Part shown: positions 1 to 64,000 of the stretch, piece after piece
Layout of the letters: the number at the start of each line of letters is the position of its first letter
How positions within the stretch are numbered: position 1 is the stretch's first letter
Origin: Cyanobium sp. Aljojuca 7A6
Lineage (GTDB): Bacteria > Cyanobacteriota > Cyanobacteriia > PCC-6307 > Cyanobiaceae
Reading direction: 5' to 3'
DNA length: 64,000 nt
Assembly (NCBI RefSeq): GCF_024346455.1
Contig: NZ_JAGQCY010000004.1
Location: 62,001 to 126,000, forward strand
Notes under the pieces: generated by a model
Told to the model about the DNA's origin: nothing
The model's database searches: none
Seen by the model: only the letters and a program-made list of their open reading frames with translations
Program-made: the position numbers and the translations under genes

Positions 1-268
1 CGTGCAGATCGGCCCCCCTGAAGCTGGCCTGGCGGGCCGTGGCCCCAGCGAAGGAGCTGCCGGCCAGCTGCTGGCCACTGAAGTCCTTGCCGCTCTGGTT
101 GGTGAGGGTGTAATCGACCCGATCCTGGTTGTCAGCCCGGGCGCTGGGGGGGGCCAGCAGCAGCAGGACCAGCAGGAGTGGCAGGAGTCCCCCCCGGAGC
201 GCGTTGCCAAGCCGCCGCCTGGGGCTGCCCGCGGGCCGGGGGGCATCGGATCGGAAGGCCGTCGTCAT
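1..268 (-). CDS. Pentapeptide-repeat protein, secreted/lumenal (partial, runs off left edge)
   Basis: The frame begins at an ATG at 266-268 and leaves the window at base 1, so only about 89 residues are visible. They show a basic N-terminus, a leucine-rich hydrophobic stretch ending in ARA (a signal peptide), then a region with F and L every fifth residue (DFSGQQLAGSSFAGA, ASFRGADL), which is the A(D/N)LXX pentapeptide pattern that folds as a right-handed quadrilateral beta-helix. The start overlaps the folC stop by four bases (ATGA), so it is translationally coupled to folC. In cyanobacteria such secreted pentapeptide proteins are often in the thylakoid lumen; their biochemical role is mostly unknown. 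Confidence 0.8.
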   Translation of the reverse strand, partial: MTTAFRSDAPRPAGSPRRRLGNALRGGLLPLLLVLLLLAPPSARADNQDRVDYTLTNQSGKDFSGQQLAGSSFAGATARQASFRGADLH

Positions 269-1566
269 GGACCGTGGCTGCCGGGGACCTCCCCAGGCTG
301 GCCCAGCGCCGGGGCTTCGTCAGCCTGGGGCTTGTTGAGCAGCGGAAGGACAGCGCCCAGCAGGAACAGGGAGCCCGCCACCACCGGCACCGGGCCGGGG
401 GCCAGCAGGCTGTCCAGCCCGGCGGCCAGGCTGCCGGCCTCCTCGAGCTGGTCGGCGAGGCCGGGACAGGTGGCGGCCAGCTCCTGCCGCGTCCAGCTGG
501 CATGCTCCGGCACCGCCACCAGCACCGCCTGATCACCAGGGCGCAACAGCAGCTCCAGCATTGCCGCCCCCTCCTTGTGACGTTGGATGCCCAGTAGCCA
601 GCGGCGCGGCCCGCCATCGAGCCGGTCGAGTTCCCGGCGCAGGGCCGCCGCCGCCGGGGGGTTGTGGGCGCCATCGATCAGCAACTCGCGGCCCCGCCAG
701 CGGTGCCTCTCCAGCCGTCCGGCCCAGCGGGCCGCCGCCAGGCCGGTGCGGATCATCCCGTCGTCGAGGGGCCTGCCGGCCAGCGGACCGTCCGGGGCCG
801 TCAGGGCCCGGGCCATGGCCACCGCCACGGCCCCGTTGTGGCGCTGCAGCTCCCCGGCCAGACCCAGCGCCGGGCCGCCATCGGCCGGGGCGGGGAGGGG
901 ATCCAGCCACTCCAGGCTGGCGCCGCAACGCAGCGCTTCGGCCTCCAGCACCCGGCGGGCCTCCGGCTCCTGGGCGGCGCTGAAGGCCCGGCAGCCCGGC
1001 CCCATCACGGCGGCTTTTTCGGCGGCGATCGCCGCCAGGGTGTCGCCCAGGTGCTCGCGATGGTCGAGGCCGATGGCCCCGAAGCCGATCACCGGTCGGT
1101 GCGGATGCAGGGTGGTGGCATCAAGGCGGCCCCCCAGCCCCACCTCCAGCACCGCCAGCTCCACCCGCTCACGGGCGAAGCGGTCGAAGGCCGCGGCCGT
1201 GATCAGTTCGAAGGGGGTGAGCCTGTGGCGGCGGCCGAGGGGCTGCCAGCGGGCCAGGTCGTTGCGCAGGGTGGCGGCAGGGATCCAGGCGTCATCGATC
1301 GCGATCCGTTCGCACCAGCTCACCAGATGGGGGGAGCGGTAGGTGCCCACATGCACCTGGGCGGCCCGCAGGATGGCGTGCAGAAAGGTGCAGATCGAGC
1401 CCTTGCCGTTGGTGCCGGCCACCTGGGCCGCGGCGTAGCGCTGTTCCGGGTGTCCCCCGGCAGCCAGGGCGCGGCCCAGCCGCTCCAGGCCCAGGTCGAC
1501 ACCGCGGCGGGCGAAGGGTTCGAGCAGGTCGCCCAGGTCGACCGGGGGGGGCAGCGGGGACGGCAC
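265..1566 (-). CDS. folC: Folylpolyglutamate / dihydrofolate synthase FolC
   Basis: This is a Mur-ligase-family enzyme that adds glutamate to dihydropteroate or tetrahydrofolate using ATP. The 433-residue length is normal. The ATP-binding loop GTNGKGS is at residues 51-57, followed by a Mur-ligase-like central domain (EVGLGGRLDATT) and the C-terminal domain with DGAHNP. The start is a GTG at 1564-1566. It lies 11 bp downstream of argD and overlaps the next gene by ATGA, so argD-folC-pentapeptide gene form one minus-strand unit. Whether it has both dihydrofolate synthase and polyglutamylation activity cannot be told from sequence. Confidence 0.93.
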   Translation of the reverse strand: MPSPLPPPVDLGDLLEPFARRGVDLGLERLGRALAAGGHPEQRYAAAQVAGTNGKGSICTFLHAILRAAQVHVGTYRSPHLVSWCERIAIDDAWIPAATLRNDLARWQPLGRRHRLTPFELITAAAFDRFARERVELAVLEVGLGGRLDATTLHPHRPVIGFGAIGLDHREHLGDTLAAIAAEKAAVMGPGCRAFSAAQEPEARRVLEAEALRCGASLEWLDPLPAPADGGPALGLAGELQRHNGAVAVAMARALTAPDGPLAGRPLDDGMIRTGLAAARWAGRLERHRWRGRELLIDGAHNPPAAAALRRELDRLDGGPRRWLLGIQRHKEGAAMLELLLRPGDQAVLVAVPEHASWTRQELAATCPGLADQLEEAGSLAAGLDSLLAPGPVPVVAGSLFLLGAVLPLLNKPQADEAPALGQPGEVPGSHGP

Positions 1567-1577
1567 GGACGGACGGA

Positions 1578-2756
1578 TCAGGCCAGGCGGTGGAGAGCCT
1601 TCTCCAGGCGCTTCACCGCCTTGCGCAGCTGGCGGGGCTTGATCACCAGCGGCGGCACGAACCGGACCACCCCGGGCCCTGCCGGCACCAGCAGCAGGCC
1701 TTCCGCCATGGCCGCCTTGACGATCTCCGGGGCCGTGACCCCGCCCTCGCGCAGCACCAGGCCCCGCAGCAGACCCCAGCCGCGCTCGCCGGCCAGGGTA
1801 TCGGGATGGCGAGCCACCAGCTCCTGGAGCAACGACTGCAGCAAGGCACCGTTGGCGCTCACCTTCTCCAGCAGGCCGCGGCGTTCGATTTCCTCGATCA
1901 CCGTGAGGCCGGCGCGGCAGGCGAAGGGGTTGCCGCCGAAGGTGCTGGCGTGGTCGCCGGGGCGGAAGTGGTCGACCGCGGCCTTCACCGCCAGGGCGCC
2001 GATGGGGATGCCGCCGCCCAGGCCCTTGGCCATGGTCAGGGCGTCAGGCTCCACCCCCAGCTGTTCGTAGCCCCACCAGCGGCCGCTGCGGCCAACGCCG
2101 ATCTGCACCTCGTCGAAGATCAGCAGAATCTGGTGGGCGTCGCAGAGCTCGCGCACCCGCCGGAAGAAGGCCGGATCGCCGGGGTTGACCCCGCCCTCCC
2201 CCTGGAGGGGTTCGAGCAGCACCGCTGCCACCCGGGGACCCTCGGCTTCACAGGCGGCCAGCAGCGCTTCGAAGCCGGTGATGTCGTTGTAGGGGAAGTA
2301 GCGGAAGCCCGCAACCATGGGCTCGAAGCCCTGGTGGTACTTGGGCTGGCCCGTGGCGGTCACCGCCGCCAGGGTGCGGCCGTGGAAGCTGGCCTGGGCG
2401 GTGAGGATCAGGGGCTCGGCGATGCCGCGCACCAGATGGCCATGCTTGCGGGCCAGCTTGATGGCGGCCTCGTTGGCTTCGGCGCCGGAATTGCAGAAGA
2501 AGACCCGGTCGGTGCAGCTGCGGGCGGCGATCGCCGCGGCCAGCGCCTCCTGCTCCGGGATCCGGTAGAGGTTGGAGACGTGCTGGAGCCGGCCCAGCTG
2601 CCGGCAGAGCCGCCGCTGCAGCACCGGATCACTGTGGCCCAGGGTGCAGACGGCGATGCCGGCCACCATGTCGAGGTAGCGCCGGCCCTGCTGATCCCAC
2701 ACCCAGACCCCACGACCCCGCTTCAGCTCCAGGGGGTAACGGGCGTAGGTGTCCAT
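1578..2756 (-). CDS. argD: Acetylornithine aminotransferase ArgD
   Basis: PLP-dependent class III aminotransferase of arginine biosynthesis (N-acetylglutamate semialdehyde to N-acetylornithine). The 392-residue protein shows the cofactor-binding segment NSGAEANEAAIKLARKH (about 89-105), the PLP-contacting IFDEVQ (D215) and the Schiff-base lysine in TMAKGLGGG (K244). The frame stays open upstream into the tRNA-Leu gene, so the start is set at the ATG at 2754-2756, which gives the family N-terminus MDTYARYPLELKRG and leaves only a short spacer to the tRNA. Ornithine aminotransferase is a close relative, but the short length and context with folC fit ArgD. Confidence 0.93.
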   Translation of the reverse strand: MDTYARYPLELKRGRGVWVWDQQGRRYLDMVAGIAVCTLGHSDPVLQRRLCRQLGRLQHVSNLYRIPEQEALAAAIAARSCTDRVFFCNSGAEANEAAIKLARKHGHLVRGIAEPLILTAQASFHGRTLAAVTATGQPKYHQGFEPMVAGFRYFPYNDITGFEALLAACEAEGPRVAAVLLEPLQGEGGVNPGDPAFFRRVRELCDAHQILLIFDEVQIGVGRSGRWWGYEQLGVEPDALTMAKGLGGGIPIGALAVKAAVDHFRPGDHASTFGGNPFACRAGLTVIEEIERRGLLEKVSANGALLQSLLQELVARHPDTLAGERGWGLLRGLVLREGGVTAPEIVKAAMAEGLLLVPAGPGVVRFVPPLVIKPRQLRKAVKRLEKALHRLA

Positions 2757-2767
2757 CACCGGTTCGA

Positions 2768-2849
2768 TGGGAGCGGTGGGACTCGAACCCACATGCCCGA
2801 AGGCGCTCGATTTTGAGTCGAGTCCGTCTACCAATTCCGGCACGCTCCC
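2768..2849 (-). tRNA. tRNA-Leu (anticodon CAA)
   Basis: An 82-nt cloverleaf with acceptor pairing GGGAGCG/CGCTCCC, a 5-bp anticodon stem CTCGA/TCGAG around loop CTCAAAA (anticodon CAA, reads UUG), a long class II variable arm and a T-arm with GGTTCGAGTCC. The CCA end is not encoded. It lies between murA and argD on the same strand and may be processed from their transcript. Confidence 0.95.
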
Positions 2850-2879
2850 GAAGGGAGGACTCTAGGTCGCGACCGCTGG

Positions 2880-4187
2880 CTAGGCAGAGACAGAGGGCAG
2901 CCTGCGGATCGAAGCGCCGGCGGCGTTGAGTTTGCCCTCCAGATCGGCGTAGCCCCGGTCGAGGTATTCCAGGCCCCGCACGGTGGTGATGCCGTCGGCG
3001 GCGAGGCCCGCCAGCACCATGGCGGCGGAGGCGCGCAGGTCGGTGCCATGCACCGGGGCGCCGCTGAGGCGGGCCACCCCCTCGACGCAGGCGGTGTTGC
3101 CCTGCATGCGGATCGACGCCCCCATGCGCTGCAGTTCGGCCACGTGCTGGAGACGGTTCTCGAAGATGTTCTCCACCACCATGCTGGTGCCCTCGGCGGT
3201 GGCCAGCAGGGCCATGAACGGGGCCTGCAGGTCGGTGGGGAAGCCGGGGAAGGGTTGGGTGCGCAGATCCACCGCCCGCACCTTGCCGGCGGTGAGGATC
3301 AGGCCCTGGCCGTCGGCTTCGATGTGGCAGCCGGCCTCCTCGAGTTTGGTGATCACGGCACCGAGGTGCTCGGGCAGGGCAGGGAAGACCCGCAGCCGGG
3401 AGCGGGTGATGGCGCCGGCCAGCAGGAACGTGCCCGCCTCGATGCGGTCGGGGATGACGGCGTAGTCGGCCCCATGCAGCCGCTCGACGCCGACGATGGT
3501 GATGGTGGGGGTGCCGGCGCCGCGCACTTTGGCCCCCATGGCCAGCAGCAGGCGGGCCAGATCGATCACCTCCGGCTCCTGGGCGGCGTTGTCGATCACC
3601 GTCTCGCCGTCGGCGAGGGCCGCCGCCATCATCAGGGTTTCGGTGGCGCCGACGCTGGGGCAATCGAGGTGGATGTGGCCGCCGGTGAGACGGCGCTGGC
3701 GGCCGGGCACCACGGCGGTGACCACACCGTGCTCGATGGTGACCTGGGCACCGAGGGCCTTCAGTCCCTTGACGTGCTCCACCACGGGCCGGGTGCCGAT
3801 CTGGCAACCACCGGGCAGGGGCACCTGGGCCATGCCCATGCGGGCCAGCAGGGGGCCGATGCAGAAGAAGCTGGCCCGCAGGCTGTTGACCAGCTCATAG
3901 GGCGGGGCGGCGGTGGTGATGTGGTCACCGTGCAGCACGATCGCGTCGCCCCCCCGCTGCACCCGCACCCCCAGGGCGGCAAGGATCTCCCCCATCGCCG
4001 TGATGTCGGTGAGGGGGGGGACATTGCTGAGCCGCAGCCCGTCTTCGGTGAGCAGGCAGGCGGCCATCAGCACCAGGGCCGAATTCTTGGCGCCGCTGAC
4101 CCTCAGTTCGCCATCCAGTCGCCGTCCACCACTGATCTCCAGCCTGGTGCCGGCGATGGCCTTGACAGGCATGGGGGATACGGTCAT
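2880..4187 (-). CDS. murA: UDP-N-acetylglucosamine 1-carboxyvinyltransferase MurA
   Basis: First committed step of peptidoglycan synthesis: transfers enolpyruvate from PEP to UDP-GlcNAc in the cytoplasm. The protein has the inside-out alpha/beta repeat architecture, the N-terminal GAKNSAL motif (K34, N35) and the catalytic loop [10 protein letters not shown] with the reactive cysteine (C128) that fosfomycin alkylates, so it should be fosfomycin-sensitive in principle. I set the start at the ATG at 4185-4187 (435 aa) because the family N-terminus begins shortly after it; another in-frame ATG at 4218-4220 would add 11 residues. Upstream lies a 175-bp spacer before the divergent tRNA-Leu. Confidence 0.94.
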
Positions 4188-4395
4188 GGACAGGAGTCCT
4201 GGTATCAATTTCTGGGGCATCTTGACAACGATTGATCCCGTCGTCTAGGGGGTCGCCGCTCAAACTGTCTTGTTTTCCGAAGCCTCTCAGGCGGTGTTCC
4301 TCCCGGGCTGCGGCTGGACGGTCGGATGGGGTGTCCCCCACCGGTGATGATTTATGCTCCCTGGAGCGCCGCGGTTTCCGTGGCGGCTGACGCCC

Positions 4396-4479
4396 GCGGA
4401 TGTGGCGGAATTGGTAGACGCGCTAGTTTCAGGTACTAGTGGCAGCAATGTCGTGGGAGTTCAAGTCTCCCCATCCGCA
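4396..4479 (+). tRNA. tRNA-Leu (anticodon CAG)
   Basis: An 84-nt class II tRNA. Acceptor arms GCGGATG/CATCCGC pair, the anticodon stem CTAGT/ACTAG encloses loop TTCAGGT (anticodon CAG, reads CUG), and the T-arm GGGAGTTCAAGTCTCCC is intact. CCA is not encoded. CUG is by far the commonest leucine codon in this window, so this should be a heavily used tRNA. It is divergent from murA and 10 bp upstream of the next small gene. Confidence 0.96.
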
Positions 4480-4489
4480 TGATCACTCC

Positions 4490-4738
4490 ATGATTGTCCT
4501 TAAGATCACCAACGCCTCCGATGTCGTCGCAGCGAACATCGGCAAATTTCTGGAGCGACTCACTCCGGACGGCTACGACCAGACCAAGGTGGAGGACATC
4601 GTGATCGACCGCCTGGTCGCCAACCTCAAGGCCGAGGGCATCCGCGGCGAGGTGGCGGCCTTCAAGGGTCTCGATCTCAACGACGACGACCTGGTCATCC
4701 ACGACCACCTCAAGCTCCGGCGCCGCAAGACGATCTGA
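4490..4738 (+). CDS. Conserved small cyanobacterial protein (82 aa), function unknown
   Basis: The open frame runs back into the tRNA, so the start is placed at the ATG at 4490 giving MIVLKITNASDVVAAN. The product is acidic in the middle with a basic tail (LKLRRRKTI), has no membrane segment or signal, and is predicted cytoplasmic. I recall the same arrangement (tRNA-Leu, this small gene, spoU) from other picocyanobacteria, which argues that it is real. No motif points to an activity. Its stop codon overlaps a possible CTG start of the following methyltransferase gene. Confidence 0.75.
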   Translation: MIVLKITNASDVVAANIGKFLERLTPDGYDQTKVEDIVIDRLVANLKAEGIRGEVAAFKGLDLNDDDLVIHDHLKLRRRKTI

Positions 4739-4824
4739 CGCCGACGGGCCCCTCCCCTGACCTCAACGGCCCGCACCCTGGCGGCGATCCGATTCGCAGT
4801 GTCCGCAATCCCCTCATCCAGGCG

Positions 4825-5601
4825 GTGCGGCGTCTGCACCGCTCCAGTGGGCGGCTGGAGCAGGGCCTCCTGCTCCTGGAGGGAACCCACCTGCTCCAGG
4901 AAGCCCTCGGGCTTGGCCTGCGACCCGACCTGGTGCTGGCCACACCCGACTGGCAGGAACGCCATGGCGCCCTGTTGGCGCGGCTGCCGGACGCTGGCCG
5001 GCTCCGGACCGCCAGCCCCGAGGTCCTGGCCGCCGCCGCCACCACCGGCCACCCCGACGGGGTGCTGCTGACCCTGGCGATGGCCCAGCTGCCTGCCCCC
5101 GCAGCGGGCGCCTCGGCGCCGGGCTTCGTGCTCGCCCTGGACCGGATCCAGGATCCGGGCAACCTGGGTACCCTGCTGCGCACGGCGCTGGCGGCGGGGG
5201 TGGAGCGGGTGTGGCTGGGGGAGGGGGCCGATGCGCTGCAGCCGAAGGTGCTGCGGGCCTCCAGCGGCGCGGCCCTGGCCCTGCCGATCGAGCGGATGCC
5301 AGCCCCTGACCTGGAGGCCCGGCTGGTCGAAGCGCAGTCCCGCGGCGTGCAGTTGGTGGCGGCGATGGTGCCCGGGGAGGCGGGGGCGGTGCAGGCCTAC
5401 TGGGAGCTGGACTGGTGCCGGCCCACGGCCCTGCTGCTCGGGAACGAGGGGGCCGGGCTGGCGCCTGAGCTGGCCCGGCTGGCCGACCAGTGGGTGACGG
5501 TCCCCCACAGCCGCGCCGTGGATTCGCTCAATGTGGCGGCCGCGGCCGCCCTGCTGCTGCTGGAGCGGACCCGCCAGGCCCACGGGCGGCCCGCGCCCTG
5601 A
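4825..5601 (+). CDS. TrmH/SpoU-family RNA 2'-O-ribose methyltransferase
   Basis: A SPOUT-fold (knotted) methyltransferase that uses S-adenosylmethionine to methylate a ribose 2'-OH in rRNA or tRNA. The three family motifs are clear: motif 1 LDRIQDPGNLGTLLRTA, motif 2 LLLGNEGAGL and motif 3 VPHSRAVDSLNVAAAAA. The given start is a GTG, but codons just upstream in the same frame encode IRSVRNPLIQAV, which matches the usual beginning of the substrate-binding domain (I.S..NP.v). The frame is open back to 4501 with no ATG, GTG or TTG before 4825, so the true start may be a rare codon (CTG at 4735 or an ATT). The target nucleotide cannot be assigned. Confidence 0.88.
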   Translation: MRRLHRSSGRLEQGLLLLEGTHLLQEALGLGLRPDLVLATPDWQERHGALLARLPDAGRLRTASPEVLAAAATTGHPDGVLLTLAMAQLPAPAAGASAPGFVLALDRIQDPGNLGTLLRTALAAGVERVWLGEGADALQPKVLRASSGAALALPIERMPAPDLEARLVEAQSRGVQLVAAMVPGEAGAVQAYWELDWCRPTALLLGNEGAGLAPELARLADQWVTVPHSRAVDSLNVAAAAALLLLERTRQAHGRPAP

Positions 5602-5610
5602 CAGGGGAGA

Positions 5611-7110
5611 ATGCCGCTACCCATGCAGCCCCGTCCGGTGACCGCAGCACCCGCCACTCCCCCCTCCGGCTTCGATTTCGACGTGATCGTGATCGGTGCC
5701 GGTTATGGCGGTTTCGATGCTGCCAAACATGGGGCCGACCACGGACTGAAGGTGGCGATCGTGGAATCCCGCGACATGGGCGGCACCTGTGTCAACCGGG
5801 GCTGTGTGCCTTCCAAGGCCCTGCTGGCGGCCAGTGGCCGGGTGCGGGAACTGGGCGACGCCGAGCACCTCAAGGGCTTCGGCATCCATGCGGCGCCGGT
5901 GCGCTTCGAGCGCCAGAAGATCGCCGACCACGCCGCCCAGCTGGTGGCCACGATCCGCACCAATCTCACCAAGACGCTGGAACGCTCCGGCACCACGATT
6001 CTGCGGGGCAAGGGACGCCTCGACGGGCCCCAGCGGGTGGCGGTGCGCGAGGCCAGCGGCGTGGAACGCGTCTATGCGGCCCGCGAGGTGATCATCGCCA
6101 CCGGCTCCGATCCCTTCGTGCCGCCCGGCATCGAGACCGACGGCCGCACCGTGTTCACCAGTGACGAGGCCATCAACCTGGAGTGGCTGCCCCGCTGGAT
6201 CACGATCATCGGCAGCGGCTACATCGGCCTGGAGTTCGCCGACGTCTACACGGCCCTCGGCTGCGAAGTCACCATGATCGAGGCCCTCGATCGGGTGATG
6301 CCCACCTTTGATCCGGACATCGCCAAGATCGCCGCCCGCCATCTGATCGATGGCCGCGACATCGACGCCCGCTCCGGCGTGCTCGCCAGCCGGATCACCC
6401 CCGGCTGCCCGGTGAAAATCGAGCTGGTGGACATGGCCAGCCGCGAGCCGGTGGAAACTCTGGAGGTGGATGCGGTGCTGGTGGCCACCGGCCGGGTGCC
6501 GGTGAGCAAGGATCTCAACCTGGCCAGCGTCGGCGTGGAGACCAACCGGGGCTTCATCCCCGTGGACGACGGCCTGCGGGTGCTCTCCGGCGGTGAGCCG
6601 GTGCCCCACCTGTGGGCCGTCGGCGACGTGACCGGAAAAATGATGCTGGCCCACACCGCTGCCGCCCAGGGCACGGTGGCGATCGAGAACATCCTCGGCC
6701 ACGCCCGCCGCATCGACTACCGCTCGATCCCCGCGGCCACCTTCACCCATCCGGAGATCAGTTCGGTGGGGCTCTCGGAAGCGGACGCCAAGGAGCTGGC
6801 GGAGGCCGAAGGCTTTGCCCTGGGCAGCGTGCGCAGCTATTTCAAGGCCAACTCCAAGGCCCTGGCTGAACTGGAAAGCGATGGGCTGCTGAAGCTCCTG
6901 TACCGCAAGGACACCGGCGAAGTGCTGGGGGCGCACATCTATGGCCTGCATGCGGCCGACCTGATCCAGGAGATCGCCAACGCGGTGGCCCGGCGCCAGG
7001 GGGTGCGGCAGCTGGCCAGCGAGGTGCACACCCATCCCACCCTCAGCGAGGTGGTGGAAGTGGCCTACAAACAGGCCGCCGCCAGCCTGGCCACGGCGGT
7101 GGGTGCCTGA
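5611..7110 (+). CDS. lpd: Dihydrolipoyl dehydrogenase (E3)
   Basis: FAD-dependent disulfide oxidoreductase that reoxidises dihydrolipoyl groups of pyruvate dehydrogenase and related complexes, reducing NAD+. Visible: FAD-binding [17 protein letters not shown], the redox pair C60/C65 in [14 protein letters not shown], the NAD-binding [12 protein letters not shown], and the C-terminal interface motif HTHPTLSEV carrying the catalytic His. Length (499 aa) fits. The start may be ATG 5611 or ATG 5623; a purine-rich GGGGAGA sits immediately before the first, so neither has ideal spacing. The E2 partner is encoded at 44.3 kb in this window. trpC starts directly downstream. Confidence 0.94.
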
Positions 7111-7111
7111 G

Positions 7112-7996
7112 ATGGAGATCCGACGCCGGCCCCCCAACCCTTCGGTCCGGGTGGCCCACCTGGAATTCGGCACCCCCCATCCTGAGCAGAGCCCCCGCCA
7201 CATTCTTGAGGAGATCGTCTGGGAAAAGGACAGGGAGGTGACAGCGGCTCGCGAGCGGGTCAGCCTGGACACGCTGAAGCAACAGATCGCGGAACTGCCC
7301 CCCAGCCTGGATTTCTGCGCAGCCCTGCGGGCCAGCTGCCGCAAACCGGCAGTGATCGCTGAGATCAAGAAGGCCAGCCCCAGCAAGGGGGTGATCCGGG
7401 AGGATTTCGACCCCGTCGCCATCGCCAGGGGCTACCGGGACGGTGGCGCCAGCTGCCTGTCGGTGCTGACCGACAAGCGCTTCTTCCAGGGGGGCTTCGA
7501 TGTCCTGGTGGCCGTGCGCGACGCGGTGGCGCTGCCCCTGCTCTGCAAGGACTTCATCCTCAGCCCCTACCAGCTGTTCCAGGCCCGGGCCGCCGGGGCC
7601 GACGCGGCCCTGTTGATCGCGGCGATTCTCACCGACCAGGATCTGGCCTACCTGCTCAAGGTGGCCAGGGGCCTGGGGCTGGCGGTGCTGGTGGAGGTGC
7701 ACGACGCCACAGAGATGGAGCGGGTGCTGCAGCTGGAGGGCGTCAACCTGATCGGCATCAACAACCGCGATCTGGCCAGCTTCACGGTGGATCTGGCCAC
7801 CACCGAACAACTCATGGAACGCTTCGGCGAGCAGGTGCGTGCCTGTGGTGCCCTGCTGGTGAGCGAATCGGGCCTGTTCAGCCGCGCCGACCTCGACCGG
7901 GCCGTCGGTGCCGGTGCCGATGCGGTGCTGGTGGGAGAGGCCCTGATGCGGCAGGAGAACGTGACGGCGGCCCTGGAGACTCTGATCGGGGGCTGA
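7112..7996 (+). CDS. trpC: Indole-3-glycerol phosphate synthase TrpC
   Basis: Tryptophan biosynthesis: closes the indole ring of CdRP to give indole-3-glycerol phosphate. The (beta/alpha)8 barrel signatures are all present: [10 protein letters not shown] (catalytic Lys), [26 protein letters not shown] (second Lys), [14 protein letters not shown] and LVSESG with the phosphate-binding end [12 protein letters not shown]. Cyanobacterial TrpC proteins carry an N-terminal extension like the [10 protein letters not shown] seen here. A GTG at 7103 would add three residues and overlap lpd; I prefer the ATG at 7112. The gene ends 20 bp from the convergent ppk2. Confidence 0.95.
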
Positions 7997-8015
7997 GCCA
8001 GGCGCGCAGCAGGGA

Positions 8016-8918
8016 TCACTCCTTCTCCAGCAGGGCCCTGGCGGCATCGAGCTGGGTGCGGGCGTCCGGGCTCACTTCTGGGTAATGGAGGTGCAGGGAA
8101 TCGAGGGTTTCGATGATGGCGGCCGCCACGGCCATACGGGTGAACCACTTGTTGTCAGCCGGCACCACATACCAGGGGGCATGACGGCTGGAGGTGTGCC
8201 GGATGGTTTCGGTGTAAGCGTCCATGTAGTCCTCCCAGAAAGCCCGTTCCTTGATGTCGTTGGCGGAAAACTTCCAGTTCTTTTCCGGACGGTCGAGGCG
8301 TGCGAGAAAACGCTTGCGCTGCTCCTTCTTGGAGACGTTCAGAAAGAACTTTCGGACGATGATTCCATTGTTGCTCAGGTACTCTTCGTAATTTCTGATG
8401 TCGCGAAAGCGCTCTTTCCAGATGTCCTTCGTGATGCGATCGGGCGGAAGTGTCTGCCTGGTCAGCATCTCGGGATGGACTCGAACCACCAAGGTTTCCT
8501 CGTAATAGCTGCGGTTGAAGATGCCGATCCGCCCCCTTTCCGGCAGGGCATTGTTGGATCGCCAGAGAAAATCATGGTCCAGATCCACTGAGGAGGGCGC
8601 CTTGAAGGAGCTCACCTGGCATCCCTGGGGATTGACGCCACTCATCACGTGCTTGATGGTGCCGTCCTTGCCGGCCGCATCCATCGCCTGGAAGATCAAC
8701 AGCAGAGCATAGCGATCCTGGGCATAGAGCAGATCCTGGAAGTCCGCCAGCATCTGCACCCCCATCGTCAAGGCTTCCTGGGCCCGGTCCTTGTCTTTTT
8801 TGTCGAGATGCAGTGTGTCGCCAGGATCAAAATCCTTCAGCTGAAAACCGTCTCCATCCTCAATCCGGAAAGGTTTGGAGAAACTTCTGGCCCGCTCCAG
8901 GAAGTCCTTCTTGTCCAC
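8016..8918 (-). CDS. Polyphosphate kinase 2 family protein (PPK2)
   Basis: PPK2 enzymes move phosphate between polyphosphate and nucleotides, usually making NDP/NTP from NMP/NDP. The Walker A-like [16 protein letters not shown], the PPK2 signature FNRSYYEE and the lid region ([32 protein letters not shown]) are intact; about 300 residues is the usual single-domain length. I chose the GTG at 8916-8918 because AAGGGG lies 8 nt upstream; a GTG at 8945 would add nine residues. One 60-base row inside the gene is only 40% GC, against 77% in a row of neighbouring trpC, which suggests transfer. It is divergent from the V-ATPase operon. Substrate class (AMP, ADP or both) is not decided here. Confidence 0.9.
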
Positions 8919-8945
8919 GCGTCTTTCCCCTTGAAGATCTTCCAC

Positions 8946-9268
8946 TGATAGGTCGGCCCGCTGCGGCGACGGGGGCCATCAGCATCATTCGTAAAACGAG
9001 GCAACCTGACTTGGCTGAATGCCGAGGATCAGAGGGCGTCGAAGCGCCAATCGAACGCGTACAAAGAGATCTAGCTCGACGAAGCCTTGTGCCTACTTTA
9101 GCCACACCCTCTGGTACGGACCAACATGTCATAAAACTTATGAACATGGACTTTCCTCTGTCCTTGACTACAGTGACAGGGGAGAACAATCCGGCTTCAC
9201 GACGATCCTCCCTCAGCAGGTTCTGGCATTCCTTCGGCACCGGTCCTGATCCTCTGATCGCTCTTCCC
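8946..9268. promoter_or_regulatory. Divergent upstream region between ppk2 and the V-ATPase operon
   Basis: About 320 bp separate the two divergent genes. The stretch is AT-richer than its surroundings and contains an imperfect palindrome (9125-9148). No reading frame in it has family support, though the frame of the B subunit is open upstream with ATGs at 9140 and 9146. It presumably carries the promoters for ppk2 and the ATPase operon, but no consensus -35/-10 pair with proper spacing could be identified by eye. Confidence 0.4.
9125..9148. repeat. Imperfect inverted repeat in V-ATPase upstream region
   Basis: The arms CATGTCATAA and CTTATGAACATG are reverse complements apart from one extra base, separated by AA. 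A dyad of this size in an otherwise unstructured promoter region could be an operator or an mRNA hairpin. No matching regulator gene is adjacent, so this is a weak call. Confidence 0.35.
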
Positions 9269-10633
9269 ATGCCTGCGTCCCTGGTCAGTTATTCGAAGAT
9301 TCTCGAAATCGTCGGCGATATCCTCCGGGTCGAGGTCCCCGCTGATGCCAGCCAGAGGGAGGCGGCACCACGGTTCAACGATCTGGCTGTCGTGCAGAAC
9401 CGCAATGGCACCTCTTCGCTGGCGCAGGTGATTGCCCTGAAGCAGGATTCCGTGTCTTTGCAGGTGTTTCGAGGCACCAAGGGGGTGGCCACCGATTCTG
9501 CCGTGCATTTTCTTGGTCACCCGATGGAGGCCACCTACTCCACCAACATTCTGGGTCGGGTGTTTCGAGGCACGGGTGAGCCGATCGATGGCGGTCCAGG
9601 CCTTGAGGAGGATCCGAAGGTTCCGATCGGCGGGCCTTCCGTCAACCCGATGTGCCGCATTCTGGCCTCCAAGATGATCCGCACCAACGTGCCGATGATC
9701 GACGTGTTCAACTGTCTGGTGGAGAGCCAGAAGATCCCGATCTTTTCAGTCTCGGGGGAGCCCTTCAATGCCTTCCTGGCCCGCATTGGGATTCAGGCCG
9801 ATGCCGATGTGGTCGTGTTTGGGGGCCTGGGGCTGATCTTCGACGACTACTACGCGTTTCGCAAGACCTTTGAAGATGCCGGCGTTTTCGCACGCACCGT
9901 GATGTTCGTGAACCTGGCCTCCGATCCGATCGTGGAACGCTTGCTGATTCCGGACATGGCCTTGGCGGTGGCCGAGCGGTTTGCTGTGGAAGAGGGCAAG
10001 CGGGTGCTGGTGTTGCTCACGGACATGACCTCGTTTGCCGATGCCCTCAAGGAAATCAGCATCGCCATGGACCAGGTGCCTGCCAACCGCGGTTATCCAG
10101 GCGATCTCTATTCCCAGCTGGCCCGCCGCTATGAAAAGGCGGCTGATTACGCCAAGGGTGGCTCGGTGACGCTGCTCACGGTCACCACCATGCCAGGGGA
10201 CGACATCACCCATCCCGTGCCTGATAACACGGGATACATCACGGAAGGGCAGTTCTATCTGCACGATGGAGTCATTGATCCGTTCGGTTCCCTGTCCCGC
10301 CTCAAACAGAACGTGATCGGCAAGATCACCCGTGAGGACCATAACCAGATCATGAACACCTGCATCCGCCTCTATTCCGGTGCGCGGGATGCGGAGCAGA
10401 AGCAGGCCATGGCCTTTGAACTGTCCGATTACGACCAGCGCCTGATCAAATTTGGCGGACTGTTCAAAGCCAGATTCATGGATATCAATGTGGATATCTC
10501 CCTGGAGGATGCGCTGGATCTGGCCTGGACAACCCTGGCCGAGTGCTTCCAGGCCAGTGAGTTGCTGATGAAGCAGGAGCTGCTCGATAAGTACTTCCCC
10601 GGCGACACGCCGCCTCGCCCTCCCTCCGCGTAG
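9269..10633 (+). CDS. atpB: V/A-type ATPase subunit B (non-catalytic)
   Basis: Regulatory nucleotide-binding subunit of the V1/A1 head, alternating with subunit A. The 454-residue protein has the N-terminal beta-barrel (KILEIVGDILRVEV, ...VSLQVFRGTKGV), the conserved HPMEATYSTNILGRVFRGTGEPIDGGP, a degenerate P-loop position (FSVSGEPFNAFLARIG, no GK[TS]), LLTDMTSFADALKEIS and GYPGDLYSQLARRYEKA. Absence of the P-loop separates it from subunit A. The ATG at 9269 gives the family N-terminus; the frame extends upstream but without family features. It opens the operon, whereas in chlamydial-type operons B normally follows A. Confidence 0.95.
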   Translation: MPASLVSYSKILEIVGDILRVEVPADASQREAAPRFNDLAVVQNRNGTSSLAQVIALKQDSVSLQVFRGTKGVATDSAVHFLGHPMEATYSTNILGRVFRGTGEPIDGGPGLEEDPKVPIGGPSVNPMCRILASKMIRTNVPMIDVFNCLVESQKIPIFSVSGEPFNAFLARIGIQADADVVVFGGLGLIFDDYYAFRKTFEDAGVFARTVMFVNLASDPIVERLLIPDMALAVAERFAVEEGKRVLVLLTDMTSFADALKEISIAMDQVPANRGYPGDLYSQLARRYEKAADYAKGGSVTLLTVTTMPGDDITHPVPDNTGYITEGQFYLHDGVIDPFGSLSRLKQNVIGKITREDHNQIMNTCIRLYSGARDAEQKQAMAFELSDYDQRLIKFGGLFKARFMDINVDISLEDALDLAWTTLAECFQASELLMKQELLDKYFPGDTPPRPPSA

Positions 10634-10638
10634 TTCCC

Positions 10639-11241
10639 ATGGCCAGGCTCTCGCTCACCAAGGCCTCCCTGACGAAGGAGAAGTCCCTGCTGCGGACCTT
10701 TCAGGATGTCCTGCCATCGCTGGACATGAAGCGCCGCCAGATCGGTGCCGAACGGGAGAAGGCCCGCCGCCTGCTGGCCGAGGCCATGGAGAAGGCGGCG
10801 GCGATCGAGCCGGATGTGGCGGCCAGGTTGCCGATGGTCGCCAACACATCGATCGATCTGACGGATCTTGTGGCCGTTTCCAGTCTGGAGATCGGCGAAG
10901 AGAATCTGATGGGCACCCGGCTGCCGGTGCTTCGGAGCCTCGCCTTCCGGGTCATCCCCTATGGCGTGCTCACCAAGCCATTCTGGGTCGACGCCCTGGT
11001 CGTTGTTCTCCAGCAGGCCATGGAGCAGTCGATTCGGATCCAGGTGGCCAGGCGTCGCGTGGATGCACTGGAGCAGGCCGAGAGGATCGTGACGCAGCGT
11101 TATAACTTATTTGACAAGGTTCTGATTCCAAGAGCCAGACAGAACATTCGCAAAATCTCCATCTATCTGGCTGATGCGGAACGGGCCGGTGTGGTCAATT
11201 CCAAGATTGCCAAACGCAAGAAGGAGCACCAGGAGCCATGA
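10639..11241 (+). CDS. atpD: V/A-type ATPase subunit D (central stalk)
   Basis: Subunit D is the rotor shaft, the counterpart of gamma in F-ATPases, a long antiparallel coiled coil inside the A3B3 ring. The start MARLSLTKASLTKEKSLLRTF matches the family, the flanks are helical and charged (KRRQIGAEREKARRLLAEAM; ARRRVDALEQAERIV..RYNLFDKVLIPRARQNIRKISIYL), and 200 residues is normal. It begins five bases after the B stop and overlaps the I subunit start by ATGA, so it is clearly co-translated with both. Confidence 0.93.
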   Translation: MARLSLTKASLTKEKSLLRTFQDVLPSLDMKRRQIGAEREKARRLLAEAMEKAAAIEPDVAARLPMVANTSIDLTDLVAVSSLEIGEENLMGTRLPVLRSLAFRVIPYGVLTKPFWVDALVVVLQQAMEQSIRIQVARRRVDALEQAERIVTQRYNLFDKVLIPRARQNIRKISIYLADAERAGVVNSKIAKRKKEHQEP

Positions 11242-13046
11242 CGATCATCGCGCTCGCCAAAGTTTCGATCTTCGGTCTTGCGGCGGAGAAGCAGGCCGTG
11301 CTGGAAGGACTGCAAGCCCTGGGGTGTCTGCATCTGATTGACCTGGGAGCTGCGGAGGGCCCTGCTGATTTCAGCGCTCCCCAGCCGGCTGTCGAGGCCC
11401 GCGAGGCTTTGCGCTATCTGATGGATGTGCGCCAGCGTCGCTACCAGTTGAAGGTCGATCCCACCTTCCAGCTCGAGGCCGTGGTGGCCAAGACACTGGC
11501 GAACCGCTCACGCAAGCGGGCTGCCGAGGACAGAATCCTCAGCCTCCGCCACCATCTTGCTGAACTGGCCCCGTGGGGGAACTTCCGGCTGCCTGAACTG
11601 GGGGAGCTGGGTGGCCAGCGCCTTTGGTTCTACCGGGTTGCCCATCCCAAGCTGGAGCCCTTCCAACAGGCGCTTGCAGGGCTGGCACTGCCGTGGCAGC
11701 AGATCCATGCCAGCCCCAGGCATGCCTATGTGGTGCTGATCTCCGAGCAGGAACCGGACCAGAACCTGCTGCCGGTTCAGCGTGCCCATGTCGGTTCCGA
11801 GTCTCCGGAGGACCTCAGGGCTGAGCTCGACCAGGCCCATGTCGAACTTGATGACTGCGAGGCGGAGCACGAAGCCCTGAGCCGCTGGATCTTTCTGCTC
11901 TCGAAGCACCTGATCCGTGCCGATGAACAGGTGGCCCTCAGGCAGGCCAGCGAAAAAACCGCTGATCGGGGCCGCGTCTTTCAGGTGCAGGGCTGGATGC
12001 CGCGCCAGGACCTCCCCCAGCTCACGTCCTTTGTCCAGCGCATGGGGCTGGCCTCGTGGGCCGAAAGCCCGACCTCCGACGACACCCCTCCCACCTTGAT
12101 GACGAATCCGGATGTGCTGGCGGGCGGTGCAGATCTGGTGACGTTCTATGAGACGCCGGGTTATCGCGACTGGGATCCTTCTGTCGTGGTGTTCTTTTCC
12201 TTCGCCATCTTTTTCGCCATGATCCTGGCGGATGCAGGCTATGCCCTGGTGCTGGGGGTGCTGCTGGCGACGTTCTGGAAAAGGATGGGAACCAGGCCGT
12301 CCTCACGCCGGTTTCGCGTCCTGGCGGCGGTCGGTCTGCTGTTCTCACTTTTCTACGGGGTGCTGGCCGGGAGTTATTTCGGAGCTCCCCCCCCGAGTGG
12401 ATCCGTGCTGGCCCATCTTCAGGTTCTGAATCTGGACGATTTCACTGTGATGATGAAGGTCTCACTGGTGGTGGGTGCCCTGCATCTGATCCTGGCCAAT
12501 GGGATCGTGGCGTTGCGCGGTGTGACGCTCGCCGAGCACGCCAAGCCCATCGGCTGGATCGCCATCATTCTCGCGGGCCTCAGCCTCTACCTCGGGGCGG
12601 GCACCGCGGCAGGCCGTGATCTGGGCCTTGGCCTGGGTAGCGGCGGGCTGCTCACCATCCTGCTGCTGAGCAGCGAGCGTCGCCTCGATTCGCTTGGTTC
12701 CCTGCTGTTGCGACTGTTTGATGGGCTTGCCTCACTGGCTGAACTCTCCAAACTTTTTGGAGACGTGATGAGTTATCTGCGTCTGTTTGCCCTAGGATTG
12801 GCCAGTGCCTCTTTGGCACTGACGTTCAATCAGTTGGCCGGCGAAATTTACCGCTCCGATGTCCCCCTTGCGGTGGTCATTTCGCTGCTGATCCTGATCC
12901 TGGGTCATAGCATCAATCTGTTGCTTGCCATCATCAGCGGATTTGTCCACGGCCTGCGGCTCAACTTCATTGAGTTTTTCAACTGGAGCCTCAGCGAGGA
13001 AGGCTATCCCTTCGCACCCTTCAGCAAAAAGGAGACGGCATTGTGA
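11238..13046 (+). CDS. atpI: V/A-type ATPase subunit I (a subunit, stator ion channel)
   Basis: Membrane stator subunit of the Vo/Ao sector. The N-terminal half (about 1-310) is cytoplasmic and links to the peripheral stalks; the C-terminal half holds membrane helices from about residue 315 (VVVFFSFAIFFAMILADAGYALVLG). The helix VMSYLRLFALGLASASLALTFNQLAG contains the conserved arginine (R515) essential for ion release from the rotor ring in the family. 602 residues is on the short side, typical of the bacterial chlamydial-type enzyme. Overlaps D and K by four bases each (ATGA and GTGA). Confidence 0.94.
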   Translation: MTIIALAKVSIFGLAAEKQAVLEGLQALGCLHLIDLGAAEGPADFSAPQPAVEAREALRYLMDVRQRRYQLKVDPTFQLEAVVAKTLANRSRKRAAEDRILSLRHHLAELAPWGNFRLPELGELGGQRLWFYRVAHPKLEPFQQALAGLALPWQQIHASPRHAYVVLISEQEPDQNLLPVQRAHVGSESPEDLRAELDQAHVELDDCEAEHEALSRWIFLLSKHLIRADEQVALRQASEKTADRGRVFQVQGWMPRQDLPQLTSFVQRMGLASWAESPTSDDTPPTLMTNPDVLAGGADLVTFYETPGYRDWDPSVVVFFSFAIFFAMILADAGYALVLGVLLATFWKRMGTRPSSRRFRVLAAVGLLFSLFYGVLAGSYFGAPPPSGSVLAHLQVLNLDDFTVMMKVSLVVGALHLILANGIVALRGVTLAEHAKPIGWIAIILAGLSLYLGAGTAAGRDLGLGLGSGGLLTILLLSSERRLDSLGSLLLRLFDGLASLAELSKLFGDVMSYLRLFALGLASASLALTFNQLAGEIYRSDVPLAVVISLLILILGHSINLLLAIISGFVHGLRLNFIEFFNWSLSEEGYPFAPFSKKETAL

Positions 13047-13495
13047 CCAACGACACATCCATTTTGGTCCTTGGCTGGATTGGCATCTATGCGCCGGTGG
13101 CCTTGGCGGCCATCGGCGCCTCCATCGGTTGCACCACGGCGGGTCAGGCGGCGATCGGCGCCATGATGGAGGTCAGCAGCGGCTACGGACGTTTCGTCGG
13201 CCTGTCCGCGCTGCCGTCGTCGATGTCGATCTACGGCATTGTCGTGATGTTCATCCTCAATCGACCGGTGACCCCGGCGAATTCCGGCGGGCTCTTCGGC
13301 ATCGGACTGCTCTCGGGACTGGCGTTCCTGATGGCGGCGATCTACCAGGGGTTGTGCTGCGCCTCCGCCATTTCCGGCTCCAAGGCCAAGCCCGAGATCT
13401 TCGGGCTTTCCCTGGCGCCGGCCGCGATCGTTGAGGGCTTCGCCGTGTTTGCCTTCGTGTTTGCCTTGGTGGCGGCCGGAGGGATTCCCAAGTAG
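13043..13495 (+). CDS. atpK: V/A-type ATPase subunit K (c-ring proteolipid, 4 TM)
   Basis: Rotor-ring proteolipid built from two fused helical hairpins (150 aa, four membrane helices). Only the second hairpin has the ion-binding carboxylate: E131 in PAAIVEGFAVF. The equivalent position in the first hairpin is I63, so there is one ion site per protomer, as in Enterococcus NtpK and eukaryotic V-type rings. Aligned to NtpK from memory, ligands L61, T64, Q110, E139 and Y68 correspond to L57, S60, Q102, E131 and Y64, but Q65 is M61. Ion preference is therefore open. Starts with GTG overlapping the I stop. An 85-bp spacer follows. Confidence 0.93.
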   Translation: MTNDTSILVLGWIGIYAPVALAAIGASIGCTTAGQAAIGAMMEVSSGYGRFVGLSALPSSMSIYGIVVMFILNRPVTPANSGGLFGIGLLSGLAFLMAAIYQGLCCASAISGSKAKPEIFGLSLAPAAIVEGFAVFAFVFALVAAGGIPK

Positions 13496-13580
13496 GGCTC
13501 CCTGAAGGGCACCCCCGCGTCTCTGGACGCCTGCCTTCGCCATCTCTTTTCCGTCGTTCCTCCCCAGCCGGGCAGATCCC

Positions 13581-14282
13581 ATGGCCAACCCGAAGAAGCT
13601 CCGGCACGACACTCCCCTGGCGGTGGCCTCTGGCGTGGAGGACTTGATTGCGCGCCTGCGCGATCAGGGCGTCGAGAAGGGACGCGCCGAGGCCGAGGGC
13701 CTGCTGCACCAGGCCCAGGCGAAGGCGGCGACCCTGCTCGCCGAAGCTGAGGCTCAGGCCAGGCAGATCGTCGATCGGGCCAGGAAGGAGGCCGAGTCGC
13801 TCCAGACCTCAGGGCAGCAGGCCCTGGAACTGGCCTTCCGCGATGCCAACCTGGCCCTGAAGGCCCAGCTCAGCGATCGCTTCACCGGTGAGGTGCGCCA
13901 GCTCGTTGGCGAAGAACAGGAGAAGCAGGAAATTCTGGAGCGGATGATCCTGGAGATCGTCGGCACACTCCGCCCGGAAGCCGACCAGTCACAGCAGGTT
14001 GAGGTGCTGCTGCCACGCCGGGTGGCCGGCCTGGCCGAGCTCAGCCAGCACCCGGAGGAGCTGGAGCAGGGCATCCTCAGCCGCTTCGTGCGCCTCACCG
14101 CCCGGGGCCTGCTGCGGCAGGGGGTCAGCTTCGGTGTTTCGAAGGGACCCCAGGCCGGGTTGAAGTTGCGGCTGGTGGACCGTGATGTGGTGCTCGACCT
14201 GACGGATGCGGCGATCGCCCAATCCCTGCTGGCCCACCTGCAACCCCGGTTCCGCGCTCTGCTGGAGGGGGTGGTGAAGTGA
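13581..14282 (+). CDS. atpE: V/A-type ATPase subunit E (peripheral stalk)
   Basis: Peripheral stalk subunit tying the A3B3 head to subunit I. It has a long charged N-terminal helix (about residues 20-105, rich in A, E, K, Q, R) and a globular C-terminal domain (VRLTARGLLRQGVSFGVS...LVDRDVVLDLTDAAIAQSLLAHLQPRF) typical of the family; 233 aa. In chlamydial-type operons E is the first gene; here it follows K after the only sizeable spacer in the operon (13496-13580), which could hold a secondary promoter. No G/H stalk partner gene is recognisable. Confidence 0.85.
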   Translation: MANPKKLRHDTPLAVASGVEDLIARLRDQGVEKGRAEAEGLLHQAQAKAATLLAEAEAQARQIVDRARKEAESLQTSGQQALELAFRDANLALKAQLSDRFTGEVRQLVGEEQEKQEILERMILEIVGTLRPEADQSQQVEVLLPRRVAGLAELSQHPEELEQGILSRFVRLTARGLLRQGVSFGVSKGPQAGLKLRLVDRDVVLDLTDAAIAQSLLAHLQPRFRALLEGVVK

Positions 14283-14289
14283 GCGCCCC

Positions 14290-14973
14290 ATGAAGTACGT
14301 CGTGCTGATGGCCAGCCTGCCGCCGCTCGGGTCGCTGTTGGAAGCCGCGACGCCACCGATTTCCAGACTCAAGCTGGAAAGCCGATTGGGTCTGCTGGAG
14401 GCCACCGATCTGCATACGCTCGAACAGATCGCCAACCTGATCGCCTGGCCGTCCCAGCCACTGGAGCGCACCGATGCGGCCTTCATTGTTGAGGCCCATC
14501 GCTTCTTGGCGGCCAACCGCAATCCGACGCTGCGGAGTCTGGTGACGCAGCGCCTGGACATGCGCACGATCGTGGCGGCGTTTCGCCGCCGGCGTCGGGG
14601 GGAAGCCCAGCCGCCCACCGGTGAGGTCTGGGGATTCGGTGAATGGGTGGGCTTGATCGAGCGCAACTGGAGTGCACCGACATTCAAGCTTGAGGTGATC
14701 TTTCCTTGGGTCAGGCAGGCTCACGACCTGCTGGAGGAGGATGACCTGATTGGCTTCGAGAAGTTGCAGTTTTCTGTTGTCTGGGCCATGTTGAACCGCC
14801 TTGGGGCCGGCCATGCGTTCGATTTTGAGGCGCTGATCATTTATCTGGCGCGCTGGAGTCTGGTCAGCCGTTGGTCATGCTACAAAGGTGAGACGGCTGT
14901 CGTTCGGTTTCGAGAGCTCGTCGATGCGGGCCTTGCCAATCACAGAGAACTCTTTTCGGGTGTAGCTCAATGA
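14290..14973 (+). CDS. DUF2764-like V-ATPase accessory subunit (candidate C-like subunit)
   Basis: A 227-residue soluble protein starting MKYVVLMASLPPLG, which resembles the start of the DUF2764 family found only inside chlamydial/Bacteroidetes-type V-ATPase operons between E and A, exactly the position seen here. The helical remainder (LHTLEQIANLIAWP, EWVGLIERNWSAPTF, EALIIYLARWSLVSRW) would suit a subunit C/d-like central-stalk cap, which these operons otherwise lack. That role is inference. It starts 7 bp after E and overlaps A by ATGA. Confidence 0.75.
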   Translation: MKYVVLMASLPPLGSLLEAATPPISRLKLESRLGLLEATDLHTLEQIANLIAWPSQPLERTDAAFIVEAHRFLAANRNPTLRSLVTQRLDMRTIVAAFRRRRRGEAQPPTGEVWGFGEWVGLIERNWSAPTFKLEVIFPWVRQAHDLLEEDDLIGFEKLQFSVVWAMLNRLGAGHAFDFEALIIYLARWSLVSRWSCYKGETAVVRFRELVDAGLANHRELFSGVAQ

Positions 14974-16817
14974 ACAGCAGCATTGAGTCCCTGGCTGAGT
15001 TCAATCCCGCCAGCGTTGTTGCTGTGCAGGATGATCTCGTCACGATCCAGATGGCGGAGAGCAAGCCCCGGCCTCTGCTCAAGAATGAGGTGATCTACAT
15101 CTGTCTGCAGCGCCGTAGTGGAGATCGCCAGGAAAAGCTGAAAGCCGAAGTGTTGCGTGTGCGAGGGAGGCTGGCCGATGCCCAGGTCTTTGAAAGCACC
15201 AAGGGTGTCGGCATTGGCGATCCGGTCGAGCAGACGGGCGAGCAACTCTCCGTCACCCTCGGCCCTGGCCTGCTGAGTCAAGTCTATGACGGACTGCAGA
15301 ACCCCCTGGCCCAGCTGGCCGCCGGCTATGGCACGTTTCTGCCCCGTGGTGCCGATGTGTCGCCCCTGGATACGGAAAAGAAGTGGTCGTTTCAGCCCAG
15401 GGCCAAGATCGGTGACACCCTCCATGCCGGGGATGTGATCGGTACCGTTCAGGAGGGTCGCTTCACCCACAAGATCATGGTTCCCTTTGATCAGCAGGGG
15501 GTGACCACCCTCGACTGGATTCAGCAGGGAAGTTTCACGATCGACACCGCCGTGGCCCGCATCCGGGATGGCAGTGGTGCCCCCCGCTCACTCACGCTGA
15601 CGCAGCAGTGGCCGGTGCGGCGCGCCCTCCCCCAGGCACTGCTGGAATCAAACCTCTGCGAACGGCTTTATCCGCAGGAGCCGATGATCACCACCCAGCG
15701 GATCATCGACACCTTTCTGCCCATCGCCCGTGGTGGTACCGGCTGCATCCCGGGCCCTTTCGGCGCTGGCAAGACCGTGCTCCAGAACCTGATCTCGCGC
15801 CACTCCGATGTGGACATCGTGCTGGTGGTGGCCTGCGGGGAGCGGGCGGGGGAAGTGGTCGAAACCATCACTGAATTCCCCAAGCTTTCTGACCCGAAGA
15901 CTGGTGGATCGCTGATGGATCGCACCATCATCATCTGCAACACCTCCTCGATGCCGGTGGCGGCCAGAGAGGCCTCCATCTACACCGGTCTCACCCTGGG
16001 TGAGTATTACCGCCAGATGGGATACAACGTGCTTCTGATTGCCGACTCCACCTCGCGCTGGGCCCAGGCGATGCGGGAAACCTCCGGTCGGCTGGAGGAG
16101 ATTCCTGGTGAAGAGGCGTTTCCCGCTTATCTCGATTCCTCGATCAAGAGCGTCTATGAGCGGGCCGGCATCATCCGCACCAGCGACGGCTCCGTCGGCA
16201 GCCTCACCATGATCGGGACAGTGTCGCCGGCGGGGGGCAATTTCGAGGAGCCGGTCACCCAATGCACCTTGGGCACCGTCAAGGCGTTCCTCGGACTGAG
16301 TGCGGAGCGGGCTTACAAGCGCTTCTATCCAGCCGTCGACATCCTGCTCTCCTGGACGCGCTATTTCCAGCAGCTCGAGGGTTGGTTCTCCCAGCATCTT
16401 TCACCGGAGTGGGTGGGTCGCGTCGCCCAGATGAATGGGCTGCTCAAGGAGGGTGATCGGGTTGGCCAGATGATTCAGGTGACCGGCGAGGAAGGCGTCA
16501 GCATGGAGGACTTCATCGTTTTTCAGAAAGCTCTGTTTCTGGACATGGTGTATCTGCAGCAGGATGCCTTTGATGCCGTCGACTCCACCACCCCCCTGGA
16601 ACGGCAGAAGACCTCCTTCGATCTGGTCTTCGATCTGCTGCACGGTGACCACACCTTCGCCGACAAGAAGGCCGCCAGGGACTATTACACCCAACTCACG
16701 GGTCTGTACCGGAACCTGAACTACGCCGCCTCCGGTTCGCCCACCTACAAGAGCTATCTGCAGCAGATCCAGGCCCTCTCCGGAGCCCCTAGGGCGATCC
16801 CAGTCGCGACGCCTTGA
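14970..16817 (+). CDS. atpA: V/A-type ATPase subunit A (catalytic)
   Basis: Catalytic subunit of the head. Residues 262-269 form the P-loop GPFGAGKT, preceded by FLPIARGGTGCIPG; further hallmarks are ACGERAGEVVETITEFP (catalytic Glu in GER), NTSSMPVAAREASIYTG, and ADSTSRWAQAMRE. The inserted non-homologous region of A subunits lies between about 110 and 200. 615 residues fit. Last gene of the operon here, although A usually precedes B. Its last 29 bases overlap the convergent methyltransferase gene. Either ATP synthesis or ATP-driven pumping is possible; a normal F-type enzyme is expected elsewhere in a cyanobacterial genome. Confidence 0.96.
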   Translation: MNSSIESLAEFNPASVVAVQDDLVTIQMAESKPRPLLKNEVIYICLQRRSGDRQEKLKAEVLRVRGRLADAQVFESTKGVGIGDPVEQTGEQLSVTLGPGLLSQVYDGLQNPLAQLAAGYGTFLPRGADVSPLDTEKKWSFQPRAKIGDTLHAGDVIGTVQEGRFTHKIMVPFDQQGVTTLDWIQQGSFTIDTAVARIRDGSGAPRSLTLTQQWPVRRALPQALLESNLCERLYPQEPMITTQRIIDTFLPIARGGTGCIPGPFGAGKTVLQNLISRHSDVDIVLVVACGERAGEVVETITEFPKLSDPKTGGSLMDRTIIICNTSSMPVAAREASIYTGLTLGEYYRQMGYNVLLIADSTSRWAQAMRETSGRLEEIPGEEAFPAYLDSSIKSVYERAGIIRTSDGSVGSLTMIGTVSPAGGNFEEPVTQCTLGTVKAFLGLSAERAYKRFYPAVDILLSWTRYFQQLEGWFSQHLSPEWVGRVAQMNGLLKEGDRVGQMIQVTGEEGVSMEDFIVFQKALFLDMVYLQQDAFDAVDSTTPLERQKTSFDLVFDLLHGDHTFADKKAARDYYTQLTGLYRNLNYAASGSPTYKSYLQQIQALSGAPRAIPVATP

Positions 16818-17550
16818 TCGTCAGTGGCCAGTGAAGGCGCCGTGGCGTCTGCGCCTTCCCCCAGACGGCGGCCAGGGCCGGACGAAGCCAGTCGATGGGG
16901 TCGCTGCCCAGGGCGGCCCGATAGCGGGCGCTGGCCGACCAGCTGGAGCCGTAGCCGAGCAGTTGCTCCAGGCTCCAGGCGGCTTCCATGGCGAACGACG
17001 GGGCCGGGAGGGCCGCGAAGGGCAGCACCAGGTCGCGGTAGCCGGTTTCCACCTGGGCTTTCTCGGCAGGCCAGTAGGGACCGACGATGTCGCCGTAGAA
17101 GTGCTGCAGCAGGGCGTCGGTCGCCTCCCCGTCCAGGTGGGGGATGCCGTAGCTCCAGACGGCCAGAACGCCTCCGGGGCGCAGCACCCGCGCCACTTCC
17201 GCGAAGAAGCGGGGTCGATCGAACCAATGCAGGGCCTGGGCCACTGTGACCAGATCGATGCTGCCCGCCTCCAGACCGGAGCCCTCCGCCGCCGCCAGTC
17301 GGTAGTGCACCCGGGGATGGGGGCTGGCGGCCTCGAGCTGGGCGGCGCTGGCGTCGGAGGCCACCACCTCGCTGAAGTGGGCGGCCAGGGCCACGGCAGC
17401 CTGACCCGTACCGGTGGCGCAGTCCCAGGCCCGTTGCCGGGCGGGAGCCACCGCGGCCAGCCAGTCGAACAGGGGTGGCGGGTAAGTGGGACGGAAGTGG
17501 GCGTAGGCCCCCGAAACGGAGCCGAAGTGATCGATGAAGGCTTCGCTCAT
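16789..17550 (-). CDS. Class I SAM-dependent methyltransferase
   Basis: A 253-residue Rossmann-fold methyltransferase. The SAM site motif I WDCATGTGQAAVALAAHF (about 42-59) and the acidic end of strand 2 (VVASDAS) are clear, followed by DLVTVAQALHWFD and EVARVLRPGGVLAVWSYG, the Methyltransf_11 pattern also seen in trans-aconitate-methyltransferase-like proteins. The substrate is unknown. It converges on subunit A with a 29-bp overlap of coding ends. GC is back to the level of the core genome (47 of 60 bases in one row), unlike its downstream neighbour. Confidence 0.85.
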   Translation of the reverse strand: MSEAFIDHFGSVSGAYAHFRPTYPPPLFDWLAAVAPARQRAWDCATGTGQAAVALAAHFSEVVASDASAAQLEAASPHPRVHYRLAAAEGSGLEAGSIDLVTVAQALHWFDRPRFFAEVARVLRPGGVLAVWSYGIPHLDGEATDALLQHFYGDIVGPYWPAEKAQVETGYRDLVLPFAALPAPSFAMEAAWSLEQLLGYGSSWSASARYRAALGSDPIDWLRPALAAVWGKAQTPRRLHWPLTIKASRLGSP

Positions 17551-17581
17551 TACAGGGGCTGAATGGGGGAATCAGAAGCCA

Positions 17582-18490
17582 TCAAGTGCCTGAAGAGCCT
17601 CCCTGCTTAAGGCGACGTGCCACGGCCTTGAGATCCTGCGTGAGGCAGGAGAGCCTCGTCCTTGTCGTCATGGAGATCGGCGTCTCGTAGCCCAGAGCCT
17701 CGCGCAATCTGTGCAGTGACTGTGAGTGCACGGCTTCACGAAAGACATCTGTGGTGAAGGGGTGGCGCTCCATGATCAGGGGGCGTTCGGCCTTGCGGCC
17801 ACTGGCTCCAGAGCCCATCTCCGCGCGGGAAATCTGGATCGGTTGTTCAGCCACTTCGAGACGGGTCGCAGTGGTCATGCCAAGAACAGATGAGCGGATT
17901 CGATCTTTCTCCCGCTGCTCATGCAAGGCGAGTGTCTGCATGTGAAGGTCGTTCAGTGGATGGCTGTGGTTCTTCCAGGCCAGCCAGCTATTGAAATAGA
18001 AATCTGCGTAGTCATCCAGGCGCTTGAACGCTTTCGCCATCGAGGAGAAGGAGCGGCGCATGGCCAGCCAGGTGTCGAACGGGTCGCGATGGGTGTAGAA
18101 GCAGGTGTGGGGAATCTGACGGCTGTCCAGGATCTCAACCAGAGCTGGAGTGGCTGAGCCATCAGGGAAATGTCGTAGTCTCCAGCCCTCACCAAAGCTG
18201 TGGTCGCGGATCATCAAGACCGAGGCGGCGTCGTTGGCGAGGAAGGTGTCGACGAGCAACTCAAGCCGTCTTGAGTATTCCTTAAGCGCCTCTTGTCTGG
18301 AAAATAATTCCAGAGCTCGAACCCGATGCAGGGGATCCTCCGGGAAGTATGTCGTTGGTGAATTGTAGGAGTAAGGGTTGGTTTCACCGGTGAGCCAGGC
18401 GTTAGCGTCCAGCGCTTTGGCGATGTAGTGAAAGAGATAGGTCCCCGCCGAACACGGAAGATTGGCCACCAGGACAATTCGTTTGTCCAT
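17582..18490 (-). CDS. Sulfotransferase-like P-loop protein
   Basis: The start ATG at 18488-18490 has AGAAAGAGAG just upstream and gives MDKRIVLVANLPCSAGTYLF, a 5'-phosphosulfate-binding-like loop. A second segment YTHRDPFDTWLAMRRSFSS resembles the R(x7)S element that binds the 3'-phosphate of PAPS in sulfotransferases. The rest is weakly typical, so the acceptor is unknown and a non-PAPS P-loop enzyme is possible; 302 aa. Two 60-base rows have 31 and 33 G+C against 47 in the adjacent methyltransferase, suggesting lateral acquisition, as is common for cell-surface modification genes. Confidence 0.65.
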   Translation of the reverse strand: MDKRIVLVANLPCSAGTYLFHYIAKALDANAWLTGETNPYSYNSPTTYFPEDPLHRVRALELFSRQEALKEYSRRLELLVDTFLANDAASVLMIRDHSFGEGWRLRHFPDGSATPALVEILDSRQIPHTCFYTHRDPFDTWLAMRRSFSSMAKAFKRLDDYADFYFNSWLAWKNHSHPLNDLHMQTLALHEQREKDRIRSSVLGMTTATRLEVAEQPIQISRAEMGSGASGRKAERPLIMERHPFTTDVFREAVHSQSLHRLREALGYETPISMTTRTRLSCLTQDLKAVARRLKQGGSSGT

Positions 18491-18565
18491 ACTCTCTTTC
18501 TGATTTGTTGGGATAATAGGCTGCAAACCTGCTGGCCATGCTGAGTTTCTTCAGAGGCTGGCTAC

Positions 18566-18592
18566 AAAAAGCCCCCGCCGTTGGGCGAGGGC
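18566..18592 (-). terminator. Rho-independent terminator of rpsD
   Basis: Read on the minus strand, GCCCTCGCC pairs with GGCGGGGGC (one G-U pair) around loop CAAC, followed directly by TTTTT. It lies 26 bp past the rpsD stop codon and is the clearest intrinsic terminator in the window. Confidence 0.9.
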
Positions 18593-18617
18593 TGGGAGGG
18601 TTTGCTGTGGAAGCCGT

Positions 18618-19226
18618 TCAGACCTTGCGGCTGTAGAACTCCACCACCAGCAGTTCGTTGATCTCTAGGGCGACCCATTCGCGCTCAATGCGGCCGCCCA
18701 CCTTGGCGGTCATCTTGGCCTTGTCGAACTCCAGGTGGGGAGGGATGTTGGCCAGGCCGGGGAAGGCCATGTTGGCTTCGGCAAGGGCCTTGCTGCACTT
18801 GCGCTCGCGGATGGCGACCACGTCGCCGGCCCTGCACTGGAAGCTGGGGATGTCCACAACGCGGCCGTTCACGGTCACGTGGCCATGGTTCACCAACTGG
18901 CGGGCGCCGGGGACGGTGGGACCGAGGCCGAGGCGGAAGCAGATGTTGTCGAGTCGGCCTTCGAGCAGCTTGAGCAGGTTGGTTCCGGTGGAACCCTCCT
19001 GGGCACGGGCTTTCTTCACGTAGCGCACTAGCTGACGTTCGGAAATGCCGTAGTTGAAACGCAGTTTCTGTTTTTCTTCGAGACGGATCGCGTATTCGGA
19101 GCGCTTGCGACGGGCTTGGCCGTGCTGACCGGGGGGATAAGACCGTTTGGCGGCCTTACGGGTGAGACCGGGAAGGTCCCCCAAGCGCCGCGTGATCCTC
19201 AGGCGAGGGCCGCGGTAGCGAGACAT
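18618..19226 (-). CDS. rpsD: 30S ribosomal protein S4
   Basis: Primary 16S rRNA-binding protein of the small subunit, which in bacteria may also control translation of its own operon. 202 residues starting [21 protein letters not shown]; the S4 RNA-binding domain is seen in [39 protein letters not shown]. This short form without zinc-binding cysteines in the N-terminus is usual in cyanobacteria and plastids. It is monocistronic, ended by the terminator at 18566-18592, and divergent from yidD. Confidence 0.97.
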
Positions 19227-19318
19227 AAGGGAAGGTGAAGGAGGTGGTGGGTGCGGCCCAGGGGCCGACGGCGCGGTTCACGGTTGCGGCATGCTGGACG
19301 AACCCGGATGCCTTGCGC

Positions 19319-19600
19319 GTGCAGCGCCAACCACTCACCTTAGGCGTTGACAGTCCCACAGGGATCCCAGCGGCCTTCTCGGCTGCCGTGGCCACCCTGC
19401 TGCTGGCCCTGATCGGCGCCTACCGTCGCTGGCTTTCGCCCCTGCTGGGTCCCCGCTGCCGCTTCATTCCCAGCTGCAGCGCCTATGGGCTGGAGGCGAT
19501 CGGCCGCCACGGACCCTGGCGCGGGGGCTGGCTCACCTTGAAGCGAGTGGGCCGTTGCCATCCCTTCACCCCCTGCGGCTGCGACCCGGTCCCGGATTGA
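19319..19600 (+). CDS. yidD: Membrane protein insertion efficiency factor YidD
   Basis: Small amphipathic membrane-associated protein thought to help YidC-dependent insertion. The family block is complete: [62 protein letters not shown], with three invariant cysteines. The start is uncertain: GTG 19319 gives 93 aa, GTG 19388 gives about 70 aa, and an ATG at 19235 would lie only 9 bp from the divergent rpsD start. yidC itself is at 26-27 kb, not next to it as in many bacteria. The stop overlaps the next start (TGATG). Confidence 0.88.
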
Positions 19601-19866
19601 TGCAGGAGCTCCTGCTGTTCACCCGCCAGGGCTGCTGCCTGTGCGAAGGCCTCGAGGAGAAGCTTCGTGCCCTGGATCCCCCCCAGCCGCTGCTGTTGAT
19701 CGACGTGGACACCGATCCGGCCCTGCAAGGGCGCTACGGGCTGGCCGTCCCCGTGTTGGCTGTGGCAGCCGGTGACGACGGCCCCCTGCGGGAGTTGCCT
19801 CGGGTGTCCCCCCGCCTGGCAGGAGCCCAGCTGCGAGCCTGGCTGACCAAGCAGGGTGTCCGCTGA
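19600..19866 (+). CDS. Glutaredoxin-like thioredoxin-fold protein
   Basis: An 88-residue protein starting [22 protein letters not shown], with a CxxC-type redox centre (CCLC) directly after the first beta strand and a conserved cis-proline segment ([10 protein letters not shown]). This matches the small glutaredoxin-like DUF836 family. Substrate unknown. It overlaps the yidD stop by one base and precedes murE, so yidD-grx-murE are probably one transcript. Confidence 0.8.
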
Positions 19867-19876
19867 GCATCACGCT

Positions 19877-21439
19877 ATGACAGGCGCCAGCTTCGTCCCG
19901 CCGGACGCCGCCGGCGCCACCATGTCACCGCTGCTTCAGCCGCTCCTGCATCAGGTGGGCCTGCCGCCGCTGCCCGACCCCACCGGCGCCCTGGCCCAGG
20001 CGACGGTGAGCGGGGTCAGCTGCGATTCCCGCCGCGTCGGCCCCGGCACCCTGTTTGTCGGCCTGCCCGGCACGGCTGTGGACGGCGGCAGCTTCTGGCC
20101 CGAGGTGCTGGCCGCCGGCGCCGTGGCGGCGGTGATCGGGCCGGCGGCGGCGGCGGCCCGGCCCCCGGCCCCGGGCGATCCGGTGTTGGTGGTGGAGCCG
20201 CCCCTGGCTCTGTGGGCCGGCCAGCTGGCGGCGGAGTTCTGGGGCCAGCCCAGCGGGCGCCTGGCCCTGATCGGCGTCACCGGCACCAACGGCAAGACAA
20301 CCACCACCTATCTGATCGAGCATCTGGCCGCGGCGGCCGGCCGGCCGGCCGCCCTGTTCGGCACCCTGCACAACCGCTGGCCGGGGTACAGCGCCACCGC
20401 CACCCACACCACCGCCTTCGCCGATCTTCTGCAGGCCGACCTGGCCCGGGCTGTGGTGGCCGGCAGCGCCATCGCCGCCATGGAGGTGAGCTCCCACGCC
20501 CTCGATCAACAGCGGGTGGCCGGCTGCCGCTTCGCCGCAGCGGTGTTCACCAACCTCACCCAGGACCACCTCGACTATCACCCGTCGATGCAGGCCTATT
20601 TCGAGGCCAAGGCCCGGCTGTTCGCCCCGGAGCTGCTTGCAGGCGGCGCCGTGGTGAATGTGGATGACCCCTGGGGCGCCAGGCTGGCCGAGCGGCTGCG
20701 GGAGGGGGAGTCCGGTCCCTGCTGGCGCAGCTCCCTGGAGGATCCGGCGGTGGAGCTGCACATCAGCGATCTGGTGATGGGCGCCGACGGGGTGAGCGGC
20801 AGGCTGCACTGCCCGTCAGGGGAGGGGCCCTTCCGATCCCCCCTGGTGGGTCGTTTCAATCTGATGAACCTGCTGCAGGCGGTGGGGGCCCTGTTGCAGC
20901 AGGGATTGCCCCTGCCTTTGCTGCTCGACGGCCTGGCCAGTTTCCGGGGCGTGCCGGGACGCATGGAGCGGGTGGACGGCCCGGCCGGGGTGGCCCTGCC
21001 GGCAGTGCTGGTGGATTACGCCCACACCCCCGATGGCCTCGAGAACGCCCTGGCGGCCTGCCGGCCCTTCACCGATGGCCGGCTGATCTGTGTGTTCGGC
21101 TGCGGCGGTGACCGCGACCGCAGCAAACGGCCCCAGATGGCGGCGATCGCGGCCCGCCTGGCGGATGCGGTGGTGGTCACCTCCGACAACCCCCGCACCG
21201 AAGACCCCCAGCGGATCCTCGACGATGTGGTGGCCGGGATCCCTGCCGGCACTGAGCTGGTGGTGGAGGGCGACAGGGCCGCCGCCATCGCCGCCGCCAT
21301 CGCCGCCGCGACGCCGCAGGATCTGGTGTTGATCGCCGGCAAGGGCCACGAGGACTACCAGATCCTCGGCACCACCAAGGTGCATTTCGATGATCGGGAG
21401 GAGGCCGCCAGGGCCTTGATGGCAAGCGCCGCCGGCTGA
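19877..21439 (+). CDS. murE: UDP-MurNAc-L-Ala-D-Glu:meso-diaminopimelate ligase MurE
   Basis: Adds meso-diaminopimelate to the peptidoglycan precursor. The three Mur-ligase domains are visible: N-terminal uridine-binding [20 protein letters not shown] loop [14 protein letters not shown], and a C-terminal domain with DNPRTEDP, the motif specific for meso-DAP rather than lysine. [12 protein letters not shown] and GKGHEDYQ are also present. The start could be GTG 19856, ATG 19877 or ATG 19922; none has a strong ribosome-binding site, and the last directly precedes the conserved N-terminus. Confidence 0.94.
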
Positions 21440-21540
21440 GGTGTTTTTGCCTTGTGATGAACACGATCCGCTTGGTGCGGTTCCGTTCGGGTGTAACTTA
21501 CCGATGCAATCCACCGATGTATATGGCCGCGTCCACTCCC

Positions 21541-22263
21541 ATGCCGAAGAAGTTCCTGGCGGAACTGATCGGTACGTTCTGGCTGGTGCTGGGCGGCTGC
21601 GGCAGCGCCGTCCTGGCGGCCGTCTTCCCCTATGACAACGCCGCCGCCAATCCGCTGGGCCTGGGTTTCCTGGGCGTCTCCCTGGCCTTCGGCCTGACCC
21701 TGCTGACGGCTGTCTATGCCATCGGCCATGTCTCCGGTTGCCACATCAACCCGGCGGTGAGCTTCGGCCTCTGGGCCGGTGGCAAGTTCCCGGGTTCCGG
21801 CCTGCTGCCTTACATCGTGGCCCAGGTGCTCGGCGGCGTGATCGCCGGCGGCGTGATCAAGCTGGTGGCCAGCGGCCGTCCCGGGTTTGAGCTGGTGGGC
21901 TCCAACCCCTTGGCCACCAATGGCTTCGGTGCCCACTCCCCCGGCGGCTACAGCCTGCTGGCGGCCCTGGTGATCGAGGTGATCCTCACCTTCATCTTCC
22001 TGCTGGTGATCCTGGGAGCCACTCACAAACAGGAGCTCGGCGCCATCGCCGGTGTGCCGATCGGCCTGTCCCTCACCCTGATTCACCTGATCAGCATCCC
22101 TGTCACCAACACCTCGGTGAACCCGGCCCGCAGCACCGGCGTGGCCCTGTGGGTGGGTGGCGAGGCCATCGGCCAGCTGTGGCTGTTCTGGCTGGCCCCG
22201 ATCGTTGGTGCCCTGCTGGCCGGCTGGTTCTACAAGGCCTTCTTTCAGCCCACCGAAAGCTGA
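21541..22263 (+). CDS. aqpZ: Aquaporin Z-type water channel
   Basis: Six-helix major intrinsic protein of the inner membrane. [19 protein letters not shown] aligns with the start of E. coli AqpZ, so I use the ATG at 21541 (240 aa). Both pore loops are intact (HINPAV and SVNPARS). The selectivity filter reads as a water-specific type, with His in [10 protein letters not shown], Thr before SVNPAR and the Arg in NPAR. The last 19 bases overlap the convergent aminotransferase gene. Likely role is osmotic adaptation. Confidence 0.94.
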
Positions 22264-23444
22264 GCCAGCTGAGCCAGCAGCCGCTCCACCTCGTCAGCGG
22301 TGCTGACCAGGTGGGTGCAGGCCCGCATGCAGGCGGGGGATTCCAGGGTGCGCAACCAGATGCCCCGATCCCCCAGTCGCTTGACGATGGCCCCCGGATC
22401 GAGGGGCTCTCCCGTGGGGCCTGCCAAGGTGAAGCTCACCAGGCCCGCCGGCGGGGGCACCTTCAACAGGGTGCGGACCCCAGCAAGCCGTTGCAGGCCT
22501 TCCCACAACTGGACACTGCGCTCCCGGATCGCTGCTAGCCGTGTCTCGGCCTCCCCTTCGGCCTCCAGCAGCTGCAGTGATTGGTCCAGCCCTGCGAGCA
22601 GGGGCGTGCAGGAGGTGGCCACCTCGAAACGACGGGCATCGCGGTGGTAGCCCCCGGCACCGGGCCCGTCGTGCTCCAGACTGCGCCAGCCGATCAGGGT
22701 GGGGCTGCTCTCTGCCAGCAGGCGCTCGGAGAGGGCCACGGCGCCGAGCCCTTCCGGACCGCAGCACCACTTATGGCCGGTGCAGGCATAGATGTCGGCA
22801 GCAGAAGCCGCTGCGGCCACCGGCAGGCTGCCCAGGGACTGGGCCGCATCCACCAGCAGCCAGGGATGGCGGGGATGGCCGGCCAGCTGGGCCGCCACCG
22901 CCGCGATCGGCATCGTCTGGCCGGTGTTCCAGAGCAGGTGGGAGAGCACCACCAGGCGGGTGCGGGGGCTGAGGGCCGCCTCCAGCCGTCGGCCCACGGC
23001 CGCTGCCGTGTCCCCGGCCCCACCGGTCAGATCGGCCACTGCCAGGGAGGTGATCCGCAGCTGGTGGCGCCGGGCCAGCTCCTCGAGGGCGGCCACCACC
23101 CCGTAGTGCTCGGCATCGCTCACCAAGAGTTCGTCGCCCGCCTGCCAGGGCAGGCCCCAGAGGGGCAGCACACACCCCGAGGTGACGTTCTCGGTGAAGG
23201 CCACCCGCTCCGCATCGACGCCAAACCAGGTCGCCAGCCGCTGCCGCAGCCCTGAGATGGTGCGATTCACATAGGGCCAGACGTCGTCGCTGAACGGGCC
23301 CAGCTCCTGGATGGTGGTGAAGGCCTCGCTGATCGCCGCCAGCGATGGTGAGGGCAGGGGGCCCTGACCGCCGTAGTTGAAGTACGTCTTGTTGGCCAGG
23401 GCGGGCATCAGCTCCCGCAGGGGGATGGGGGGCTCGGCGGGCAA
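22245..23444 (-). CDS. Class V aminotransferase-fold PLP enzyme, cystine C-S lyase (C-DES)-like
   Basis: A 399-residue NifS/isopenicillin N epimerase-like protein. The PLP lysine is K225 in [12 protein letters not shown], the cofactor aspartate lies in [14 protein letters not shown], and the N-terminus [14 protein letters not shown] is typical of the cyanobacterial group that includes Synechocystis C-DES, which cleaves cystine and supplies sulfur for Fe-S clusters. Whether this copy acts as lyase or desulfurase is not clear from sequence. The start is TTG at 23444; ATG 23408 is an alternative. Confidence 0.85.
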
Positions 23445-23617
23445 GGGCAGGGGTGGGAGCGCCGCTGAAGCATGGCAGTGGACGCCTCCTGCTGGAGCCC
23501 TAACGGATCCAGTCGCGGCCTCACACGGCTCCTACTCCAAGCAAAGTCAATGACCGACGGATGAATCGCCCAAGCGATCCTGTGAACCGTTCGGTGTCAC
23601 ATCAGCCCATGATTAAC

Positions 23618-23646
23618 TTCTCCGTGCTGAATCACTCAGCACAGAA
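23618..23646. repeat. Hairpin in the 250-bp spacer 23445-23694
   Basis: Arms GTGCTGA and TCAGCAC pair perfectly around ATCAC, extended by TTCT/AGAA after a 2-base bulge. There is no run of T on either strand directly after it, so it is not a standard intrinsic terminator. The spacer around it (23445-23694) contains no supported gene. Confidence 0.4.
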
Positions 23647-23694
23647 AGAATCAGTGGACAGGAGTCAATCCTGAACAACTTTTGATTTTCGTCC

Positions 23695-23883
23695 TCAGTT
23701 GCTCGAGATCACCTGGCCCACCACCACGGCCGCCACGGCCGAGAACAGTGTGATACCAAGGGCTGTGAGGGGGCTCTGGCCCTGGGCCACCGCCAGGGTG
23801 GTGATCACGCCGGCCCCGAGGCTGGCCACGGCGAGCTGGGAGGTGAGTTCGCTGCCGGTGCGGGGGCTGGGGCTCGGGGTCAC
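23695..23883 (-). CDS. Small membrane protein of unknown function (62 aa)
   Basis: GTG-started frame encoding a Ser/Pro-rich head and two hydrophobic segments (QLAVASLGAGVITTLAVAQG and ALGITLFSAVAAVVVGQVI) joined by a short polar turn, so a likely two-helix membrane hairpin. No enzyme motif. Short hydrophobic proteins of this kind are common in picocyanobacteria, but I do not recognise the family. It lies between the aminotransferase and ycf46 genes with about 160 bp and 250 bp spacers. Confidence 0.6.
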   Translation of the reverse strand: MTPSPSPRTGSELTSQLAVASLGAGVITTLAVAQGQSPLTALGITLFSAVAAVVVGQVISSN

Positions 23884-24043
23884 GGCGGCGATTTCAGGGA
23901 TGTTCGCCAGACGCTACGGGCAATGTCTCTTGCGTCACCCTCACCGCGGCCAACCTGTTACCAGGCGTGGTTGTTCTTCATGAAGCCGTTACATCGGGCC
24001 GCATGGATGCAATGAAAGTCTTCCACTTTCGTGCCGATTTGCC

Positions 24044-25537
24044 TTATGGAAGCCGCCCGGCCCCGGAAGCCGGCCGGGCGCGGCCACTGCTGGCCCAGCT
24101 GCGCAGGGCCTCCAGTTGCTCCCGGGCCGTGCGCGACAGGGGCACCACCTGGCTGGCGGCAGCGATCAGATCGGCCTCCCCCAGCTCGCGGCCCTCGCCG
24201 AAGGCCAGGTGCATGGCCTCGATCACGGTCTGCTCCAGCTCGGCGCCGGAGAAGTCGGCGGTGCGGTCCACCAGCACGTCCAGCGGAATCGTGTGGGCCG
24301 GCCGCCGCCGCCGCAGCTGCAGATCCAGGATGGCCCGGCGCTCTTCGGCATCGGGCAGTTCCAGCAGGAAGATCTCGTCGAAGCGGCCCTTGCGCAGCAG
24401 TTCCGCCGGCAGCCGTTCCACCGCATTGGCGGTGGCCACCACGAACACGGCGCTGCTCTTCTCCGCCATCCAGGTGAGCAGGCTGGCCAGCACCCGTTGG
24501 CTGGTGCCGCCGTCGCTGCGGCCGTCGCCGCCGCCGCCGAAGCCCTTGTCGATCTCATCGATCCAGAGCACGCAGGGGGCCATGGCCTCGGCCCGCTGGA
24601 TCATCTCCCGGGTGCGCGCTTCGCTGGCTCCCACCAGGCCCGCGAACAGGCGCCCCACATCGAGACGCAGCAACGGCATGGCCCAGCTGTGGGCGATCGC
24701 CTTGGCGGTGAGCGATTTACCCGTGCCCTGGGGACCGATCAGCAGCACCCCCCTGGGCAGGGGCAGGCCGTAGCGCTGGGCCTCCTCGCTGAAGGCCCGG
24801 TGGCGTTGCTCCAGCCAGTGTTTGAGGGTGTCCAGGCCGCCGATGTCGGCGGGGGTGGCTTCGGTGGGGCAGTACTCCAGCAGCTCGCTGCGGGCGATGG
24901 CCTGGCGCTTCTCCTCCAGCACCTCCGTCAGGTCTTCGATCCCCAGCTGGCCCCGTTGGGCCAGGGCCCTGGCGGCCAGCTGGCGCACCCGCTGTTCGCT
25001 CAGCCCGTGGCAGGCGGCCGTGAGTTGCTCCAGGACACTGGGCGTCAGGGGCTGGCCGCTGGCCTCGGCGATCGCCCGCAGCAGCCGGCCGATCTCGCGG
25101 GCCTCCGGCAGGGGCAGTTCCAGCAGGGTAACGCTGTCTTCCAGCTCCCGCGGCATCTGCCACTCAGGGGCGCTGATCACCAGGGTGTGGGGCACCTGCC
25201 GCAGGCTCACGGCGAGGTTGCGCAGCCGCCGGCAGACGCCGGGATCATCGGCGTAGCGATGGAAGTCCTTCAGCAGCAGGATTGCCCCCTGTTCGGCGGG
25301 GAGCCCGTCCAGGCCACTGAGGGCCGCCATCGGCTGGCGCACCGCCTGGCCCTGCAGGTTGGGGGCCCCGGCCATCCCGCCGATGAAGTCCCAGCGCAGC
25401 AGGGTGCGGCCCCCAAGGCGCTCGGCGGCCCGCTCCAGCAGCCCCTCCACCCGCTCCTCCTCCAGGCTGCGGATCCAGAGGATCGGCGTGCGGGAGCGGA
25501 TCAGAAGATCCAGCTGATCGGCCAGGTCATGGACCAT
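24044..25537 (-). CDS. ycf46: Ycf46-like AAA+ ATPase
   Basis: A 497-residue AAA+ protein. The N-terminal non-ATPase region (about 1-220) is followed by one AAA domain with Walker A GPQGTGKS, Walker B LWIDEIDK and the arginine-finger region LLRKGRFDE. This architecture is the Ycf46 family of cyanobacteria and red-algal plastids, linked in Synechocystis to regulation of photosynthesis and inorganic carbon use. It ends the minus-strand run rpmH-rnpA-PH-yidC-DUF177-ycf46 and begins three bases after the DUF177 gene. Confidence 0.87.
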   Translation of the reverse strand: MVHDLADQLDLLIRSRTPILWIRSLEEERVEGLLERAAERLGGRTLLRWDFIGGMAGAPNLQGQAVRQPMAALSGLDGLPAEQGAILLLKDFHRYADDPGVCRRLRNLAVSLRQVPHTLVISAPEWQMPRELEDSVTLLELPLPEAREIGRLLRAIAEASGQPLTPSVLEQLTAACHGLSEQRVRQLAARALAQRGQLGIEDLTEVLEEKRQAIARSELLEYCPTEATPADIGGLDTLKHWLEQRHRAFSEEAQRYGLPLPRGVLLIGPQGTGKSLTAKAIAHSWAMPLLRLDVGRLFAGLVGASEARTREMIQRAEAMAPCVLWIDEIDKGFGGGGDGRSDGGTSQRVLASLLTWMAEKSSAVFVVATANAVERLPAELLRKGRFDEIFLLELPDAEERRAILDLQLRRRRPAHTIPLDVLVDRTADFSGAELEQTVIEAMHLAFGEGRELGEADLIAAASQVVPLSRTAREQLEALRSWASSGRARPASGAGRLP

Positions 25538-25540
25538 GGC

Positions 25541-26032
25541 TCAGCGCAGGGAGCGGAGGGCCGCCCAGCGGGGATCACCGGCTCCATCCCCGTTGGCGTC
25601 GCCCTGGGAGAGCGGTGGGCCTGGACAGTCCGCACCGCAGCGGTTCACCAGGGGCAACTGCAGCGTGAGCTGTTCGAACAGCCAGCGCTCCGGATCGAAG
25701 TTGCTGCCGGGATCCAGGCATTCCACCGGATCCTCGGCTGCGAACACCACCTCTTCCTCCTGGGGGCCCGCCACGCCGATTTCCAGCAGCTCGCGGGCCT
25801 TGGCTGCAAGGACGTGGTTATAGGACTGCAGGCAACGGTCGCAACAGAGGGTGATGATTGTTTCGGCCGTGCCCTCCACCGCGAGCACCGTGCCGTGGTG
25901 AATGGCCCGCATCTGGCCCCGCACCGGGGTGAGGCTGGCCAGCCCCGCGATGGGCTGGTCGACCGTCCAGGTGCGACCGTCGCTGAGCAGCCGCAACTCC
26001 TGCAGGGGCAGTGGCTGCAGCCGGGGAATCAT
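25541..26032 (-). CDS. DUF177/YceD-family protein
   Basis: A 163-residue protein with two cysteine pairs, LCCDRCL (about 62-68) and RCGADCPG (about 131-138), the signature of the YceD/DUF177 family that in many bacteria and plants is involved in 23S rRNA accumulation. It overlaps yidC by four bases (ATGA), so the two are translationally coupled. In most bacteria yceD sits beside rpmF; here it is attached to the yidC cluster, as in other picocyanobacteria. Confidence 0.82.
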
Positions 26033-27165
26033 TTCTTGGCCTTGGGCTCAAAGGGCAACCGGCCGCCGCCACCTGCGCCGGCCGTGGCTGTGGCCGGCTG
26101 TTGGGCGAGTTGCTTGTCGAGGATCGCCTGCAGGTTGTCGGGCAGGGCCTCTCGGGTGAGCAGGAAGGTCTGGACCCCCTGGAACACGTTGGCCACCACC
26201 ATGTAGAGCAGCACCCCGGCGGGGAGCGGAAAGAACAGGAACATCGCCGTGATCATCACCGGCGTGATCTTGTTGGCGGTGGCCTGCTGGGGATTGGCGG
26301 GCATGCCCATGCCTGAGAGCAGCTGGGACGCGAACAGGGAGGCACCGAAGGCCCCCACCAGGATGGCGATGTCCCAGTTGATCGCCCCATCGGTGTAGAA
26401 GCCCACCTGGCCCAGGGCCTTGATGAACAGGAAACCGCTGCGGGCGGCCAGGCCGGGGATACGCGCCTCAACGGTGGCGTCGCCGGTGGTCAGGGCCGTG
26501 ATCTTGCCCTGGTCATCCACCTTCACCACACCCTCGCCCTTGGTCACCACCCAGCTGGGGGTGAAGCTCTCGCCGTGCTCGACCGTGCCCAGCAGGGAGC
26601 TGAAGCTGGTGCCGTCCTTGCCGTGCAGTTCCACCGTGGTGCTGTCACCCACGCCGAGCTTGGTGCCGCCCTCGAGGCTGGCGATCACGGGAACGTGCTC
26701 GGTTTCGCTGATGAAGATGGAGTGGCTGGCGCTGTTGAAGGGCTTGGTTTCCACTGCTGCGATCTCCTCGGCCGGCAGCACCTTGAGGTTGATCGGGTAA
26801 GGGACATCCGCGAACGGCGATCCCCGCAGGGTGGCGAACAGGGCGAAGAGGATCGGCATCTGCACCAGCAGGGGCAGACAACCCGACAGGGGGCTGCCGA
26901 ACTCCTTCATCAGGCCGCCCAGTTCCTCCTGCTGCTTCTGCGGATTGTTGGCGTACTTGGCCTTGATCTCCGCCTGGCGCTGCTGCATCACCGGCTGGGC
27001 AATGCGCATGCGCCGGGCGCTGCGGATCGAGCCGGCGCTCAGCGGGAACAGGGCCAGGCGGATGACCACGGTGAGGGCCACGATCGCGAGCCCATAGCTG
27101 GGAACCAATCCGTAGAAGAAATCAAGGATCGGGAGCAGCAGGTTGTCGGAGATGTAGCCGATCAC
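26029..27165 (-). CDS. yidC: Membrane protein insertase YidC
   Basis: Oxa1/Alb3-type insertase for plasma and thylakoid membranes. The first helix ([22 protein letters not shown]), the hydrophilic-groove arginine in [15 protein letters not shown], the coiled cytoplasmic loop ([21 protein letters not shown]) and the C-terminal helices ([24 protein letters not shown]) are present. Between helices 2 and 3 (about residues 125-255) sits a beta-rich insertion ([34 protein letters not shown]) resembling a Big/Ig-like domain instead of the large N-terminal P1 domain of Gram-negative YidC; 378 aa. Confidence 0.93.
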
Positions 27166-27240
27166 GGCAGGGGTGCGCTGGGGTGGGGAATCTCGGCTGC
27201 CAGTGTGCCCGACCGGGGAGACCAGATGGGGGTCAGGTGG

Positions 27241-27687
27241 TCAGGCGCTTTCCCGGGCCGGGGGCGCGAAGCCGGCAGGACCGGTGGCTCCGGGCGACCG
27301 GGGGCTGGCTTTGCTGCGGCTGTCGCGGCGTTCCTCGATGTAGGTCTCGAGTTCGCGGAAGCGGGGCACCGCCCGCATTTCGAGCTTGGCGCCGTCGCTG
27401 AGCACCAGCACCATGTCGCCCCAGGCGCCGAAGCCCCGCGGGACGGAGCGCACCTCGCGGATCTGGCTGTAAACCACCTGGGTGCGGTCGCGGCCGAGCC
27501 AGCCGCCGCTGACGCTGATGCGCCGGCTGGTGATGCGGAACCGTAGCCACAGGGCCCGCACGATCGCCCCAACGGCGAAGGGGATGCCGATCAGGGTGAG
27601 GCCGAACAGCAGGTTGATGACCAGATCGCCCTTGGCCGGTCCCCCCTCGTAGAAGACCGTTTCATTGATCTCAAGTTTGTTCTCCAC
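27241..27687 (-). CDS. PH-domain membrane protein (bPH2/YdbS-like)
   Basis: The GTG at 27685-27687 gives VENKLEINETVFYEGGPAKGD, followed by a hydrophobic stretch (LVINLLFGLTLIGIPFAVGAIVRALW) and a bacterial PH-like beta domain (RFRITSRRISVSGGWLGRDRTQVVYSQIREVRSV), ending in a disordered basic tail. About 148 aa. The frame is open further upstream but that part overlaps rnpA. The 17-bp overlap with rnpA and the position between rnpA and yidC are conserved in picocyanobacteria. Exact role unknown. Confidence 0.8.
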   Translation of the reverse strand: MENKLEINETVFYEGGPAKGDLVINLLFGLTLIGIPFAVGAIVRALWLRFRITSRRISVSGGWLGRDRTQVVYSQIREVRSVPRGFGAWGDMVLVLSDGAKLEMRAVPRFRELETYIEERRDSRSKASPRSPGATGPAGFAPPARESA

Positions 27688-28078
27688 CCTGTCCTCCGGG
27701 GTCAAGGAGCAATCCTGCCTGGCGCAGCAGATGGGTGCATTCTCCCAGCAGCTGGGCCTCACCGCGCTCGAGGCAGCCGGGCTTGAGCGTGATCAGCAGC
27801 CAGAGGGGGCTGGCTGGCGTCGGGGGGTGGCGCAGCAACTGATCGTGGAACAGACGCCGCAGGCGGTTGCGGCGAACCGCCAGCTTGCTGACCTTGCTGC
27901 TGACAACGATGCCGCAGCGCCAGGGGCTGGGGCATGGAGGTGTGCCGGGAGGAAGCAGGGACTGATCCGCGGCAAGGATGCGCAGAAGCAGGGCCGGACC
28001 CTGGAAACGGCGACCCTGGCGATAAAGGCGATCAAAAACCCGTCGGCCCCTGAGCCGATGCTGCTGGGGCAGGGCCAC
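27671..28078 (-). CDS. rnpA: Ribonuclease P protein component RnpA
   Basis: Protein subunit of RNase P, which matures tRNA 5' ends with the RNA subunit. The start is a GTG (MALPQQHRLRGRRVFDRLYRQG), and the RNR box KLAVRRNRLRRLFHDQLL, which contacts the RNA, is intact. 135 aa. It lies 18 bp after rpmH, the near-universal neighbour. A small insertion rich in proline (LPPGTPPCPSP) precedes the central strand. Confidence 0.92.
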   Translation of the reverse strand: MALPQQHRLRGRRVFDRLYRQGRRFQGPALLLRILAADQSLLPPGTPPCPSPWRCGIVVSSKVSKLAVRRNRLRRLFHDQLLRHPPTPASPLWLLITLKPGCLERGEAQLLGECTHLLRQAGLLLDPGGQGGEQT

Positions 28079-28096
28079 AACCCCTCCCGCTCGGCC

Positions 28097-28234
28097 TCAG
28101 ACCGCCAGGCGGGCCCGACCCCGGCGACGGCGGGTGCGGATGACGCGACGACCCGTATGGGTGCGCATCCGCACCCGAAACCCGGAGACCCGCTTGCGTT
28201 TGCGGCTTGTTCCTTCCAGTGTGCGCTTCGTCAT
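28097..28234 (-). CDS. rpmH: 50S ribosomal protein L34
   Basis: A 45-residue, strongly basic protein: [20 protein letters not shown] at the N-terminus, then [20 protein letters not shown], the L34 pattern with the picocyanobacterial [10 protein letters not shown] variant of the usual start. It heads the rpmH-rnpA cluster and is upstream of rnpA by 18 bp. Confidence 0.96.
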
Positions 28235-28262
28235 GCTGCTGCTTGCTCAGTGGGTCACCCTA

Positions 28263-28880
28263 TCAGTTGGTGTTGTTGGGGACGATCTGGATCAGCCAGC
28301 TGCCCAGGTAGCCCGAGACGGGGATGTCGCCAGGGGCCTGGGCCAGGGCGTTGAACTGATACATGCCGGCGTTGAACGGGTTGAACACGTTCATGTAGAC
28401 GCCAATGGTGTCCTTGTCGGAGACAGGGGTTTCAGGGAAAATGTCGATGGATTTGCCATTGGCCGACACTTCGATCGTGGCCGGGATCGTTTCCAGGCAG
28501 CGGGTTCTCTTCAGCATTCCCCCTTCACTCATCCTGCAGAGCTTGACCTGCTTGGGATCGATCGTGGTGTCGAAGTGGGTGGGAACGCTGATGCTCAACT
28601 TCAGAATCGCGGTCTTGCGGTCCTTCGGCCGCAGCATCAGGTAGTACTCCGCCCGCTGCATGCGGGTGGTGTCGGTCGTGAAGAAATAAAGCTTGCGGTA
28701 ATCCCTGTTGTTCTCCCAGCGGAATTCCATCAGCCCGGGCGTGCCCTGGGCGAGGGAAGGTGGGGTGGCGACAGGGGAGAGGACGCTGGCCGTGGCCACG
28801 GCCAGCGCTCCAAGGCCGGCGGTGCCCAGACGGCCGATCAGGCCCAGGGCATGGGACCGCTGGCGCGGGATGAAAGGCAT
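28263..28880 (-). CDS. DUF2808 secreted protein
   Basis: 205 residues with an N-terminal signal (GLGALAVATASVLSP...SLAQG) and a beta-rich body containing LYFFTTDTTRMQRAEYYLMLRPKDRKTAILKL, the pattern of the cyanobacterial DUF2808 family, which is secreted and sometimes described as outer-membrane or S-layer associated. No catalytic motif. It ends 28 bp upstream of rpmH. Confidence 0.85.
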   Translation of the reverse strand: MPFIPRQRSHALGLIGRLGTAGLGALAVATASVLSPVATPPSLAQGTPGLMEFRWENNRDYRKLYFFTTDTTRMQRAEYYLMLRPKDRKTAILKLSISVPTHFDTTIDPKQVKLCRMSEGGMLKRTRCLETIPATIEVSANGKSIDIFPETPVSDKDTIGVYMNVFNPFNAGMYQFNALAQAPGDIPVSGYLGSWLIQIVPNNTN

Positions 28881-28936
28881 GGCTGGAAGAAACGTGATTG
28901 TGAAAGTCTCAACACGCCCGTGCGCCTGGCGCGAGT

Positions 28937-29353
28937 TCAGTGGTCGGCGGGGGAGCTGGCTGGGGCCGGGGGGTGGTCCGGATCAGCCCGATCGGGCCTC
29001 AGCCGGGCGGCGTCTCGCAGGTAGGGATGCACCACTTCCCGGTTGCCCTCCATCCAGGCATGGGCCAGGAGGCGGATGCAGTGGGGCAGGTCGCCGGCCA
29101 CCGCCATCTGCTGGCAGTCGAGCAGGGCCACCCGGCCCCAGTCGGCCCGGCGCCTCGCGATGGCGGCCGGGAAGCAGGCGTCCAGGTCGGCCGTGACGGA
29201 GAACGTCACCGAGAGCACCCGATCTCCCACCAGGCCGTTGCGTTGCAGCAAGGCGTCGATCAATTCGGCCACGGCCTCTGCGATCGCTTCGCCGCTGTTG
29301 GCGCTGGCGGTGGTGGCTCCCCGCAGGGCCCTCAGCTCGAGACCAGGCTTCAT
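28937..29353 (-). CDS. aroH: Chorismate mutase AroH
   Basis: Monofunctional AroH-type (trimeric alpha/beta barrel) chorismate mutase converting chorismate to prephenate for Phe/Tyr. Key segments: LRGATTASANSGEAI (active-site Arg near the N-terminus), SVTFSVTADLDACFPAAIAR and the Arg in LPHCIRLL. 138 aa with a Pro-rich tail. It is four bases downstream of the sppA gene, so co-transcribed. Confidence 0.9.
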   Translation of the reverse strand: MKPGLELRALRGATTASANSGEAIAEAVAELIDALLQRNGLVGDRVLSVTFSVTADLDACFPAAIARRRADWGRVALLDCQQMAVAGDLPHCIRLLAHAWMEGNREVVHPYLRDAARLRPDRADPDHPPAPASSPADH

Positions 29354-29357
29354 GACG

Positions 29358-30170
29358 TCAGGGGCGATGGAGCCAGAGGGGCTGGCCAGTCCAGGCCAGC
29401 TCCAGGCTCAGGGACTGGGACAGCTGCTGCAGCAGTGTGGCTCCCGGCAGCAGGCCGAGCAGCTTTCTGGGCGGTTTGCCGAAGCTGACGGTGCGGGTTT
29501 TCTCCGGATCCAGCCCCGCCAGCTCCGCCGCCAACAGGCGGGCGCTCTCCTCGTCACCCAGGACGTCCACCAGGCCCAGGGGCAAGGCCTGGGCGCCACT
29601 GAACACCCGCCCGTCGGCGAAGGCGCGCACAGCAGCCTCTTCCAGGCCCCGCCCCGTGGCGACCGCGGCGACGAACTGGCCGTAGCTGGAATCGATCAGC
29701 TCCTGCAGCAGCTGCCGTTCCGCTTCGGAGAGGGCACGGTCGGGCGAAAGGATGTCCTTGTAAAGGCCGCTCTTGACGGTTTCGAAGCGGATGCCGATCC
29801 GTTTCAGCAGGCGGGACAGGTCGTTGCCCCGCAGGATCACACCGATCGAACCGGTGATGGTGCCGGGATTGGCGACGATCTTCTCCGCCGCCACCCCCAC
29901 ATAGACCCCGCCGGAAGCGGAGATGTTGCCGAAGCTGGCCACCACCCGGCAGCCCTTCTCCCTCAGGCGCAGCAGGGCCGCATGGATCTCCTGGCTGTCG
30001 CCGACGGTGCCGCCGGGGCTGTCGATGCGCAGCAGCAGCGCGGGGCACTCCCGTTGCTGCACCTGCTCGATGGCCTTCAGCACCCGGACGCGGGTACCCC
30101 CGGCGATCGGCCCTTCGATGGCGATGCGCGCCATTGTTCGACGGGACTTGCGGCGCCAGGGCCAGGGCAT
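29358..30170 (-). CDS. sppA: Signal peptide peptidase SppA-type S49 protease
   Basis: 270-residue short-form S49 serine protease that degrades remnant signal peptides. The nucleophile lies in NISASGGVYVG and the catalytic lysine in VKSGLYKDI; IDSPGGTVGDSQEI and TGSIGVI are the usual oxyanion and strand motifs. No strong N-terminal membrane anchor is seen, only a basic head (MPWPWRRKSRRTM). ATG at 30168-30170 is the start; M13 is an alternative. Confidence 0.88.
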   Translation of the reverse strand: MPWPWRRKSRRTMARIAIEGPIAGGTRVRVLKAIEQVQQRECPALLLRIDSPGGTVGDSQEIHAALLRLREKGCRVVASFGNISASGGVYVGVAAEKIVANPGTITGSIGVILRGNDLSRLLKRIGIRFETVKSGLYKDILSPDRALSEAERQLLQELIDSSYGQFVAAVATGRGLEEAAVRAFADGRVFSGAQALPLGLVDVLGDEESARLLAAELAGLDPEKTRTVSFGKPPRKLLGLLPGATLLQQLSQSLSLELAWTGQPLWLHRP

Positions 30171-30268
30171 TGTGGAAAGGCGTTGTGGCTGGATCTTAAA
30201 AAGAAGCCCTTGATGGGCCCGCTGCCACGCCGTTCACCCCTCCACCTCCGACCCAGGCCGCACGCCCC

Positions 30269-31231
30269 ATGCCCCGGACCCTGCGCTGGGTGTTGATGCT
30301 TCTGCCCTTCGCCCTCTGGGGCACCGCGATGGCGGCGATGAAGCCGTTGTTGGTGGGGGCGTCCCCGGCGATGCTGGCCAGCCTGCGGCTGCTGCCCGCC
30401 GGGGTGGTGCTGCTGCTGGCGGCCCGCGTCCTGGGGCGCTCCTGGCGCATTGACCCTGTGGATTGGCCCTGGCTGCTGCTGTTCGCCGCCATCGACGGCA
30501 GCCTGTTCCAGGGGCTGCTGGCCCGGGGGCTGGGTCAGACCGGGGCCGGCCTCGGCTCGGTGCTGATCGATTCCCAGCCCCTGCTGGTGGCCCTGCTGGC
30601 CCGCACGCTGTTCGGGGAAGCGATCAATCCGGTCGGCTGGCTGGGCCTGTTGATCGGCCTGCTGGGCATCCTCTGCCTGGGACTGCCGGGGGAGGTGCTG
30701 CGCCACTGGTGGCTGCAGGGCCCTCCTGCCCTCCAGGGGCAGGCCTGGAGCCATGGCGAGGCCTGGATGCTGGCGGCGGCGGCGGCGATGGCCGTGGGCA
30801 CCGTGCTCTGCCGCTACGCCACCCGCCGCAGCGACCCGGTCGCCATCACCGGCTGGCACATGTTGCTTGGGGGCGTGCCCCTGGTGCTGGTGGCCGGCGG
30901 CGAGTCCCTGCTGCGGCCGGAGGCCGTGCCCTTCTGGCCCCATTGGAGCCTGGGCCAGTGGGGTCTGATGGCCTATGCGGCGCTGCTCGGCAGTGCCCTG
31001 GCTTACGGACTGTTCTTCTGGTTCGCCAGCAGCGGTGATCTCACCGGTTTCACGGCCCTCACGTTCCTGACGCCGGTGTTCGCGGTGCTCTGCGGCGTGC
31101 TGCTGCTCGAGGAACGGCTGGGGCCCCTGCAATGGCTGGGCGCCGTGCTCGCCCTGATCTCGGTGCTGCTGATCAACCAGCGCGGCCGGCTCTGGCAGGC
31201 CAGCGGCAGGACGGAGCCGGCCGCGCCGTGA
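30269..31231 (+). CDS. EamA/DMT-family transporter
   Basis: 320 residues with ten predicted membrane helices in two EamA repeats (first from MPRTLRWVLMLLPFALWGTAMAAMKPLL, second from AWMLAAAAAMAVGTVLCRYATRR), the drug/metabolite transporter pattern. The N-terminal PFALWGTAMAAMK is a hallmark. Substrate unknown; cyanobacterial members are often called WAT1-like. It is divergent from sppA across 98 bp and overlaps the next gene by GTGA. Confidence 0.88.
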   Translation: MPRTLRWVLMLLPFALWGTAMAAMKPLLVGASPAMLASLRLLPAGVVLLLAARVLGRSWRIDPVDWPWLLLFAAIDGSLFQGLLARGLGQTGAGLGSVLIDSQPLLVALLARTLFGEAINPVGWLGLLIGLLGILCLGLPGEVLRHWWLQGPPALQGQAWSHGEAWMLAAAAAMAVGTVLCRYATRRSDPVAITGWHMLLGGVPLVLVAGGESLLRPEAVPFWPHWSLGQWGLMAYAALLGSALAYGLFFWFASSGDLTGFTALTFLTPVFAVLCGVLLLEERLGPLQWLGAVLALISVLLINQRGRLWQASGRTEPAAP

Positions 31232-32457
31232 CCCGCACGCTGCTGTTTGTCCACCAGAACTTCCCCGGCCAGTACCGCCACCTGGCGCCGGCCCTGCAGC
31301 GCCGCGGCGATCGGGTGTTGGCGATCGGTGGCCCCACCAGCCAGCCCCTGCCTGGCACCCCGCTGCATCGCTACGACCCGCTGCCGGCCGGTGGGGTGCC
31401 CTCTTGCCACCCCTGGGCGGCTGATTTTCAGGCCAAGGTGCTGAGGGCCGAGGCGGTCGCCCGTTGTCTGGAGCCCCTGCTGCAGGAAGGCCTGCGCCCC
31501 GATCTGGTCATCGGCCATCCGGGTTGGGGCGAATTGCTGGTGGTGAAGGACCTGTTGCCGGACGTCCCGGTCCTGCACCAGGTGGAATTCATCTACCAGC
31601 TGCAGGGGGGTGACGTGGGATTCGACCCGGAGTTTGCCGACGCCGACTGGCGGCTGCGGGCCCGGCTGCGCCTGCGTCGGGCCCCCCAGCTGCTGGCCCT
31701 TCAGGACCTGGACTGGGGGCTGGCCCCGACCCCATGGCAGGCCAGCACCGTGCCGGCCCCCTACCGCCACAGGCTGAGCGTGATCCATGAGGGTATCGAC
31801 ACCGCGGCGATCGCCCCGCAGGGTCACGCCCGCCTCCAGTTGCAGCGCGCCGGCCTGAGCTTCGCCCCCGGGGACGAAGTGGTGAGTTTCGTGGCCAGGA
31901 ACCTGGAGCCCTACCGCGGCTTCCACACCTTCATGCGCATGCTTCCCCTGCTGCAGCGGCTGCGGCCCAGGGCCCAGGTGGTGATCGTGGGTGGGGAAGG
32001 GGTGAGCTACGGCGCGGCGCCCCCCGGCGGCGGCAGCTGGAAGGAGGCGATGCTGCGGGAGCTGGGCGACGACCTGGATCGGCGCCGGGTCCATTTCGTC
32101 GGCCGCGTGCCCCACCCGGTGCTGCACGAGCTGTTCCGCGTCACCGCCTGCCACGTCTATCTCACCGTTCCCTTCGTGCTCAGTTGGAGCCTGCTGGAGG
32201 CGATGAGCTGCGGTGCCCTGGTGATCGGCTCGGCCACGCCCCCGGTGCAGGACGTGATCGTCGATGGCTGCAATGGTCTGCTGGTGGATTTCTTCGATCA
32301 CCAGGCCTTGGCCCAGCGGGTTGCGTCGGTGCTCGCCGATCCTTCGCCCCACGCGGGGCTTAGGCAGGCAGCCCGCCAGACTGTGGTGGAGCGGTTCGAT
32401 CTGGCCCGGGTCTGCCTTCCCCAGCAGCTGGAGCTCGTGGACCGCCTGATGACCTGA
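31228..32457 (+). CDS. Glycosyltransferase family 4 (GT-B fold)
   Basis: The GTG at 31228 overlaps the transporter stop and gives VTRTLLFVHQNFPGQYRHLAPAL (409 aa). The GT-B pattern is clear: an N-terminal acceptor domain, IHEGIDTAAIAP, SFVARNLEPYRGFHTFMRMLPLLQRLRP, and the nucleotide-sugar-binding end VPFVLSWSLLEAMSCGALVIGSATPPVQDVI. The HQNFPGQ start is typical of a GT4 subgroup found near polysaccharide genes. Donor and acceptor are unknown. A further glycosyltransferase follows 22 bp on. Confidence 0.85.
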   Translation: MTRTLLFVHQNFPGQYRHLAPALQRRGDRVLAIGGPTSQPLPGTPLHRYDPLPAGGVPSCHPWAADFQAKVLRAEAVARCLEPLLQEGLRPDLVIGHPGWGELLVVKDLLPDVPVLHQVEFIYQLQGGDVGFDPEFADADWRLRARLRLRRAPQLLALQDLDWGLAPTPWQASTVPAPYRHRLSVIHEGIDTAAIAPQGHARLQLQRAGLSFAPGDEVVSFVARNLEPYRGFHTFMRMLPLLQRLRPRAQVVIVGGEGVSYGAAPPGGGSWKEAMLRELGDDLDRRRVHFVGRVPHPVLHELFRVTACHVYLTVPFVLSWSLLEAMSCGALVIGSATPPVQDVIVDGCNGLLVDFFDHQALAQRVASVLADPSPHAGLRQAARQTVVERFDLARVCLPQQLELVDRLMT

Positions 32458-32479
32458 GGGGGGACACAGGACCAGGACG

Positions 32480-34393
32480 GTGGGGAGCGATAGGTTCCCT
32501 GCGGTTCGCCCAGCCGGTTTGACCGCCCTGCCCAGCCCCCAGCGCCGCCGCTTGCTGCTGATCACCTTGCTGCTGGGCCTGGCCCTTTATGCCTGGCAGC
32601 TGGGCAGCACGGGTCTGGTGGATGAAACGCCGCCGCTGTTCGCGGCCTCGGCGCGGGCCATGGCGGAAACGGGCGACTGGCTGATCCCCCGGGTCAACGG
32701 ACTGCCTCGCTACGACAAGCCTCCGCTGGTCTACTGGCTGATGGGGCTCGTCTACGCCCTGCCCGGCCAGGAGCAGTGGAATCCGCTGGGCACCTGGGCC
32801 GCCCGGTTCCCCTCCGCCCTGGCCGCCATCGGGGTGATGCTGGCCCTGGCCGACACACTGCTGCGCTGGCCCCAGCCACCCTTCGCTGCCCCGCCCCTCT
32901 CCCCCCAGGGGCCAGGGCCCTCGGCCCTGCGCCCCGGGCTGACGGCCGTCACCGCTGCCCTGGCCTTCGGCCTCTCGCCCCTGATGCTGGCCTGGGGCCG
33001 CACGGCCGTGAGTGATTCCCTGTTCAGTGGCCTGGTGGCCCTCTCCCTGCTGCTCTGCTGGCAGGCCTATGCCGACCCGGCGCGGCGCTGGTGGCTGCCG
33101 TGGCCCGTGCTGGGGCTGGCCGTGCTGGCCAAGGGGCCGGTGGCGGTGGTGTTGCTGGGGATCACCCTGCTGCTGTTCGGCTGGCTCCAGGCCGATCTCG
33201 GTGGGCTCTGGCGCCGGCTGCGCCCCCTGCGGGGCCTGATGCTCACCGCCCTGGTGGCCCTGCCCTGGTATCTCCTGGCGCTCCACAGCGAAGGCCGACC
33301 CTTCTGGGAGAGCTTCTTCGGCTATCACAACCTGCAGCGCTTCACCGAGGTGGTCAACCACCACCTGCAGCCGTGGTGGTTCTTTCTGCCGGTGATGGTG
33401 GTGGCCAGCCTGCCGGTGACCCCGCTGCTGCTGCTGGGCCTGGCCCGGGCCATCGGCCCGCTGCGCCTGTCCTGGTGCCCCACGCGGCCACAGCCGCCCG
33501 CCGCCTCCCTGGCCCGCTTTGCCGCCTGCTGGCTCCTGGCGGTGCTGCTGTTCTTCACCGCCGCCGCCACCAAGCTGCCGAGCTACTGGCTGCCTGCCAC
33601 GCCCGCCGCCGCCCTGCTGATCGCCCTGGCGGCCCAGACGGCCTGGGCCGGTGCTGGCGGCGGTGGAGGTGGCCGGCCCTGGGAGCGCTGGGCCTGGGAC
33701 CTGAGCCTGTTGCTGGTGACGGGCCTGGGAGTGGCGTTCCTGCTGGCTCCCCTGTGGCTGCCCCTGATCAACGATCCGGAAATGCCCACCCTGGCGGCGA
33801 CGCTCGACGGCAGCCCGTTCATCCCCTTGGTGGCCGCCTTCTGGTTGTTGGCGGGCCTGCTGGGCTGGATCTTCCGCCGCCGTCGCCCCCCCCTGCGCTT
33901 GCTGGCCCTGCAGCTGCCGCTGGTGCTGTTCGTCCCCACCGCCCTGATTCCGTTGTGGAGCGTGGGTGATCGCCTGCGGGGCGGGCCCGTGCGCCAGATG
34001 GCGGCGGCGCTGCACCGCGAGGGCCGTCCCGGGGAGTCCGTGGCGATGGTGGGCGTCCTCAAGCCCTCGCTGCACTATTACGGACGGCGGGTGGTGATCT
34101 ACGAGGGCATCGGCGTGGAGGGTCCCATCAACCTGGCGGAGAGGCTGCGCCTGGAGCGCCGGGCGGGCCAGCAGCCCAGCACCCCGGACGCCCAGCCCAC
34201 CGTGCTGGTGGTCATCGACCAGACCACCGCTCGCGCTCCCTTCTGGCGCCACCTGGGCGCCACCGAGATTGACCGTGCCGGGGTGTACCGGCTCTGGCGC
34301 CTCGACCGCCGTCGCCTTGAGGCTTCTGTCGCGGAGCTGCGGCGGAACGGCTTCGCTTCCGACTGGCAGGCGCCCCGGCCGGAGCGTTACTAG
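32480..34393 (+). CDS. ArnT/PMT-type membrane glycosyltransferase (GT39/83-like)
   Basis: A 637-residue multi-pass protein starting with GTG. The first helix is followed by GLVDETPPLFAASARAMAETGDWLIPRVNGLPRYDKPPLVYWLMG, where the acidic DE after the first helix and the NG..RYDKPP loop are the catalytic and lipid-sugar signature of the family that moves a sugar from a polyprenyl phosphate to protein or lipid. About eleven helices, then a soluble C-terminus. The gene ends in a CTAG whose bases also carry the stop of the convergent kinase gene. Confidence 0.87.
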   Translation: MGSDRFPAVRPAGLTALPSPQRRRLLLITLLLGLALYAWQLGSTGLVDETPPLFAASARAMAETGDWLIPRVNGLPRYDKPPLVYWLMGLVYALPGQEQWNPLGTWAARFPSALAAIGVMLALADTLLRWPQPPFAAPPLSPQGPGPSALRPGLTAVTAALAFGLSPLMLAWGRTAVSDSLFSGLVALSLLLCWQAYADPARRWWLPWPVLGLAVLAKGPVAVVLLGITLLLFGWLQADLGGLWRRLRPLRGLMLTALVALPWYLLALHSEGRPFWESFFGYHNLQRFTEVVNHHLQPWWFFLPVMVVASLPVTPLLLLGLARAIGPLRLSWCPTRPQPPAASLARFAACWLLAVLLFFTAAATKLPSYWLPATPAAALLIALAAQTAWAGAGGGGGGRPWERWAWDLSLLLVTGLGVAFLLAPLWLPLINDPEMPTLAATLDGSPFIPLVAAFWLLAGLLGWIFRRRRPPLRLLALQLPLVLFVPTALIPLWSVGDRLRGGPVRQMAAALHREGRPGESVAMVGVLKPSLHYYGRRVVIYEGIGVEGPINLAERLRLERRAGQQPSTPDAQPTVLVVIDQTTARAPFWRHLGATEIDRAGVYRLWRLDRRRLEASVAELRRNGFASDWQAPRPERY

Positions 34394-35892
34394 GCCGCCG
34401 GCAGGTGGATGTGAAAGCGGCTGCCGACAGCGATTTCGCTTTCGACGTTGATGGAGCCCCCCATCGCCTCCACCAGCAGCTTCACCACCGACAGGCCGAG
34501 GCCCGAGCCCCGCTCGTGCTCGATGGCATTGCGACCGCGGTGGAAGCGATCGAACACCTTGGGGATGTCCTCCGGGGAAATGCCGATGCCCTGGTCCTGG
34601 ACGCTGATGCACAACTTCCCCGCGTCCTGGGACAGGTCGAGGCAGATCGGTCGGCCCGGTGGCGAATACTTGTCGGCGTTCTCGATCAGGTTGAGAAGCA
34701 CCTGCTGCAGGCGATCGGTTTCCGCCACGGCCTTGATCGGCCCCTCGGCGGCCTCCTTGGGCAGGGTGAGCAGCAGGGGCCTTGAGAGCTGGCTGCGGGC
34801 GAGGTCGCAGGCGGTGGTGAGCACTTCATCCACCGCCACCGGAGCCAGGACCATCTGCAACTGGCCGGATTCGCTGCGGGAGAGGTCCAGCAGGTCGTTG
34901 AGCATGCGGGTGATCCGGTGGGTCTCGGCCTCGGTGGTGGCCAGGGCCCGCATCTGCTCCGGATCCAGGTTCTGGCCGCGGCGCTGCAGCCGGCGCAGGT
35001 AGCCACCGATGATCATCAGCGGGTTGCGCAGCTCGTGGGAGACCAGCCCCACAAAATGACGCTGCTGGCTCCAGGCCAGAGCCAGACGATCCAGAAGGTC
35101 ATTGAAGGAACCAGCCAGTTCCTCCACCTCGAGGGGGGCCTGATCCAGCTTGAGGTGGCTGCTGGCCAGGCTTTCGGAGGTGACCCCGGCCGCCATGCGA
35201 TGCAGATCCTGCAGGGGCTGGAGGATGCGGCGCGTCAGGATCGAGATCGCCACCGACGTCAGCACCAGGCACAGGATCCAGACCCCGGCCACAGCCAGCA
35301 GGATGGTGCGGAAGGTGGCGATGTTGGTGCTGACGTCTTCGGCCACCCAGAGCTGGCTGCCGTCGGCGGAGCGATGCAGGGGGTGGGTCAGATAACTGTT
35401 GCCCTCCAGGTCCTTCACCAGCCGGTGATTCGTGCCGACCAGCAGGGGGGTGAAGGACTGCCGGGACCAGGAGTCCTGGTAGGACGCCATGGACAGTTCA
35501 ACGAGGCGGGGCGAGGCCGTCGCCTCGCTGGACGCCGCCGCCGGCAGCAGCAGGGAACCATCACTTCGCTCCACCCAGAACAGACGCTCTGTGACACTGC
35601 GACGATTCAGTTCCTGGCGCAGTTGGTCGGTGTTGGCCAGGGATGGATCGCTGCCGATCTGATCGAGCCAGGCGGTCAGGGTGGTCGCGGCCTGCCGCTG
35701 CCCCGCCTGCTGCTGACGCAGCAGACACTGCTGATTGATCAGCACGGTGAAGGCGGAGGCGGCGGTGAATCCCAGGAAGACCGTTGTGAAGGCCGCCAGC
35801 CTCAGCTGGCCAAGCAGGCTGCCGAACAGGCGTTGACGCCAGCCATGGGGAGGTGTTCCAGCCTGGGGGGCCATGGGTGGCTGGGTTGTCAA
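34390..35892 (-). CDS. Sensor histidine kinase
   Basis: 500 residues: a TM helix (about 30-52), an extracytoplasmic sensor region to about 195, a second TM (FRTILLAVAGVWILCLVLTSVAISIL), a HAMP-like linker, the HisKA box with the phosphorylatable histidine in LVSHELRNPL, and the ATPase domain with N box NLIENADKY, G1 DQGIGI and G2 GSGLGLSVV. The start is TTG (TTGA overlap with the upstream regulator stop) or ATG at 35874. Sensor ligand unknown. It forms a classical regulator-kinase pair. Confidence 0.9.
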   Translation of the reverse strand: MTTQPPMAPQAGTPPHGWRQRLFGSLLGQLRLAAFTTVFLGFTAASAFTVLINQQCLLRQQQAGQRQAATTLTAWLDQIGSDPSLANTDQLRQELNRRSVTERLFWVERSDGSLLLPAAASSEATASPRLVELSMASYQDSWSRQSFTPLLVGTNHRLVKDLEGNSYLTHPLHRSADGSQLWVAEDVSTNIATFRTILLAVAGVWILCLVLTSVAISILTRRILQPLQDLHRMAAGVTSESLASSHLKLDQAPLEVEELAGSFNDLLDRLALAWSQQRHFVGLVSHELRNPLMIIGGYLRRLQRRGQNLDPEQMRALATTEAETHRITRMLNDLLDLSRSESGQLQMVLAPVAVDEVLTTACDLARSQLSRPLLLTLPKEAAEGPIKAVAETDRLQQVLLNLIENADKYSPPGRPICLDLSQDAGKLCISVQDQGIGISPEDIPKVFDRFHRGRNAIEHERGSGLGLSVVKLLVEAMGGSINVESEIAVGSRFHIHLPAA

Positions 35893-36353
35893 AGGTGGCG
35901 GTTCTCGGTCCTTTTGGGCAGGAGCCGCTCCAGCAGGTCGGGCAGCCTGTCGAGAAGTTCGTGCTTTAGCACGTAGTCGTCGGCGCCGGCCTCCTGGGCC
36001 TGCCGGCGCCGTTCGGGGTCGTTCAGGGAGGTGAAAATGACCACCGGCACAGTGAAACCGTGGGCGCGCAGGTCACGCAGGCATTCAATGCCGTCGCAAT
36101 CGGGCATCTGCACGTCGAGAATGACGAGGTCGATCCCCCCTTCACCCAGCACCTTCTCAAGGGCCAGGCCGTTCGCAAGGGAAAGGACCTCGCAGCCGGA
36201 GTCCACCAGCTCCTCGGCCACCATGGCCCGGATGTTGGGGTCATCGTCCACGATCGAAACCGTGGGTCTTTCAGGGCAGGTCATGACCTGGGTGGCGGTG
36301 GGGACGATCGCCCGCTGTGAGGACCGTTCCCGAAGGGGGAGAGGTGAGTGCAT
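35889..36353 (-). CDS. Single-domain response regulator (receiver only)
   Basis: A CheY-like receiver: acidic pocket SIVDDDPN, phospho-acceptor Asp in LVILDVQMPDCDG, the switch Thr/Ser in VVIFTSLND and Lys in DYVLKHE. No output domain, so it must act through partner proteins or a phosphorelay. 154 aa from ATG 36353; the receiver itself starts after ATG 36284, so the first 23 residues may not be translated. It overlaps the kinase by four bases. Confidence 0.88.
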   Translation of the reverse strand: MHSPLPLRERSSQRAIVPTATQVMTCPERPTVSIVDDDPNIRAMVAEELVDSGCEVLSLANGLALEKVLGEGGIDLVILDVQMPDCDGIECLRDLRAHGFTVPVVIFTSLNDPERRRQAQEAGADDYVLKHELLDRLPDLLERLLPKRTENRHL

Positions 36354-36430
36354 GGAGCTTGGAACCGTGCTTCATTTTGACCCGATCTGAGCCAATCGGC
36401 AGGGCTTAAAAGTGGCTGAGTAAGGCCAGA

Positions 36431-37615
36431 TCATGCGGCCACTGGTTGGGGACAGAGCTCCTGGTAGAGCTTCTCGAGAGCGTCGATGTTGCCTGTCAGG
36501 GTGTAGCGCTCCAAGGCTCTGTTGCGGGCCCGTCGTCCCAGTTCGGCCGTCAGGACCGGCTGGTCCCGCAGCACCGGCAGCAGGGTGCGCAACTGGGTGG
36601 TGACGCCCTGGGTGCTGATCACGATCCCCGCACCACCCTCCAGCACTTCTCCATCGGCCCCAGCATCGGTGGCCACGCAGGCGGTGCCGCAGGCCATGGC
36701 CTCGAGCAGGGCCAGGGAGAGGCCCTCCACCAGCGATGGCAGCAGAAAGACCTCAGCCAGTTGCAGCAGGGCCACCCGCCGGGCTCGGCTGGCCTCGTAG
36801 CCCCACCAGATCACGTCGGCTTCGGTGCCGCTCTGGAGGGAGGAGCGCAGGGGGCCATCCCCCACGATGACGAGCACACAACCCTCGGGACGCACGAGCC
36901 GCCAGGCCTTCAGCAGGGCCTCGACATTTTTTTCTGTGGCCACCCGGCCCATGTACAGGAACACGCGCCGGCCGCCCACCCTCAGCCGCAGTTGGGCCAG
37001 TTCGGGTTCGCTGGCTGGGGCGGCCGGCGTCCAGGCGTCGGTGTCCACACCGTTGGGGATCACCGCCAGCCGCTCCCGACGCACCCCCAGGCGCACCAGC
37101 ACCTCCGCCTGCAGCTCGGAGAACACGATCACCCGATCAAATTTCGCCAGGGAGGGCGCGTAAAGCTGGTAGGTCAGCTGCTGGGTGCCCGCCGTCAGGT
37201 TGCGCAGCCCGGCGTCGAACGGGGGATGGAAGGTGGCCACCAAGGGGAGCCCCAGCTGCTGACAGAGGTCGGGCAACCGGAAGTCGAGGGGGGAGAGGGT
37301 GAGGCTGGCGTGCACCAGATCGGGCCGCTGCCGCTCCAGGGACTCCCGCAACTCCCGCTGGGCCCCTGGGGAGGGGATCGTGTACACCTGCGACTTCACG
37401 AGGTAGGGGAGGGCCACCTCAGGGTTGTCGTCTGGCCGCCCGAGCACGGTGGGCTCACCCGCCCCCGCTTCCGGCCTGCCCAGGGAGGGAGTGGGCGTGT
37501 CGAAGTGGATGAAGCTCACCGAATGGCCTCGCTGCCGGAGGGCTTCGGTGGTGCTCAAGCCGTAGGTGACGTTGCCGCAGAACGGGGATTTCTTGCCCAA
37601 CCAGGCAATGTGCAT
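36431..37615 (-). CDS. Glycosyltransferase family 4
   Basis: GT-B glycosyltransferase (394 aa from the ATG at 37613-37615, MHIAWLGKKSPFCGNVTYGL; seven further residues are possible). The acceptor side has GNVTYGLSTTEALRQRGHSVSF; the donor side has VIPNGVDTDAWTP, FLYMGRVATEKNVEALLKAWR, VIVGDGPLRSSL and PSLVEGLSLALLEAMACGTACVAT with the EX7E motif. Its N-terminus is familiar from cyanobacterial genomes, but donor and acceptor are not established. It lies 51 bp downstream of the MFS gene and may belong to the hpf-deoC-recO-MFS transcript. Confidence 0.87.
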   Translation of the reverse strand: MHIAWLGKKSPFCGNVTYGLSTTEALRQRGHSVSFIHFDTPTPSLGRPEAGAGEPTVLGRPDDNPEVALPYLVKSQVYTIPSPGAQRELRESLERQRPDLVHASLTLSPLDFRLPDLCQQLGLPLVATFHPPFDAGLRNLTAGTQQLTYQLYAPSLAKFDRVIVFSELQAEVLVRLGVRRERLAVIPNGVDTDAWTPAAPASEPELAQLRLRVGGRRVFLYMGRVATEKNVEALLKAWRLVRPEGCVLVIVGDGPLRSSLQSGTEADVIWWGYEASRARRVALLQLAEVFLLPSLVEGLSLALLEAMACGTACVATDAGADGEVLEGGAGIVISTQGVTTQLRTLLPVLRDQPVLTAELGRRARNRALERYTLTGNIDALEKLYQELCPQPVAA

Positions 37616-37666
37616 CACCTGTATGGCCTTACGCAACAGCCGAATTTAGCAGCGTTGGGCCAGCCT

Positions 37667-39007
37667 TCAGCTGTTCCGCCAGGGGCGTTCACTCAGGGCG
37701 GCGACGGCCGCGATGGCCGCCAGCCCCCACAGCACCGGCAGCAGCCCGTAGCGGCTCACCACGGTGCCCGCCAAAACCAGGGGAAGGCTGAGGGCGATGT
37801 TGATCAGGTTGTTCTGCAGGCCGAACACCCGACCCCGCTGGTTTTCCGGAGTGTCTTCCTGGATCGTGGTCTGGGCGGGGATCGCCAGCAGGGCGGCGCC
37901 CACCCCCAGCAGGCCGCAGAGCAGCAGGGTGAAGACCAGATTTCCGCGCAGCTGGCCGAGCAGCACCAGGCACCAGGCGATGGTCCCCAGTCCCGCACTG
38001 GCCAGGGCACGCCGGCTGAAGCGTTCACCCAGCTGGGCCATGGCCAGGGCCCCGACGGCCAGTCCCAGCCCGCTCATGGCCAGCAAAACCCCGAAACGGG
38101 TGGGACCGAGCCCGCCGATCTCGGCCGCGAGGCTGATCGCCAGTACATAGAGGGCCGCCAACAGGCTGTAGAGCAGCACCAGCTGGATCATGGCGCTGCG
38201 CACCTTGGGCCGCTCCCGCAGCACCTGCACTCCTTCGCCGATCTCTTCCCACACGGAGATGGTGCGGGGCAGCCGCGGCGGTTCCGGGATCTCGATCCCG
38301 GCGATGGCCACGGCCGCGGCGCCGTAGCAGAGCGGCAGCAGCACGAATTCCCCGCCCGGGATGCCCACCTGGGCGAGCAGGGTGCGCAGCAGGCGCAGGA
38401 TCGGATCGCCGAGGGCGAAACCGACGATGGTGGCGGCCATGCTGGTGGCCTGATACACCGAGTTGGCGGCGAGCAGCTGGTTGTAATTCACCAGCAGGGG
38501 GATCGCCGCCTGCTCGGCCGGGGCGAAAAACTGGGTCAGCACCGACTCGAAGAACGTCATCAGCACCAGGGCCCAGTAGCCCCAGCTGAGCCCCAGCCAC
38601 ATTGGCCCTGGCAGCAGGCACAGGGGGGCGAGCATCACCAGTCCGGCGCGCAGGCCGTTGGAGGCCACCATCACGGTGCGCTTCGGCCAGCGGTCAGCCC
38701 AGACGCCGGCCACCGTGCCCAGAAGCATGGCCGGCACGGTGTTCGCCACGTAAATCCCTGTGGCCAGCAGGGTGATCATCTGGGCCCGGGTCTCGAAGCT
38801 CATCCGGAAGGCCGCGGCCGCCTCGGCAAGCGCTTCGTTGCTCTGGGGGGTGTCCGTCACCCAGTACTGGGCGATCAGGAACACCATCAGCACGATGTAG
38901 AACTTGTCCGCCAGCTGGGAGAACACCTGGCCGATCCAGAGACGCCGGAACCCCGGCAGGGCGAGGACTCCGGCCAGCCCCCTCTCGGTCTTGCCGCTCG
39001 GGCTCAT
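37667..39007 (-). CDS. MFS transporter
   Basis: About 446 residues with twelve predicted helices. The start is the ATG at 39005-39007, which overlaps the recO stop (ATGA); the longer frame upstream merely reads through recO. It has the MFS loop motif GVWADRWPKRTVM after helix 2 and a second-half counterpart (AQLGERFSRRALASAG), and resembles the MFS_3/enterobactin-exporter-like group. Substrate unknown. Confidence 0.88.
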   Translation of the reverse strand: MSPSGKTERGLAGVLALPGFRRLWIGQVFSQLADKFYIVLMVFLIAQYWVTDTPQSNEALAEAAAAFRMSFETRAQMITLLATGIYVANTVPAMLLGTVAGVWADRWPKRTVMVASNGLRAGLVMLAPLCLLPGPMWLGLSWGYWALVLMTFFESVLTQFFAPAEQAAIPLLVNYNQLLAANSVYQATSMAATIVGFALGDPILRLLRTLLAQVGIPGGEFVLLPLCYGAAAVAIAGIEIPEPPRLPRTISVWEEIGEGVQVLRERPKVRSAMIQLVLLYSLLAALYVLAISLAAEIGGLGPTRFGVLLAMSGLGLAVGALAMAQLGERFSRRALASAGLGTIAWCLVLLGQLRGNLVFTLLLCGLLGVGAALLAIPAQTTIQEDTPENQRGRVFGLQNNLINIALSLPLVLAGTVVSRYGLLPVLWGLAAIAAVAALSERPWRNS

Positions 39008-39810
39008 GCTGGCTCGGACGGTTGGGAGGGCATCGAATCGCAGGCGGTCCGCAGCAGTCTGAAGGCTCGCGGTCTCTGACCGAGATGCTCGCCGCACCAC
39101 GACTCCACCAGATCCAGAAGGTGCAGCCATACCGCTTCCGGCCCCATCAGCTGCCCGTCATGGCGGCGTGGGGGAGCAGGGCGCGTCAGCCTTTGCAGCA
39201 GGGCCAGTTCGGAAGGGTTGAGCATCACCCGGGCACCGGGGATCGCACCGATCGCCAGTCCCTCGTTGGGCAGCAGGCTGCAGCGCCAGTCCCAGTCACC
39301 GATCGGCGGCAGCAGCGGAGCGCCACTGCGGATGCAATGCTGCAGCGGCAGGGCGAAGCCCCCCAGGGCCAGCAGGTGGACGCTTCCCTGCACGGCCACC
39401 GCCAGGGCCTCGGCCCGATCGGCGCGATCCGTCACCACCGCCTCCAGCCGCCCGAGCTGGAGCAGCAGGTCGGCGAGCACCCCCGGGGCAGGCGCCTCAC
39501 TGGGCACGAGTTTCAGGCACAGCTCGGCCAGGGCCTGGGCGGCGGCCAGGGTCTCCAGCCGCTGGGCCAGGCCGCTGTAATTGCGCAGCATCCGCAGCTG
39601 CCTGACCCGCCCGAGGCCGCTGCGGTCGCCCACCTGGAGAAACAGGTGGGCCAGGGGCACGGCGGCGGCCAGGCTGCTTTTCGGCCGCCGTGCGCCCGGC
39701 ACCGCCAGCCGGGTCAGACCTTCGCCCTCGCTGAGCAGGGTGAGCAGCCGGTCGTGTTCCCCCAGGGGGCGACAGGTGAGCGCCAGGCCCTCAAGCTGGC
39801 GTTCAGGCAC
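39004..39810 (-). CDS. recO: DNA repair protein RecO
   Basis: RecFOR-pathway mediator that helps load RecA onto SSB-coated DNA and anneals strands. N-terminal OB-fold (LEGLALTCRPLGEHDRLLTLLSEGEGLTRLAVPGARRPKSSL) then a helical domain (YSGLAQRLETLAAAQALAELCLKLV) match the family; 268 aa. The zinc-finger cysteines seen in some RecO proteins are not clearly present. GTG start overlaps deoC by 8 bp and the end overlaps the MFS gene by 4 bp. Confidence 0.88.
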   Translation of the reverse strand: MPERQLEGLALTCRPLGEHDRLLTLLSEGEGLTRLAVPGARRPKSSLAAAVPLAHLFLQVGDRSGLGRVRQLRMLRNYSGLAQRLETLAAAQALAELCLKLVPSEAPAPGVLADLLLQLGRLEAVVTDRADRAEALAVAVQGSVHLLALGGFALPLQHCIRSGAPLLPPIGDWDWRCSLLPNEGLAIGAIPGARVMLNPSELALLQRLTRPAPPRRHDGQLMGPEAVWLHLLDLVESWCGEHLGQRPRAFRLLRTACDSMPSQPSEPA

Positions 39811-40480
39811 CGGCGCGCAGGGCCTGCATCAGGGCCACGCCTCGGCTCGTACCCAGGCGGCTGGCCCCGGCGGCCACCAGGGCGAGCGCCTGCTCCAGAT
39901 CGGCAATGCCGCCGGAGGCCTTGACCGCGGCCCGGCCCCTGGCCAGAGCCACCAGCTGGCCTACCTGGTCGGTCGTCACCGGAGGACCGAAGCCGCTGCC
40001 GGTCTTGAGGTAGCGCACGCCGGCGTCGATGCTGATCTCCACCAGCAGGGCCAGGGCTTCCGGATCGAGGCGGCCCACCTCCAGGATCACCTTCACCGGC
40101 AGGCCCAGGTCGGTGATGGCCGCCAGGTCATCGAGCACGGCGCTGCCGTCGCCATCGGCGAGGGCGCCGAAATCCGGCACCACGTCCAGCTCATCGGCAC
40201 CGGCGGCGGCGGCCCACTCCGCCTCGGCCCGTTTGATCGCTGCGGGGATGGCTCCGAAGGGAAACCCCACCACGGCGATCAGTTTCACTGCCCCTTCGAC
40301 CGGCAACCGTTCGCGGGCCAGCGGTAGCCAACGCGAGGCCAGGCACACGCCGGCGAAGCCGAAATGGCGGGCCTCATCGCAGCAGCGGAAGATCGCCTCC
40401 TGGCCTTGGTGGGGGTCCAGGAGCGCGTGATCGATCAGGGGCGCGAGATCGGGCCGTTCCTGCTCCCGCTTAGGTGTCAC
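39803..40480 (-). CDS. deoC: Deoxyribose-phosphate aldolase DeoC
   Basis: Class I aldolase splitting 2-deoxyribose 5-phosphate into glyceraldehyde 3-phosphate and acetaldehyde. The GTG at 40478-40480 gives VTPKREQERPDLAPLIDHALLDP (225 aa); a longer frame overlaps hpf and is unlikely. Signatures: the Schiff-base lysine in YLKTGSGFG, the second lysine in AVKASGGI, plus VVGFPFGA and ELDVVPDFG. It overlaps hpf by 11 bp and recO by 8 bp. Confidence 0.92.
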   Translation of the reverse strand: MTPKREQERPDLAPLIDHALLDPHQGQEAIFRCCDEARHFGFAGVCLASRWLPLARERLPVEGAVKLIAVVGFPFGAIPAAIKRAEAEWAAAAGADELDVVPDFGALADGDGSAVLDDLAAITDLGLPVKVILEVGRLDPEALALLVEISIDAGVRYLKTGSGFGPPVTTDQVGQLVALARGRAAVKASGGIADLEQALALVAAGASRLGTSRGVALMQALRAGA

Positions 40481-41057
40481 GGGCCTGGATGACGCCGAAG
40501 CCACCGTGGTTGCGTCGGTAGACCACCTGGATCTGGCCCGTGGCCGCATCCCGGAACACGTAGAAGTCGTGGTCGATCAGATCCAGCTGATGCAGGGCTT
40601 CCTCCAGGTCCATCGACGGCATGGCGAAGTACTTGCGGCGCACGCCCCGATGCGGCACGGCGGGTTCAAGCCCCTCGGTCAGGGAGTCGCCGGGATTGGG
40701 AAGCGTGGCCGCTCCGGCCTCTTCCGCGGCGGCTGAGCGGTGCACGGGTCCCTGGGTGCGCTCCTGGAGGCGGTCCTTGTAGCGGGTCAGCTGACGGCTC
40801 AGCTTGGTGGCCACCAGGTCGATGCTGGCGTACAGGTTCTCGCTGCGTTCCTGGGCCCGGATCACCACGCCGTTGGCGAAAACGGTGACTTCGGCTGTCT
40901 GCTGCGGAACCCTGGGGTTGCGGGCCACCGACAGATGCACATCGGCTTCCTTGACGAGGCCATCGAAGTGACTGATGGCGCGGTTGAGCTTGGCTTCGGT
41001 GTACTCCCTGATCGCTGGTGTGACGTCGAGGTTGCGGCCGTGGATCAGCAGTTTCAT
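40470..41057 (-). CDS. hpf: Long-form ribosome hibernation promoting factor (LrtA type)
   Basis: Dimerises 70S ribosomes into inactive 100S particles in darkness or starvation. 195 residues: an N-terminal RaiA/YfiA domain (MKLLIHGRNLDVTPAIREYTEAKLNRAI...VHLSVARNP) and the C-terminal dimerisation domain (RRKYFAMPSMDLEEALHQLDLIDHDFYVFRDAATGQIQVVYRR). In cyanobacteria this is lrtA, the light-repressed transcript, so dark induction is expected. The start ATG at 41055-41057 is fixed by the family N-terminus; the open frame upstream is non-coding. Heads the hpf-deoC-recO-MFS run. Confidence 0.93.
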   Translation of the reverse strand: MKLLIHGRNLDVTPAIREYTEAKLNRAISHFDGLVKEADVHLSVARNPRVPQQTAEVTVFANGVVIRAQERSENLYASIDLVATKLSRQLTRYKDRLQERTQGPVHRSAAAEEAGAATLPNPGDSLTEGLEPAVPHRGVRRKYFAMPSMDLEEALHQLDLIDHDFYVFRDAATGQIQVVYRRNHGGFGVIQARDT

Positions 41058-41120
41058 TCGGGTGCTCGCCTCCAGAGGAATTCTGGCTCTGGGGCTCCCC
41101 CAGGCTAGGAACACAGGTGC

Positions 41121-41801
41121 ATGGCCCCCAACACTCCCGCAATTCTTTTTGAAGCCCAGTCCCCGGTGCCCTTTCCGCTGGCCTGGGACTGGCAGCGCCG
41201 TCTGCAGCGTCGTCGACTCGACGATCCCTCCACCCCCGACGCCGTGCTGCTGCTGCAGCACACCCCCTGCTACACCCTGGGCCGGGGGGCCAGCCTGTCT
41301 CACCTGGGCTTTGACCCGGACCAGCCGCCCCTGCCCCTCTATCGCATCGATCGGGGGGGAGAGGTCACCCACCACGGGCCCGGCCAGCTCGTCCTTTACC
41401 CGGTGCTCGATCTCCAGCGTCATGGCGGGGACCTGCACCTCTATCTGCGGGCTCTCGAGGACGTGGTGCTGGCCGTGTTGCAGGGCCTCGGGCTGGAGGG
41501 AGAGCGCATCGAGGGACTCACCGGAGTCTGGCTCGAGGGCCGCAAGCTGGCGGCGATCGGGGTGGGGGCCCGGCGCTGGATCAGCCAGCACGGCCTGGCC
41601 CTGAACGTAGACGGCTCCCTGGAGGGCTTCGGGGCGATCGTTCCCTGCGGGCTGGCCGGCCGGCCGGTGGGACAGCTGGCGGACTGGTTACCTTCCCTTA
41701 CCTCGGAGCAGGTGGCCCCGCTGCTGCTGGCGGCTTTTGCCCGCCGCTTCGGTCTGACCCTGCGGCCGCCGCGGCCGGAAGAAGGACTGGGAGAATCCTG
41801 A
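41121..41801 (+). CDS. lipB: Octanoyl-(acyl-carrier protein) transferase LipB
   Basis: Transfers octanoate from ACP to lipoyl domains, the first step of lipoate attachment. [21 protein letters not shown] is the PROSITE-type block, K in [12 protein letters not shown] and the catalytic cysteine in IVPCGLAG form the Lys-Cys dyad. 226 aa. The lipoyl-bearing PDH E2 is encoded at 44.3 kb and E3 at 5.6 kb. Divergent from hpf across 63 bp. Confidence 0.93.
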
Positions 41802-41828
41802 TCTTGCTTTGCACCGCGCCGGCTGCCC

Positions 41829-43769
41829 ATGAACGCCAGAGCCGAGATTCACTGGGGCGGCAACGCCCAGGACCGCCTTGCCCTTGCCGGCCGCCGCGAC
41901 TGGAGCCAGCTCAAGGGACTCGAGGGCCTCTGGCCTGAACTGGAGCGCCTGTATGGCTCCCAGGTGGCGTTGGACGCCCCCCATGGCCGCCATCCGGAAA
42001 CATTGCGATTCGACGAGCTGCGCCAGGCGATCGACCGGGCCGCGGCGGCCTTTGCCGATCTGGGGGTGGCCGGCGGCGACGTGGTGGCCCTGTTCGCGGA
42101 AAACGGTCCCCGCTGGTTGGTGGCCGACCAGGGGCTGATGCGGGCCGGCGCCGCCAATGCTGTACGCGGCAGCGCGGCTCCGGCCGAGGAGTTGCGTTAC
42201 ATCCTCGAAGACTCCGGTGCCGTGGGTCTGGTGCTGGAGTCGGCCGCCCTGCTGGAGCGGCTGGCCCTCGATGGACCGGCCCTGGAGCGACTCCGCTTCG
42301 TGCTGCTGCTGGAGGGGGAGGCCCCCACGGCCCCTGTGGCGCTGCCCTGCCTCACCTGGGAGGCCTTCCTGGCGCTCGGCGCCTCCAGGCCCGTGCCGCC
42401 TTCCCCCACGGGGGGGCCCGAGCGGCTGGCCACGCTGCTGTACACCTCCGGCACCACGGGCCAGCCCAAGGGAGTCCCACTCAGCCATGCCAACCTGCTG
42501 CACCAGCTGCGCACCCTCGGGGTGGCGGTGTCCCCGAGCCCGGGTGATCACGCCCTTTCCGTGCTGCCGATCTGGCATGCCTACGAGCGCACCGCCGAGT
42601 ACTTCCTGCTGAGCTGCGGCTGCCGCCAGACCTACACCACCCTCAAGCAGTTGCGCTCCGATCTGCAGACGGTGCGCCCCCAGTACCTGATCAGTGTGCC
42701 GCGGTTGTGGGAGGCCCTGCTCTCCGGCTTCGAGGACGCCCTGGCGGCCATGCCGCCCTCCCGACAGCGCCTGCTGCGCAAGGCCCTGGGTGCCAGCCGG
42801 GCCTTCCACCGGCGCCAGCGTGTGGCCCTTGATCTCACCTTGAAGCAGGAGTCCCCGGCCGATCGGCTCCTGGCTGCGGCGGGTGCCCTGCTGATCTGGC
42901 CGCTGCACGCGACGGCCGGGGCCCTGCTCTGGCCGAAGGTGCGCGGCCAGTTGGTGGGGGGTCGGCTGCGCACGGCCATCAGCGGTGGCGGTGCCCTGGC
43001 CATCCACGTCGATGGCTTCTTCGAGGCGGTCGGCATCGAGTTGCTGGTGGGCTATGGGCTCACCGAGACCAGCCCGGTCCTCGCCTGCCGCAGACCCTGG
43101 AGCAACCGTCGCGGCAGCGCCGGGCTGCCCCTGCCGGACACAGGCCTGAAGGTGGTGGACCCCGCCAGCCGGGCCCCACTGGCCCTCGGTGAGCGGGGGT
43201 TGGTGCTGGCGAAAGGCCCCCAGGTGATGGCGGGCTACCACAACAAGCCCGAGGCCACGGCCAAGGTGCTGGATGGGGAGGGCTGGTTCGACACCGGCGA
43301 TCTGGGCCTTTTGCTGGCCGATGGAACCCTGGTGCTGACGGGCCGGGCCAAGGACACGATCGTGCTCAGCAGCGGCGAAAACATCGAGCCCGGACCCCTG
43401 GAGGAGGCCTTGGTGGCCTCGCCGCTGGTGGAGCAGGTGATGCTGGTGGGCCAGGATCGCAAGCAGCTCGGAGCCCTTGTGGTGCCGAAGGCAGAAGCCC
43501 TGCAGTCGTTCGCCGCCGCGGCCAACCTGCCCTATTCGGGCTCCGAAGCCAGCCCCGACCCGGCCCTGCTGCGGGCCCTGGCCCGCGAGTGCAATCGCCT
43601 GCTGGCGGCCCGCCCGGGGTCCCGCCCGGACGAGCGGCTCGGCGGCGTGACCCTGGTGGAGCCCTTCAGCATTGACAACGGCCTGCTCACCCAGACCCTG
43701 AAGCAACGACGGGATCGCATCGCCGACCGGGACCGGGGCGCCATCGCCGCGCTCTACGGGGAGAGCTGA
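41829..43769 (+). CDS. AMP-forming long-chain acyl-CoA/acyl-ACP synthetase
   Basis: 646-residue adenylate-forming enzyme. The AMP-binding motif TLLYTSGTTGQPKGVPLSH, the AMP-contact YGLTETSP, the hinge GWFDTGDLG and the C-terminal catalytic region GRAKDTIVLSSGENIEP are intact. In cyanobacteria the single such enzyme (AAS type) mainly activates free fatty acids to acyl-ACP for recycling of membrane lipids, so that is the likely role. It starts 27 bp after lipB. Confidence 0.9.
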   Translation: MNARAEIHWGGNAQDRLALAGRRDWSQLKGLEGLWPELERLYGSQVALDAPHGRHPETLRFDELRQAIDRAAAAFADLGVAGGDVVALFAENGPRWLVADQGLMRAGAANAVRGSAAPAEELRYILEDSGAVGLVLESAALLERLALDGPALERLRFVLLLEGEAPTAPVALPCLTWEAFLALGASRPVPPSPTGGPERLATLLYTSGTTGQPKGVPLSHANLLHQLRTLGVAVSPSPGDHALSVLPIWHAYERTAEYFLLSCGCRQTYTTLKQLRSDLQTVRPQYLISVPRLWEALLSGFEDALAAMPPSRQRLLRKALGASRAFHRRQRVALDLTLKQESPADRLLAAAGALLIWPLHATAGALLWPKVRGQLVGGRLRTAISGGGALAIHVDGFFEAVGIELLVGYGLTETSPVLACRRPWSNRRGSAGLPLPDTGLKVVDPASRAPLALGERGLVLAKGPQVMAGYHNKPEATAKVLDGEGWFDTGDLGLLLADGTLVLTGRAKDTIVLSSGENIEPGPLEEALVASPLVEQVMLVGQDRKQLGALVVPKAEALQSFAAAANLPYSGSEASPDPALLRALARECNRLLAARPGSRPDERLGGVTLVEPFSIDNGLLTQTLKQRRDRIADRDRGAIAALYGES

Positions 43770-43827
43770 CCCATGGTTGACCGGATCGCCCGTGGCCTGA
43801 CAGCCTGAGCCCTGCACCTGCAGTCCC

Positions 43828-44271
43828 ATGGCCGACGGCAACAGCCTGAACATCAAGCGATCGATCACGGTGAGAGCCGTGGTCACGCCGCGCTGGAAGG
43901 AAGATGCCGAGCGTGAGCTCAGCAATGCCCTCACCAACTTCGACCAGCAACTGGCCCAGCTGGAGCAGGAGGGACAACGGCTGGTCGACGAGATCCGTCG
44001 CCAGAGCGCCAATCCCCTCGATCCCCGGGTGCAGGAGCAGGTGGGCTCGGTGCAGCAGCAGGTGGCGGCCAAGCGGGCCGAGTTCGAGGAGCAGAAACGC
44101 CAGGTGCTGGAGCAGCAGCGCCAGGTGCGGGAACTGGAGATGGAGCAGGTGGTGGAGCAGGGGCAGATCGAAAGCTTCTGCGATGTCCAGGTGGGCGACA
44201 ACCTGGTGCAGAAGCTGCAGGTGTCGGTGCTGGTGCGGGACGGGGTGATTGAGGCGATTGAGGGGGGTTGA
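43828..44271 (+). CDS. YlqD-family protein
   Basis: 147 residues: a short beta segment (LNIKRSITVRAVVTPRWKEDAERELSNAL), a long Q/E/R-rich coiled coil (about 40-110), and a C-terminal beta segment (CDVQVGDNLVQKLQVSVLVRDGVIEAIEGG). This is the YlqD (DUF2869-like) architecture found in firmicutes and cyanobacteria; the function is not established. No membrane segment. Located between the acyl-ACP synthetase and PDH E2 genes. Confidence 0.8.
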   Translation: MADGNSLNIKRSITVRAVVTPRWKEDAERELSNALTNFDQQLAQLEQEGQRLVDEIRRQSANPLDPRVQEQVGSVQQQVAAKRAEFEEQKRQVLEQQRQVRELEMEQVVEQGQIESFCDVQVGDNLVQKLQVSVLVRDGVIEAIEGG

Positions 44272-44317
44272 TCCTTCCGCCGCCTAAAATTCCCCCCATC
44301 AAAGAGGCAGTCCCCCG

Positions 44318-45646
44318 TTGGCCACCCACGAAATCTTCATGCCGGCCCTCAGCTCCACCATGACGGAGGGCAAGATCGTGGAGTGGCTCAAGAAACCCGG
44401 TGAGCGGGTCGAACGGGGCGAGTCGGTGCTTGTGGTTGAGTCCGACAAGGCCGACATGGATGTGGAGGCCTTCCAGGAGGGCTTCCTGGCGGCCGTGTTG
44501 ATGGAGGCGGGAAGCACGGCTCCGGTGGGCGAAACGATCGGTCTGATCGTGGAAACCGAAGCTGAGATCGCGGTGGCCAAGGCGTCGGCACCGGCACCGG
44601 TTGCGGCGGCACCCGCTCCGGCCGCCCCCACTCCTGCTGCAGCCACGCCCACCCCAGCCCCGGCCTCGCCCCCACCGGCTCCGGCCCCCGCTGCTCCGTT
44701 GCCGGTCGCGGTGCCTGCCAGCGCCGGCGACGGCCGTGTGGTGGCCACCCCCCGGGCCCGCAAACTGGCCGCCCAGCTGGGGGTGGCCCTGGCTTCGGTG
44801 CGGGGCAGCGGACCCAACGGCAGGATCCAGGCCGAGGATGTGGAGCAGGCCACCGGCCAACCGGTGAGCCTGCCGCGGGTGGCCGAGGGCACCGCTCCGG
44901 CGATGGCGGTGGCGGCCGGCAACGGCGCCGCTGCCGCCCCGGCCGCGCCTGCGGGTCAGGCCTTCGGCCGCGCTGGTGAGACGGTGGCTTTCAACACCCT
45001 GCAGCAGGCCGTCGTCCGCAACATGAACGCCAGCCTGGCGGTCCCCTGCTTCCACGTCGGCTACACGATCACCACCGACCGACTTGACGCCTTTTACAAG
45101 CAGGTGAAGTCCAAGGGCGTCACCATGACGGCCCTGCTGGCCAAGGCCGTCGGCCAGACCCTGGCCCGCCACCCCCAGCTGAACGCCTCGGCCAGTGAGG
45201 CCGGCATGGCCTATCCGGCCGCCATCAACGTGGCGGTGGCGGTGGCCATGGATGACGGCGGCCTGATCACACCGGTCCTGGCCGATGCCGACCGCACCGA
45301 TCTCTACGCGCTGTCGCGCCAGTGGGCCGATCTGGTGGCCCGCTCCCGCTCCAAGCAGCTCAAACCGGAGGAGTACACCACCGGCACCTTCACCCTCTCC
45401 AACCTGGGCATGTTCGGCGTCGATCGCTTCGACGCGATCCTCCCCCCCGGCACCGGCGCCATCCTGGCGGTGGCCGCGTCACGCCCCGTGGTGGTGGCCC
45501 TCAAGGACGGTTCGATCGCCGTGCGGCGCCAGATGCAGGTGAATCTCACGGCCGATCACCGCGTCATCTACGGCACCCATGCCGCCGCCTTCCTCAAGGA
45601 TCTGGCCGACCTGATCGAGAACCGCCCCGAAAGCCTGGCCCTCTAG
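44318..45646 (+). CDS. pdhC: Pyruvate dehydrogenase E2 (dihydrolipoamide acetyltransferase)
   Basis: Core of the pyruvate dehydrogenase complex. A single lipoyl domain (residues 1-80, lipoylated lysine in VESDKADMDVE), an Ala/Pro-rich flexible linker (about 88-140), the E1/E3-binding domain (VVATPRARKLAAQLGVALASVRGSGPNGRIQAEDV), a second linker, and the catalytic domain with NLTADHRVIYG at the C-terminus. TTG start with AGAGG upstream. E3 (lpd) and the lipoate enzyme LipB are encoded in the same window. Confidence 0.93.
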   Translation: MATHEIFMPALSSTMTEGKIVEWLKKPGERVERGESVLVVESDKADMDVEAFQEGFLAAVLMEAGSTAPVGETIGLIVETEAEIAVAKASAPAPVAAAPAPAAPTPAAATPTPAPASPPPAPAPAAPLPVAVPASAGDGRVVATPRARKLAAQLGVALASVRGSGPNGRIQAEDVEQATGQPVSLPRVAEGTAPAMAVAAGNGAAAAPAAPAGQAFGRAGETVAFNTLQQAVVRNMNASLAVPCFHVGYTITTDRLDAFYKQVKSKGVTMTALLAKAVGQTLARHPQLNASASEAGMAYPAAINVAVAVAMDDGGLITPVLADADRTDLYALSRQWADLVARSRSKQLKPEEYTTGTFTLSNLGMFGVDRFDAILPPGTGAILAVAASRPVVVALKDGSIAVRRQMQVNLTADHRVIYGTHAAAFLKDLADLIENRPESLAL

Positions 45647-45662
45647 GGATCGCCGCCCCGCC

Positions 45663-46820
45663 GTGGTTCCCACCAACGCGCCCGATCCCACCGACGGGCT
45701 CCTGTCCAGCTACGCGTTCGTGTTGCCGGAGGCGCTGATCGCCCAGCGGCCGGTCGAGCCCCGCCATGCGGCTCGCCTGCTGGCGCTCGACGCCGTCGCC
45801 GCGGCGGATCCGGGGGCCGCCGGGGCCCGGCACTTGACGGTGTGGGACCTGCTGGAGGAGCTGGAGCCCGGCGATCTGCTGGTGGTCAACGACACCCGGG
45901 TGCTGCGGGCCCGACTGGCGGCGCGGCGGGCCAGCGGCGGGGCGGTGGAGTTGCTGCTGGTGGAGCCCCGCGGCGAGGGTCTGTGGCTCTGCCTGGCCCG
46001 TCCGGCCAAACGGTTGCGGCTTGGCGAGGTGCTGGAGGTGGTGGCCCAGGGTGAGCCGCCGTTTCCCGTGCAGATCGAAGCGATTGACCCGGACAGCGGT
46101 GGCCGGTTCGTGCGCTTCCCGCCCGGCTGCGCCGATGCGGCCGCGATCGAACCCCTGCTGGAGCGCTACGGCTCCATGCCTCTGCCGCCGTACATCGAAC
46201 CCGCCGAAGGCCAGGATGACAGCCGCTACCAGACCCGCTACGCCGCCAAACCCGGAGCGGTGGCGGCCCCCACGGCCGGTCTCCACCTCAGCGACGAGCT
46301 GCTGGAGGCCCTACGGGCCAAAGGGGTGCGGTTGGCCACCGTGACCTTGCACGTGGGGTTGGGCACCTTCCGCCCTGTGGAAACCGAGGACCTCAGCCGG
46401 CTCACCCTGCACAGCGAGTGGGTGGAGGTGGGCGTGGATCTGGTGGACGCCGTGGCTGCCTGCCGGGCCCGGGGGGGCCGGGTGATCGCCGTGGGCACCA
46501 CGTGCGTGCGCAGCCTGGAGGGCGTGGCCGCCTTGAACGACGGTCGGCTGGTGCCCCACGCCGGACCGGTGAACCTGGTGATCCAGCCTGGGTTCCGGTT
46601 CGCTGTGGTGGAGGGGCTGCTCACCAATTTCCACCTGCCGCGCAGCTCCCTGCTGTTGCTGGTCAGCGCCCTGGTGGGGCGGCGCCGACTGCTGAACCTC
46701 TATGCCGAGGCGATCGAGCGTCACTACCGCTTCTTCTCCTATGGCGATGCCATGTGGATACCCCCCGGGGCCGTGCGGTCGGAGGCACGGCCCCGGGGGG
46801 CAGGATCGGGCGGAGCCTGA
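45663..46820 (+). CDS. queA: S-adenosylmethionine:tRNA ribosyltransferase-isomerase QueA
   Basis: Makes epoxyqueuosine in the wobble position of GUN-anticodon tRNAs. GTG start (MVPTNAPDPTDGLLSSYAFVLPEALIAQRPVEPRHAARLL), the family blocks PGDLLVVNDTRVLRARL, LPPYI, RYQTRYAAKPGAVAAPTAGLH, VGLGTFRPV, TTCVRSLEG and NFHLPRSSLLLLVSAL are all visible; 385 aa. The 3' end contains a perfect 16-bp GC-only inverted repeat (46761-46800), and the stop abuts the stop of convergent sodB. Confidence 0.93.
   Translation: MVPTNAPDPTDGLLSSYAFVLPEALIAQRPVEPRHAARLLALDAVAAADPGAAGARHLTVWDLLEELEPGDLLVVNDTRVLRARLAARRASGGAVELLLVEPRGEGLWLCLARPAKRLRLGEVLEVVAQGEPPFPVQIEAIDPDSGGRFVRFPPGCADAAAIEPLLERYGSMPLPPYIEPAEGQDDSRYQTRYAAKPGAVAAPTAGLHLSDELLEALRAKGVRLATVTLHVGLGTFRPVETEDLSRLTLHSEWVEVGVDLVDAVAACRARGGRVIAVGTTCVRSLEGVAALNDGRLVPHAGPVNLVIQPGFRFAVVEGLLTNFHLPRSSLLLLVSALVGRRRLLNLYAEAIERHYRFFSYGDAMWIPPGAVRSEARPRGAGSGGA
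46761..46800. repeat. Perfect 16-bp GC-only inverted repeat at the queA 3' end
   Basis: Bases 46761-46776 and 46785-46800 are exact reverse complements around an 8-base loop (GGTCGGAG). The element lies inside the last codons of queA, 20 bp before the stop, in the junction with convergent sodB. There is no T-run, so it is not a standard terminator, but such a stable hairpin could block or pause RNA polymerase or protect an mRNA end. Confidence 0.75.
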
Positions 46821-47420
46821 TCAGGCGGCGGCCAGGTTCGCGGCCACGAAGTCCCAGTTGACCAGCTTGTCGAGGTAGGTGGTCATGTAGTCGGGACGAC
46901 GGTTCTGGTAATCGAGGTAGTAGGCGTGCTCCCAGACATCCATGGTGAGCAGGGCCTTCTGCCCATGGGCCAGGGGCAGATCGGCGTTGGCGGTCTTGGT
47001 GATCTTGAGGGTGCCGCCATCGACCACCAGCCAGGCCCAGCCGCTGCCGAACTGGGTGGCACCGGCGGTCTTGAATTGCTCAGTGAAGGCCTCGAAGCTG
47101 CCGAAATCGGCGGCGATCTTGTCGGCCAGAGCTCCGCTGGGGGCGCCGCCGCCACCGGGCTTGATGCACTGCCAGTAGAAGCTGTGGTTCCAGACCTGGG
47201 CGGCGTTGTTGAACACCCCGGCCTTGGTGGCGTCACCGGCGACGGCCAGGATCACCTCTTCAAGGCTCTTGCCTTCAAGGTCACCGCCTTCGATCAGCTT
47301 GTTGAGGTTGGTGACGTAGGCGGCGTGGTGCTTGCCGTGGTGGAACTCGAGGGTCTGCCGGGAGATGTGGGGCTCGAGAGCGTCGAGGCCGTAGGGCAGT
47401 TCGGGCAGCTGGTGAGCCAT
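46821..47420 (-). CDS. sodB: Iron superoxide dismutase
   Basis: 199-residue Fe/Mn-family dismutase converting superoxide to hydrogen peroxide. Metal ligands are in HHGKHHAAYV (His), QVWNHSFYWQC (His), and DVWEHAYYLDY (Asp, His). The Gln in NNAAQVWNH and the AGATQFGSGWAWL segment fit an iron enzyme. No signal peptide, so cytoplasmic. Some picocyanobacteria use a nickel SOD instead; this genome carries the iron type here. Confidence 0.95.
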   Translation of the reverse strand: MAHQLPELPYGLDALEPHISRQTLEFHHGKHHAAYVTNLNKLIEGGDLEGKSLEEVILAVAGDATKAGVFNNAAQVWNHSFYWQCIKPGGGGAPSGALADKIAADFGSFEAFTEQFKTAGATQFGSGWAWLVVDGGTLKITKTANADLPLAHGQKALLTMDVWEHAYYLDYQNRRPDYMTTYLDKLVNWDFVAANLAAA

Positions 47421-47490
47421 GGAAAACTGTTGGGGTTACGCGGCATTGTAACGATCGTCACCCGAATCCCGGCTGCCCGGGGGCCGTGGC

Positions 47491-48141
47491 TCAGCCCTTG
47501 ATCTCCAGCAGCTCCACCTCGAACACCAGGGTGGCGTTGGGGGGGATCACGCCACCGGCGCCGCGCTCGCCGTAGGCCAGATCCGGGGGAATGACCAGCT
47601 TGCGCTTGCCGCCCACCTTCATCCCCGCCACGCCCTCGTCCCAGCCCCGGATCACGCGGCCGGCGCCGAGGGGAAAGCTGAAGGGACCGCGGCCATAGCT
47701 GCTGTCGAACTCCTTGCCGCTGGTGAGGGTGCCGCGGTAGTTGACCACCACGGTCTGGCCGCTCTTGGCTTCGGTGCCCTCACCCAGGGTCAGGTCGGTG
47801 ATGCGCAGGCCGCTGGGGGTGGTGCGCTCGGTGGGGGAGACAAGCTCCCCGCCCAGGGCCGAAGCGCCGCTGGAGGCCAGTTCGGCGCTGGAGGAATCGG
47901 GGGCCATGGTGAACAGGGTGGGGTTGGGGACGTCGGGATCGAGTTCAAGTGGCGCCGCTATGGCGGGGCTGGCCTGCGGCGCGGTGGGGGCAGGGCCGGA
48001 GCTGGCCAGGGCCTGCTGCACGCCAGCATCTAGCTGGGCCGGCGCCGCCGCCTCCACCACGGAAGGGGACACCAGCTGGCTCACCAGGGCCAGCATCAGG
48101 CAGGCCACACAGACGAATGAGCTGATCAGGATGTCGCGCAT
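47491..48141 (-). CDS. FKBP-type peptidyl-prolyl cis-trans isomerase, exported
   Basis: 216 residues: an N-terminal hydrophobic segment ([21 protein letters not shown]) acting as signal or anchor, a low-complexity Ala/Pro/Ser linker, then one complete FKBP domain from about residue 105 ([79 protein letters not shown]). It should act in the periplasm or thylakoid lumen as a foldase. Confidence 0.92.
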
Positions 48142-48179
48142 GCGGAAAGTTCCTGGATGGGGCGATTCTGCCAGTGCGA

Positions 48180-48521
48180 TCAGTCGGGGCTCTCGCCGCT
48201 GTTCTGGCGCTGGCGCAGGGCCTGCTCAAGCCGATCGATGCGGCCGCGCAGTTCGTCCAGCTCCCGCTGGCGGGCCAGGCCCAGATCCTGCAGCAGCTGG
48301 TCGCGGTTGCGCTCCAGCTGGCGTTCCGCCTGCTGTTCCACTTCCGGCGTCTCGCCCCGCAGGGCGCGCATCACATCCTCGACCAGGGCGGAGGCGTGGT
48401 TGGGATCGAGGCGGCCGCTGCTCACCCATTCCTGGCTGACGTACTTGAGTCGGTCGGCCACCAGCGAAGTGGTGCCGAGGCCGCGCAGCAACAGCATCTG
48501 CAGCAGATTGCCCTGGTCCAT
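48180..48521 (-). CDS. Coiled-coil protein, phasin-like (113 aa)
   Basis: Starting at the ATG at 48519-48521 ([20 protein letters not shown]), the protein is an amphipathic helix followed by a highly charged coiled coil ([44 protein letters not shown]). The layout is like phasin or UbiK/BMFP-type proteins; no exact function is supported. The frame extends ten residues upstream. It converges on nothing and is divergent from lnt across 65 bp. Confidence 0.65.
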
Positions 48522-48586
48522 GAAAAGGATTCCTTGGAGGAACAGCGTCACTCTTCCGACCTTGGCGCCTCCAGCGTCAGCTGACC

Positions 48587-50104
48587 ATGGGCAATGACCG
48601 TCGTGCCGGCTGGGTCATCGTCGGGGCCGCCGGGCTCCTGGCGGGGGTGGCCCTGCCGCCGGTGGGCTGGCCCTGGCTGCTCTGGCCCGCCCTGATCGTG
48701 CTCTGGTCCCTGACGGCGAGTCGCGGTGGCACCGCGCCGTTCAGGTTCTGGCGCGGCGGGCTGTGGGGGCTGGCGGCGGTGCTGGTGAGCCACCGCTGGC
48801 TGCTCTGGCTCCACCCCCTCGACTGGATCGGCGTTCCGGGCCCCCTGAGCCTGCCGATCTGCCTGACGCTGTGGCTGGCCATCGGCCTGGCCGCCGGACT
48901 GCTGGTGGGGTCCTGGACGGTGCTGGTGGGCCGGCTCGAGCCCGCACGGCCCAGCACGGCACTGCTGGCGGCGACCCTGTGGGGACTGGCCGAGGTGCTG
49001 CTGGCCCGTGGTCCCCTGTTCTGGCTGGGGCTGGGGGCGGCGGCCCTGCCGGGGGACCGGGCCCTGGCGGGTCTGGCGGCCCTGGGGGGCGCCGGGCTGC
49101 TGGCCGCGGTTCAGCTGCTGATCGGCTGGGGCCTCTGGCGGGCCCTGCTGGCGGTGCCCCCCCGCCGCAGCCGCTGGCTGTTGATCACCCTGCTGCTGGT
49201 GGCCGCCTGCCATCTGGCCGGTGTGGCCCTGTTGGACCAGGCCTCCGTTCCCCCCGGTGGCAGGGCCGAGCGCTGGCTGGTGCTGCAGCCGGCCATCCCC
49301 ACCCGGGAGAAGTTCGAGGCCGATCAGCAGCGACGGCTGCTGCAGCGGCTGGCCCAGGCCCAGCGTCGGGCCGCCAGCGCTGAACCGCCGCTGCAGGGGG
49401 TGCTGCTGCCGGAGGGCTCCCTGGCCCTCGGGCAGCTGTTGCCGCAAGCGGCGCCGGTGGAGGTGCTCAGCGGCGGCTTCCGCCGCGAAGGCGTGGAGTT
49501 GCGCAGCAGCCTGCTGCGCTTCGAGCCCGGCCAGCGCCAGGCCGACCGTTGGATCGACAAGCACCGGCTGGTGCCCCTCGGCGAATGGGTGCCCCTGGCG
49601 GACCTGTGGCGTTGGAGCGGCCTCTCGGCCGTGGGAGGCGTGGAACCGGGCCCCGTCTCCCGGCTGTTGGCGCGCCCCGGGGGGGACGTGGCGGTGGCCA
49701 TCTGTTACGAGCTTTCCGATGGGACGGCCCTGGCCGCTGCCACCCGCCAGGGGGCCCGCTGGCTGCTGGCCAGTGCCAACCTCGATCCTTACCCCCTTCA
49801 GCTGCAGGGGCAATTTGCCGCCCTGGCGCAGTTGCGCGCGATCGAGACCGGCCGCTGGCTGGTCAGCTCCGCCAACACGGGTCCGAGCCTGCTGGTGGAC
49901 GCCGCTGGACGGGTGCTGGAGCAGCTGCCCGCCGGCCGTCCCGCCACTGGAGTGCTCACCGTGCAGCAACGCACCCAGCTCACCCCCTACGACCGCTGGG
50001 GAGAAGGCCCCCTGCTCTTGATCGCCCTGCTGGCGGCTGCCTGGCGCTGGATCGCCGCTGTGGTCCCCGATGGGGCGGGAGCTGTCAGTCGGGAGGGCCG
50101 CTGA
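48587..50104 (+). CDS. lnt: Apolipoprotein N-acyltransferase Lnt
   Basis: Final step of lipoprotein maturation in the cytoplasmic membrane. About eight helices in the first half, then a nitrilase-like domain with the triad Glu in LLPEGSLAL, Lys in DKHRLVPLGEWVP and Cys in AICYELSDG; ATGRPA-like end. 505 aa. The last 20 bases overlap the convergent MscS gene. Confidence 0.9.
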   Translation: MGNDRRAGWVIVGAAGLLAGVALPPVGWPWLLWPALIVLWSLTASRGGTAPFRFWRGGLWGLAAVLVSHRWLLWLHPLDWIGVPGPLSLPICLTLWLAIGLAAGLLVGSWTVLVGRLEPARPSTALLAATLWGLAEVLLARGPLFWLGLGAAALPGDRALAGLAALGGAGLLAAVQLLIGWGLWRALLAVPPRRSRWLLITLLLVAACHLAGVALLDQASVPPGGRAERWLVLQPAIPTREKFEADQQRRLLQRLAQAQRRAASAEPPLQGVLLPEGSLALGQLLPQAAPVEVLSGGFRREGVELRSSLLRFEPGQRQADRWIDKHRLVPLGEWVPLADLWRWSGLSAVGGVEPGPVSRLLARPGGDVAVAICYELSDGTALAAATRQGARWLLASANLDPYPLQLQGQFAALAQLRAIETGRWLVSSANTGPSLLVDAAGRVLEQLPAGRPATGVLTVQQRTQLTPYDRWGEGPLLLIALLAAAWRWIAAVVPDGAGAVSREGR

Positions 50105-51182
50105 GGGGCGGCGCTGAGGGGTCCTGGGCAGAGCCGGCGAAGGCGATGCCCTGATCCTGGAACGCTTGGAGGAGGCCCAGATTGATGGCCTGCTGCAGAT
50201 TGAGATACACCACCACGTTGCTGTCGGGAACGAAGAACACGAACTGGAATTCCAGGGCGCCGTCGGTGAAGCGGGTGAAGTGGCAACGGTCATACGTGGC
50301 CGGCGGATGGGCCCGCACGACCCCTTCCACGAGTCCAGGAATGGCGGCGGCTTGCTCCGCCGGCAGCTGATCAGACAGGCGCAGGGTGTGGGCGACCCGG
50401 CGCCGGGGCAAATCACCGAAGTTGCGGATCGTCTTCTGCAGCAGTTCCTCGTTGCCGATCACGATCCGCTCGCCGCCCAGGCTGCGGATGGAGGAGGAGC
50501 GGATCCCCACCCGCTCCACCGGCCCGAGGACATCGGCAAAACCAATCAGATCGCCGATCTGGAAAGGTTTGTCGATGACGATGGTGATGTAGCTCAGAAA
50601 GTGGCTGAGCGGCCCGCGCAGGGCCAGGCCGAGGCCGATGCCGGCTCCGGCCAGGGAGGCATAGATGGCACCGAGGGGCACCCCCTGCTGCTGCAGGAAC
50701 ACCAGGCTGCCGAGGCCCCAGAAAAGGGCGCGGATCATCGGTGCCAGGGCCTGCAGGGTGCTGGTCTGCTCCTCCCGCCCGAGGCGCTGCAGGGAGCGCT
50801 CCAACAGCAGCAGCAGGCTGCGGTTGATCAGTCGCAACACCACCACGACAGCCACCAGCAGGGCCGCCCCCTCCACCAGCCGATCGGGCCCGGGATCGAT
50901 GCGCAGCACCTGCCAGCCGCGCACCAGCGACCGCCAGCCCCAGACCACCATGGCCAGGTAGCCGAGCGACGCCAGGCTGTTCAGCAGCAGGGGCGCGATC
51001 AGACCGTCGGGCAGGGAGTCGGGGCGGGGGACGGCGCGCCGGAGCCAGCGGCGCAGCAACCGCACCAGCAGCCACACGGCCAGCGAACCCAGCAGCACCC
51101 TGGCGAGGGCCATCAGCAGGGCGACTCCCGCGGCCTGCAGCGATGGGTTCAGGATCGGGCCCATCCCTTCAAATCCGTCCAT
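50085..51182 (-). CDS. MscS-family mechanosensitive channel (short)
   Basis: 365 residues. Two or three N-terminal helices, then the MscS core: the pore-lining TM3 in LAGAGIGLGLALRGPLSHFLSYITIVIDKPFQIGDLI, the beta domain (VLGPVERVGIRSSSIRSLGGERIVIGNEEL) and the C-terminal alpha/beta domain. Protects against hypo-osmotic shock. It lies 48 bp downstream of a second, longer channel gene, on the same strand. Confidence 0.88.
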   Translation of the reverse strand: MDGFEGMGPILNPSLQAAGVALLMALARVLLGSLAVWLLVRLLRRWLRRAVPRPDSLPDGLIAPLLLNSLASLGYLAMVVWGWRSLVRGWQVLRIDPGPDRLVEGAALLVAVVVVLRLINRSLLLLLERSLQRLGREEQTSTLQALAPMIRALFWGLGSLVFLQQQGVPLGAIYASLAGAGIGLGLALRGPLSHFLSYITIVIDKPFQIGDLIGFADVLGPVERVGIRSSSIRSLGGERIVIGNEELLQKTIRNFGDLPRRRVAHTLRLSDQLPAEQAAAIPGLVEGVVRAHPPATYDRCHFTRFTDGALEFQFVFFVPDSNVVVYLNLQQAINLGLLQAFQDQGIAFAGSAQDPSAPPLSGPPD

Positions 51183-51230
51183 TGTGATCGCCTGATGGCG
51201 ATCACCCAGTTGCCGTAGCAGCCGCGAAGC

Positions 51231-52784
51231 TCAGTCCGCCCCGTCCGGCGGCGATGGGGCCAGCCGGTGCAACAGGGCATCCCTGATCTCGGCGGGGAAG
51301 GCCACCTCGAGGCGTTCGTTGCGCAGATGCAGATCCCGCTGGGGGAAGGGCATCGTCAGGTCGTACTGGCGCAGGATGGCTTCGATGCGGAAATTGAGTT
51401 CGCTGCGAATCTCGTACTGGCGCCGGGGCTGGTTGATCCAGACCAGCAGCAGAAAATCCAGGGAACTGTCCCCGAAGCCCTTGAAGAACACCTGGGCTGG
51501 TGGGGTCTCAAGGATGTCGGGCAGGTCCTGGCAGGCCAGCAGCAGGGCTTGGCGCACCACCTGAGGGTCACTTCCGTGGGCCACGCCCACGGGAATCCGT
51601 AGCCGGGCCACCGAACTGCCGTGGCTCCAGTTGACGACGCGGGACTCGAGAAACTCCACATTGGGAACGATGATCGAGATGCGGTCGAGGGTCACCACCT
51701 CGGTGCTGCGCAGATTGACGCGGGTCACGGTGCCCTGCAGGTCGCCCACTTCGACGAAATCGTTCACCTTGATGGGCCGCTCGAACATGATGATCAGGCC
51801 ACTGATCAGGTTCTTGGCGATGCCCTGCAGGCCCAGGCCCACCCCCACCCCCAGGACGCTGGCGAACAGGGCCAGGGAGGTGAGATCGAGGCCCCACAAC
51901 TGCAGCAGCACCAGCGTGCCGAGGAACAGCAGGCCGTACTGAAGGATGAAGGCGATCGCTTCCTGGGAACCTGGCTCAATGCCCGTGCGCTGCAGGACGC
52001 GGATCTGGAGCAGGCCCTTGAGGAACGCCACCCCGCGCACCAGCACGAGGAACAGCGCCACCAGGACGAAGGCATCCAGCACGGAGTAGCGGCGACCCCC
52101 CAGGGGCAGGAAAGGGGAGCCCACGCTCTCGGTGAGGGCCTCCAGCAGGCGGCTGATCAGCAACCGGGTGACCGGAAAGAAACCGGCGATCACCAGGATC
52201 GCCGCCACCCAGAGGCCAAGCCGCAGGATCACCAGCACCCCGTGCAGCAGCCAGTCCATGGCCCGCAGCGGTCGGCTGCCGGGCTCACTGACCAGGGGTT
52301 GGGTGAGGGCTGAGGGCAGGTACCGCCGCCACAGCAGCCAGAGGAGCCGCTGCAGCAGGAACGTGGCCCCCAGGATCGCCAGGGAGATGGGGACCATGCG
52401 GGCCGTATAGCCGGGCTGGCGTTCGAGTCGCCCCCGGTTGAGGGCCGTTGTCAGATGTTGACGCCAGAGCTCGGCCTGCCCTTGCACCGTCAGGCCCTCC
52501 GGCGTGTCGCGCCGGGTCACCGTGAGGACCACCGCGTCATCGAGGGTGATCACGGGCAGGTTGTGAAGCTTCTTCACGCCGATCCTGGCCGGGCTTCCGG
52601 TCGCCACCGCCTCCTGCAGCAGCCGGTTGGCCCGCTCCACCCGTTGGTCAGCCGTGTAGTCCTTCGAAGTGGCAACCGGGAAAAGGCGGTTGCCATCCAA
52701 TTGGAGGAAGGCCTGGGCCTCCATCGGCTCCTGGGAGCGGGCCCTACCGAACGGGGGCACGACCACCCAGATGGCCAGGACCAT
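51231..52784 (-). CDS. MscS-family mechanosensitive channel (large, with extracytoplasmic domain)
   Basis: At least 517 residues from the ATG at 52782-52784. After an export/anchor helix (ALMVLAIWVVVPPFG) comes an extracytoplasmic domain (EAQAFLQLDGNRLFPVATSKDYTADQRVERANRLL), several helices, and the MscS core (SVLGVGVGLGLQGIAKNLISGLIIMFERPIKVNDFVEVGDLQGTV). Codons upstream in frame (LSPTLPRRFWSGRHRGRWLALSAL) look like the real signal n-region, but no ATG/GTG/TTG precedes them before the previous gene; a CTG overlapping that gene's TGA is possible. Confidence 0.85.
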   Translation of the reverse strand: MVLAIWVVVPPFGRARSQEPMEAQAFLQLDGNRLFPVATSKDYTADQRVERANRLLQEAVATGSPARIGVKKLHNLPVITLDDAVVLTVTRRDTPEGLTVQGQAELWRQHLTTALNRGRLERQPGYTARMVPISLAILGATFLLQRLLWLLWRRYLPSALTQPLVSEPGSRPLRAMDWLLHGVLVILRLGLWVAAILVIAGFFPVTRLLISRLLEALTESVGSPFLPLGGRRYSVLDAFVLVALFLVLVRGVAFLKGLLQIRVLQRTGIEPGSQEAIAFILQYGLLFLGTLVLLQLWGLDLTSLALFASVLGVGVGLGLQGIAKNLISGLIIMFERPIKVNDFVEVGDLQGTVTRVNLRSTEVVTLDRISIIVPNVEFLESRVVNWSHGSSVARLRIPVGVAHGSDPQVVRQALLLACQDLPDILETPPAQVFFKGFGDSSLDFLLLVWINQPRRQYEIRSELNFRIEAILRQYDLTMPFPQRDLHLRNERLEVAFPAEIRDALLHRLAPSPPDGAD

Positions 52785-52852
52785 CAGGGCGGACAGGGCC
52801 AGCCATCGGCCCCGATGGCGACCCGACCAGAAGCGCCGCGGCAGGGTGGGGC

Positions 52853-53494
52853 TCAGGTGAGGACCGGCTGGGGGTCCTGGCTCGCCGACCGGGGCACCAG
52901 GATCTTGCGCATCGAGAGACGTGCGGCCCCGTCCGAGTGCTCCGGATACCCCTCCGGGGCGTTTCCCTCCGGTTCCAGAGCGCTGTCTGCTCCTCCCCCC
53001 TCCTCGTCCAGGGGTTCCAGCAGATCGAGCACGGCCTGGCGCACCCCTGAGAGGCGCCTCTCCAGCCTGAGGCGTACCTGTTGCTCCTGCTCCAGCTCCT
53101 GCGTCAACATCCGGCACTGCCGTTCGGCGGCCTCCTGGCGCAGGCGGTCCCGTTCCCGCTCGGCCTCCTCCAGGGCCGCCTGCTCCTGCTCGGCGATGGC
53201 CAGTTGCTGGCGCACGGCCTCGTGGAAGCGTTCCACCTCCGCTTCGGCCAGGCGCCGGCCCTCCCGGGCTTCGGCCAGATCGGCCTCAAGCCGTTCCCGC
53301 ACCCGACGGGCTTCCTCCTGCTGGGCGGCCACCTCGTGGGCCCTGGCGGCGGCGTTGGCCTCCAGGTGGCGCCGGAAGCGCCGCTCCTGCTCCAGTTCCT
53401 CGCGCAGGGCGTCGACTTCGGCGGTGGTGGCGGCGATCAGCGTCTGGGCCTGGGCCGTGAGGGCCTCTACCGCCTGGGTGAAGGAGGTGGACAT
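52853..53494 (-). CDS. Coiled-coil protein of unknown function
   Basis: 213 residues from the ATG at 53492-53494 (MSTSFTQAVEALTAQAQTLI). Residues about 20-150 are an uninterrupted charged coiled coil (EELEQERRFRRHLEANAAARAHEV...), then an acidic, low-complexity tail (PLDEEGGGADSALEPEG). No membrane segment or enzyme motif. The stop codon TGA overlaps a possible CTG start of the large MscS gene, suggesting a joint transcript. Confidence 0.6.
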   Translation of the reverse strand: MSTSFTQAVEALTAQAQTLIAATTAEVDALREELEQERRFRRHLEANAAARAHEVAAQQEEARRVRERLEADLAEAREGRRLAEAEVERFHEAVRQQLAIAEQEQAALEEAERERDRLRQEAAERQCRMLTQELEQEQQVRLRLERRLSGVRQAVLDLLEPLDEEGGGADSALEPEGNAPEGYPEHSDGAARLSMRKILVPRSASQDPQPVLT

Positions 53495-53591
53495 CGGCGT
53501 GCACAGGGAGAACGGTGACATTGATCTAAGTCTGCGAGGGGGCCCCTGTCGGTAGCGAACGGCTCCTCGCATGGGTGGCACCGTTGCTGCA

Positions 53592-54602
53592 TCAGCTGGT
53601 GTGGGTGCGCGATCGGCGCAGCAGGATGGAGGGAGCGATCCCGTAGCGCTGCTGAAAGCTGGCGGCGAAGGACGACAGCTGGACGAAACCGTGGCGGCGG
53701 GCGATGGCGGCCACGGTCTCGCCGGGCTGGGCCCGTTGCAGATCGGCGTGCACGGCGCTGAGCCGCTGACGCTTCACCCACTGCATGGGGCTGCAGCCGA
53801 ACCTGCGTTGAAACAGATACTGCAGGTTGCGCTGGGAGTAGGCGCTGCGCCGACTGAGCTCGGTGGGGGTGATCGGGGTGTGCAGATGGGCCCGGATCCA
53901 CTCCAGCAGCTCGTTGAAGGGGTGATCCCGACGCGGGTCGGGGTCGGCGCGATCCATCCCCCTCACCGCGTCCGGGCAGACGATGGCGGCCACCAGCCGG
54001 AACAGCAGATCCTCGAGTTGGGAGGCGCTGAGCCCGCCCACCGACTGCAGCAGCGGGGCCTCCAGCATCCGCAGCGCCAGGTGGAGATGGCGCAGCAGCT
54101 CGGCCTGCTCCGCTGATGCGCTGCCATCCACCCGCAGGGTGCGCACAAAGGCCGGCGCCCAGCCACCGGCCCTGTCGCCGAAGCCGCCGATGGCGGCGGC
54201 CGTCTCGGCCAGCCGCCGCCGATCAAGGCAGATCATCACCTCCTCGAAAGTGCCGGTGCTGGCCGTGAAGGCGGCGCCCGGCAGGTACGCCGCCATCGGC
54301 CCGGCCTCGAGCTTCAGCCGTTGACCGTCGCTCGCCACCTCGGCAACACCAGACAGCGGCAGGGTCAGGGTGGCGATCGGGGAATCGTCGAAGCCGATCT
54401 CCAGGGGGGAGTGGCGGCTGCAGGACACCGCGATCTGCCCCATGTGGATGACGCCGCTGCGATGGAAGAAGCCCCCGCTCATGGGACTCTCCAGGAAGGC
54501 ATGGAGGGGAAAATTCCGCGCCACCCGATCGAGCAGGGCGGCGGGGTCGTTGACCTCCACCGCCCGTGACTCCAGCAGCGTGAGCGGGGCCGTGGCCGTC
54601 AT
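53592..54602 (-). CDS. AraC-family transcriptional regulator
   Basis: 336 residues. The C-terminal DNA-binding domain (about 240-336) shows two helix-turn-helix units: TPTELSRRSAYSQRNLQYLFQRRFGCSPMQWVKRQRL and ETVAAIARRHGFVQLSSFAASFQQRYGIAPS. The N-terminal part resembles the AraC-binding-like cupin of the OruR/ORF-type group. ATG at 54600-54602 overlaps the stop of the truncated pilin-like gene. Its targets are not known; nearby accessory genes (DUF1254, sulfatase) are candidates. Confidence 0.9.
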   Translation of the reverse strand: MTATAPLTLLESRAVEVNDPAALLDRVARNFPLHAFLESPMSGGFFHRSGVIHMGQIAVSCSRHSPLEIGFDDSPIATLTLPLSGVAEVASDGQRLKLEAGPMAAYLPGAAFTASTGTFEEVMICLDRRRLAETAAAIGGFGDRAGGWAPAFVRTLRVDGSASAEQAELLRHLHLALRMLEAPLLQSVGGLSASQLEDLLFRLVAAIVCPDAVRGMDRADPDPRRDHPFNELLEWIRAHLHTPITPTELSRRSAYSQRNLQYLFQRRFGCSPMQWVKRQRLSAVHADLQRAQPGETVAAIARRHGFVQLSSFAASFQQRYGIAPSILLRRSRTHTS

Positions 54603-54838
54603 TCGTTGACGACCGACGCCGTGACCTCGACCGAGGCATCGCCGCACTGCACGATCCGGCCGGTGGGATTGGCCACCAAGGTGCCGAGTACAAGCTGGGG
54701 ATCGGCCGGACGGATCTGACCTGGCTGGATGTTCATACAGATGATCGTGGTGATTTTGGGATTCTGGGTGGGCGTGAGGAAGGCCGCGCCCACGTAGGCA
54801 TTGAGTTGACCCACCTTGGGCGACTGGGCTGGAGTCAC
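54599..54838 (-). pseudogene. 3' fragment of a pilin-like gene (duplicate of the end of 58251-58775)
   Basis: A 79-codon frame with a GTG start (TPAQSPKVGQLNAYVGAAFL...) matching almost residue for residue the last 79 residues of the intact protein at 58251-58775, without its signal peptide and helix. The only clear amino-acid change near the start is V/I-type and a T/S in VLG(T/S)LVANP. It still has the ATGA coupling to AraC, which the intact copy has lost. Unlikely to fold alone. Confidence 0.8.
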
Positions 54839-54843
54839 ATAGC
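54599..54843. repeat. Direct repeat copy A (245 bp)
   Basis: Bases 54599-54843 align without gaps to 58251-58495 in the same orientation with nine mismatches that I could count. The matches stop abruptly on both sides. Confidence 0.92.
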
Positions 54844-55728
54844 GGCTTCTTCCGGAATGCGCTGCGCACTTCCGCCGGGATGCTCTCCTTCAGGGAGTCC
54901 CTGGCCCTGCCGCCATCGCTGCAGCGGGTGATCTCGGATGTGGATGGGCGCGGCACCGATCTGGGCGTGCTCCTCTTTCTGGCCGATCTGCTGGTGCTGC
55001 CGCCCTTGCGGGGCTGGCCATCCGAAGGTCATCGGCTCGATTCGATCCGGCGTGGTGATCTGCTGGATCGGCACCTGCCCAGCCCCGACAACCCGCTGCA
55101 CCGACTGAACTGGCATCAGGATCGATGGGCCTCGCCGCAGCCGCTGAAAGACAGCGCCATCCCGGTGGATCACATCTCTGATGGCGCCGATGCGCCGCGA
55201 CTCGAGGACTGGCTGTGCCACCAAGCGCCCCTCGGTGATGACGGGCTTGCGGTCGTCGCCTTCGCCGCCGTGCCCAACAACGCGGCGGCCAGCGGCATGC
55301 CCGTCAGCCTCTATGGCGCCAGCAGCCACGCCGCTCAACGACTCGGCCTTCGGGGAAGGCGATCTGCCCCACCTGGGTCCCGCCTACCAGTGCCTGAGCC
55401 ACGATCGGCTCAAGAGCGAGTACGAGGACCTGCTCCTTCGCCGCGCCCGTTCGCCGGCGGAGTACCGCGCCTACCTGACCTTGCTGGTTGAACCCATGCG
55501 CCGCGGCCGCCGAGAGCATGGTGTCGACGCAGCTTGCGGACAACTTGCTCTGGTTCTCCTTCACGCATGCCTTCATAACGACGGCCCTGCCAGCATCAGC
55601 AAGCCTGAAAGCAGTCAGCAGAAACATTTCTATTTCTACTTCCTTCGCGATTCGTTGTTTAAGAAATCGTTCTGCTTGCACCCAGGCGGGCGACTACCAG
55701 CTGGCTCCGCCGCGCTGCACACAGGCCA
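54844..55728 (+). pseudogene. Decayed, unrecognised reading frame region
   Basis: No intact gene is apparent in this 885-bp stretch. Plus frame 1 is open from 54880 to 55491 and looks coding to about 55310 (ISDVDGRGTDLGVLLFLADLLVLPPLRGW...), while protein-like sequence continues in frame 2 after about 55320 (FGEGDLPHLGPAYQCLSHDRLKSEYEDLLLRRARSPAEYRAYLTLLVEPM), which suggests one +1/-1 frameshift in a former gene. After about 55540 the DNA becomes AT-rich with no clear coding. I do not recognise the family. Confidence 0.4.
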
Positions 55729-56532
55729 CTACTTGGCGCCAGCGTTGTACTGGTAGTTGCCCTCAAGCTGGTCGAGAACGACGGTGTTGGGCGGGTTGGA
55801 GTCGGCGGCGGCCGTCAGAACCATCTCCTTGTCCAGTTTGCGTGATCTGAACTGCCATCCCTTCGGCAATGTCAGGCGCTTGCCCAGGGTGGGCAGGTTT
55901 TCGATGGTGTTCTTGGGGTCGGCTTTCAGGGATAGGCTGAACATGGTGTAGACAGCGCCCTCGGGAGTGATCAGCTCATACACCGTTTCGCCCGCATTGA
56001 AGATCATGCGACTGTCACGTTTGGAGACCAACGGCTTGTAGGCCACCGGCGGTCCGGAAACGAAAGCCTTGAAACTTGGGACTTCGAAGGTGCCGTCCAG
56101 GTTCAAGGGGATCGTGCCGATCACTCTCTGTTTGCAGCCATCCCAGGACGACGCGGTTACGGTATTCGCCACCAGACGCCGCGGGCCATTGAAGAAGATC
56201 CCGTCGCCCCCGAACTCCTTCTTCAAGGTATCCCCATTCAGGGCGCGGAAGCGCGCGTCCATCACGTCGTTGGGCGCGGGAAGGGCGTTGCTGAGAGAGT
56301 TGAAGTAGTTGCCGATCCCGCCGCCGTTGGGCTGGCGGAACATGAACAGAATCTCGTAGAAGGCATTGCCGCGCCAGTTCTCAGCCTTGATCGGGCAAGG
56401 ATCCGTCAGGTTGACGATCGGTCCGGCTGCCGGTTTTGCTTGCGCTTGTGCCGTGGTGGGGTGCCAAGCCAGCACAGTGACCAATGTGGCAGCTGTAAAG
56501 AAAGCAGGCAAAGCGTACTGAATACTCATCAT
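55729..56532 (-). CDS. Secreted protein of unknown function, paired with DUF1254 gene
   Basis: 267 residues from ATG 56532 (GAAAGG upstream; the adjacent ATG 56529 is equally possible). A signal peptide (IQYALPAFFTAATLVTVLAWHPTTAQAQA) precedes a beta-rich body with two cysteines (DPCPIKAENWRGNAF, WDGCKQRV). The frame is open upstream and overlaps the DUF1254 stop (ATGA), so the two are probably one operon. I recognise no family. GC content is lower than in neighbouring core genes. Confidence 0.7.
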   Translation of the reverse strand: MMSIQYALPAFFTAATLVTVLAWHPTTAQAQAKPAAGPIVNLTDPCPIKAENWRGNAFYEILFMFRQPNGGGIGNYFNSLSNALPAPNDVMDARFRALNGDTLKKEFGGDGIFFNGPRRLVANTVTASSWDGCKQRVIGTIPLNLDGTFEVPSFKAFVSGPPVAYKPLVSKRDSRMIFNAGETVYELITPEGAVYTMFSLSLKADPKNTIENLPTLGKRLTLPKGWQFRSRKLDKEMVLTAAADSNPPNTVVLDQLEGNYQYNAGAK

Positions 56533-56579
56533 GATCAAACCTTTCAGGGGGTTGAGTGAGGGCGAATCGAGACAGCGAA

Positions 56580-58094
56580 TCATTTGACTTGCATCAACGC
56601 TGGCGGCTGCCAGCTGCCTTGGCCGGGTGGCAGGATCGAAGGCGGCGTGACCTTCGGCCAGTACAGGCGCATCACCATGTAGATCGGCCCATCCGGCGCG
56701 GGCAACCAGTTGGCTTCCTTGTCCTTGCCGGGCGAATCCTTCTGGATGAGCAGCGTGAGCGAGCCGTCCGCGTTCTTCTTCATTGCGGGCAGTATTGGTG
56801 AATTGATCAAGTAGCGGTTGATCGGGTTGTCGATCAGCAACTGCGTCTTGCCGTCGTACATCGTCACCGACGAGAACGAGTTCACTGGCGGCAACTGGTC
56901 CTTACCGAAGGTCAGGGTGTAGCGGTGCTTGCTGCCGTCCAGCGCAGCGCCGGTGCCGTCGGTCTTGGCCAGCGGGTACATGGCCTCGGCGGCGTCGTTG
57001 CCGTAAATGCCAGCCATTGCGGCCGCGGCGCGCAGCTCGTAGTCACCCTTGAAGAAGGCGCGGTCGCCGAAGGCCGCGCCAACGAGCCAGCCGTTGATGT
57101 CCTTGCCGATCTTGTCGCGGCGCTTTTCGATCGCCTCGTAACCCTGCTTTACAGCCAGGCCAACCGCCGCCTTGCGTTCGGGCGCGAGGTCATGGAAGTT
57201 GAAGGTCTTGCCTGGGCCGATGCCGATGCTGGCGAACTTGGCGCGCAGCTCCTTTTCTTCCGGCACCACGGGCGCGAACTGCAGCAGGAAGTCGAGGGTG
57301 GCCGCGAAGTCGGTCTTGAAGGGGTCCTGGCCAACGAAAGGTGGGAACGCGATGGCCGGTGCGGCGGGCGGCGCGGGCTGCTTCAGGAAGGCCGACAGCG
57401 GCTTGGCGCGGATGCCAGCCTGCACCTTCTTCACGTTGTCGATGTCGGCGGCGTTGAAGAGCTGGGTGCGGAAGATGATCAGGCTGAACTGTGTTTCCGA
57501 ACGGAACACCTTGGCGATGCCTTCGGGCTTTTCACCCTTCCAGTTGGGGCCGGCAACCAGATAGCAGCCCGCTCCGTTGCCGGTGGTGCGGCTGCCGACG
57601 TAGCCGTAGTTGAACGAATACAGGTCGGCCAGTTGCACCGAGAAGTAGCGCCCCTTCTCGACCTCGGGCACGCAGAACACCAGCGGCTCGGCGCGCAGGT
57701 CGGCCTGGATCATCGAGTAGGGCGTGTCGGCGTTTGGCGTCGGTATGGCGGTATCTTTGGGGGTGAAGGTCTTGGCGTCGTTCCAGACCTTGTTGAAGCC
57801 AGCCTTGAACTGCGGCGATGCCTTGTCGACGTTGAACTCGTACATCGCCTTGTAGGCAGCGATCATCGGGAAGCCATAGATGTAGGCCTGCTCGGCAATA
57901 CGCTTCGTCTCCTCGATGCCGTGCGCAGGGACATCGGCCTTAACGGCCTGCTTACCCGCCTGACTTAAGGCGTCAGCACTCTTGCCATAGGCGGCGAGCG
58001 CCGGCACCGATACGAGCAGGAAGCTGATCAGCCCAGCTCGGAACGCGACGTTTGCCGAGCGCATGTTCGCGTGTCTCATCGCCAATGGCCCCAT
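56580..58094 (-). CDS. DUF1254/DUF1214 domain protein, exported
   Basis: 504 residues with a signal peptide (RAGLISFLLVSVPALAAYG). The DUF1254 domain (about 60-190: IAEQAYIYGFPMIAAYKAMYEF, TPNADTPYSMIQADLRAEPLVFCVPEVEKGRYFSVQLADLYSFNYGYVG) is followed by DUF1214 (about 390-500: RYTLTFGKDQLPPVNSFSSVTMYD, MVMRLYWPKVTPPSILPPGQGSWQPPAL). The activity is unknown; homologues are mainly proteobacterial and actinobacterial. One 60-base row is 55% GC against 75% in the nearby FGE gene, which supports acquisition. Confidence 0.87.
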   Translation of the reverse strand: MGPLAMRHANMRSANVAFRAGLISFLLVSVPALAAYGKSADALSQAGKQAVKADVPAHGIEETKRIAEQAYIYGFPMIAAYKAMYEFNVDKASPQFKAGFNKVWNDAKTFTPKDTAIPTPNADTPYSMIQADLRAEPLVFCVPEVEKGRYFSVQLADLYSFNYGYVGSRTTGNGAGCYLVAGPNWKGEKPEGIAKVFRSETQFSLIIFRTQLFNAADIDNVKKVQAGIRAKPLSAFLKQPAPPAAPAIAFPPFVGQDPFKTDFAATLDFLLQFAPVVPEEKELRAKFASIGIGPGKTFNFHDLAPERKAAVGLAVKQGYEAIEKRRDKIGKDINGWLVGAAFGDRAFFKGDYELRAAAAMAGIYGNDAAEAMYPLAKTDGTGAALDGSKHRYTLTFGKDQLPPVNSFSSVTMYDGKTQLLIDNPINRYLINSPILPAMKKNADGSLTLLIQKDSPGKDKEANWLPAPDGPIYMVMRLYWPKVTPPSILPPGQGSWQPPALMQVK

Positions 58095-58250
58095 GAAATA
58101 AGCAAAACGGCTCGACCCAGCATAAGTCGATATAAAGAGTCTTCACGGTATGGGTAAGAGTCAGCAATGAGATAAAGCCAAATCATGCTAGATTAGCCAT
58201 CGACTCATTCATGCGCGTACGCTCTTCTTGGCTGCGGGCTGAGACAGGTC

Positions 58251-58495
58251 TCATTCGTTGACGACCGACGCCGTGACCTCGACCGAGGCATCGCCGCACT
58301 GCACGATCCGGCCGGTGGGATTGGCCACCAGGCTGCCGAGCACAAGCTGGGGATCGGCCGGACGGATCTGGCCTGGCTGGATGTTCATGCAGATGATCGT
58401 GGTGATTTTGGGATTCTGGGTGGGCGTGAGGAAGGCCGCGCCCACGTAGGCATTGAGCTGCCCCACCTTGGGCGACTGGGCCGGAATCACATAGC
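58251..58495. repeat. Direct repeat copy B (245 bp)
   Basis: Forms the 3' end of the intact pilin-like gene (its last 81 codons or so). Matches 54599-54843 with nine mismatches and no gaps; 3407 bp lie between the two copies. Confidence 0.92.
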
Positions 58496-58775
58496 TGTAG
58501 GCCGCTTCGGTGGTGGTGCGCACGGCGTAGTTGAAGGAGGCCGGCAGGGTGATGCCGAAATCCTGCTGGATGTTCGAGACCGTGGCCCGGAAGGCGCCGT
58601 TCTTCTGGAAGTAGGTGCGCTGCGCTTCCATCATCCGGGCCACGGCGTTGAGCGCCGCCGTCTGATCAGGGCTCGCCTGGGGCTGCGCCCGGGCTCCGGG
58701 GCAGGCCGCCGCGATGCCGAGGACCAGGCAGGCCAGCAGCGTCGGGCGGGCGTTGCGGACAAGGGGGAAAGTCAT
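58251..58775 (-). CDS. Exported type IV pilin-like (Pilin_GH-like) protein
   Basis: 174 residues from the ATG at 58773-58775. A signal peptide (MTFPLVRNARPTLLACLVLGIAAACPGARAQ) is followed by LNAVARMMEAQRTYFQKNGAFRATVSNIQQDFGITLPASFNYAVRTTTEAAYSYVIPA, the same layout as the cyanobacterial pilin-like G/H family (small helix, xFxxxxxxL, YxYxI), and two cysteines (ICMNIQPGQ, IVQCGDAS). The leader is of the ordinary Sec type rather than a prepilin type III cleavage site, so it may be soluble or periplasmic. Confidence 0.75.
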   Translation of the reverse strand: MTFPLVRNARPTLLACLVLGIAAACPGARAQPQASPDQTAALNAVARMMEAQRTYFQKNGAFRATVSNIQQDFGITLPASFNYAVRTTTEAAYSYVIPAQSPKVGQLNAYVGAAFLTPTQNPKITTIICMNIQPGQIRPADPQLVLGSLVANPTGRIVQCGDASVEVTASVVNE

Positions 58776-59103
58776 GGGTGGGGGAGAGGAAATCCTGGAG
58801 GCGGGATCGGGCTGTGGAACAGGACGGGGAATGGCCTCAGCCCGGTTGTGCCGACAACCTGCCTCCCGAGGTGTCTCCTCTTCCGGCGCCGGTGCCCCTG
58901 AGCAGACTGGCCCATCGTGCCAGCCTGCACAGCCCGTACAAGATATGGAACAGCCTGCTGTTTTTCCTGACAAGACCCGGGCAGAACTTCTGCGCCGCTG
59001 CAACAGTCTTGCCGTCCTGCGTTCAACGGCGGCCGGATGTCCGATGGCGGTGACCATGGGGTGTGCCACTCCGCTGTGCCAACGAGTGTGTCGAAGGTGA
59101 TCG
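58776..59103. promoter_or_regulatory. Divergent spacer between pilin-like gene and FGE gene
   Basis: A 328-bp region with no supported gene. It should carry promoters for both divergent genes. A short hairpin (GGTTGT/ACAACC around GCCG, near 58844) is the only structure I noticed; no AraC-type direct repeats were evident. Confidence 0.35.
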
Positions 59104-60198
59104 ATGCGACCCTGGAGCTCACATTTACGGCCCCACAATGCGGTTCGTGAGCCATCCGCAGGGCCCAGCGAATCCGTGCTTCTTCATCTTCATCGTCCTG
59201 AGGTCAGCTCTCATGCGCTTGCCGCCCTGCTGATCCTGGCTCTGGCGGTGGGAATGGTGCTGCTGGCGCCCGCTCCCGCCCCGGCGGCGGAGAGCTGCCC
59301 TCCATTGATGGTGTCGATCCCCGGCGGCGGCTACCGGATCGGCGCGGCGGGCCGCCTGCCGGAGGAGGCGGAGGCCTCGGTGCGGCTGCAGCCCTTCTGC
59401 ATCGGCCGCACGGAGGTGACCAACCGCGCCTTCGCCGCCTTCGTGGCCGCCACCGGCTACCGGACCCAGGCGGAGCAGCCCCTGCCGCAGGAGCAGTTCC
59501 CGCAGCTCACCGCCGCCGAGCGTCGCCCGGGCTCGGTGGTGTTCCGGCCGCCCTCCCCCGGCGAGCCCCTGGCGGAGCTCAGCTGGTGGCAGTGGGTGCC
59601 GGGGGCCGACTGGCGCCACCCCGAGGGCCCCGGCAGCTCCATCGACGACCGGCTCGACCATCCGGTGGTGCAGGTGTCGCTGGCGGATGCGGAGGCCTAC
59701 GCGGCCTGGGCCGGCGCCGCCCTCCCCAGCGAGGCCCAGTGGGAGTTCGCCGCCCGGGGCGGCCTGCGGGATCGGGCCTTCAGCTGGGGCAACACCTGGC
59801 GCCCCGGCCTGGCCAACACCTGGCAGGGGGAGTTCCCCGTGCGCAACACCGCCGACGATGGCTTCGCCGGCACCGCTCCGGTGGGCCGCTTCCCCCCCAA
59901 CGGGTATGGACTGCAGGACATGACCGGCAATGTCTGGGAGTGGACGGCGGACTGGTACCGGCCCGGCCACGAGCGCCTCGCCGGCCAGGACGATCCGGTG
60001 CTGGCCGACCCTGCCGCCAGCAGCGACACGCGGGAGCCCGGGGTGGCCAAGCACGTCATCAAGGGGGGCTCCTTCCTGTGCGCCCCCAACTACTGCAGCC
60101 GCTACCGGCCGGCGGCGCGGGAGGCCGAAAGCCCCGACACCGGTACCTCCCACATCGGTTTCCGACTCGTTTCCCCACCCCTGAGCACCCATGCCTGA
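59104..60198 (+). CDS. Formylglycine-generating enzyme (sulfatase-modifying factor)
   Basis: Oxidises a cysteine in the sulfatase active site to formylglycine. SUMF1-fold protein with an export signal (HALAALLILALAVGMVLLAPAPAPA). Core motifs: IGRTEVTNRAFAAFV, LPSEAQWEFAARGG, DMTGNVWEWTADWY, KGGSFLCAPNYCSRYRPAAR, where C326 and C331 (C-x4-C) are the catalytic copper-binding cysteines. That pair distinguishes it from other SUMF1-fold proteins such as EgtB, so it should be active. The start is uncertain (ATG 59104 or GTG 59176). It overlaps the sulfatase gene by 8 bp. Confidence 0.92.
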   Translation: MRPWSSHLRPHNAVREPSAGPSESVLLHLHRPEVSSHALAALLILALAVGMVLLAPAPAPAAESCPPLMVSIPGGGYRIGAAGRLPEEAEASVRLQPFCIGRTEVTNRAFAAFVAATGYRTQAEQPLPQEQFPQLTAAERRPGSVVFRPPSPGEPLAELSWWQWVPGADWRHPEGPGSSIDDRLDHPVVQVSLADAEAYAAWAGAALPSEAQWEFAARGGLRDRAFSWGNTWRPGLANTWQGEFPVRNTADDGFAGTAPVGRFPPNGYGLQDMTGNVWEWTADWYRPGHERLAGQDDPVLADPAASSDTREPGVAKHVIKGGSFLCAPNYCSRYRPAAREAESPDTGTSHIGFRLVSPPLSTHA

Positions 60199-61006
60199 GC
60201 GTCCCCCGAACCGCCTCAGCGCCGCGTTCGGCCGCCTGCTGCGCCGTCTGGTGCCGGCCTGCCTGGCCCTGGCCCTGATGGGCTGGTCGTTCAGGACCGT
60301 GCCGGCCCTGGCCCAGCGGATCACCGGCACGCCGGGGGCCCCCAATGCCACCACCACGATCTCCGGCACCCAGCTGCCGGCCCCGGCGCCCCCCTTCGGT
60401 GGGGTGATCAAGGACGGGGCGCTGCAGTCCAAGCCCTGGTGGGCGCCACGGATTACGCCGCCCGCGGGCGCCCCCAACGTGCTGCTGATCATCACCGACG
60501 ACGCCGGTTTCGGCGTGCCCAGCACCTTCGGCGGCGTGATCCCCACCCCGGCGATGGAGCGGGTGGCCAAGGCGGGCCTGCGCTACAACCGCATGTTCTC
60601 GACGGCGCTGTGCTCCCCCACCCGCGCCGCCCTGATCACGGGCCGCAACCACCATTCGGCCGGTTTCGGGGTGATCTCGGAGCAGTCCACCGGCTTCCCC
60701 GGCTACAACAGCCTCATCGAGCGGGACAAGGCCACGATCGGCCGCCTGCTCAAGGACAACGGCTATTCCACCGCCTGGTTCGGCAAGGACCACAACGTGC
60801 CCGCCTTCCAGGCCAGCCAGAGCGGGCCGTTTGATCAGTGGCCCACGGACATGGGCTTCGAATACTTCTACGGCTTCGTGGGCGGTGACGCCAACCAGCG
60901 GCAGCCCAACCTGTTCCGCAACACCACCCAGATCTATCCCTTCGAGGGCAAGGAGCCTGGCAGCTGGAACCTGGTGACAGAGATGGCCGATGACGCCATC
61001 GACTAA
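60191..61006 (+). CDS. Arylsulfatase, N-terminal part (gene split by in-frame TAA)
   Basis: 271 codons before TAA at 61004-61006: a signal peptide (LLRRLVPACLALALMGWSF), a proline-rich spacer, and the N-terminal half of an alkaline-phosphatase-superfamily sulfatase. Metal-binding IITDDAGFG and the formylglycine site CSPTR (C141, sequence LCSPTRAALITGRNHHS) are present, plus FGKDHN. The frame continues without shift into the next entry, so the two are one gene of about 853 codons interrupted by a single stop. Alone this half lacks the second metal motif. Confidence 0.88.
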   Translation: MPERPPNRLSAAFGRLLRRLVPACLALALMGWSFRTVPALAQRITGTPGAPNATTTISGTQLPAPAPPFGGVIKDGALQSKPWWAPRITPPAGAPNVLLIITDDAGFGVPSTFGGVIPTPAMERVAKAGLRYNRMFSTALCSPTRAALITGRNHHSAGFGVISEQSTGFPGYNSLIERDKATIGRLLKDNGYSTAWFGKDHNVPAFQASQSGPFDQWPTDMGFEYFYGFVGGDANQRQPNLFRNTTQIYPFEGKEPGSWNLVTEMADDAID

Positions 61007-62755
61007 ATGGCGCGGATGCACCAGATCAACCCCAGCAAGCCGCTGTTCATCAAGTACGCCCCCGGAGCCACCCATGCACCCCACCACCCCACCAAGGAGT
61101 GGGTGGAGCGGATCCACGCCATGCATCTGTTTGATGATGGCTACGAGAAGCTGAGGGAACGCATCTTCGCCAACCAGAAGAAACTCGGCGTGATTCCGAA
61201 AGACGCCAAGCTCGACCCCTGGCCCGCCGACGTGATCACCCCCTGGGACCAATTGAGCCCGGAGGCCCAGAAACTGTTCATCCGCCAGGTGGAGGTGTTC
61301 GCCGCCTATGCCGCCTACAGCGACTACGAAATCGGCCGGGTGATCCAGCAGTTCGACGACCTCGGCAAGCTCGACAACACGCTGATCGTGTACATCAACG
61401 GCGACAACGGCACCAGCGCCGAAGGCGGGCCCCTGGGCACTCCCAACGAGGTGGCCTTCTTCAACGGCCTCAACAAGCTGCCGGTCGAGGTGCAGATGAA
61501 GTTCTACGACGTGTGGGGCACCGATCTCACCTACAACCACATGTCGGCGGGCTGGAGCTGGGCCTTCGACACCCCGTTCAGCTGGTTCAAGCAGAACGCC
61601 TCCCGCCTGGGCGGCGTCAACCAGAACATGGTGGTGTCGTGGCCGGCCCGGATCAAGGACCGAGGGGGCCTGCGGGAGCAGTTCGTGCACGTCATCGACG
61701 TGGTGCCGACAATCCTGGAGGCGGCCGGTCTCCAGGCGCCCGAGGTGGTGGATGGCATCCCCCAGAAGCCGATCGAGGGCACCAGCTTCGTGTACACGTT
61801 CGACAGCAAGAACGCCAAGGCGCCGTCACGCCACAAGACCCAGTACTTCGAGATGATGGGCCAGTGGGCGCTCTACAACGAGGGTTGGTTGCTGAGCACC
61901 AAGGTGAACCGGGCCCCCTGGGAGGCCTTTGGCCCGGCCAACCCCGACCCGCTCAACAACCAGACCCTGGAGCTCTACAACCTCAACAACGATTTCAGCC
62001 AGACCACCGACCTGGCGGCCCAGAATCCCCAGAAGCTGAAGGAGATGAAGGACGCCTTCATCGCCGAGGCCAACAAGTACCAGGTGTTCCCGCTCGATGC
62101 CTCGGTGGCGGCGCGGATCGTGGCGCCACGGCCCAACATCACCGCCGGCCGCTCCGAGTTCGTCTACACCCATCCGATGGTGGGGCTGCCCCAGGGCGCT
62201 TCGCCTGTGCTGCTCAACACCTCCTACACGGTCAGCGCCGATATTGAGGTGCCGGCCGCCGGCGCCGAGGGCATGCTGCTCACCTCGGGCGGCCGCTTCG
62301 GTGGCTACGGCTTCTACCTGAAGAACAACCGGCCTGTGTGGCTGTGGAACATGGTCGATCTGGAGCGCCTCAAGTGGGAGGGCAGCGAGCCCCTCACCCC
62401 CGGTAAGCACAAGGTGGAGTTCGATTTCGTCTACGACGGCAAGGGGGCCGGCACCCTTGCCTTCAACGACTTCAGCGGCGTTGGCCGCCCTGGCACCGGC
62501 ACCCTCAAGGTGGATGGCAAGGCGGTGGCCACCAAGACCATGGCCAAAACCCTGCCGATGATCCTGCAGTGGGACGAGAGCTTCGACGTGGGCTCCGACA
62601 CCCTCACCGGCGTCAACGACGCCGACTACAAGCCGCCGTTCCGCTTCACCGGCACCCTCAACAAGCTCACCATCAAGCTGGACCGGCCCAAGCTGTCGCC
62701 GGAGGAGATCAGGAGCCTGGAGGCGGCGATGCGCACCAAGGCCGCCAGTGAGTGA
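61007..62755 (+). CDS. Arylsulfatase, C-terminal part (after the in-frame TAA)
   Basis: 582 codons starting ATG immediately after the TAA (TAAATG). It continues the sulfatase fold: PLFIKYAPGATHAPHHPTKEW (His), the second metal-binding motif VYINGDNGTSAEGG (Asp-Asn), then the C-terminal subdomain and a carboxy-terminal beta-sandwich (VSADIEVPAAGAEGMLLTSGGRFGGYGFYLKNNRPVWLWN). No export signal of its own. Translation could restart at this ATG, but the catalytic site needs both halves, so function requires read-through or complementation. Substrate (sulfate ester) unknown. Confidence 0.88.
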   Translation: MARMHQINPSKPLFIKYAPGATHAPHHPTKEWVERIHAMHLFDDGYEKLRERIFANQKKLGVIPKDAKLDPWPADVITPWDQLSPEAQKLFIRQVEVFAAYAAYSDYEIGRVIQQFDDLGKLDNTLIVYINGDNGTSAEGGPLGTPNEVAFFNGLNKLPVEVQMKFYDVWGTDLTYNHMSAGWSWAFDTPFSWFKQNASRLGGVNQNMVVSWPARIKDRGGLREQFVHVIDVVPTILEAAGLQAPEVVDGIPQKPIEGTSFVYTFDSKNAKAPSRHKTQYFEMMGQWALYNEGWLLSTKVNRAPWEAFGPANPDPLNNQTLELYNLNNDFSQTTDLAAQNPQKLKEMKDAFIAEANKYQVFPLDASVAARIVAPRPNITAGRSEFVYTHPMVGLPQGASPVLLNTSYTVSADIEVPAAGAEGMLLTSGGRFGGYGFYLKNNRPVWLWNMVDLERLKWEGSEPLTPGKHKVEFDFVYDGKGAGTLAFNDFSGVGRPGTGTLKVDGKAVATKTMAKTLPMILQWDESFDVGSDTLTGVNDADYKPPFRFTGTLNKLTIKLDRPKLSPEEIRSLEAAMRTKAASE

Positions 62756-62782
62756 GCAGGGGGCCCACGGTGCTGCCGCGGC

Positions 62783-63196
62783 TCAGGGCCTGGCAGGACA
62801 CAGCCGCCGCCATTCCCCCAGGGCCTCGCCGGCGGCGTAGTACTTGCGCAGGCTCAGGGCCGTGTCGTAGCTCTGCTTCTGCATTGAGCCGGCCCAGGAG
62901 GCGGCAGGGCAGCTCTGGGGAGAGGCTCCAGCCTTGGGCGTCTGTTCGGCCGCCTCCACCCCCAGCCGCAGCCGGAACAGGCTTTCCTGGCCGTACTGCT
63001 GCCGGAAGGCTTCGCGATCGATCGGCGCCAGGGAACTGTTCCCGGGTTCCACGATCCCCTGGGCCCGGCCGATGGACGGGACAACGAACGAGACGAGCAC
63101 GGCAAGGCCCGCCGTGAGGCCGGCGGCCCGACGTCCCCGCCATGGGGCCCGGGGTGGGCGGGTGGCCAAGGGGCAGCTGGCAGCGGATGGGGCCAT
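62783..63196 (-). CDS. Small secreted protein of unknown function
   Basis: 137 residues from the ATG at 63194-63196. A basic head (RPPRAPWRGRR) and hydrophobic stretch (AAGLTAGLAVLVSFVVPSIGRAQG) form a signal peptide, followed by a short charged mature part (PIDREAFRQQYGQESLFRLRLGVEAAEQTP, KQSYDTALSLRKYYAAGEAL). The frame runs upstream into the tRNA-Ala gene, which fixes the start. No family recognised. It converges with the sulfatase gene. Confidence 0.55.
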   Translation of the reverse strand: MAPSAASCPLATRPPRAPWRGRRAAGLTAGLAVLVSFVVPSIGRAQGIVEPGNSSLAPIDREAFRQQYGQESLFRLRLGVEAAEQTPKAGASPQSCPAASWAGSMQKQSYDTALSLRKYYAAGEALGEWRRLCPARP

Positions 63197-63255
63197 CCTG
63201 TCGGCCGCACCGGCGTCAGCACGTTCCTTCGCAGCCAGGTTGCCCACAGCACAAA

Positions 63256-63299
63256 GGCCCACCAGGGGCCCGATTAAAGAAAACCCAGGAGAGCCCTGG
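63256..63299 (-). terminator. Probable terminator structures after tRNA-Ala
   Basis: On the minus strand, CCAGG and CCTGG pair around GCTCT just 11 bp past the tRNA, followed by a T-rich run (GTTTTCTTT). A second hairpin (GGCCC/GGGCC) with TTT lies just beyond. Both stems are only five base pairs, so the call is moderate. Confidence 0.5.
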
Positions 63300-63309
63300 A
63301 TCAATGAAA

Positions 63310-63382
63310 TGGAGCCAAGCGGATTCGAACCGCTGACCCCCTGCATGCCATGCAGGTGCTCTACCAGCTGAGCTATGGCCCC
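63310..63382 (-). tRNA. tRNA-Ala (anticodon GGC)
   Basis: 73-nt cloverleaf: acceptor GGGGCCA/TGGCTCC (one G-T pair), anticodon stem CCTGC/GCAGG with loop ATGGCAT (anticodon GGC), T-loop GTTCGAATC and discriminator A. The family B variable loop is short. CCA is not encoded. Confidence 0.96.
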
Positions 63383-63448
63383 ATTGATGCGCCGGCTGAC
63401 CGGTGCTTGAGGAGCTTACAACGTGGCCGATCGCCCCCCAGGCGCCGC

Positions 63449-64000
63449 TCAGACCTGGCGCCAGACCGCCACCAGGCGCCCCTGCACGCTCACCTGGTCG
63501 GCGGGAAGCAGGATCGGTGCGTAGGCGGGGTTGGCGGCCTCCAGCCGCACCTGGGCCCCCTGGCGGTGGAAGTGTTTGAGGGTGGTGCCGCTGCCCGGCA
63601 CCAGGGCGCTCACGATCGTGCCCTCCCGCAGCCGGGAGGGGTCGGCCACGGGCTCCATCAGCACCACGTCGCCATCGGCGATGTGGGCGTCCACCATCGA
63701 ATCGCCGTTGACGGTGAGGGCGAACAGGCCGCGGGTGTCGAGCACCGGGGCGAGGTCGAGGTGCTCCTGCACGTCATCGAAGGTTTCCACCAGGCCACCG
63801 GCGGCCACGGCCCCGAGCACCGGGATGCCCGTGGGGGCGTTGCCCAGGAGCTGCAGGGTGCGGGCCTGGCCCTCCTGCCAGGTGATCCAGCCTTTCTGCT
63901 GCAGGTGGCGCAGGCGGCTCTGGATCGGTGCCGGCGAGCGCAGGCCCATGGCCTCCATCATCTGGCGGATCGAGGGGCTGTGGCGGTGATGGCCGATGTA
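63449..64000 (-). CDS. lexA: LexA repressor (partial, start beyond right edge)
   Basis: Runs to the window end without a start; the visible part begins within the winged-helix domain (SIRQMMEAMGLRSPAPIQSRLRHLQQKGWITW). The S24 peptidase half is complete: cleavage dipeptide A-G in VLGAVAAGGLVE, nucleophile Ser in NGDSMVDAHI and Lys in TLKHFHR. All three self-cleavage elements are intact, so RecA-stimulated cleavage (SOS response) is expected. In some cyanobacteria LexA instead regulates carbon or hydrogen metabolism and lacks these residues; this one does not. Confidence 0.93.
   Translation of the reverse strand, partial: YIGHHRHSPSIRQMMEAMGLRSPAPIQSRLRHLQQKGWITWQEGQARTLQLLGNAPTGIPVLGAVAAGGLVETFDDVQEHLDLAPVLDTRGLFALTVNGDSMVDAHIADGDVVLMEPVADPSRLREGTIVSALVPGSGTTLKHFHRQGAQVRLEAANPAYAPILLPADQVSVQGRLVAVWRQV

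Follow-up and report, generated by a model that had tools for sequence, protein, structure and literature searches.

V-type ATPases are already known in the picocyanobacteria: their presence in Synechococcus/Cyanobium subcluster 5.2 was published in 2020 and 2022 (PMC7434838, PMC9361551) for the BSS strains, WH5701, BO8801, PCC7336 and PCC7001, and for 9 of 67 freshwater and 5 of 17 brackish strains, and one of the two papers terms the role of the enzyme "enigmatic". The accessible text of these accounts deals with presence only: it mentions no link to polyphosphate kinase 2 (PPK2), no permuted gene order and nothing on the nature of the DUF2764-like protein (X, below), and the putative PPK2 recorded in 20 of 57 subcluster 5.2 strains is not connected there with the ATPase (PMC9361551). 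These three matters (the PPK2 linkage, the X fold and the spread of the permuted operon) are what is new here. Three other described systems serve for comparison: the V-ATPase of the Bacteroidota (B. fragilis P207, PMC10790697; Parabacteroides, L229), which also has seven genes, the one between E and A encoding DUF2764, and for which Na+ transport is predicted and DUF2764 left unexplained in the text available (PMC10790697); the V/A-ATPase of Thermus and Rubrobacter; and the Na+ V-ATPase of E. hirae.

The operon considered here encodes the same kind of system, in the same group, as that of subcluster 5.2; the locus of strain BO 8801 (L097) matches it in operon and site. It lies in a 64,000-nucleotide stretch from Cyanobium sp. 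Aljojuca 7A6 (the window, to which all positions refer), with the following features:

8016..8945, minus strand: polyphosphate kinase 2 (PPK2_rel_1 / ADP-polyphosphate phosphotransferase type), catalytic activity putative; PF03976, TIGR03709; divergent from the operon
8946..9268, no strand: intergenic region common to PPK2 and the operon
9269..10633, plus strand: subunit B of the V-type ATPase, non-catalytic, without P-loop; NF002555, 720.1 bits (cut-off 431)
10639..11241, plus strand: subunit D, central shaft; PF01813, E 3.4e-29; NF002565, 190.2 bits (cut-off 189)
11238..13046, plus strand: subunit I, stator half-channel, Arg515; PF01496, E 2.5e-17; alignment to E. hirae 8wci_P
13043..13495, plus strand: subunit K, ring, double hairpin, Glu131; PF00137 in two stretches, E 2.7e-19; NF007200, 181.8 bits (cut-off 108)
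13581..14282, plus strand: probable subunit E, peripheral stalk; NF002424, 68.2 bits, E 7e-19 (cut-off 241), and operon position
14290..14973, plus strand: X, DUF2764-like, predicted C/d subunit (ring-shaft socket); fold of an AF2 model, hhalign to DUF2764
14970..16817, plus strand: subunit A, catalytic, with P-loop; PF00006, E 1.9e-64; NF003220, 757.8 bits (cut-off 470)
16789-17550, minus strand: methyltransferase, sharing 29 bases with the end of A

An earlier note on this DNA had read a seven-gene V/A-type ATPase at 9269-16817, and all seven open reading frames are there, intact and in the order B-D-I-K-E-X-A; the four-base overlaps that it saw at several joints are found at three of the six (D-I, I-K and X-A), the others being gaps of 5, 85 and 7 bases. 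The window's ORF list assigns no further gene of at least 80 aa on the operon strand, and a σ70 promoter scan of 7900-18700 returned no sites; the region between PPK2 and B is conserved in part in an alignment of six genomes. The operon had also been placed between trpC and rpsD: both are nearby, but its direct neighbours are PPK2, with trpC beyond it, and the methyltransferase, beyond which come a further gene and then rpsD.

The key residues named in that note (the P-loop, Arg515 of I and Glu131 of K) are all confirmed. Subunit A, aligned to solved A subunits, has its P-loop at 262 and GER at 290; subunit B matches the same family (PF00006, E 2.1e-50), and the P-loop pattern was not found in it. 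I aligns with the E. hirae I subunit (8wci_P, E 9.9e-28), and its Arg515, within SYLRLFALG, falls on the channel arginine of that chain, a feature common to both enzymes, as is the double-hairpin K with one carboxylate. No Pfam match was obtained for E, and searches of the organism's own genome at E <= 1 matched neither F (PF01990) nor C/d (PF01992). The F-type Na+ N-ATPase was considered and rejected: B scores 79.9 bits against 752 for TIGR03305 and 73.4 against 750.5 for TIGR03324, and A 92 against 752 for TIGR03305. F-type synthase α and β, sought elsewhere in the genome, are on contig C23, both above their NCBIfam cut-offs, so that the V-type enzyme is an additional system. On its sequence, the operon probably encodes a complete and functional V-type ATPase.

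The ion-site residues of K, aligned to E. hirae NtpK (2bl2), are Leu57, Ser60, Met61, Tyr64, Gln102 and Glu131. The full set of NtpK Na+ ligands (Leu61, Thr64, Gln65, Gln110, Glu139) is not present: Thr64 is replaced by Ser60 and Gln65 by Met61, and the published rule for Na+ requires a polar residue at NtpK position 65 (PMC2359735). Because one Na+ ligand has given way to methionine, H+ is favored over Na+; the transported ion would be H+, possibly Na+.

What, then, is X? Its match to DUF2764 (PF10962), at 21.9 bits, is just below the Pfam cut-off of 24.1; aligned by hhalign with the Parabacteroides DUF2764 protein it reaches a probability of 94.7 (E 5.7e-8, over 91 columns). Its AF2 model (pLDDT 91.1) matches, in VIA-align, 6ly9_M (Z 10.8, rmsd 4.5 over 195), 8eas_d (Z 10.7, rmsd 4.9 over 196) and 8ywt_M (Z 9.8, rmsd 5.0 over 198), with the next, unrelated row at only Z 5.5, though helical proteins can reach such values through a common arrangement. 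A second predicted model, of the L156 homologue (30% identical to window X), gives Z 10.3 (rmsd 3.8, 192 aligned), with the next unrelated row at Z 4.0, and matches 1v9m, titled "C subunit of V-type ATPase from Thermus thermophilus", at Z 9.6. Above Z 8 both models match V-ATPase C/d chains only; they are not fully independent because alignment rows are common to both. Foldseek returned no match for the X model at E <= 0.001, and hhalign of X with the Rubrobacter C subunit gave a probability of 1.0 percent, that is, no significant sequence similarity. Position offers a parallel: X sits between E and A, the place taken by C-F in Rubrobacter. Compared with subunit C (PF01992) of Thermus and Rubrobacter, X is alike in predicted fold and similarly placed, next to E and before A; C is ~100 residues longer, and the window operon differs in that no F gene was found. 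Thus X is predicted, on its models, to have the fold of a V-ATPase C/d subunit. If it does, DUF2764 is explained and the missing connector of a widespread minimal V-ATPase is filled.

The same permuted operon is common to cyanobacteria and Proteobacteria: B-D-I-K-E-X-A is the order in 70 of 80 loci, the operon being cut or interrupted in the other 10. In the one Bacteroidota locus opened the order is E-DUF2764-A-B-D-I-K, of which the window order is a rotation; its DUF2764 protein is 292 aa long against 227 for X, and its A is 44% identical to window A. The description of the operon as of chlamydial/Bacteroidetes type stands in part: B, D and K all score above the cut-offs of the NCBIfam models for the V-ATPase type with DUF2764, but in a tree with one Bacteroidota and no chlamydial sequence window A falls in a cyanobacterial set inside a cyanobacterial-proteobacterial group, apart from the Bacteroidota sequence. 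This placement, with the rotated order, does not indicate a recent Bacteroidota source.

The gene at 8016-8945 is a PPK2 family member (PF03976, E 5.2e-65; TIGR03709, 388.7 bits against a cut-off of 247.2; NF042973, 410 bits, below its cut-off of 450) with putative catalytic activity, and, lying divergent from the operon, is not co-transcribed with it. PPK2 adjoins the operon in all eight genomes of the genus that carry the operon, in one (G001) on the opposite side, in a second arrangement. It lies inside the operon or no more than 3 kb away in 6 of 42 sequence clusters against 0.27 expected (Poisson 4e-7, for a family picked after the data had been viewed, and with a truncated gene in one of the six, L112). 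These operon-linked PPK2s belong to three different subfamilies and stand before the operon, after it, or between B and D, a variety that makes a single inherited accident unlikely. The Cyanobium loci L098, L099 and L101, at other sites, have no PPK2 alongside; none was found near the operon of Candidatus Venteria (L120); and in an order-wide search around Thiocapsa, among the matches listed, PPK2 is near A in 0 of 42 genomes carrying this type, the nearest being 35 kb away.

Other enzymes that can draw on stored or fermentative phosphate for ATP bring the number of clusters with such a neighbor to 12 of 42, a theme framed after the neighbors had been seen; tblastn with these enzymes, PPK2 included, found none in the available DNA of the other 30, though of all the clusters only 29 have a member with >1.5 kb on both sides. 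Carbamate kinase lies within ~8 kb of the operon in four clusters (NCBIfam models confirm the identity for L132, L136 and L228) and is also close to it in the two plasmid records that carry this type; of 19 genomes from an order-wide search around Ruegeria, four have it on the strand of A and no more than 10 kb away, and in the Ruegeria cluster it is absent nearby from 15 of 17 loci and 5.4 and 7.9 kb past A in the other two. L144 has a pyruvate-phosphate dikinase (TIGR01828, 1270.4 bits, cut-off 843.45) whose end lies ~0.1 kb ahead of B. In L156 an acetate-kinase-family frame, below its NCBIfam cut-offs, starts at the end of A; since a microcompartment gene follows, it may belong to the microcompartment. 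The linkage of operon and kinase, new here, is real and not universal. The PPK2 reaction is reversible, as are those of the other linked kinases, so linkage does not prove direction.

On balance we favor a pump for H+ (possibly Na+) that runs on ATP, with dedicated substrate-level enzymes to regenerate that ATP. A3B3 would hydrolyze ATP and D would be the shaft, joined to the K ring by X as a C/d-type socket, with the half-channels in I and E as peripheral stalk (no F or C being recognized by sequence). The complex would most likely run as an ion pump, with the adjoining PPK2 most likely using polyphosphate to turn ADP back into ATP for it, so as to keep the membrane gradient or pH balance with photosynthesis and respiration off; in other lineages it may be paired with carbamate kinase and the arginine deiminase pathway, pyruvate-phosphate dikinase or the acetate-kinase-family protein. 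The PPK2 link thereby offers a testable answer on the enigmatic role: stored polyphosphate would keep an ion pump running when neither light nor respiration is available. A broader proposal, that permuted operon, shortened C/d socket X and absence of a recognizable F mark a distinct V-ATPase subfamily, a "dark" pump wired to interchangeable substrate-level ATP generators, is tentative, and we would hesitate to stake much on it; if true, polyphosphate or arginine would serve to build an ion gradient across the membrane with no electron transport involved.

Operon and PPK2 might instead be accessory cargo brought together by chance, the kinase link having no functional meaning. Patchy distribution, a site that holds unrelated cargo in G002 and G003, and the absence of any such enzyme from most clusters speak for this; the differing PPK2 subfamilies and places, the excess over expectation and the persistence of PPK2 beside the operon in the second arrangement of G001 make it unlikely, if still worth serious thought. 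A role chiefly as an auxiliary ATP synthase, powered by a gradient of H+ or Na+ and with its ATP banked by PPK2 as polyphosphate, is likewise unlikely, although the reversibility of PPK2 would permit it. Some bacterial V-types make ATP, and a sodium-motive synthase role has been proposed for the related Bacteroides enzyme (PMC10790697); against this, PPK2 is reported to prefer the direction of polyphosphate degradation (PMC7078480). The genome, moreover, already has an F-type synthase, window K is short of one Na+ ligand, and neighbors such as carbamate kinase and pyruvate-phosphate dikinase suggest supply of ATP, not storage. Improbable, too, is a pump that acidifies an acidocalcisome-like polyphosphate compartment, with PPK2 for polyphosphate turnover: picocyanobacteria are not known to have a vacuole, carbamate kinase neighbors do not suit, and near the operon of Candidatus Venteria, whose presence there is in its favor, no PPK2 was found. 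V-ATPase acidification of a marine Beggiatoa vacuole, and a possible V-ATPase role in acidic polyphosphate compartments, have been discussed in connection with Thiomargarita, but another Beggiatoa has non-acidic polyphosphate granules (PMC4853749). Contamination or misassembly of the contig, which the GC of the operon, below that of its flanks, might suggest, is practically out of the question, and was already refuted by the six relatives with the same operon position and order (G014, G004, G006, G010, G016, G013), with the relic that G003 keeps at this position and a genome contamination given as 0.58 also against it.

Neither a contaminant nor universal, the operon is, as the earlier note had held, no standard cyanobacterial component: it occurs in 3 of the 386 genomes sampled from the phylum, and a full A gene in 7 of 42 of the genus, where an eighth genome carries the operon in two pieces on separate contigs and a ninth retains the relic. 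Synteny of the trpC-rpsD region in the genus bears out insertion into a conserved region: some members have the operon and others an empty site. Of eight operon-free genomes in which the site was inspected, five have trpC directly adjoining the methyltransferase. The GC of the operon is 0.611 against 0.687 for the remainder of the window, and PPK2 resembles five of the seven operon genes, and differs from most of the flanking genes measured, in its low GC and GC3. In G002 and G003 the cargo between trpC and the methyltransferase consists, by reading of the frames, of ABC-exporter-like genes and a TetR-like regulator.

The seven genes of the operon (B, D, I, K, E, X and A, X being the DUF2764-like protein) are all intact, lie on a single strand with operon-like spacing and overlap by four bases at the D-I, I-K and X-A joints. 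The P-loop is found at residue 262 of subunit A and is lacking in B; Arg515 of subunit I lies within the motif SYLRLFALG; Glu131 is present in subunit K, which has the double-hairpin form. On these points the earlier note, which held from the sequence that the V/A-type set looks functional and that its frames overlap by four bases at several joints, read the operon correctly. It had also proposed a search for F-type genes elsewhere in the genome (3.13 Mb in 34 contigs; completeness 100, contamination 0.58), and the alpha and beta subunits of an F-type ATP synthase are found on contig C23, at 833.6 and 817.1 bits, above the atpA and atpD cut-offs. On gene content, the V/A-type operon of the window is a second rotary ATPase of the organism, because F-type alpha and beta are encoded in the same genome. 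Identity as a Na+ F-type N-ATPase is ruled out by model scores.

Is the operon the cyanobacterium's own? Contamination is excluded by the same operon position in relatives (Cyanobium sp. Cruz-8D1, Aphanothece saxicola, Synechococcus sp. BO 8801 and Cyanobium sp. N.Huapi 1H5). The note had weighed the chance of the operon being universal in related cyanobacteria, which it is not: a full-length A gene is present in seven of 42 genomes of the genus (G000, G001, G004, G006, G010, G014 and G016), in G013 the operon is divided between two contigs, and in G003 a piece of 26 residues is matched. Across the phylum, sampled evenly, subunit A is matched at E <= 1e-100 in 3 of 386 genomes, a patchy distribution that agrees with the view that a V-ATPase is not standard in cyanobacteria. 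Its presence in such organisms is already known, since V-type ATPases, termed enigmatic, are reported for Synechococcus from the Black Sea and for a small number of other strains (PMC7434838), and figures of 9/67 freshwater strains, 5/17 brackish strains and no marine ones appear in PMC9361551.

The trpC-rpsD site was opened in eight operon-free genomes. In five (G012, G015, G019, G032 and G005) trpC directly adjoins the methyltransferase gene that lies 3' of the operon in the window, just as expected of an insertion into a conserved region. G011 has trpC and rpsD without the intervening methyltransferase and was not scored as an empty site. Other genes fill the interval in G002 (L179, 6633-10556) and G003 (L178, 6630-11150); read from their ORFs, they appear to be an ABC-exporter-like set and a TetR-like regulator, and in G003 a redoxin-family gene is also present. 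The trpC-methyltransferase interval is therefore a variable cargo site. Beside trpC in G003 (L178, 6296-6576) are two short C-terminal PPK2 pieces and an A piece of 21 residues, which are the remains of a lost PPK2/V-ATPase copy. In G001 (L177, L195) a PPK2 piece adjoins trpC, and the intact operon and PPK2 are on a different contig, with PPK2 after A and convergent, the opposite of the window's arrangement. A putative scar of subunit A in the empty site of G015 was dropped, because the methyltransferase overlaps the end of A and can account for the similarity. The GC content of PPK2 plus operon is 0.611, against 0.687 in the remaining window; PPK2 itself (GC 0.569, GC3 0.742) is like B, D, I, X and A and unlike most flanking genes measured. 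The gene between the methyltransferase and rpsD (window 17582-18526) has no NCBIfam match and is present, absent or broken in relatives.

A search of genome contigs with A yielded 273 relatives, of which the best 80 loci were compared. The order B-D-I-K-E-X-A is found in 70 of these 80, and the other 10 are truncated at contig ends, apart from L137, where a stretch of N interrupts the operon; the seemingly solitary A gene of L137 is not evidence, sitting as it does behind that stretch. The one Bacteroidota locus opened reads E-DUF2764-A-B-D-I-K, and rotating that order gives the one seen here. For 55 A proteins a quick maximum-likelihood tree was built, whose root is unsure because both outgroup rows have very long branches. 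It places 17 rows from cyanobacteria in one set with a single Myxococcota MAG (SH-aLRT 98) and the eight picocyanobacterial rows together (SH-aLRT 99). A further row named as cyanobacterial, Phormidium, falls among Proteobacteria. The A genes of that locus (L168, Phormidium willei) and of L152 (Mycobacterium sp. KBS0706) group with proteobacterial ones, and contamination or misnaming of these two records is possible. In an order-wide search around Thiocapsa (the order of G450), many genomes have an A gene of V/A type that is more distant (about 44% identity), in some of them together with the present ATPase type; G450 has three matches.

What lies next to the operon? In the window PPK2, the polyphosphate kinase 2 gene (8016-8945, minus strand), is divergent from it, 323 bases upstream. 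PPK2 accompanies the operon in all eight genus genomes that have it; an intact PPK2 (at least 62% identity) is found in 10 of 34 operon-free genus genomes (Fisher p 4e-4, a value that ignores kinship). Three Cyanobium loci, L098, L099 and L101, have the operon without adjacent PPK2. The 80 loci form 42 sequence clusters; when the ORFs of the 42 representative loci were clustered, with overlapping shadow ORFs removed by eye, PPK2 (six loci) was the only non-operon family recurring in more than three. Six occurrences within 3 kb of, or inside, 42 operons compare with 0.27 expected from the density of PPK2 (105 matches in 191.8 Mb, 40 of the genomes), P = 4e-7 for a family chosen post hoc. The types are:

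L095 cluster, including the window: PPK2_rel_1
L104, L123, L152 and the truncated L112: PPK2_P_aer type
L142: polyphosphate:AMP phosphotransferase

PPK2 is placed differently among the six loci, before the operon, after it or inserted between B and D, and on the A tree the PPK2 label requires 7 changes by parsimony, unlabelled rows, some with cut contigs, being scored "no PPK2". In 42 genomes of the search around Thiocapsa, the closest PPK2 among the matches listed is 35 kb from A, a count that omits G648 and G624 (partial A matches) and second-domain matches of two-domain PPK2 genes. It is possible that the linkage is mere hitch-hiking. In the window, no sigma-70-like promoter sites were found in the operon region (1.7 expected), and an alignment of the PPK2-B intergenic region from 6 genomes gave no nameable motif. 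The open-access literature searched, as far as its accessible text goes, has no description of a V-ATPase/PPK2 neighbourhood.

PPK2 is not the only such neighbour. Carbamate kinase precedes B in L132, L135 and L136, and in L157 and L162 it lies 5.4 and 7.9 kb past A, ending a same-strand arginine deiminase set. Two of 13 matched plasmid records have this ATPase type, and both have carbamate kinase: in Tateyamaria it overlaps the start of B; in Qingshengfaniella it is part of an arginine deiminase set that runs divergently. When the order around Ruegeria was searched, 19 of 341 genomes had this ATPase type, 12 of them with carbamate kinase at E <= 1e-30 and four (G727, G827, G912 and G726, two of which may duplicate the genomes of L157 and L162) with it on the same strand less than 10 kb from A; it is absent from the DNA examined in 15 of 17 Ruegeria-cluster loci. 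In L144 pyruvate-phosphate dikinase stands just before B (1270.4 bits; cut-off 843.45); this dikinase and the carbamate kinases of L132, L136 and L228 are confirmed by NCBIfam models. In L156 (BD1-7 clade bacterium, 11793-13494) an acetate-kinase-family ORF, scoring below NCBIfam cut-offs, begins shortly before A ends, and a BMC-domain (microcompartment shell) gene comes next.

By tblastn of the four enzymes against all 80 loci (the best of 273), at least one is near the operon in 17 loci and 12 of 42 clusters; 30 clusters, some with cut contigs, have none of the four, and further ATP makers could be missed because the counts depend on these queries. Neighbouring ORFs were chosen by codon usage, and Pfam was run on 50 of them, a few being shadows; isoamylase (L106, L118), 2-oxoglutarate dehydrogenase E1 (L116), transporters, porins and others were not scored as ATP makers. 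We infer that the V-ATPase is an ATP-driven ion pump fed by dedicated substrate-level ATP regeneration. A pump with its own ATP supply would account for an extra ATPase beside the F-type synthase, for the choice of neighbours and for their variety, the single theme that unites these different enzymes being post hoc. Use in reverse, as a synthase, is possible, as is a role at a polyphosphate compartment.

If the enzyme works, what serves as its C/d subunit? The place that X occupies here, between E and A, is taken in Rubrobacter by a C gene of family PF01992 and by F; no standard C or F subunits were found elsewhere in the genome at E <= 1. X matches DUF2764 (Pfam) weakly and Parabacteroides DUF2764 by profile comparison (probability 94.7, E 5.7e-8, 91 columns); its sequence is not significantly similar to that of Rubrobacter C. 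The PDB searched with the sequence profile A1 (38 of 41 X sequences, the window replacing L095; fragments L102, L123 and L146 left out) gave nothing convincing, the sole match being a ribosomal protein at E 1.7. An AlphaFold2 model of window X from the 38 sequences (pLDDT 91.1) has no match at E <= 0.001 by Foldseek alone; C/d chains were separated only by VIA-align on Foldseek's top chains. The other model, made for X of L156 (30% identity with window X; pLDDT 84.9), is a partial replicate, because A1 and the 26-sequence alignment A4 have most rows in common. The VIA-align rows are:

Window X, 6ly9_M: Z 10.8, rmsd 4.5, 195 residues
Window X, 8eas_d: Z 10.7, rmsd 4.9, 196 residues
Window X, 8ywt_M: Z 9.8, rmsd 5.0, 198 residues
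L156 X, 8ywt_M: Z 10.3, rmsd 3.8, 192 residues
L156 X, 1v9m (titled C subunit of Thermus V-type ATPase): Z 9.6, rmsd 5.1, 193 residues
L156 X, 7uw9_d: Z 8.1, rmsd 4.5, 184 residues

The row following the V-ATPase chains has Z 5.5 for the window (after three chains) and 4.0 for L156. Chains M and d are read as subunit C/d from chain letters and lengths; the title of 1v9m names the C subunit outright. A common arrangement can lift helical proteins to Z of up to about 13 in VIA-align; homology to C/d is favoured because it is the sole subunit standing out, in both models and over nearly the whole chain. On these models X can very probably be identified as the C/d socket, shorter by about 100 residues. 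In what could be consulted of the work on the B. fragilis enzyme (PMC10790697), DUF2764 is left unexplained.

Which ion is moved? Leu57, Ser60, Met61, Tyr64, Gln102 and Glu131 of window K correspond to Leu61, Thr64, Gln65, Tyr68, Gln110 and Glu139 of NtpK. Position 65, according to the relevant part of PMC2359735, is polar in Na+ enzymes and Leu, Ile or Val in H+ enzymes; because Met61 is in neither list, H+ is favoured as the transported ion, not proven. The family may be mixed in the ion that it uses, because the Met61 column varies among the 37 K sequences of alignment A2 (the window replacing L095): 15 have Gln, 12 have Met and the other 10 have Phe, Gly or Val. A single operon family in which this column switches between these residues may serve as a natural series in which to study ion specificity.
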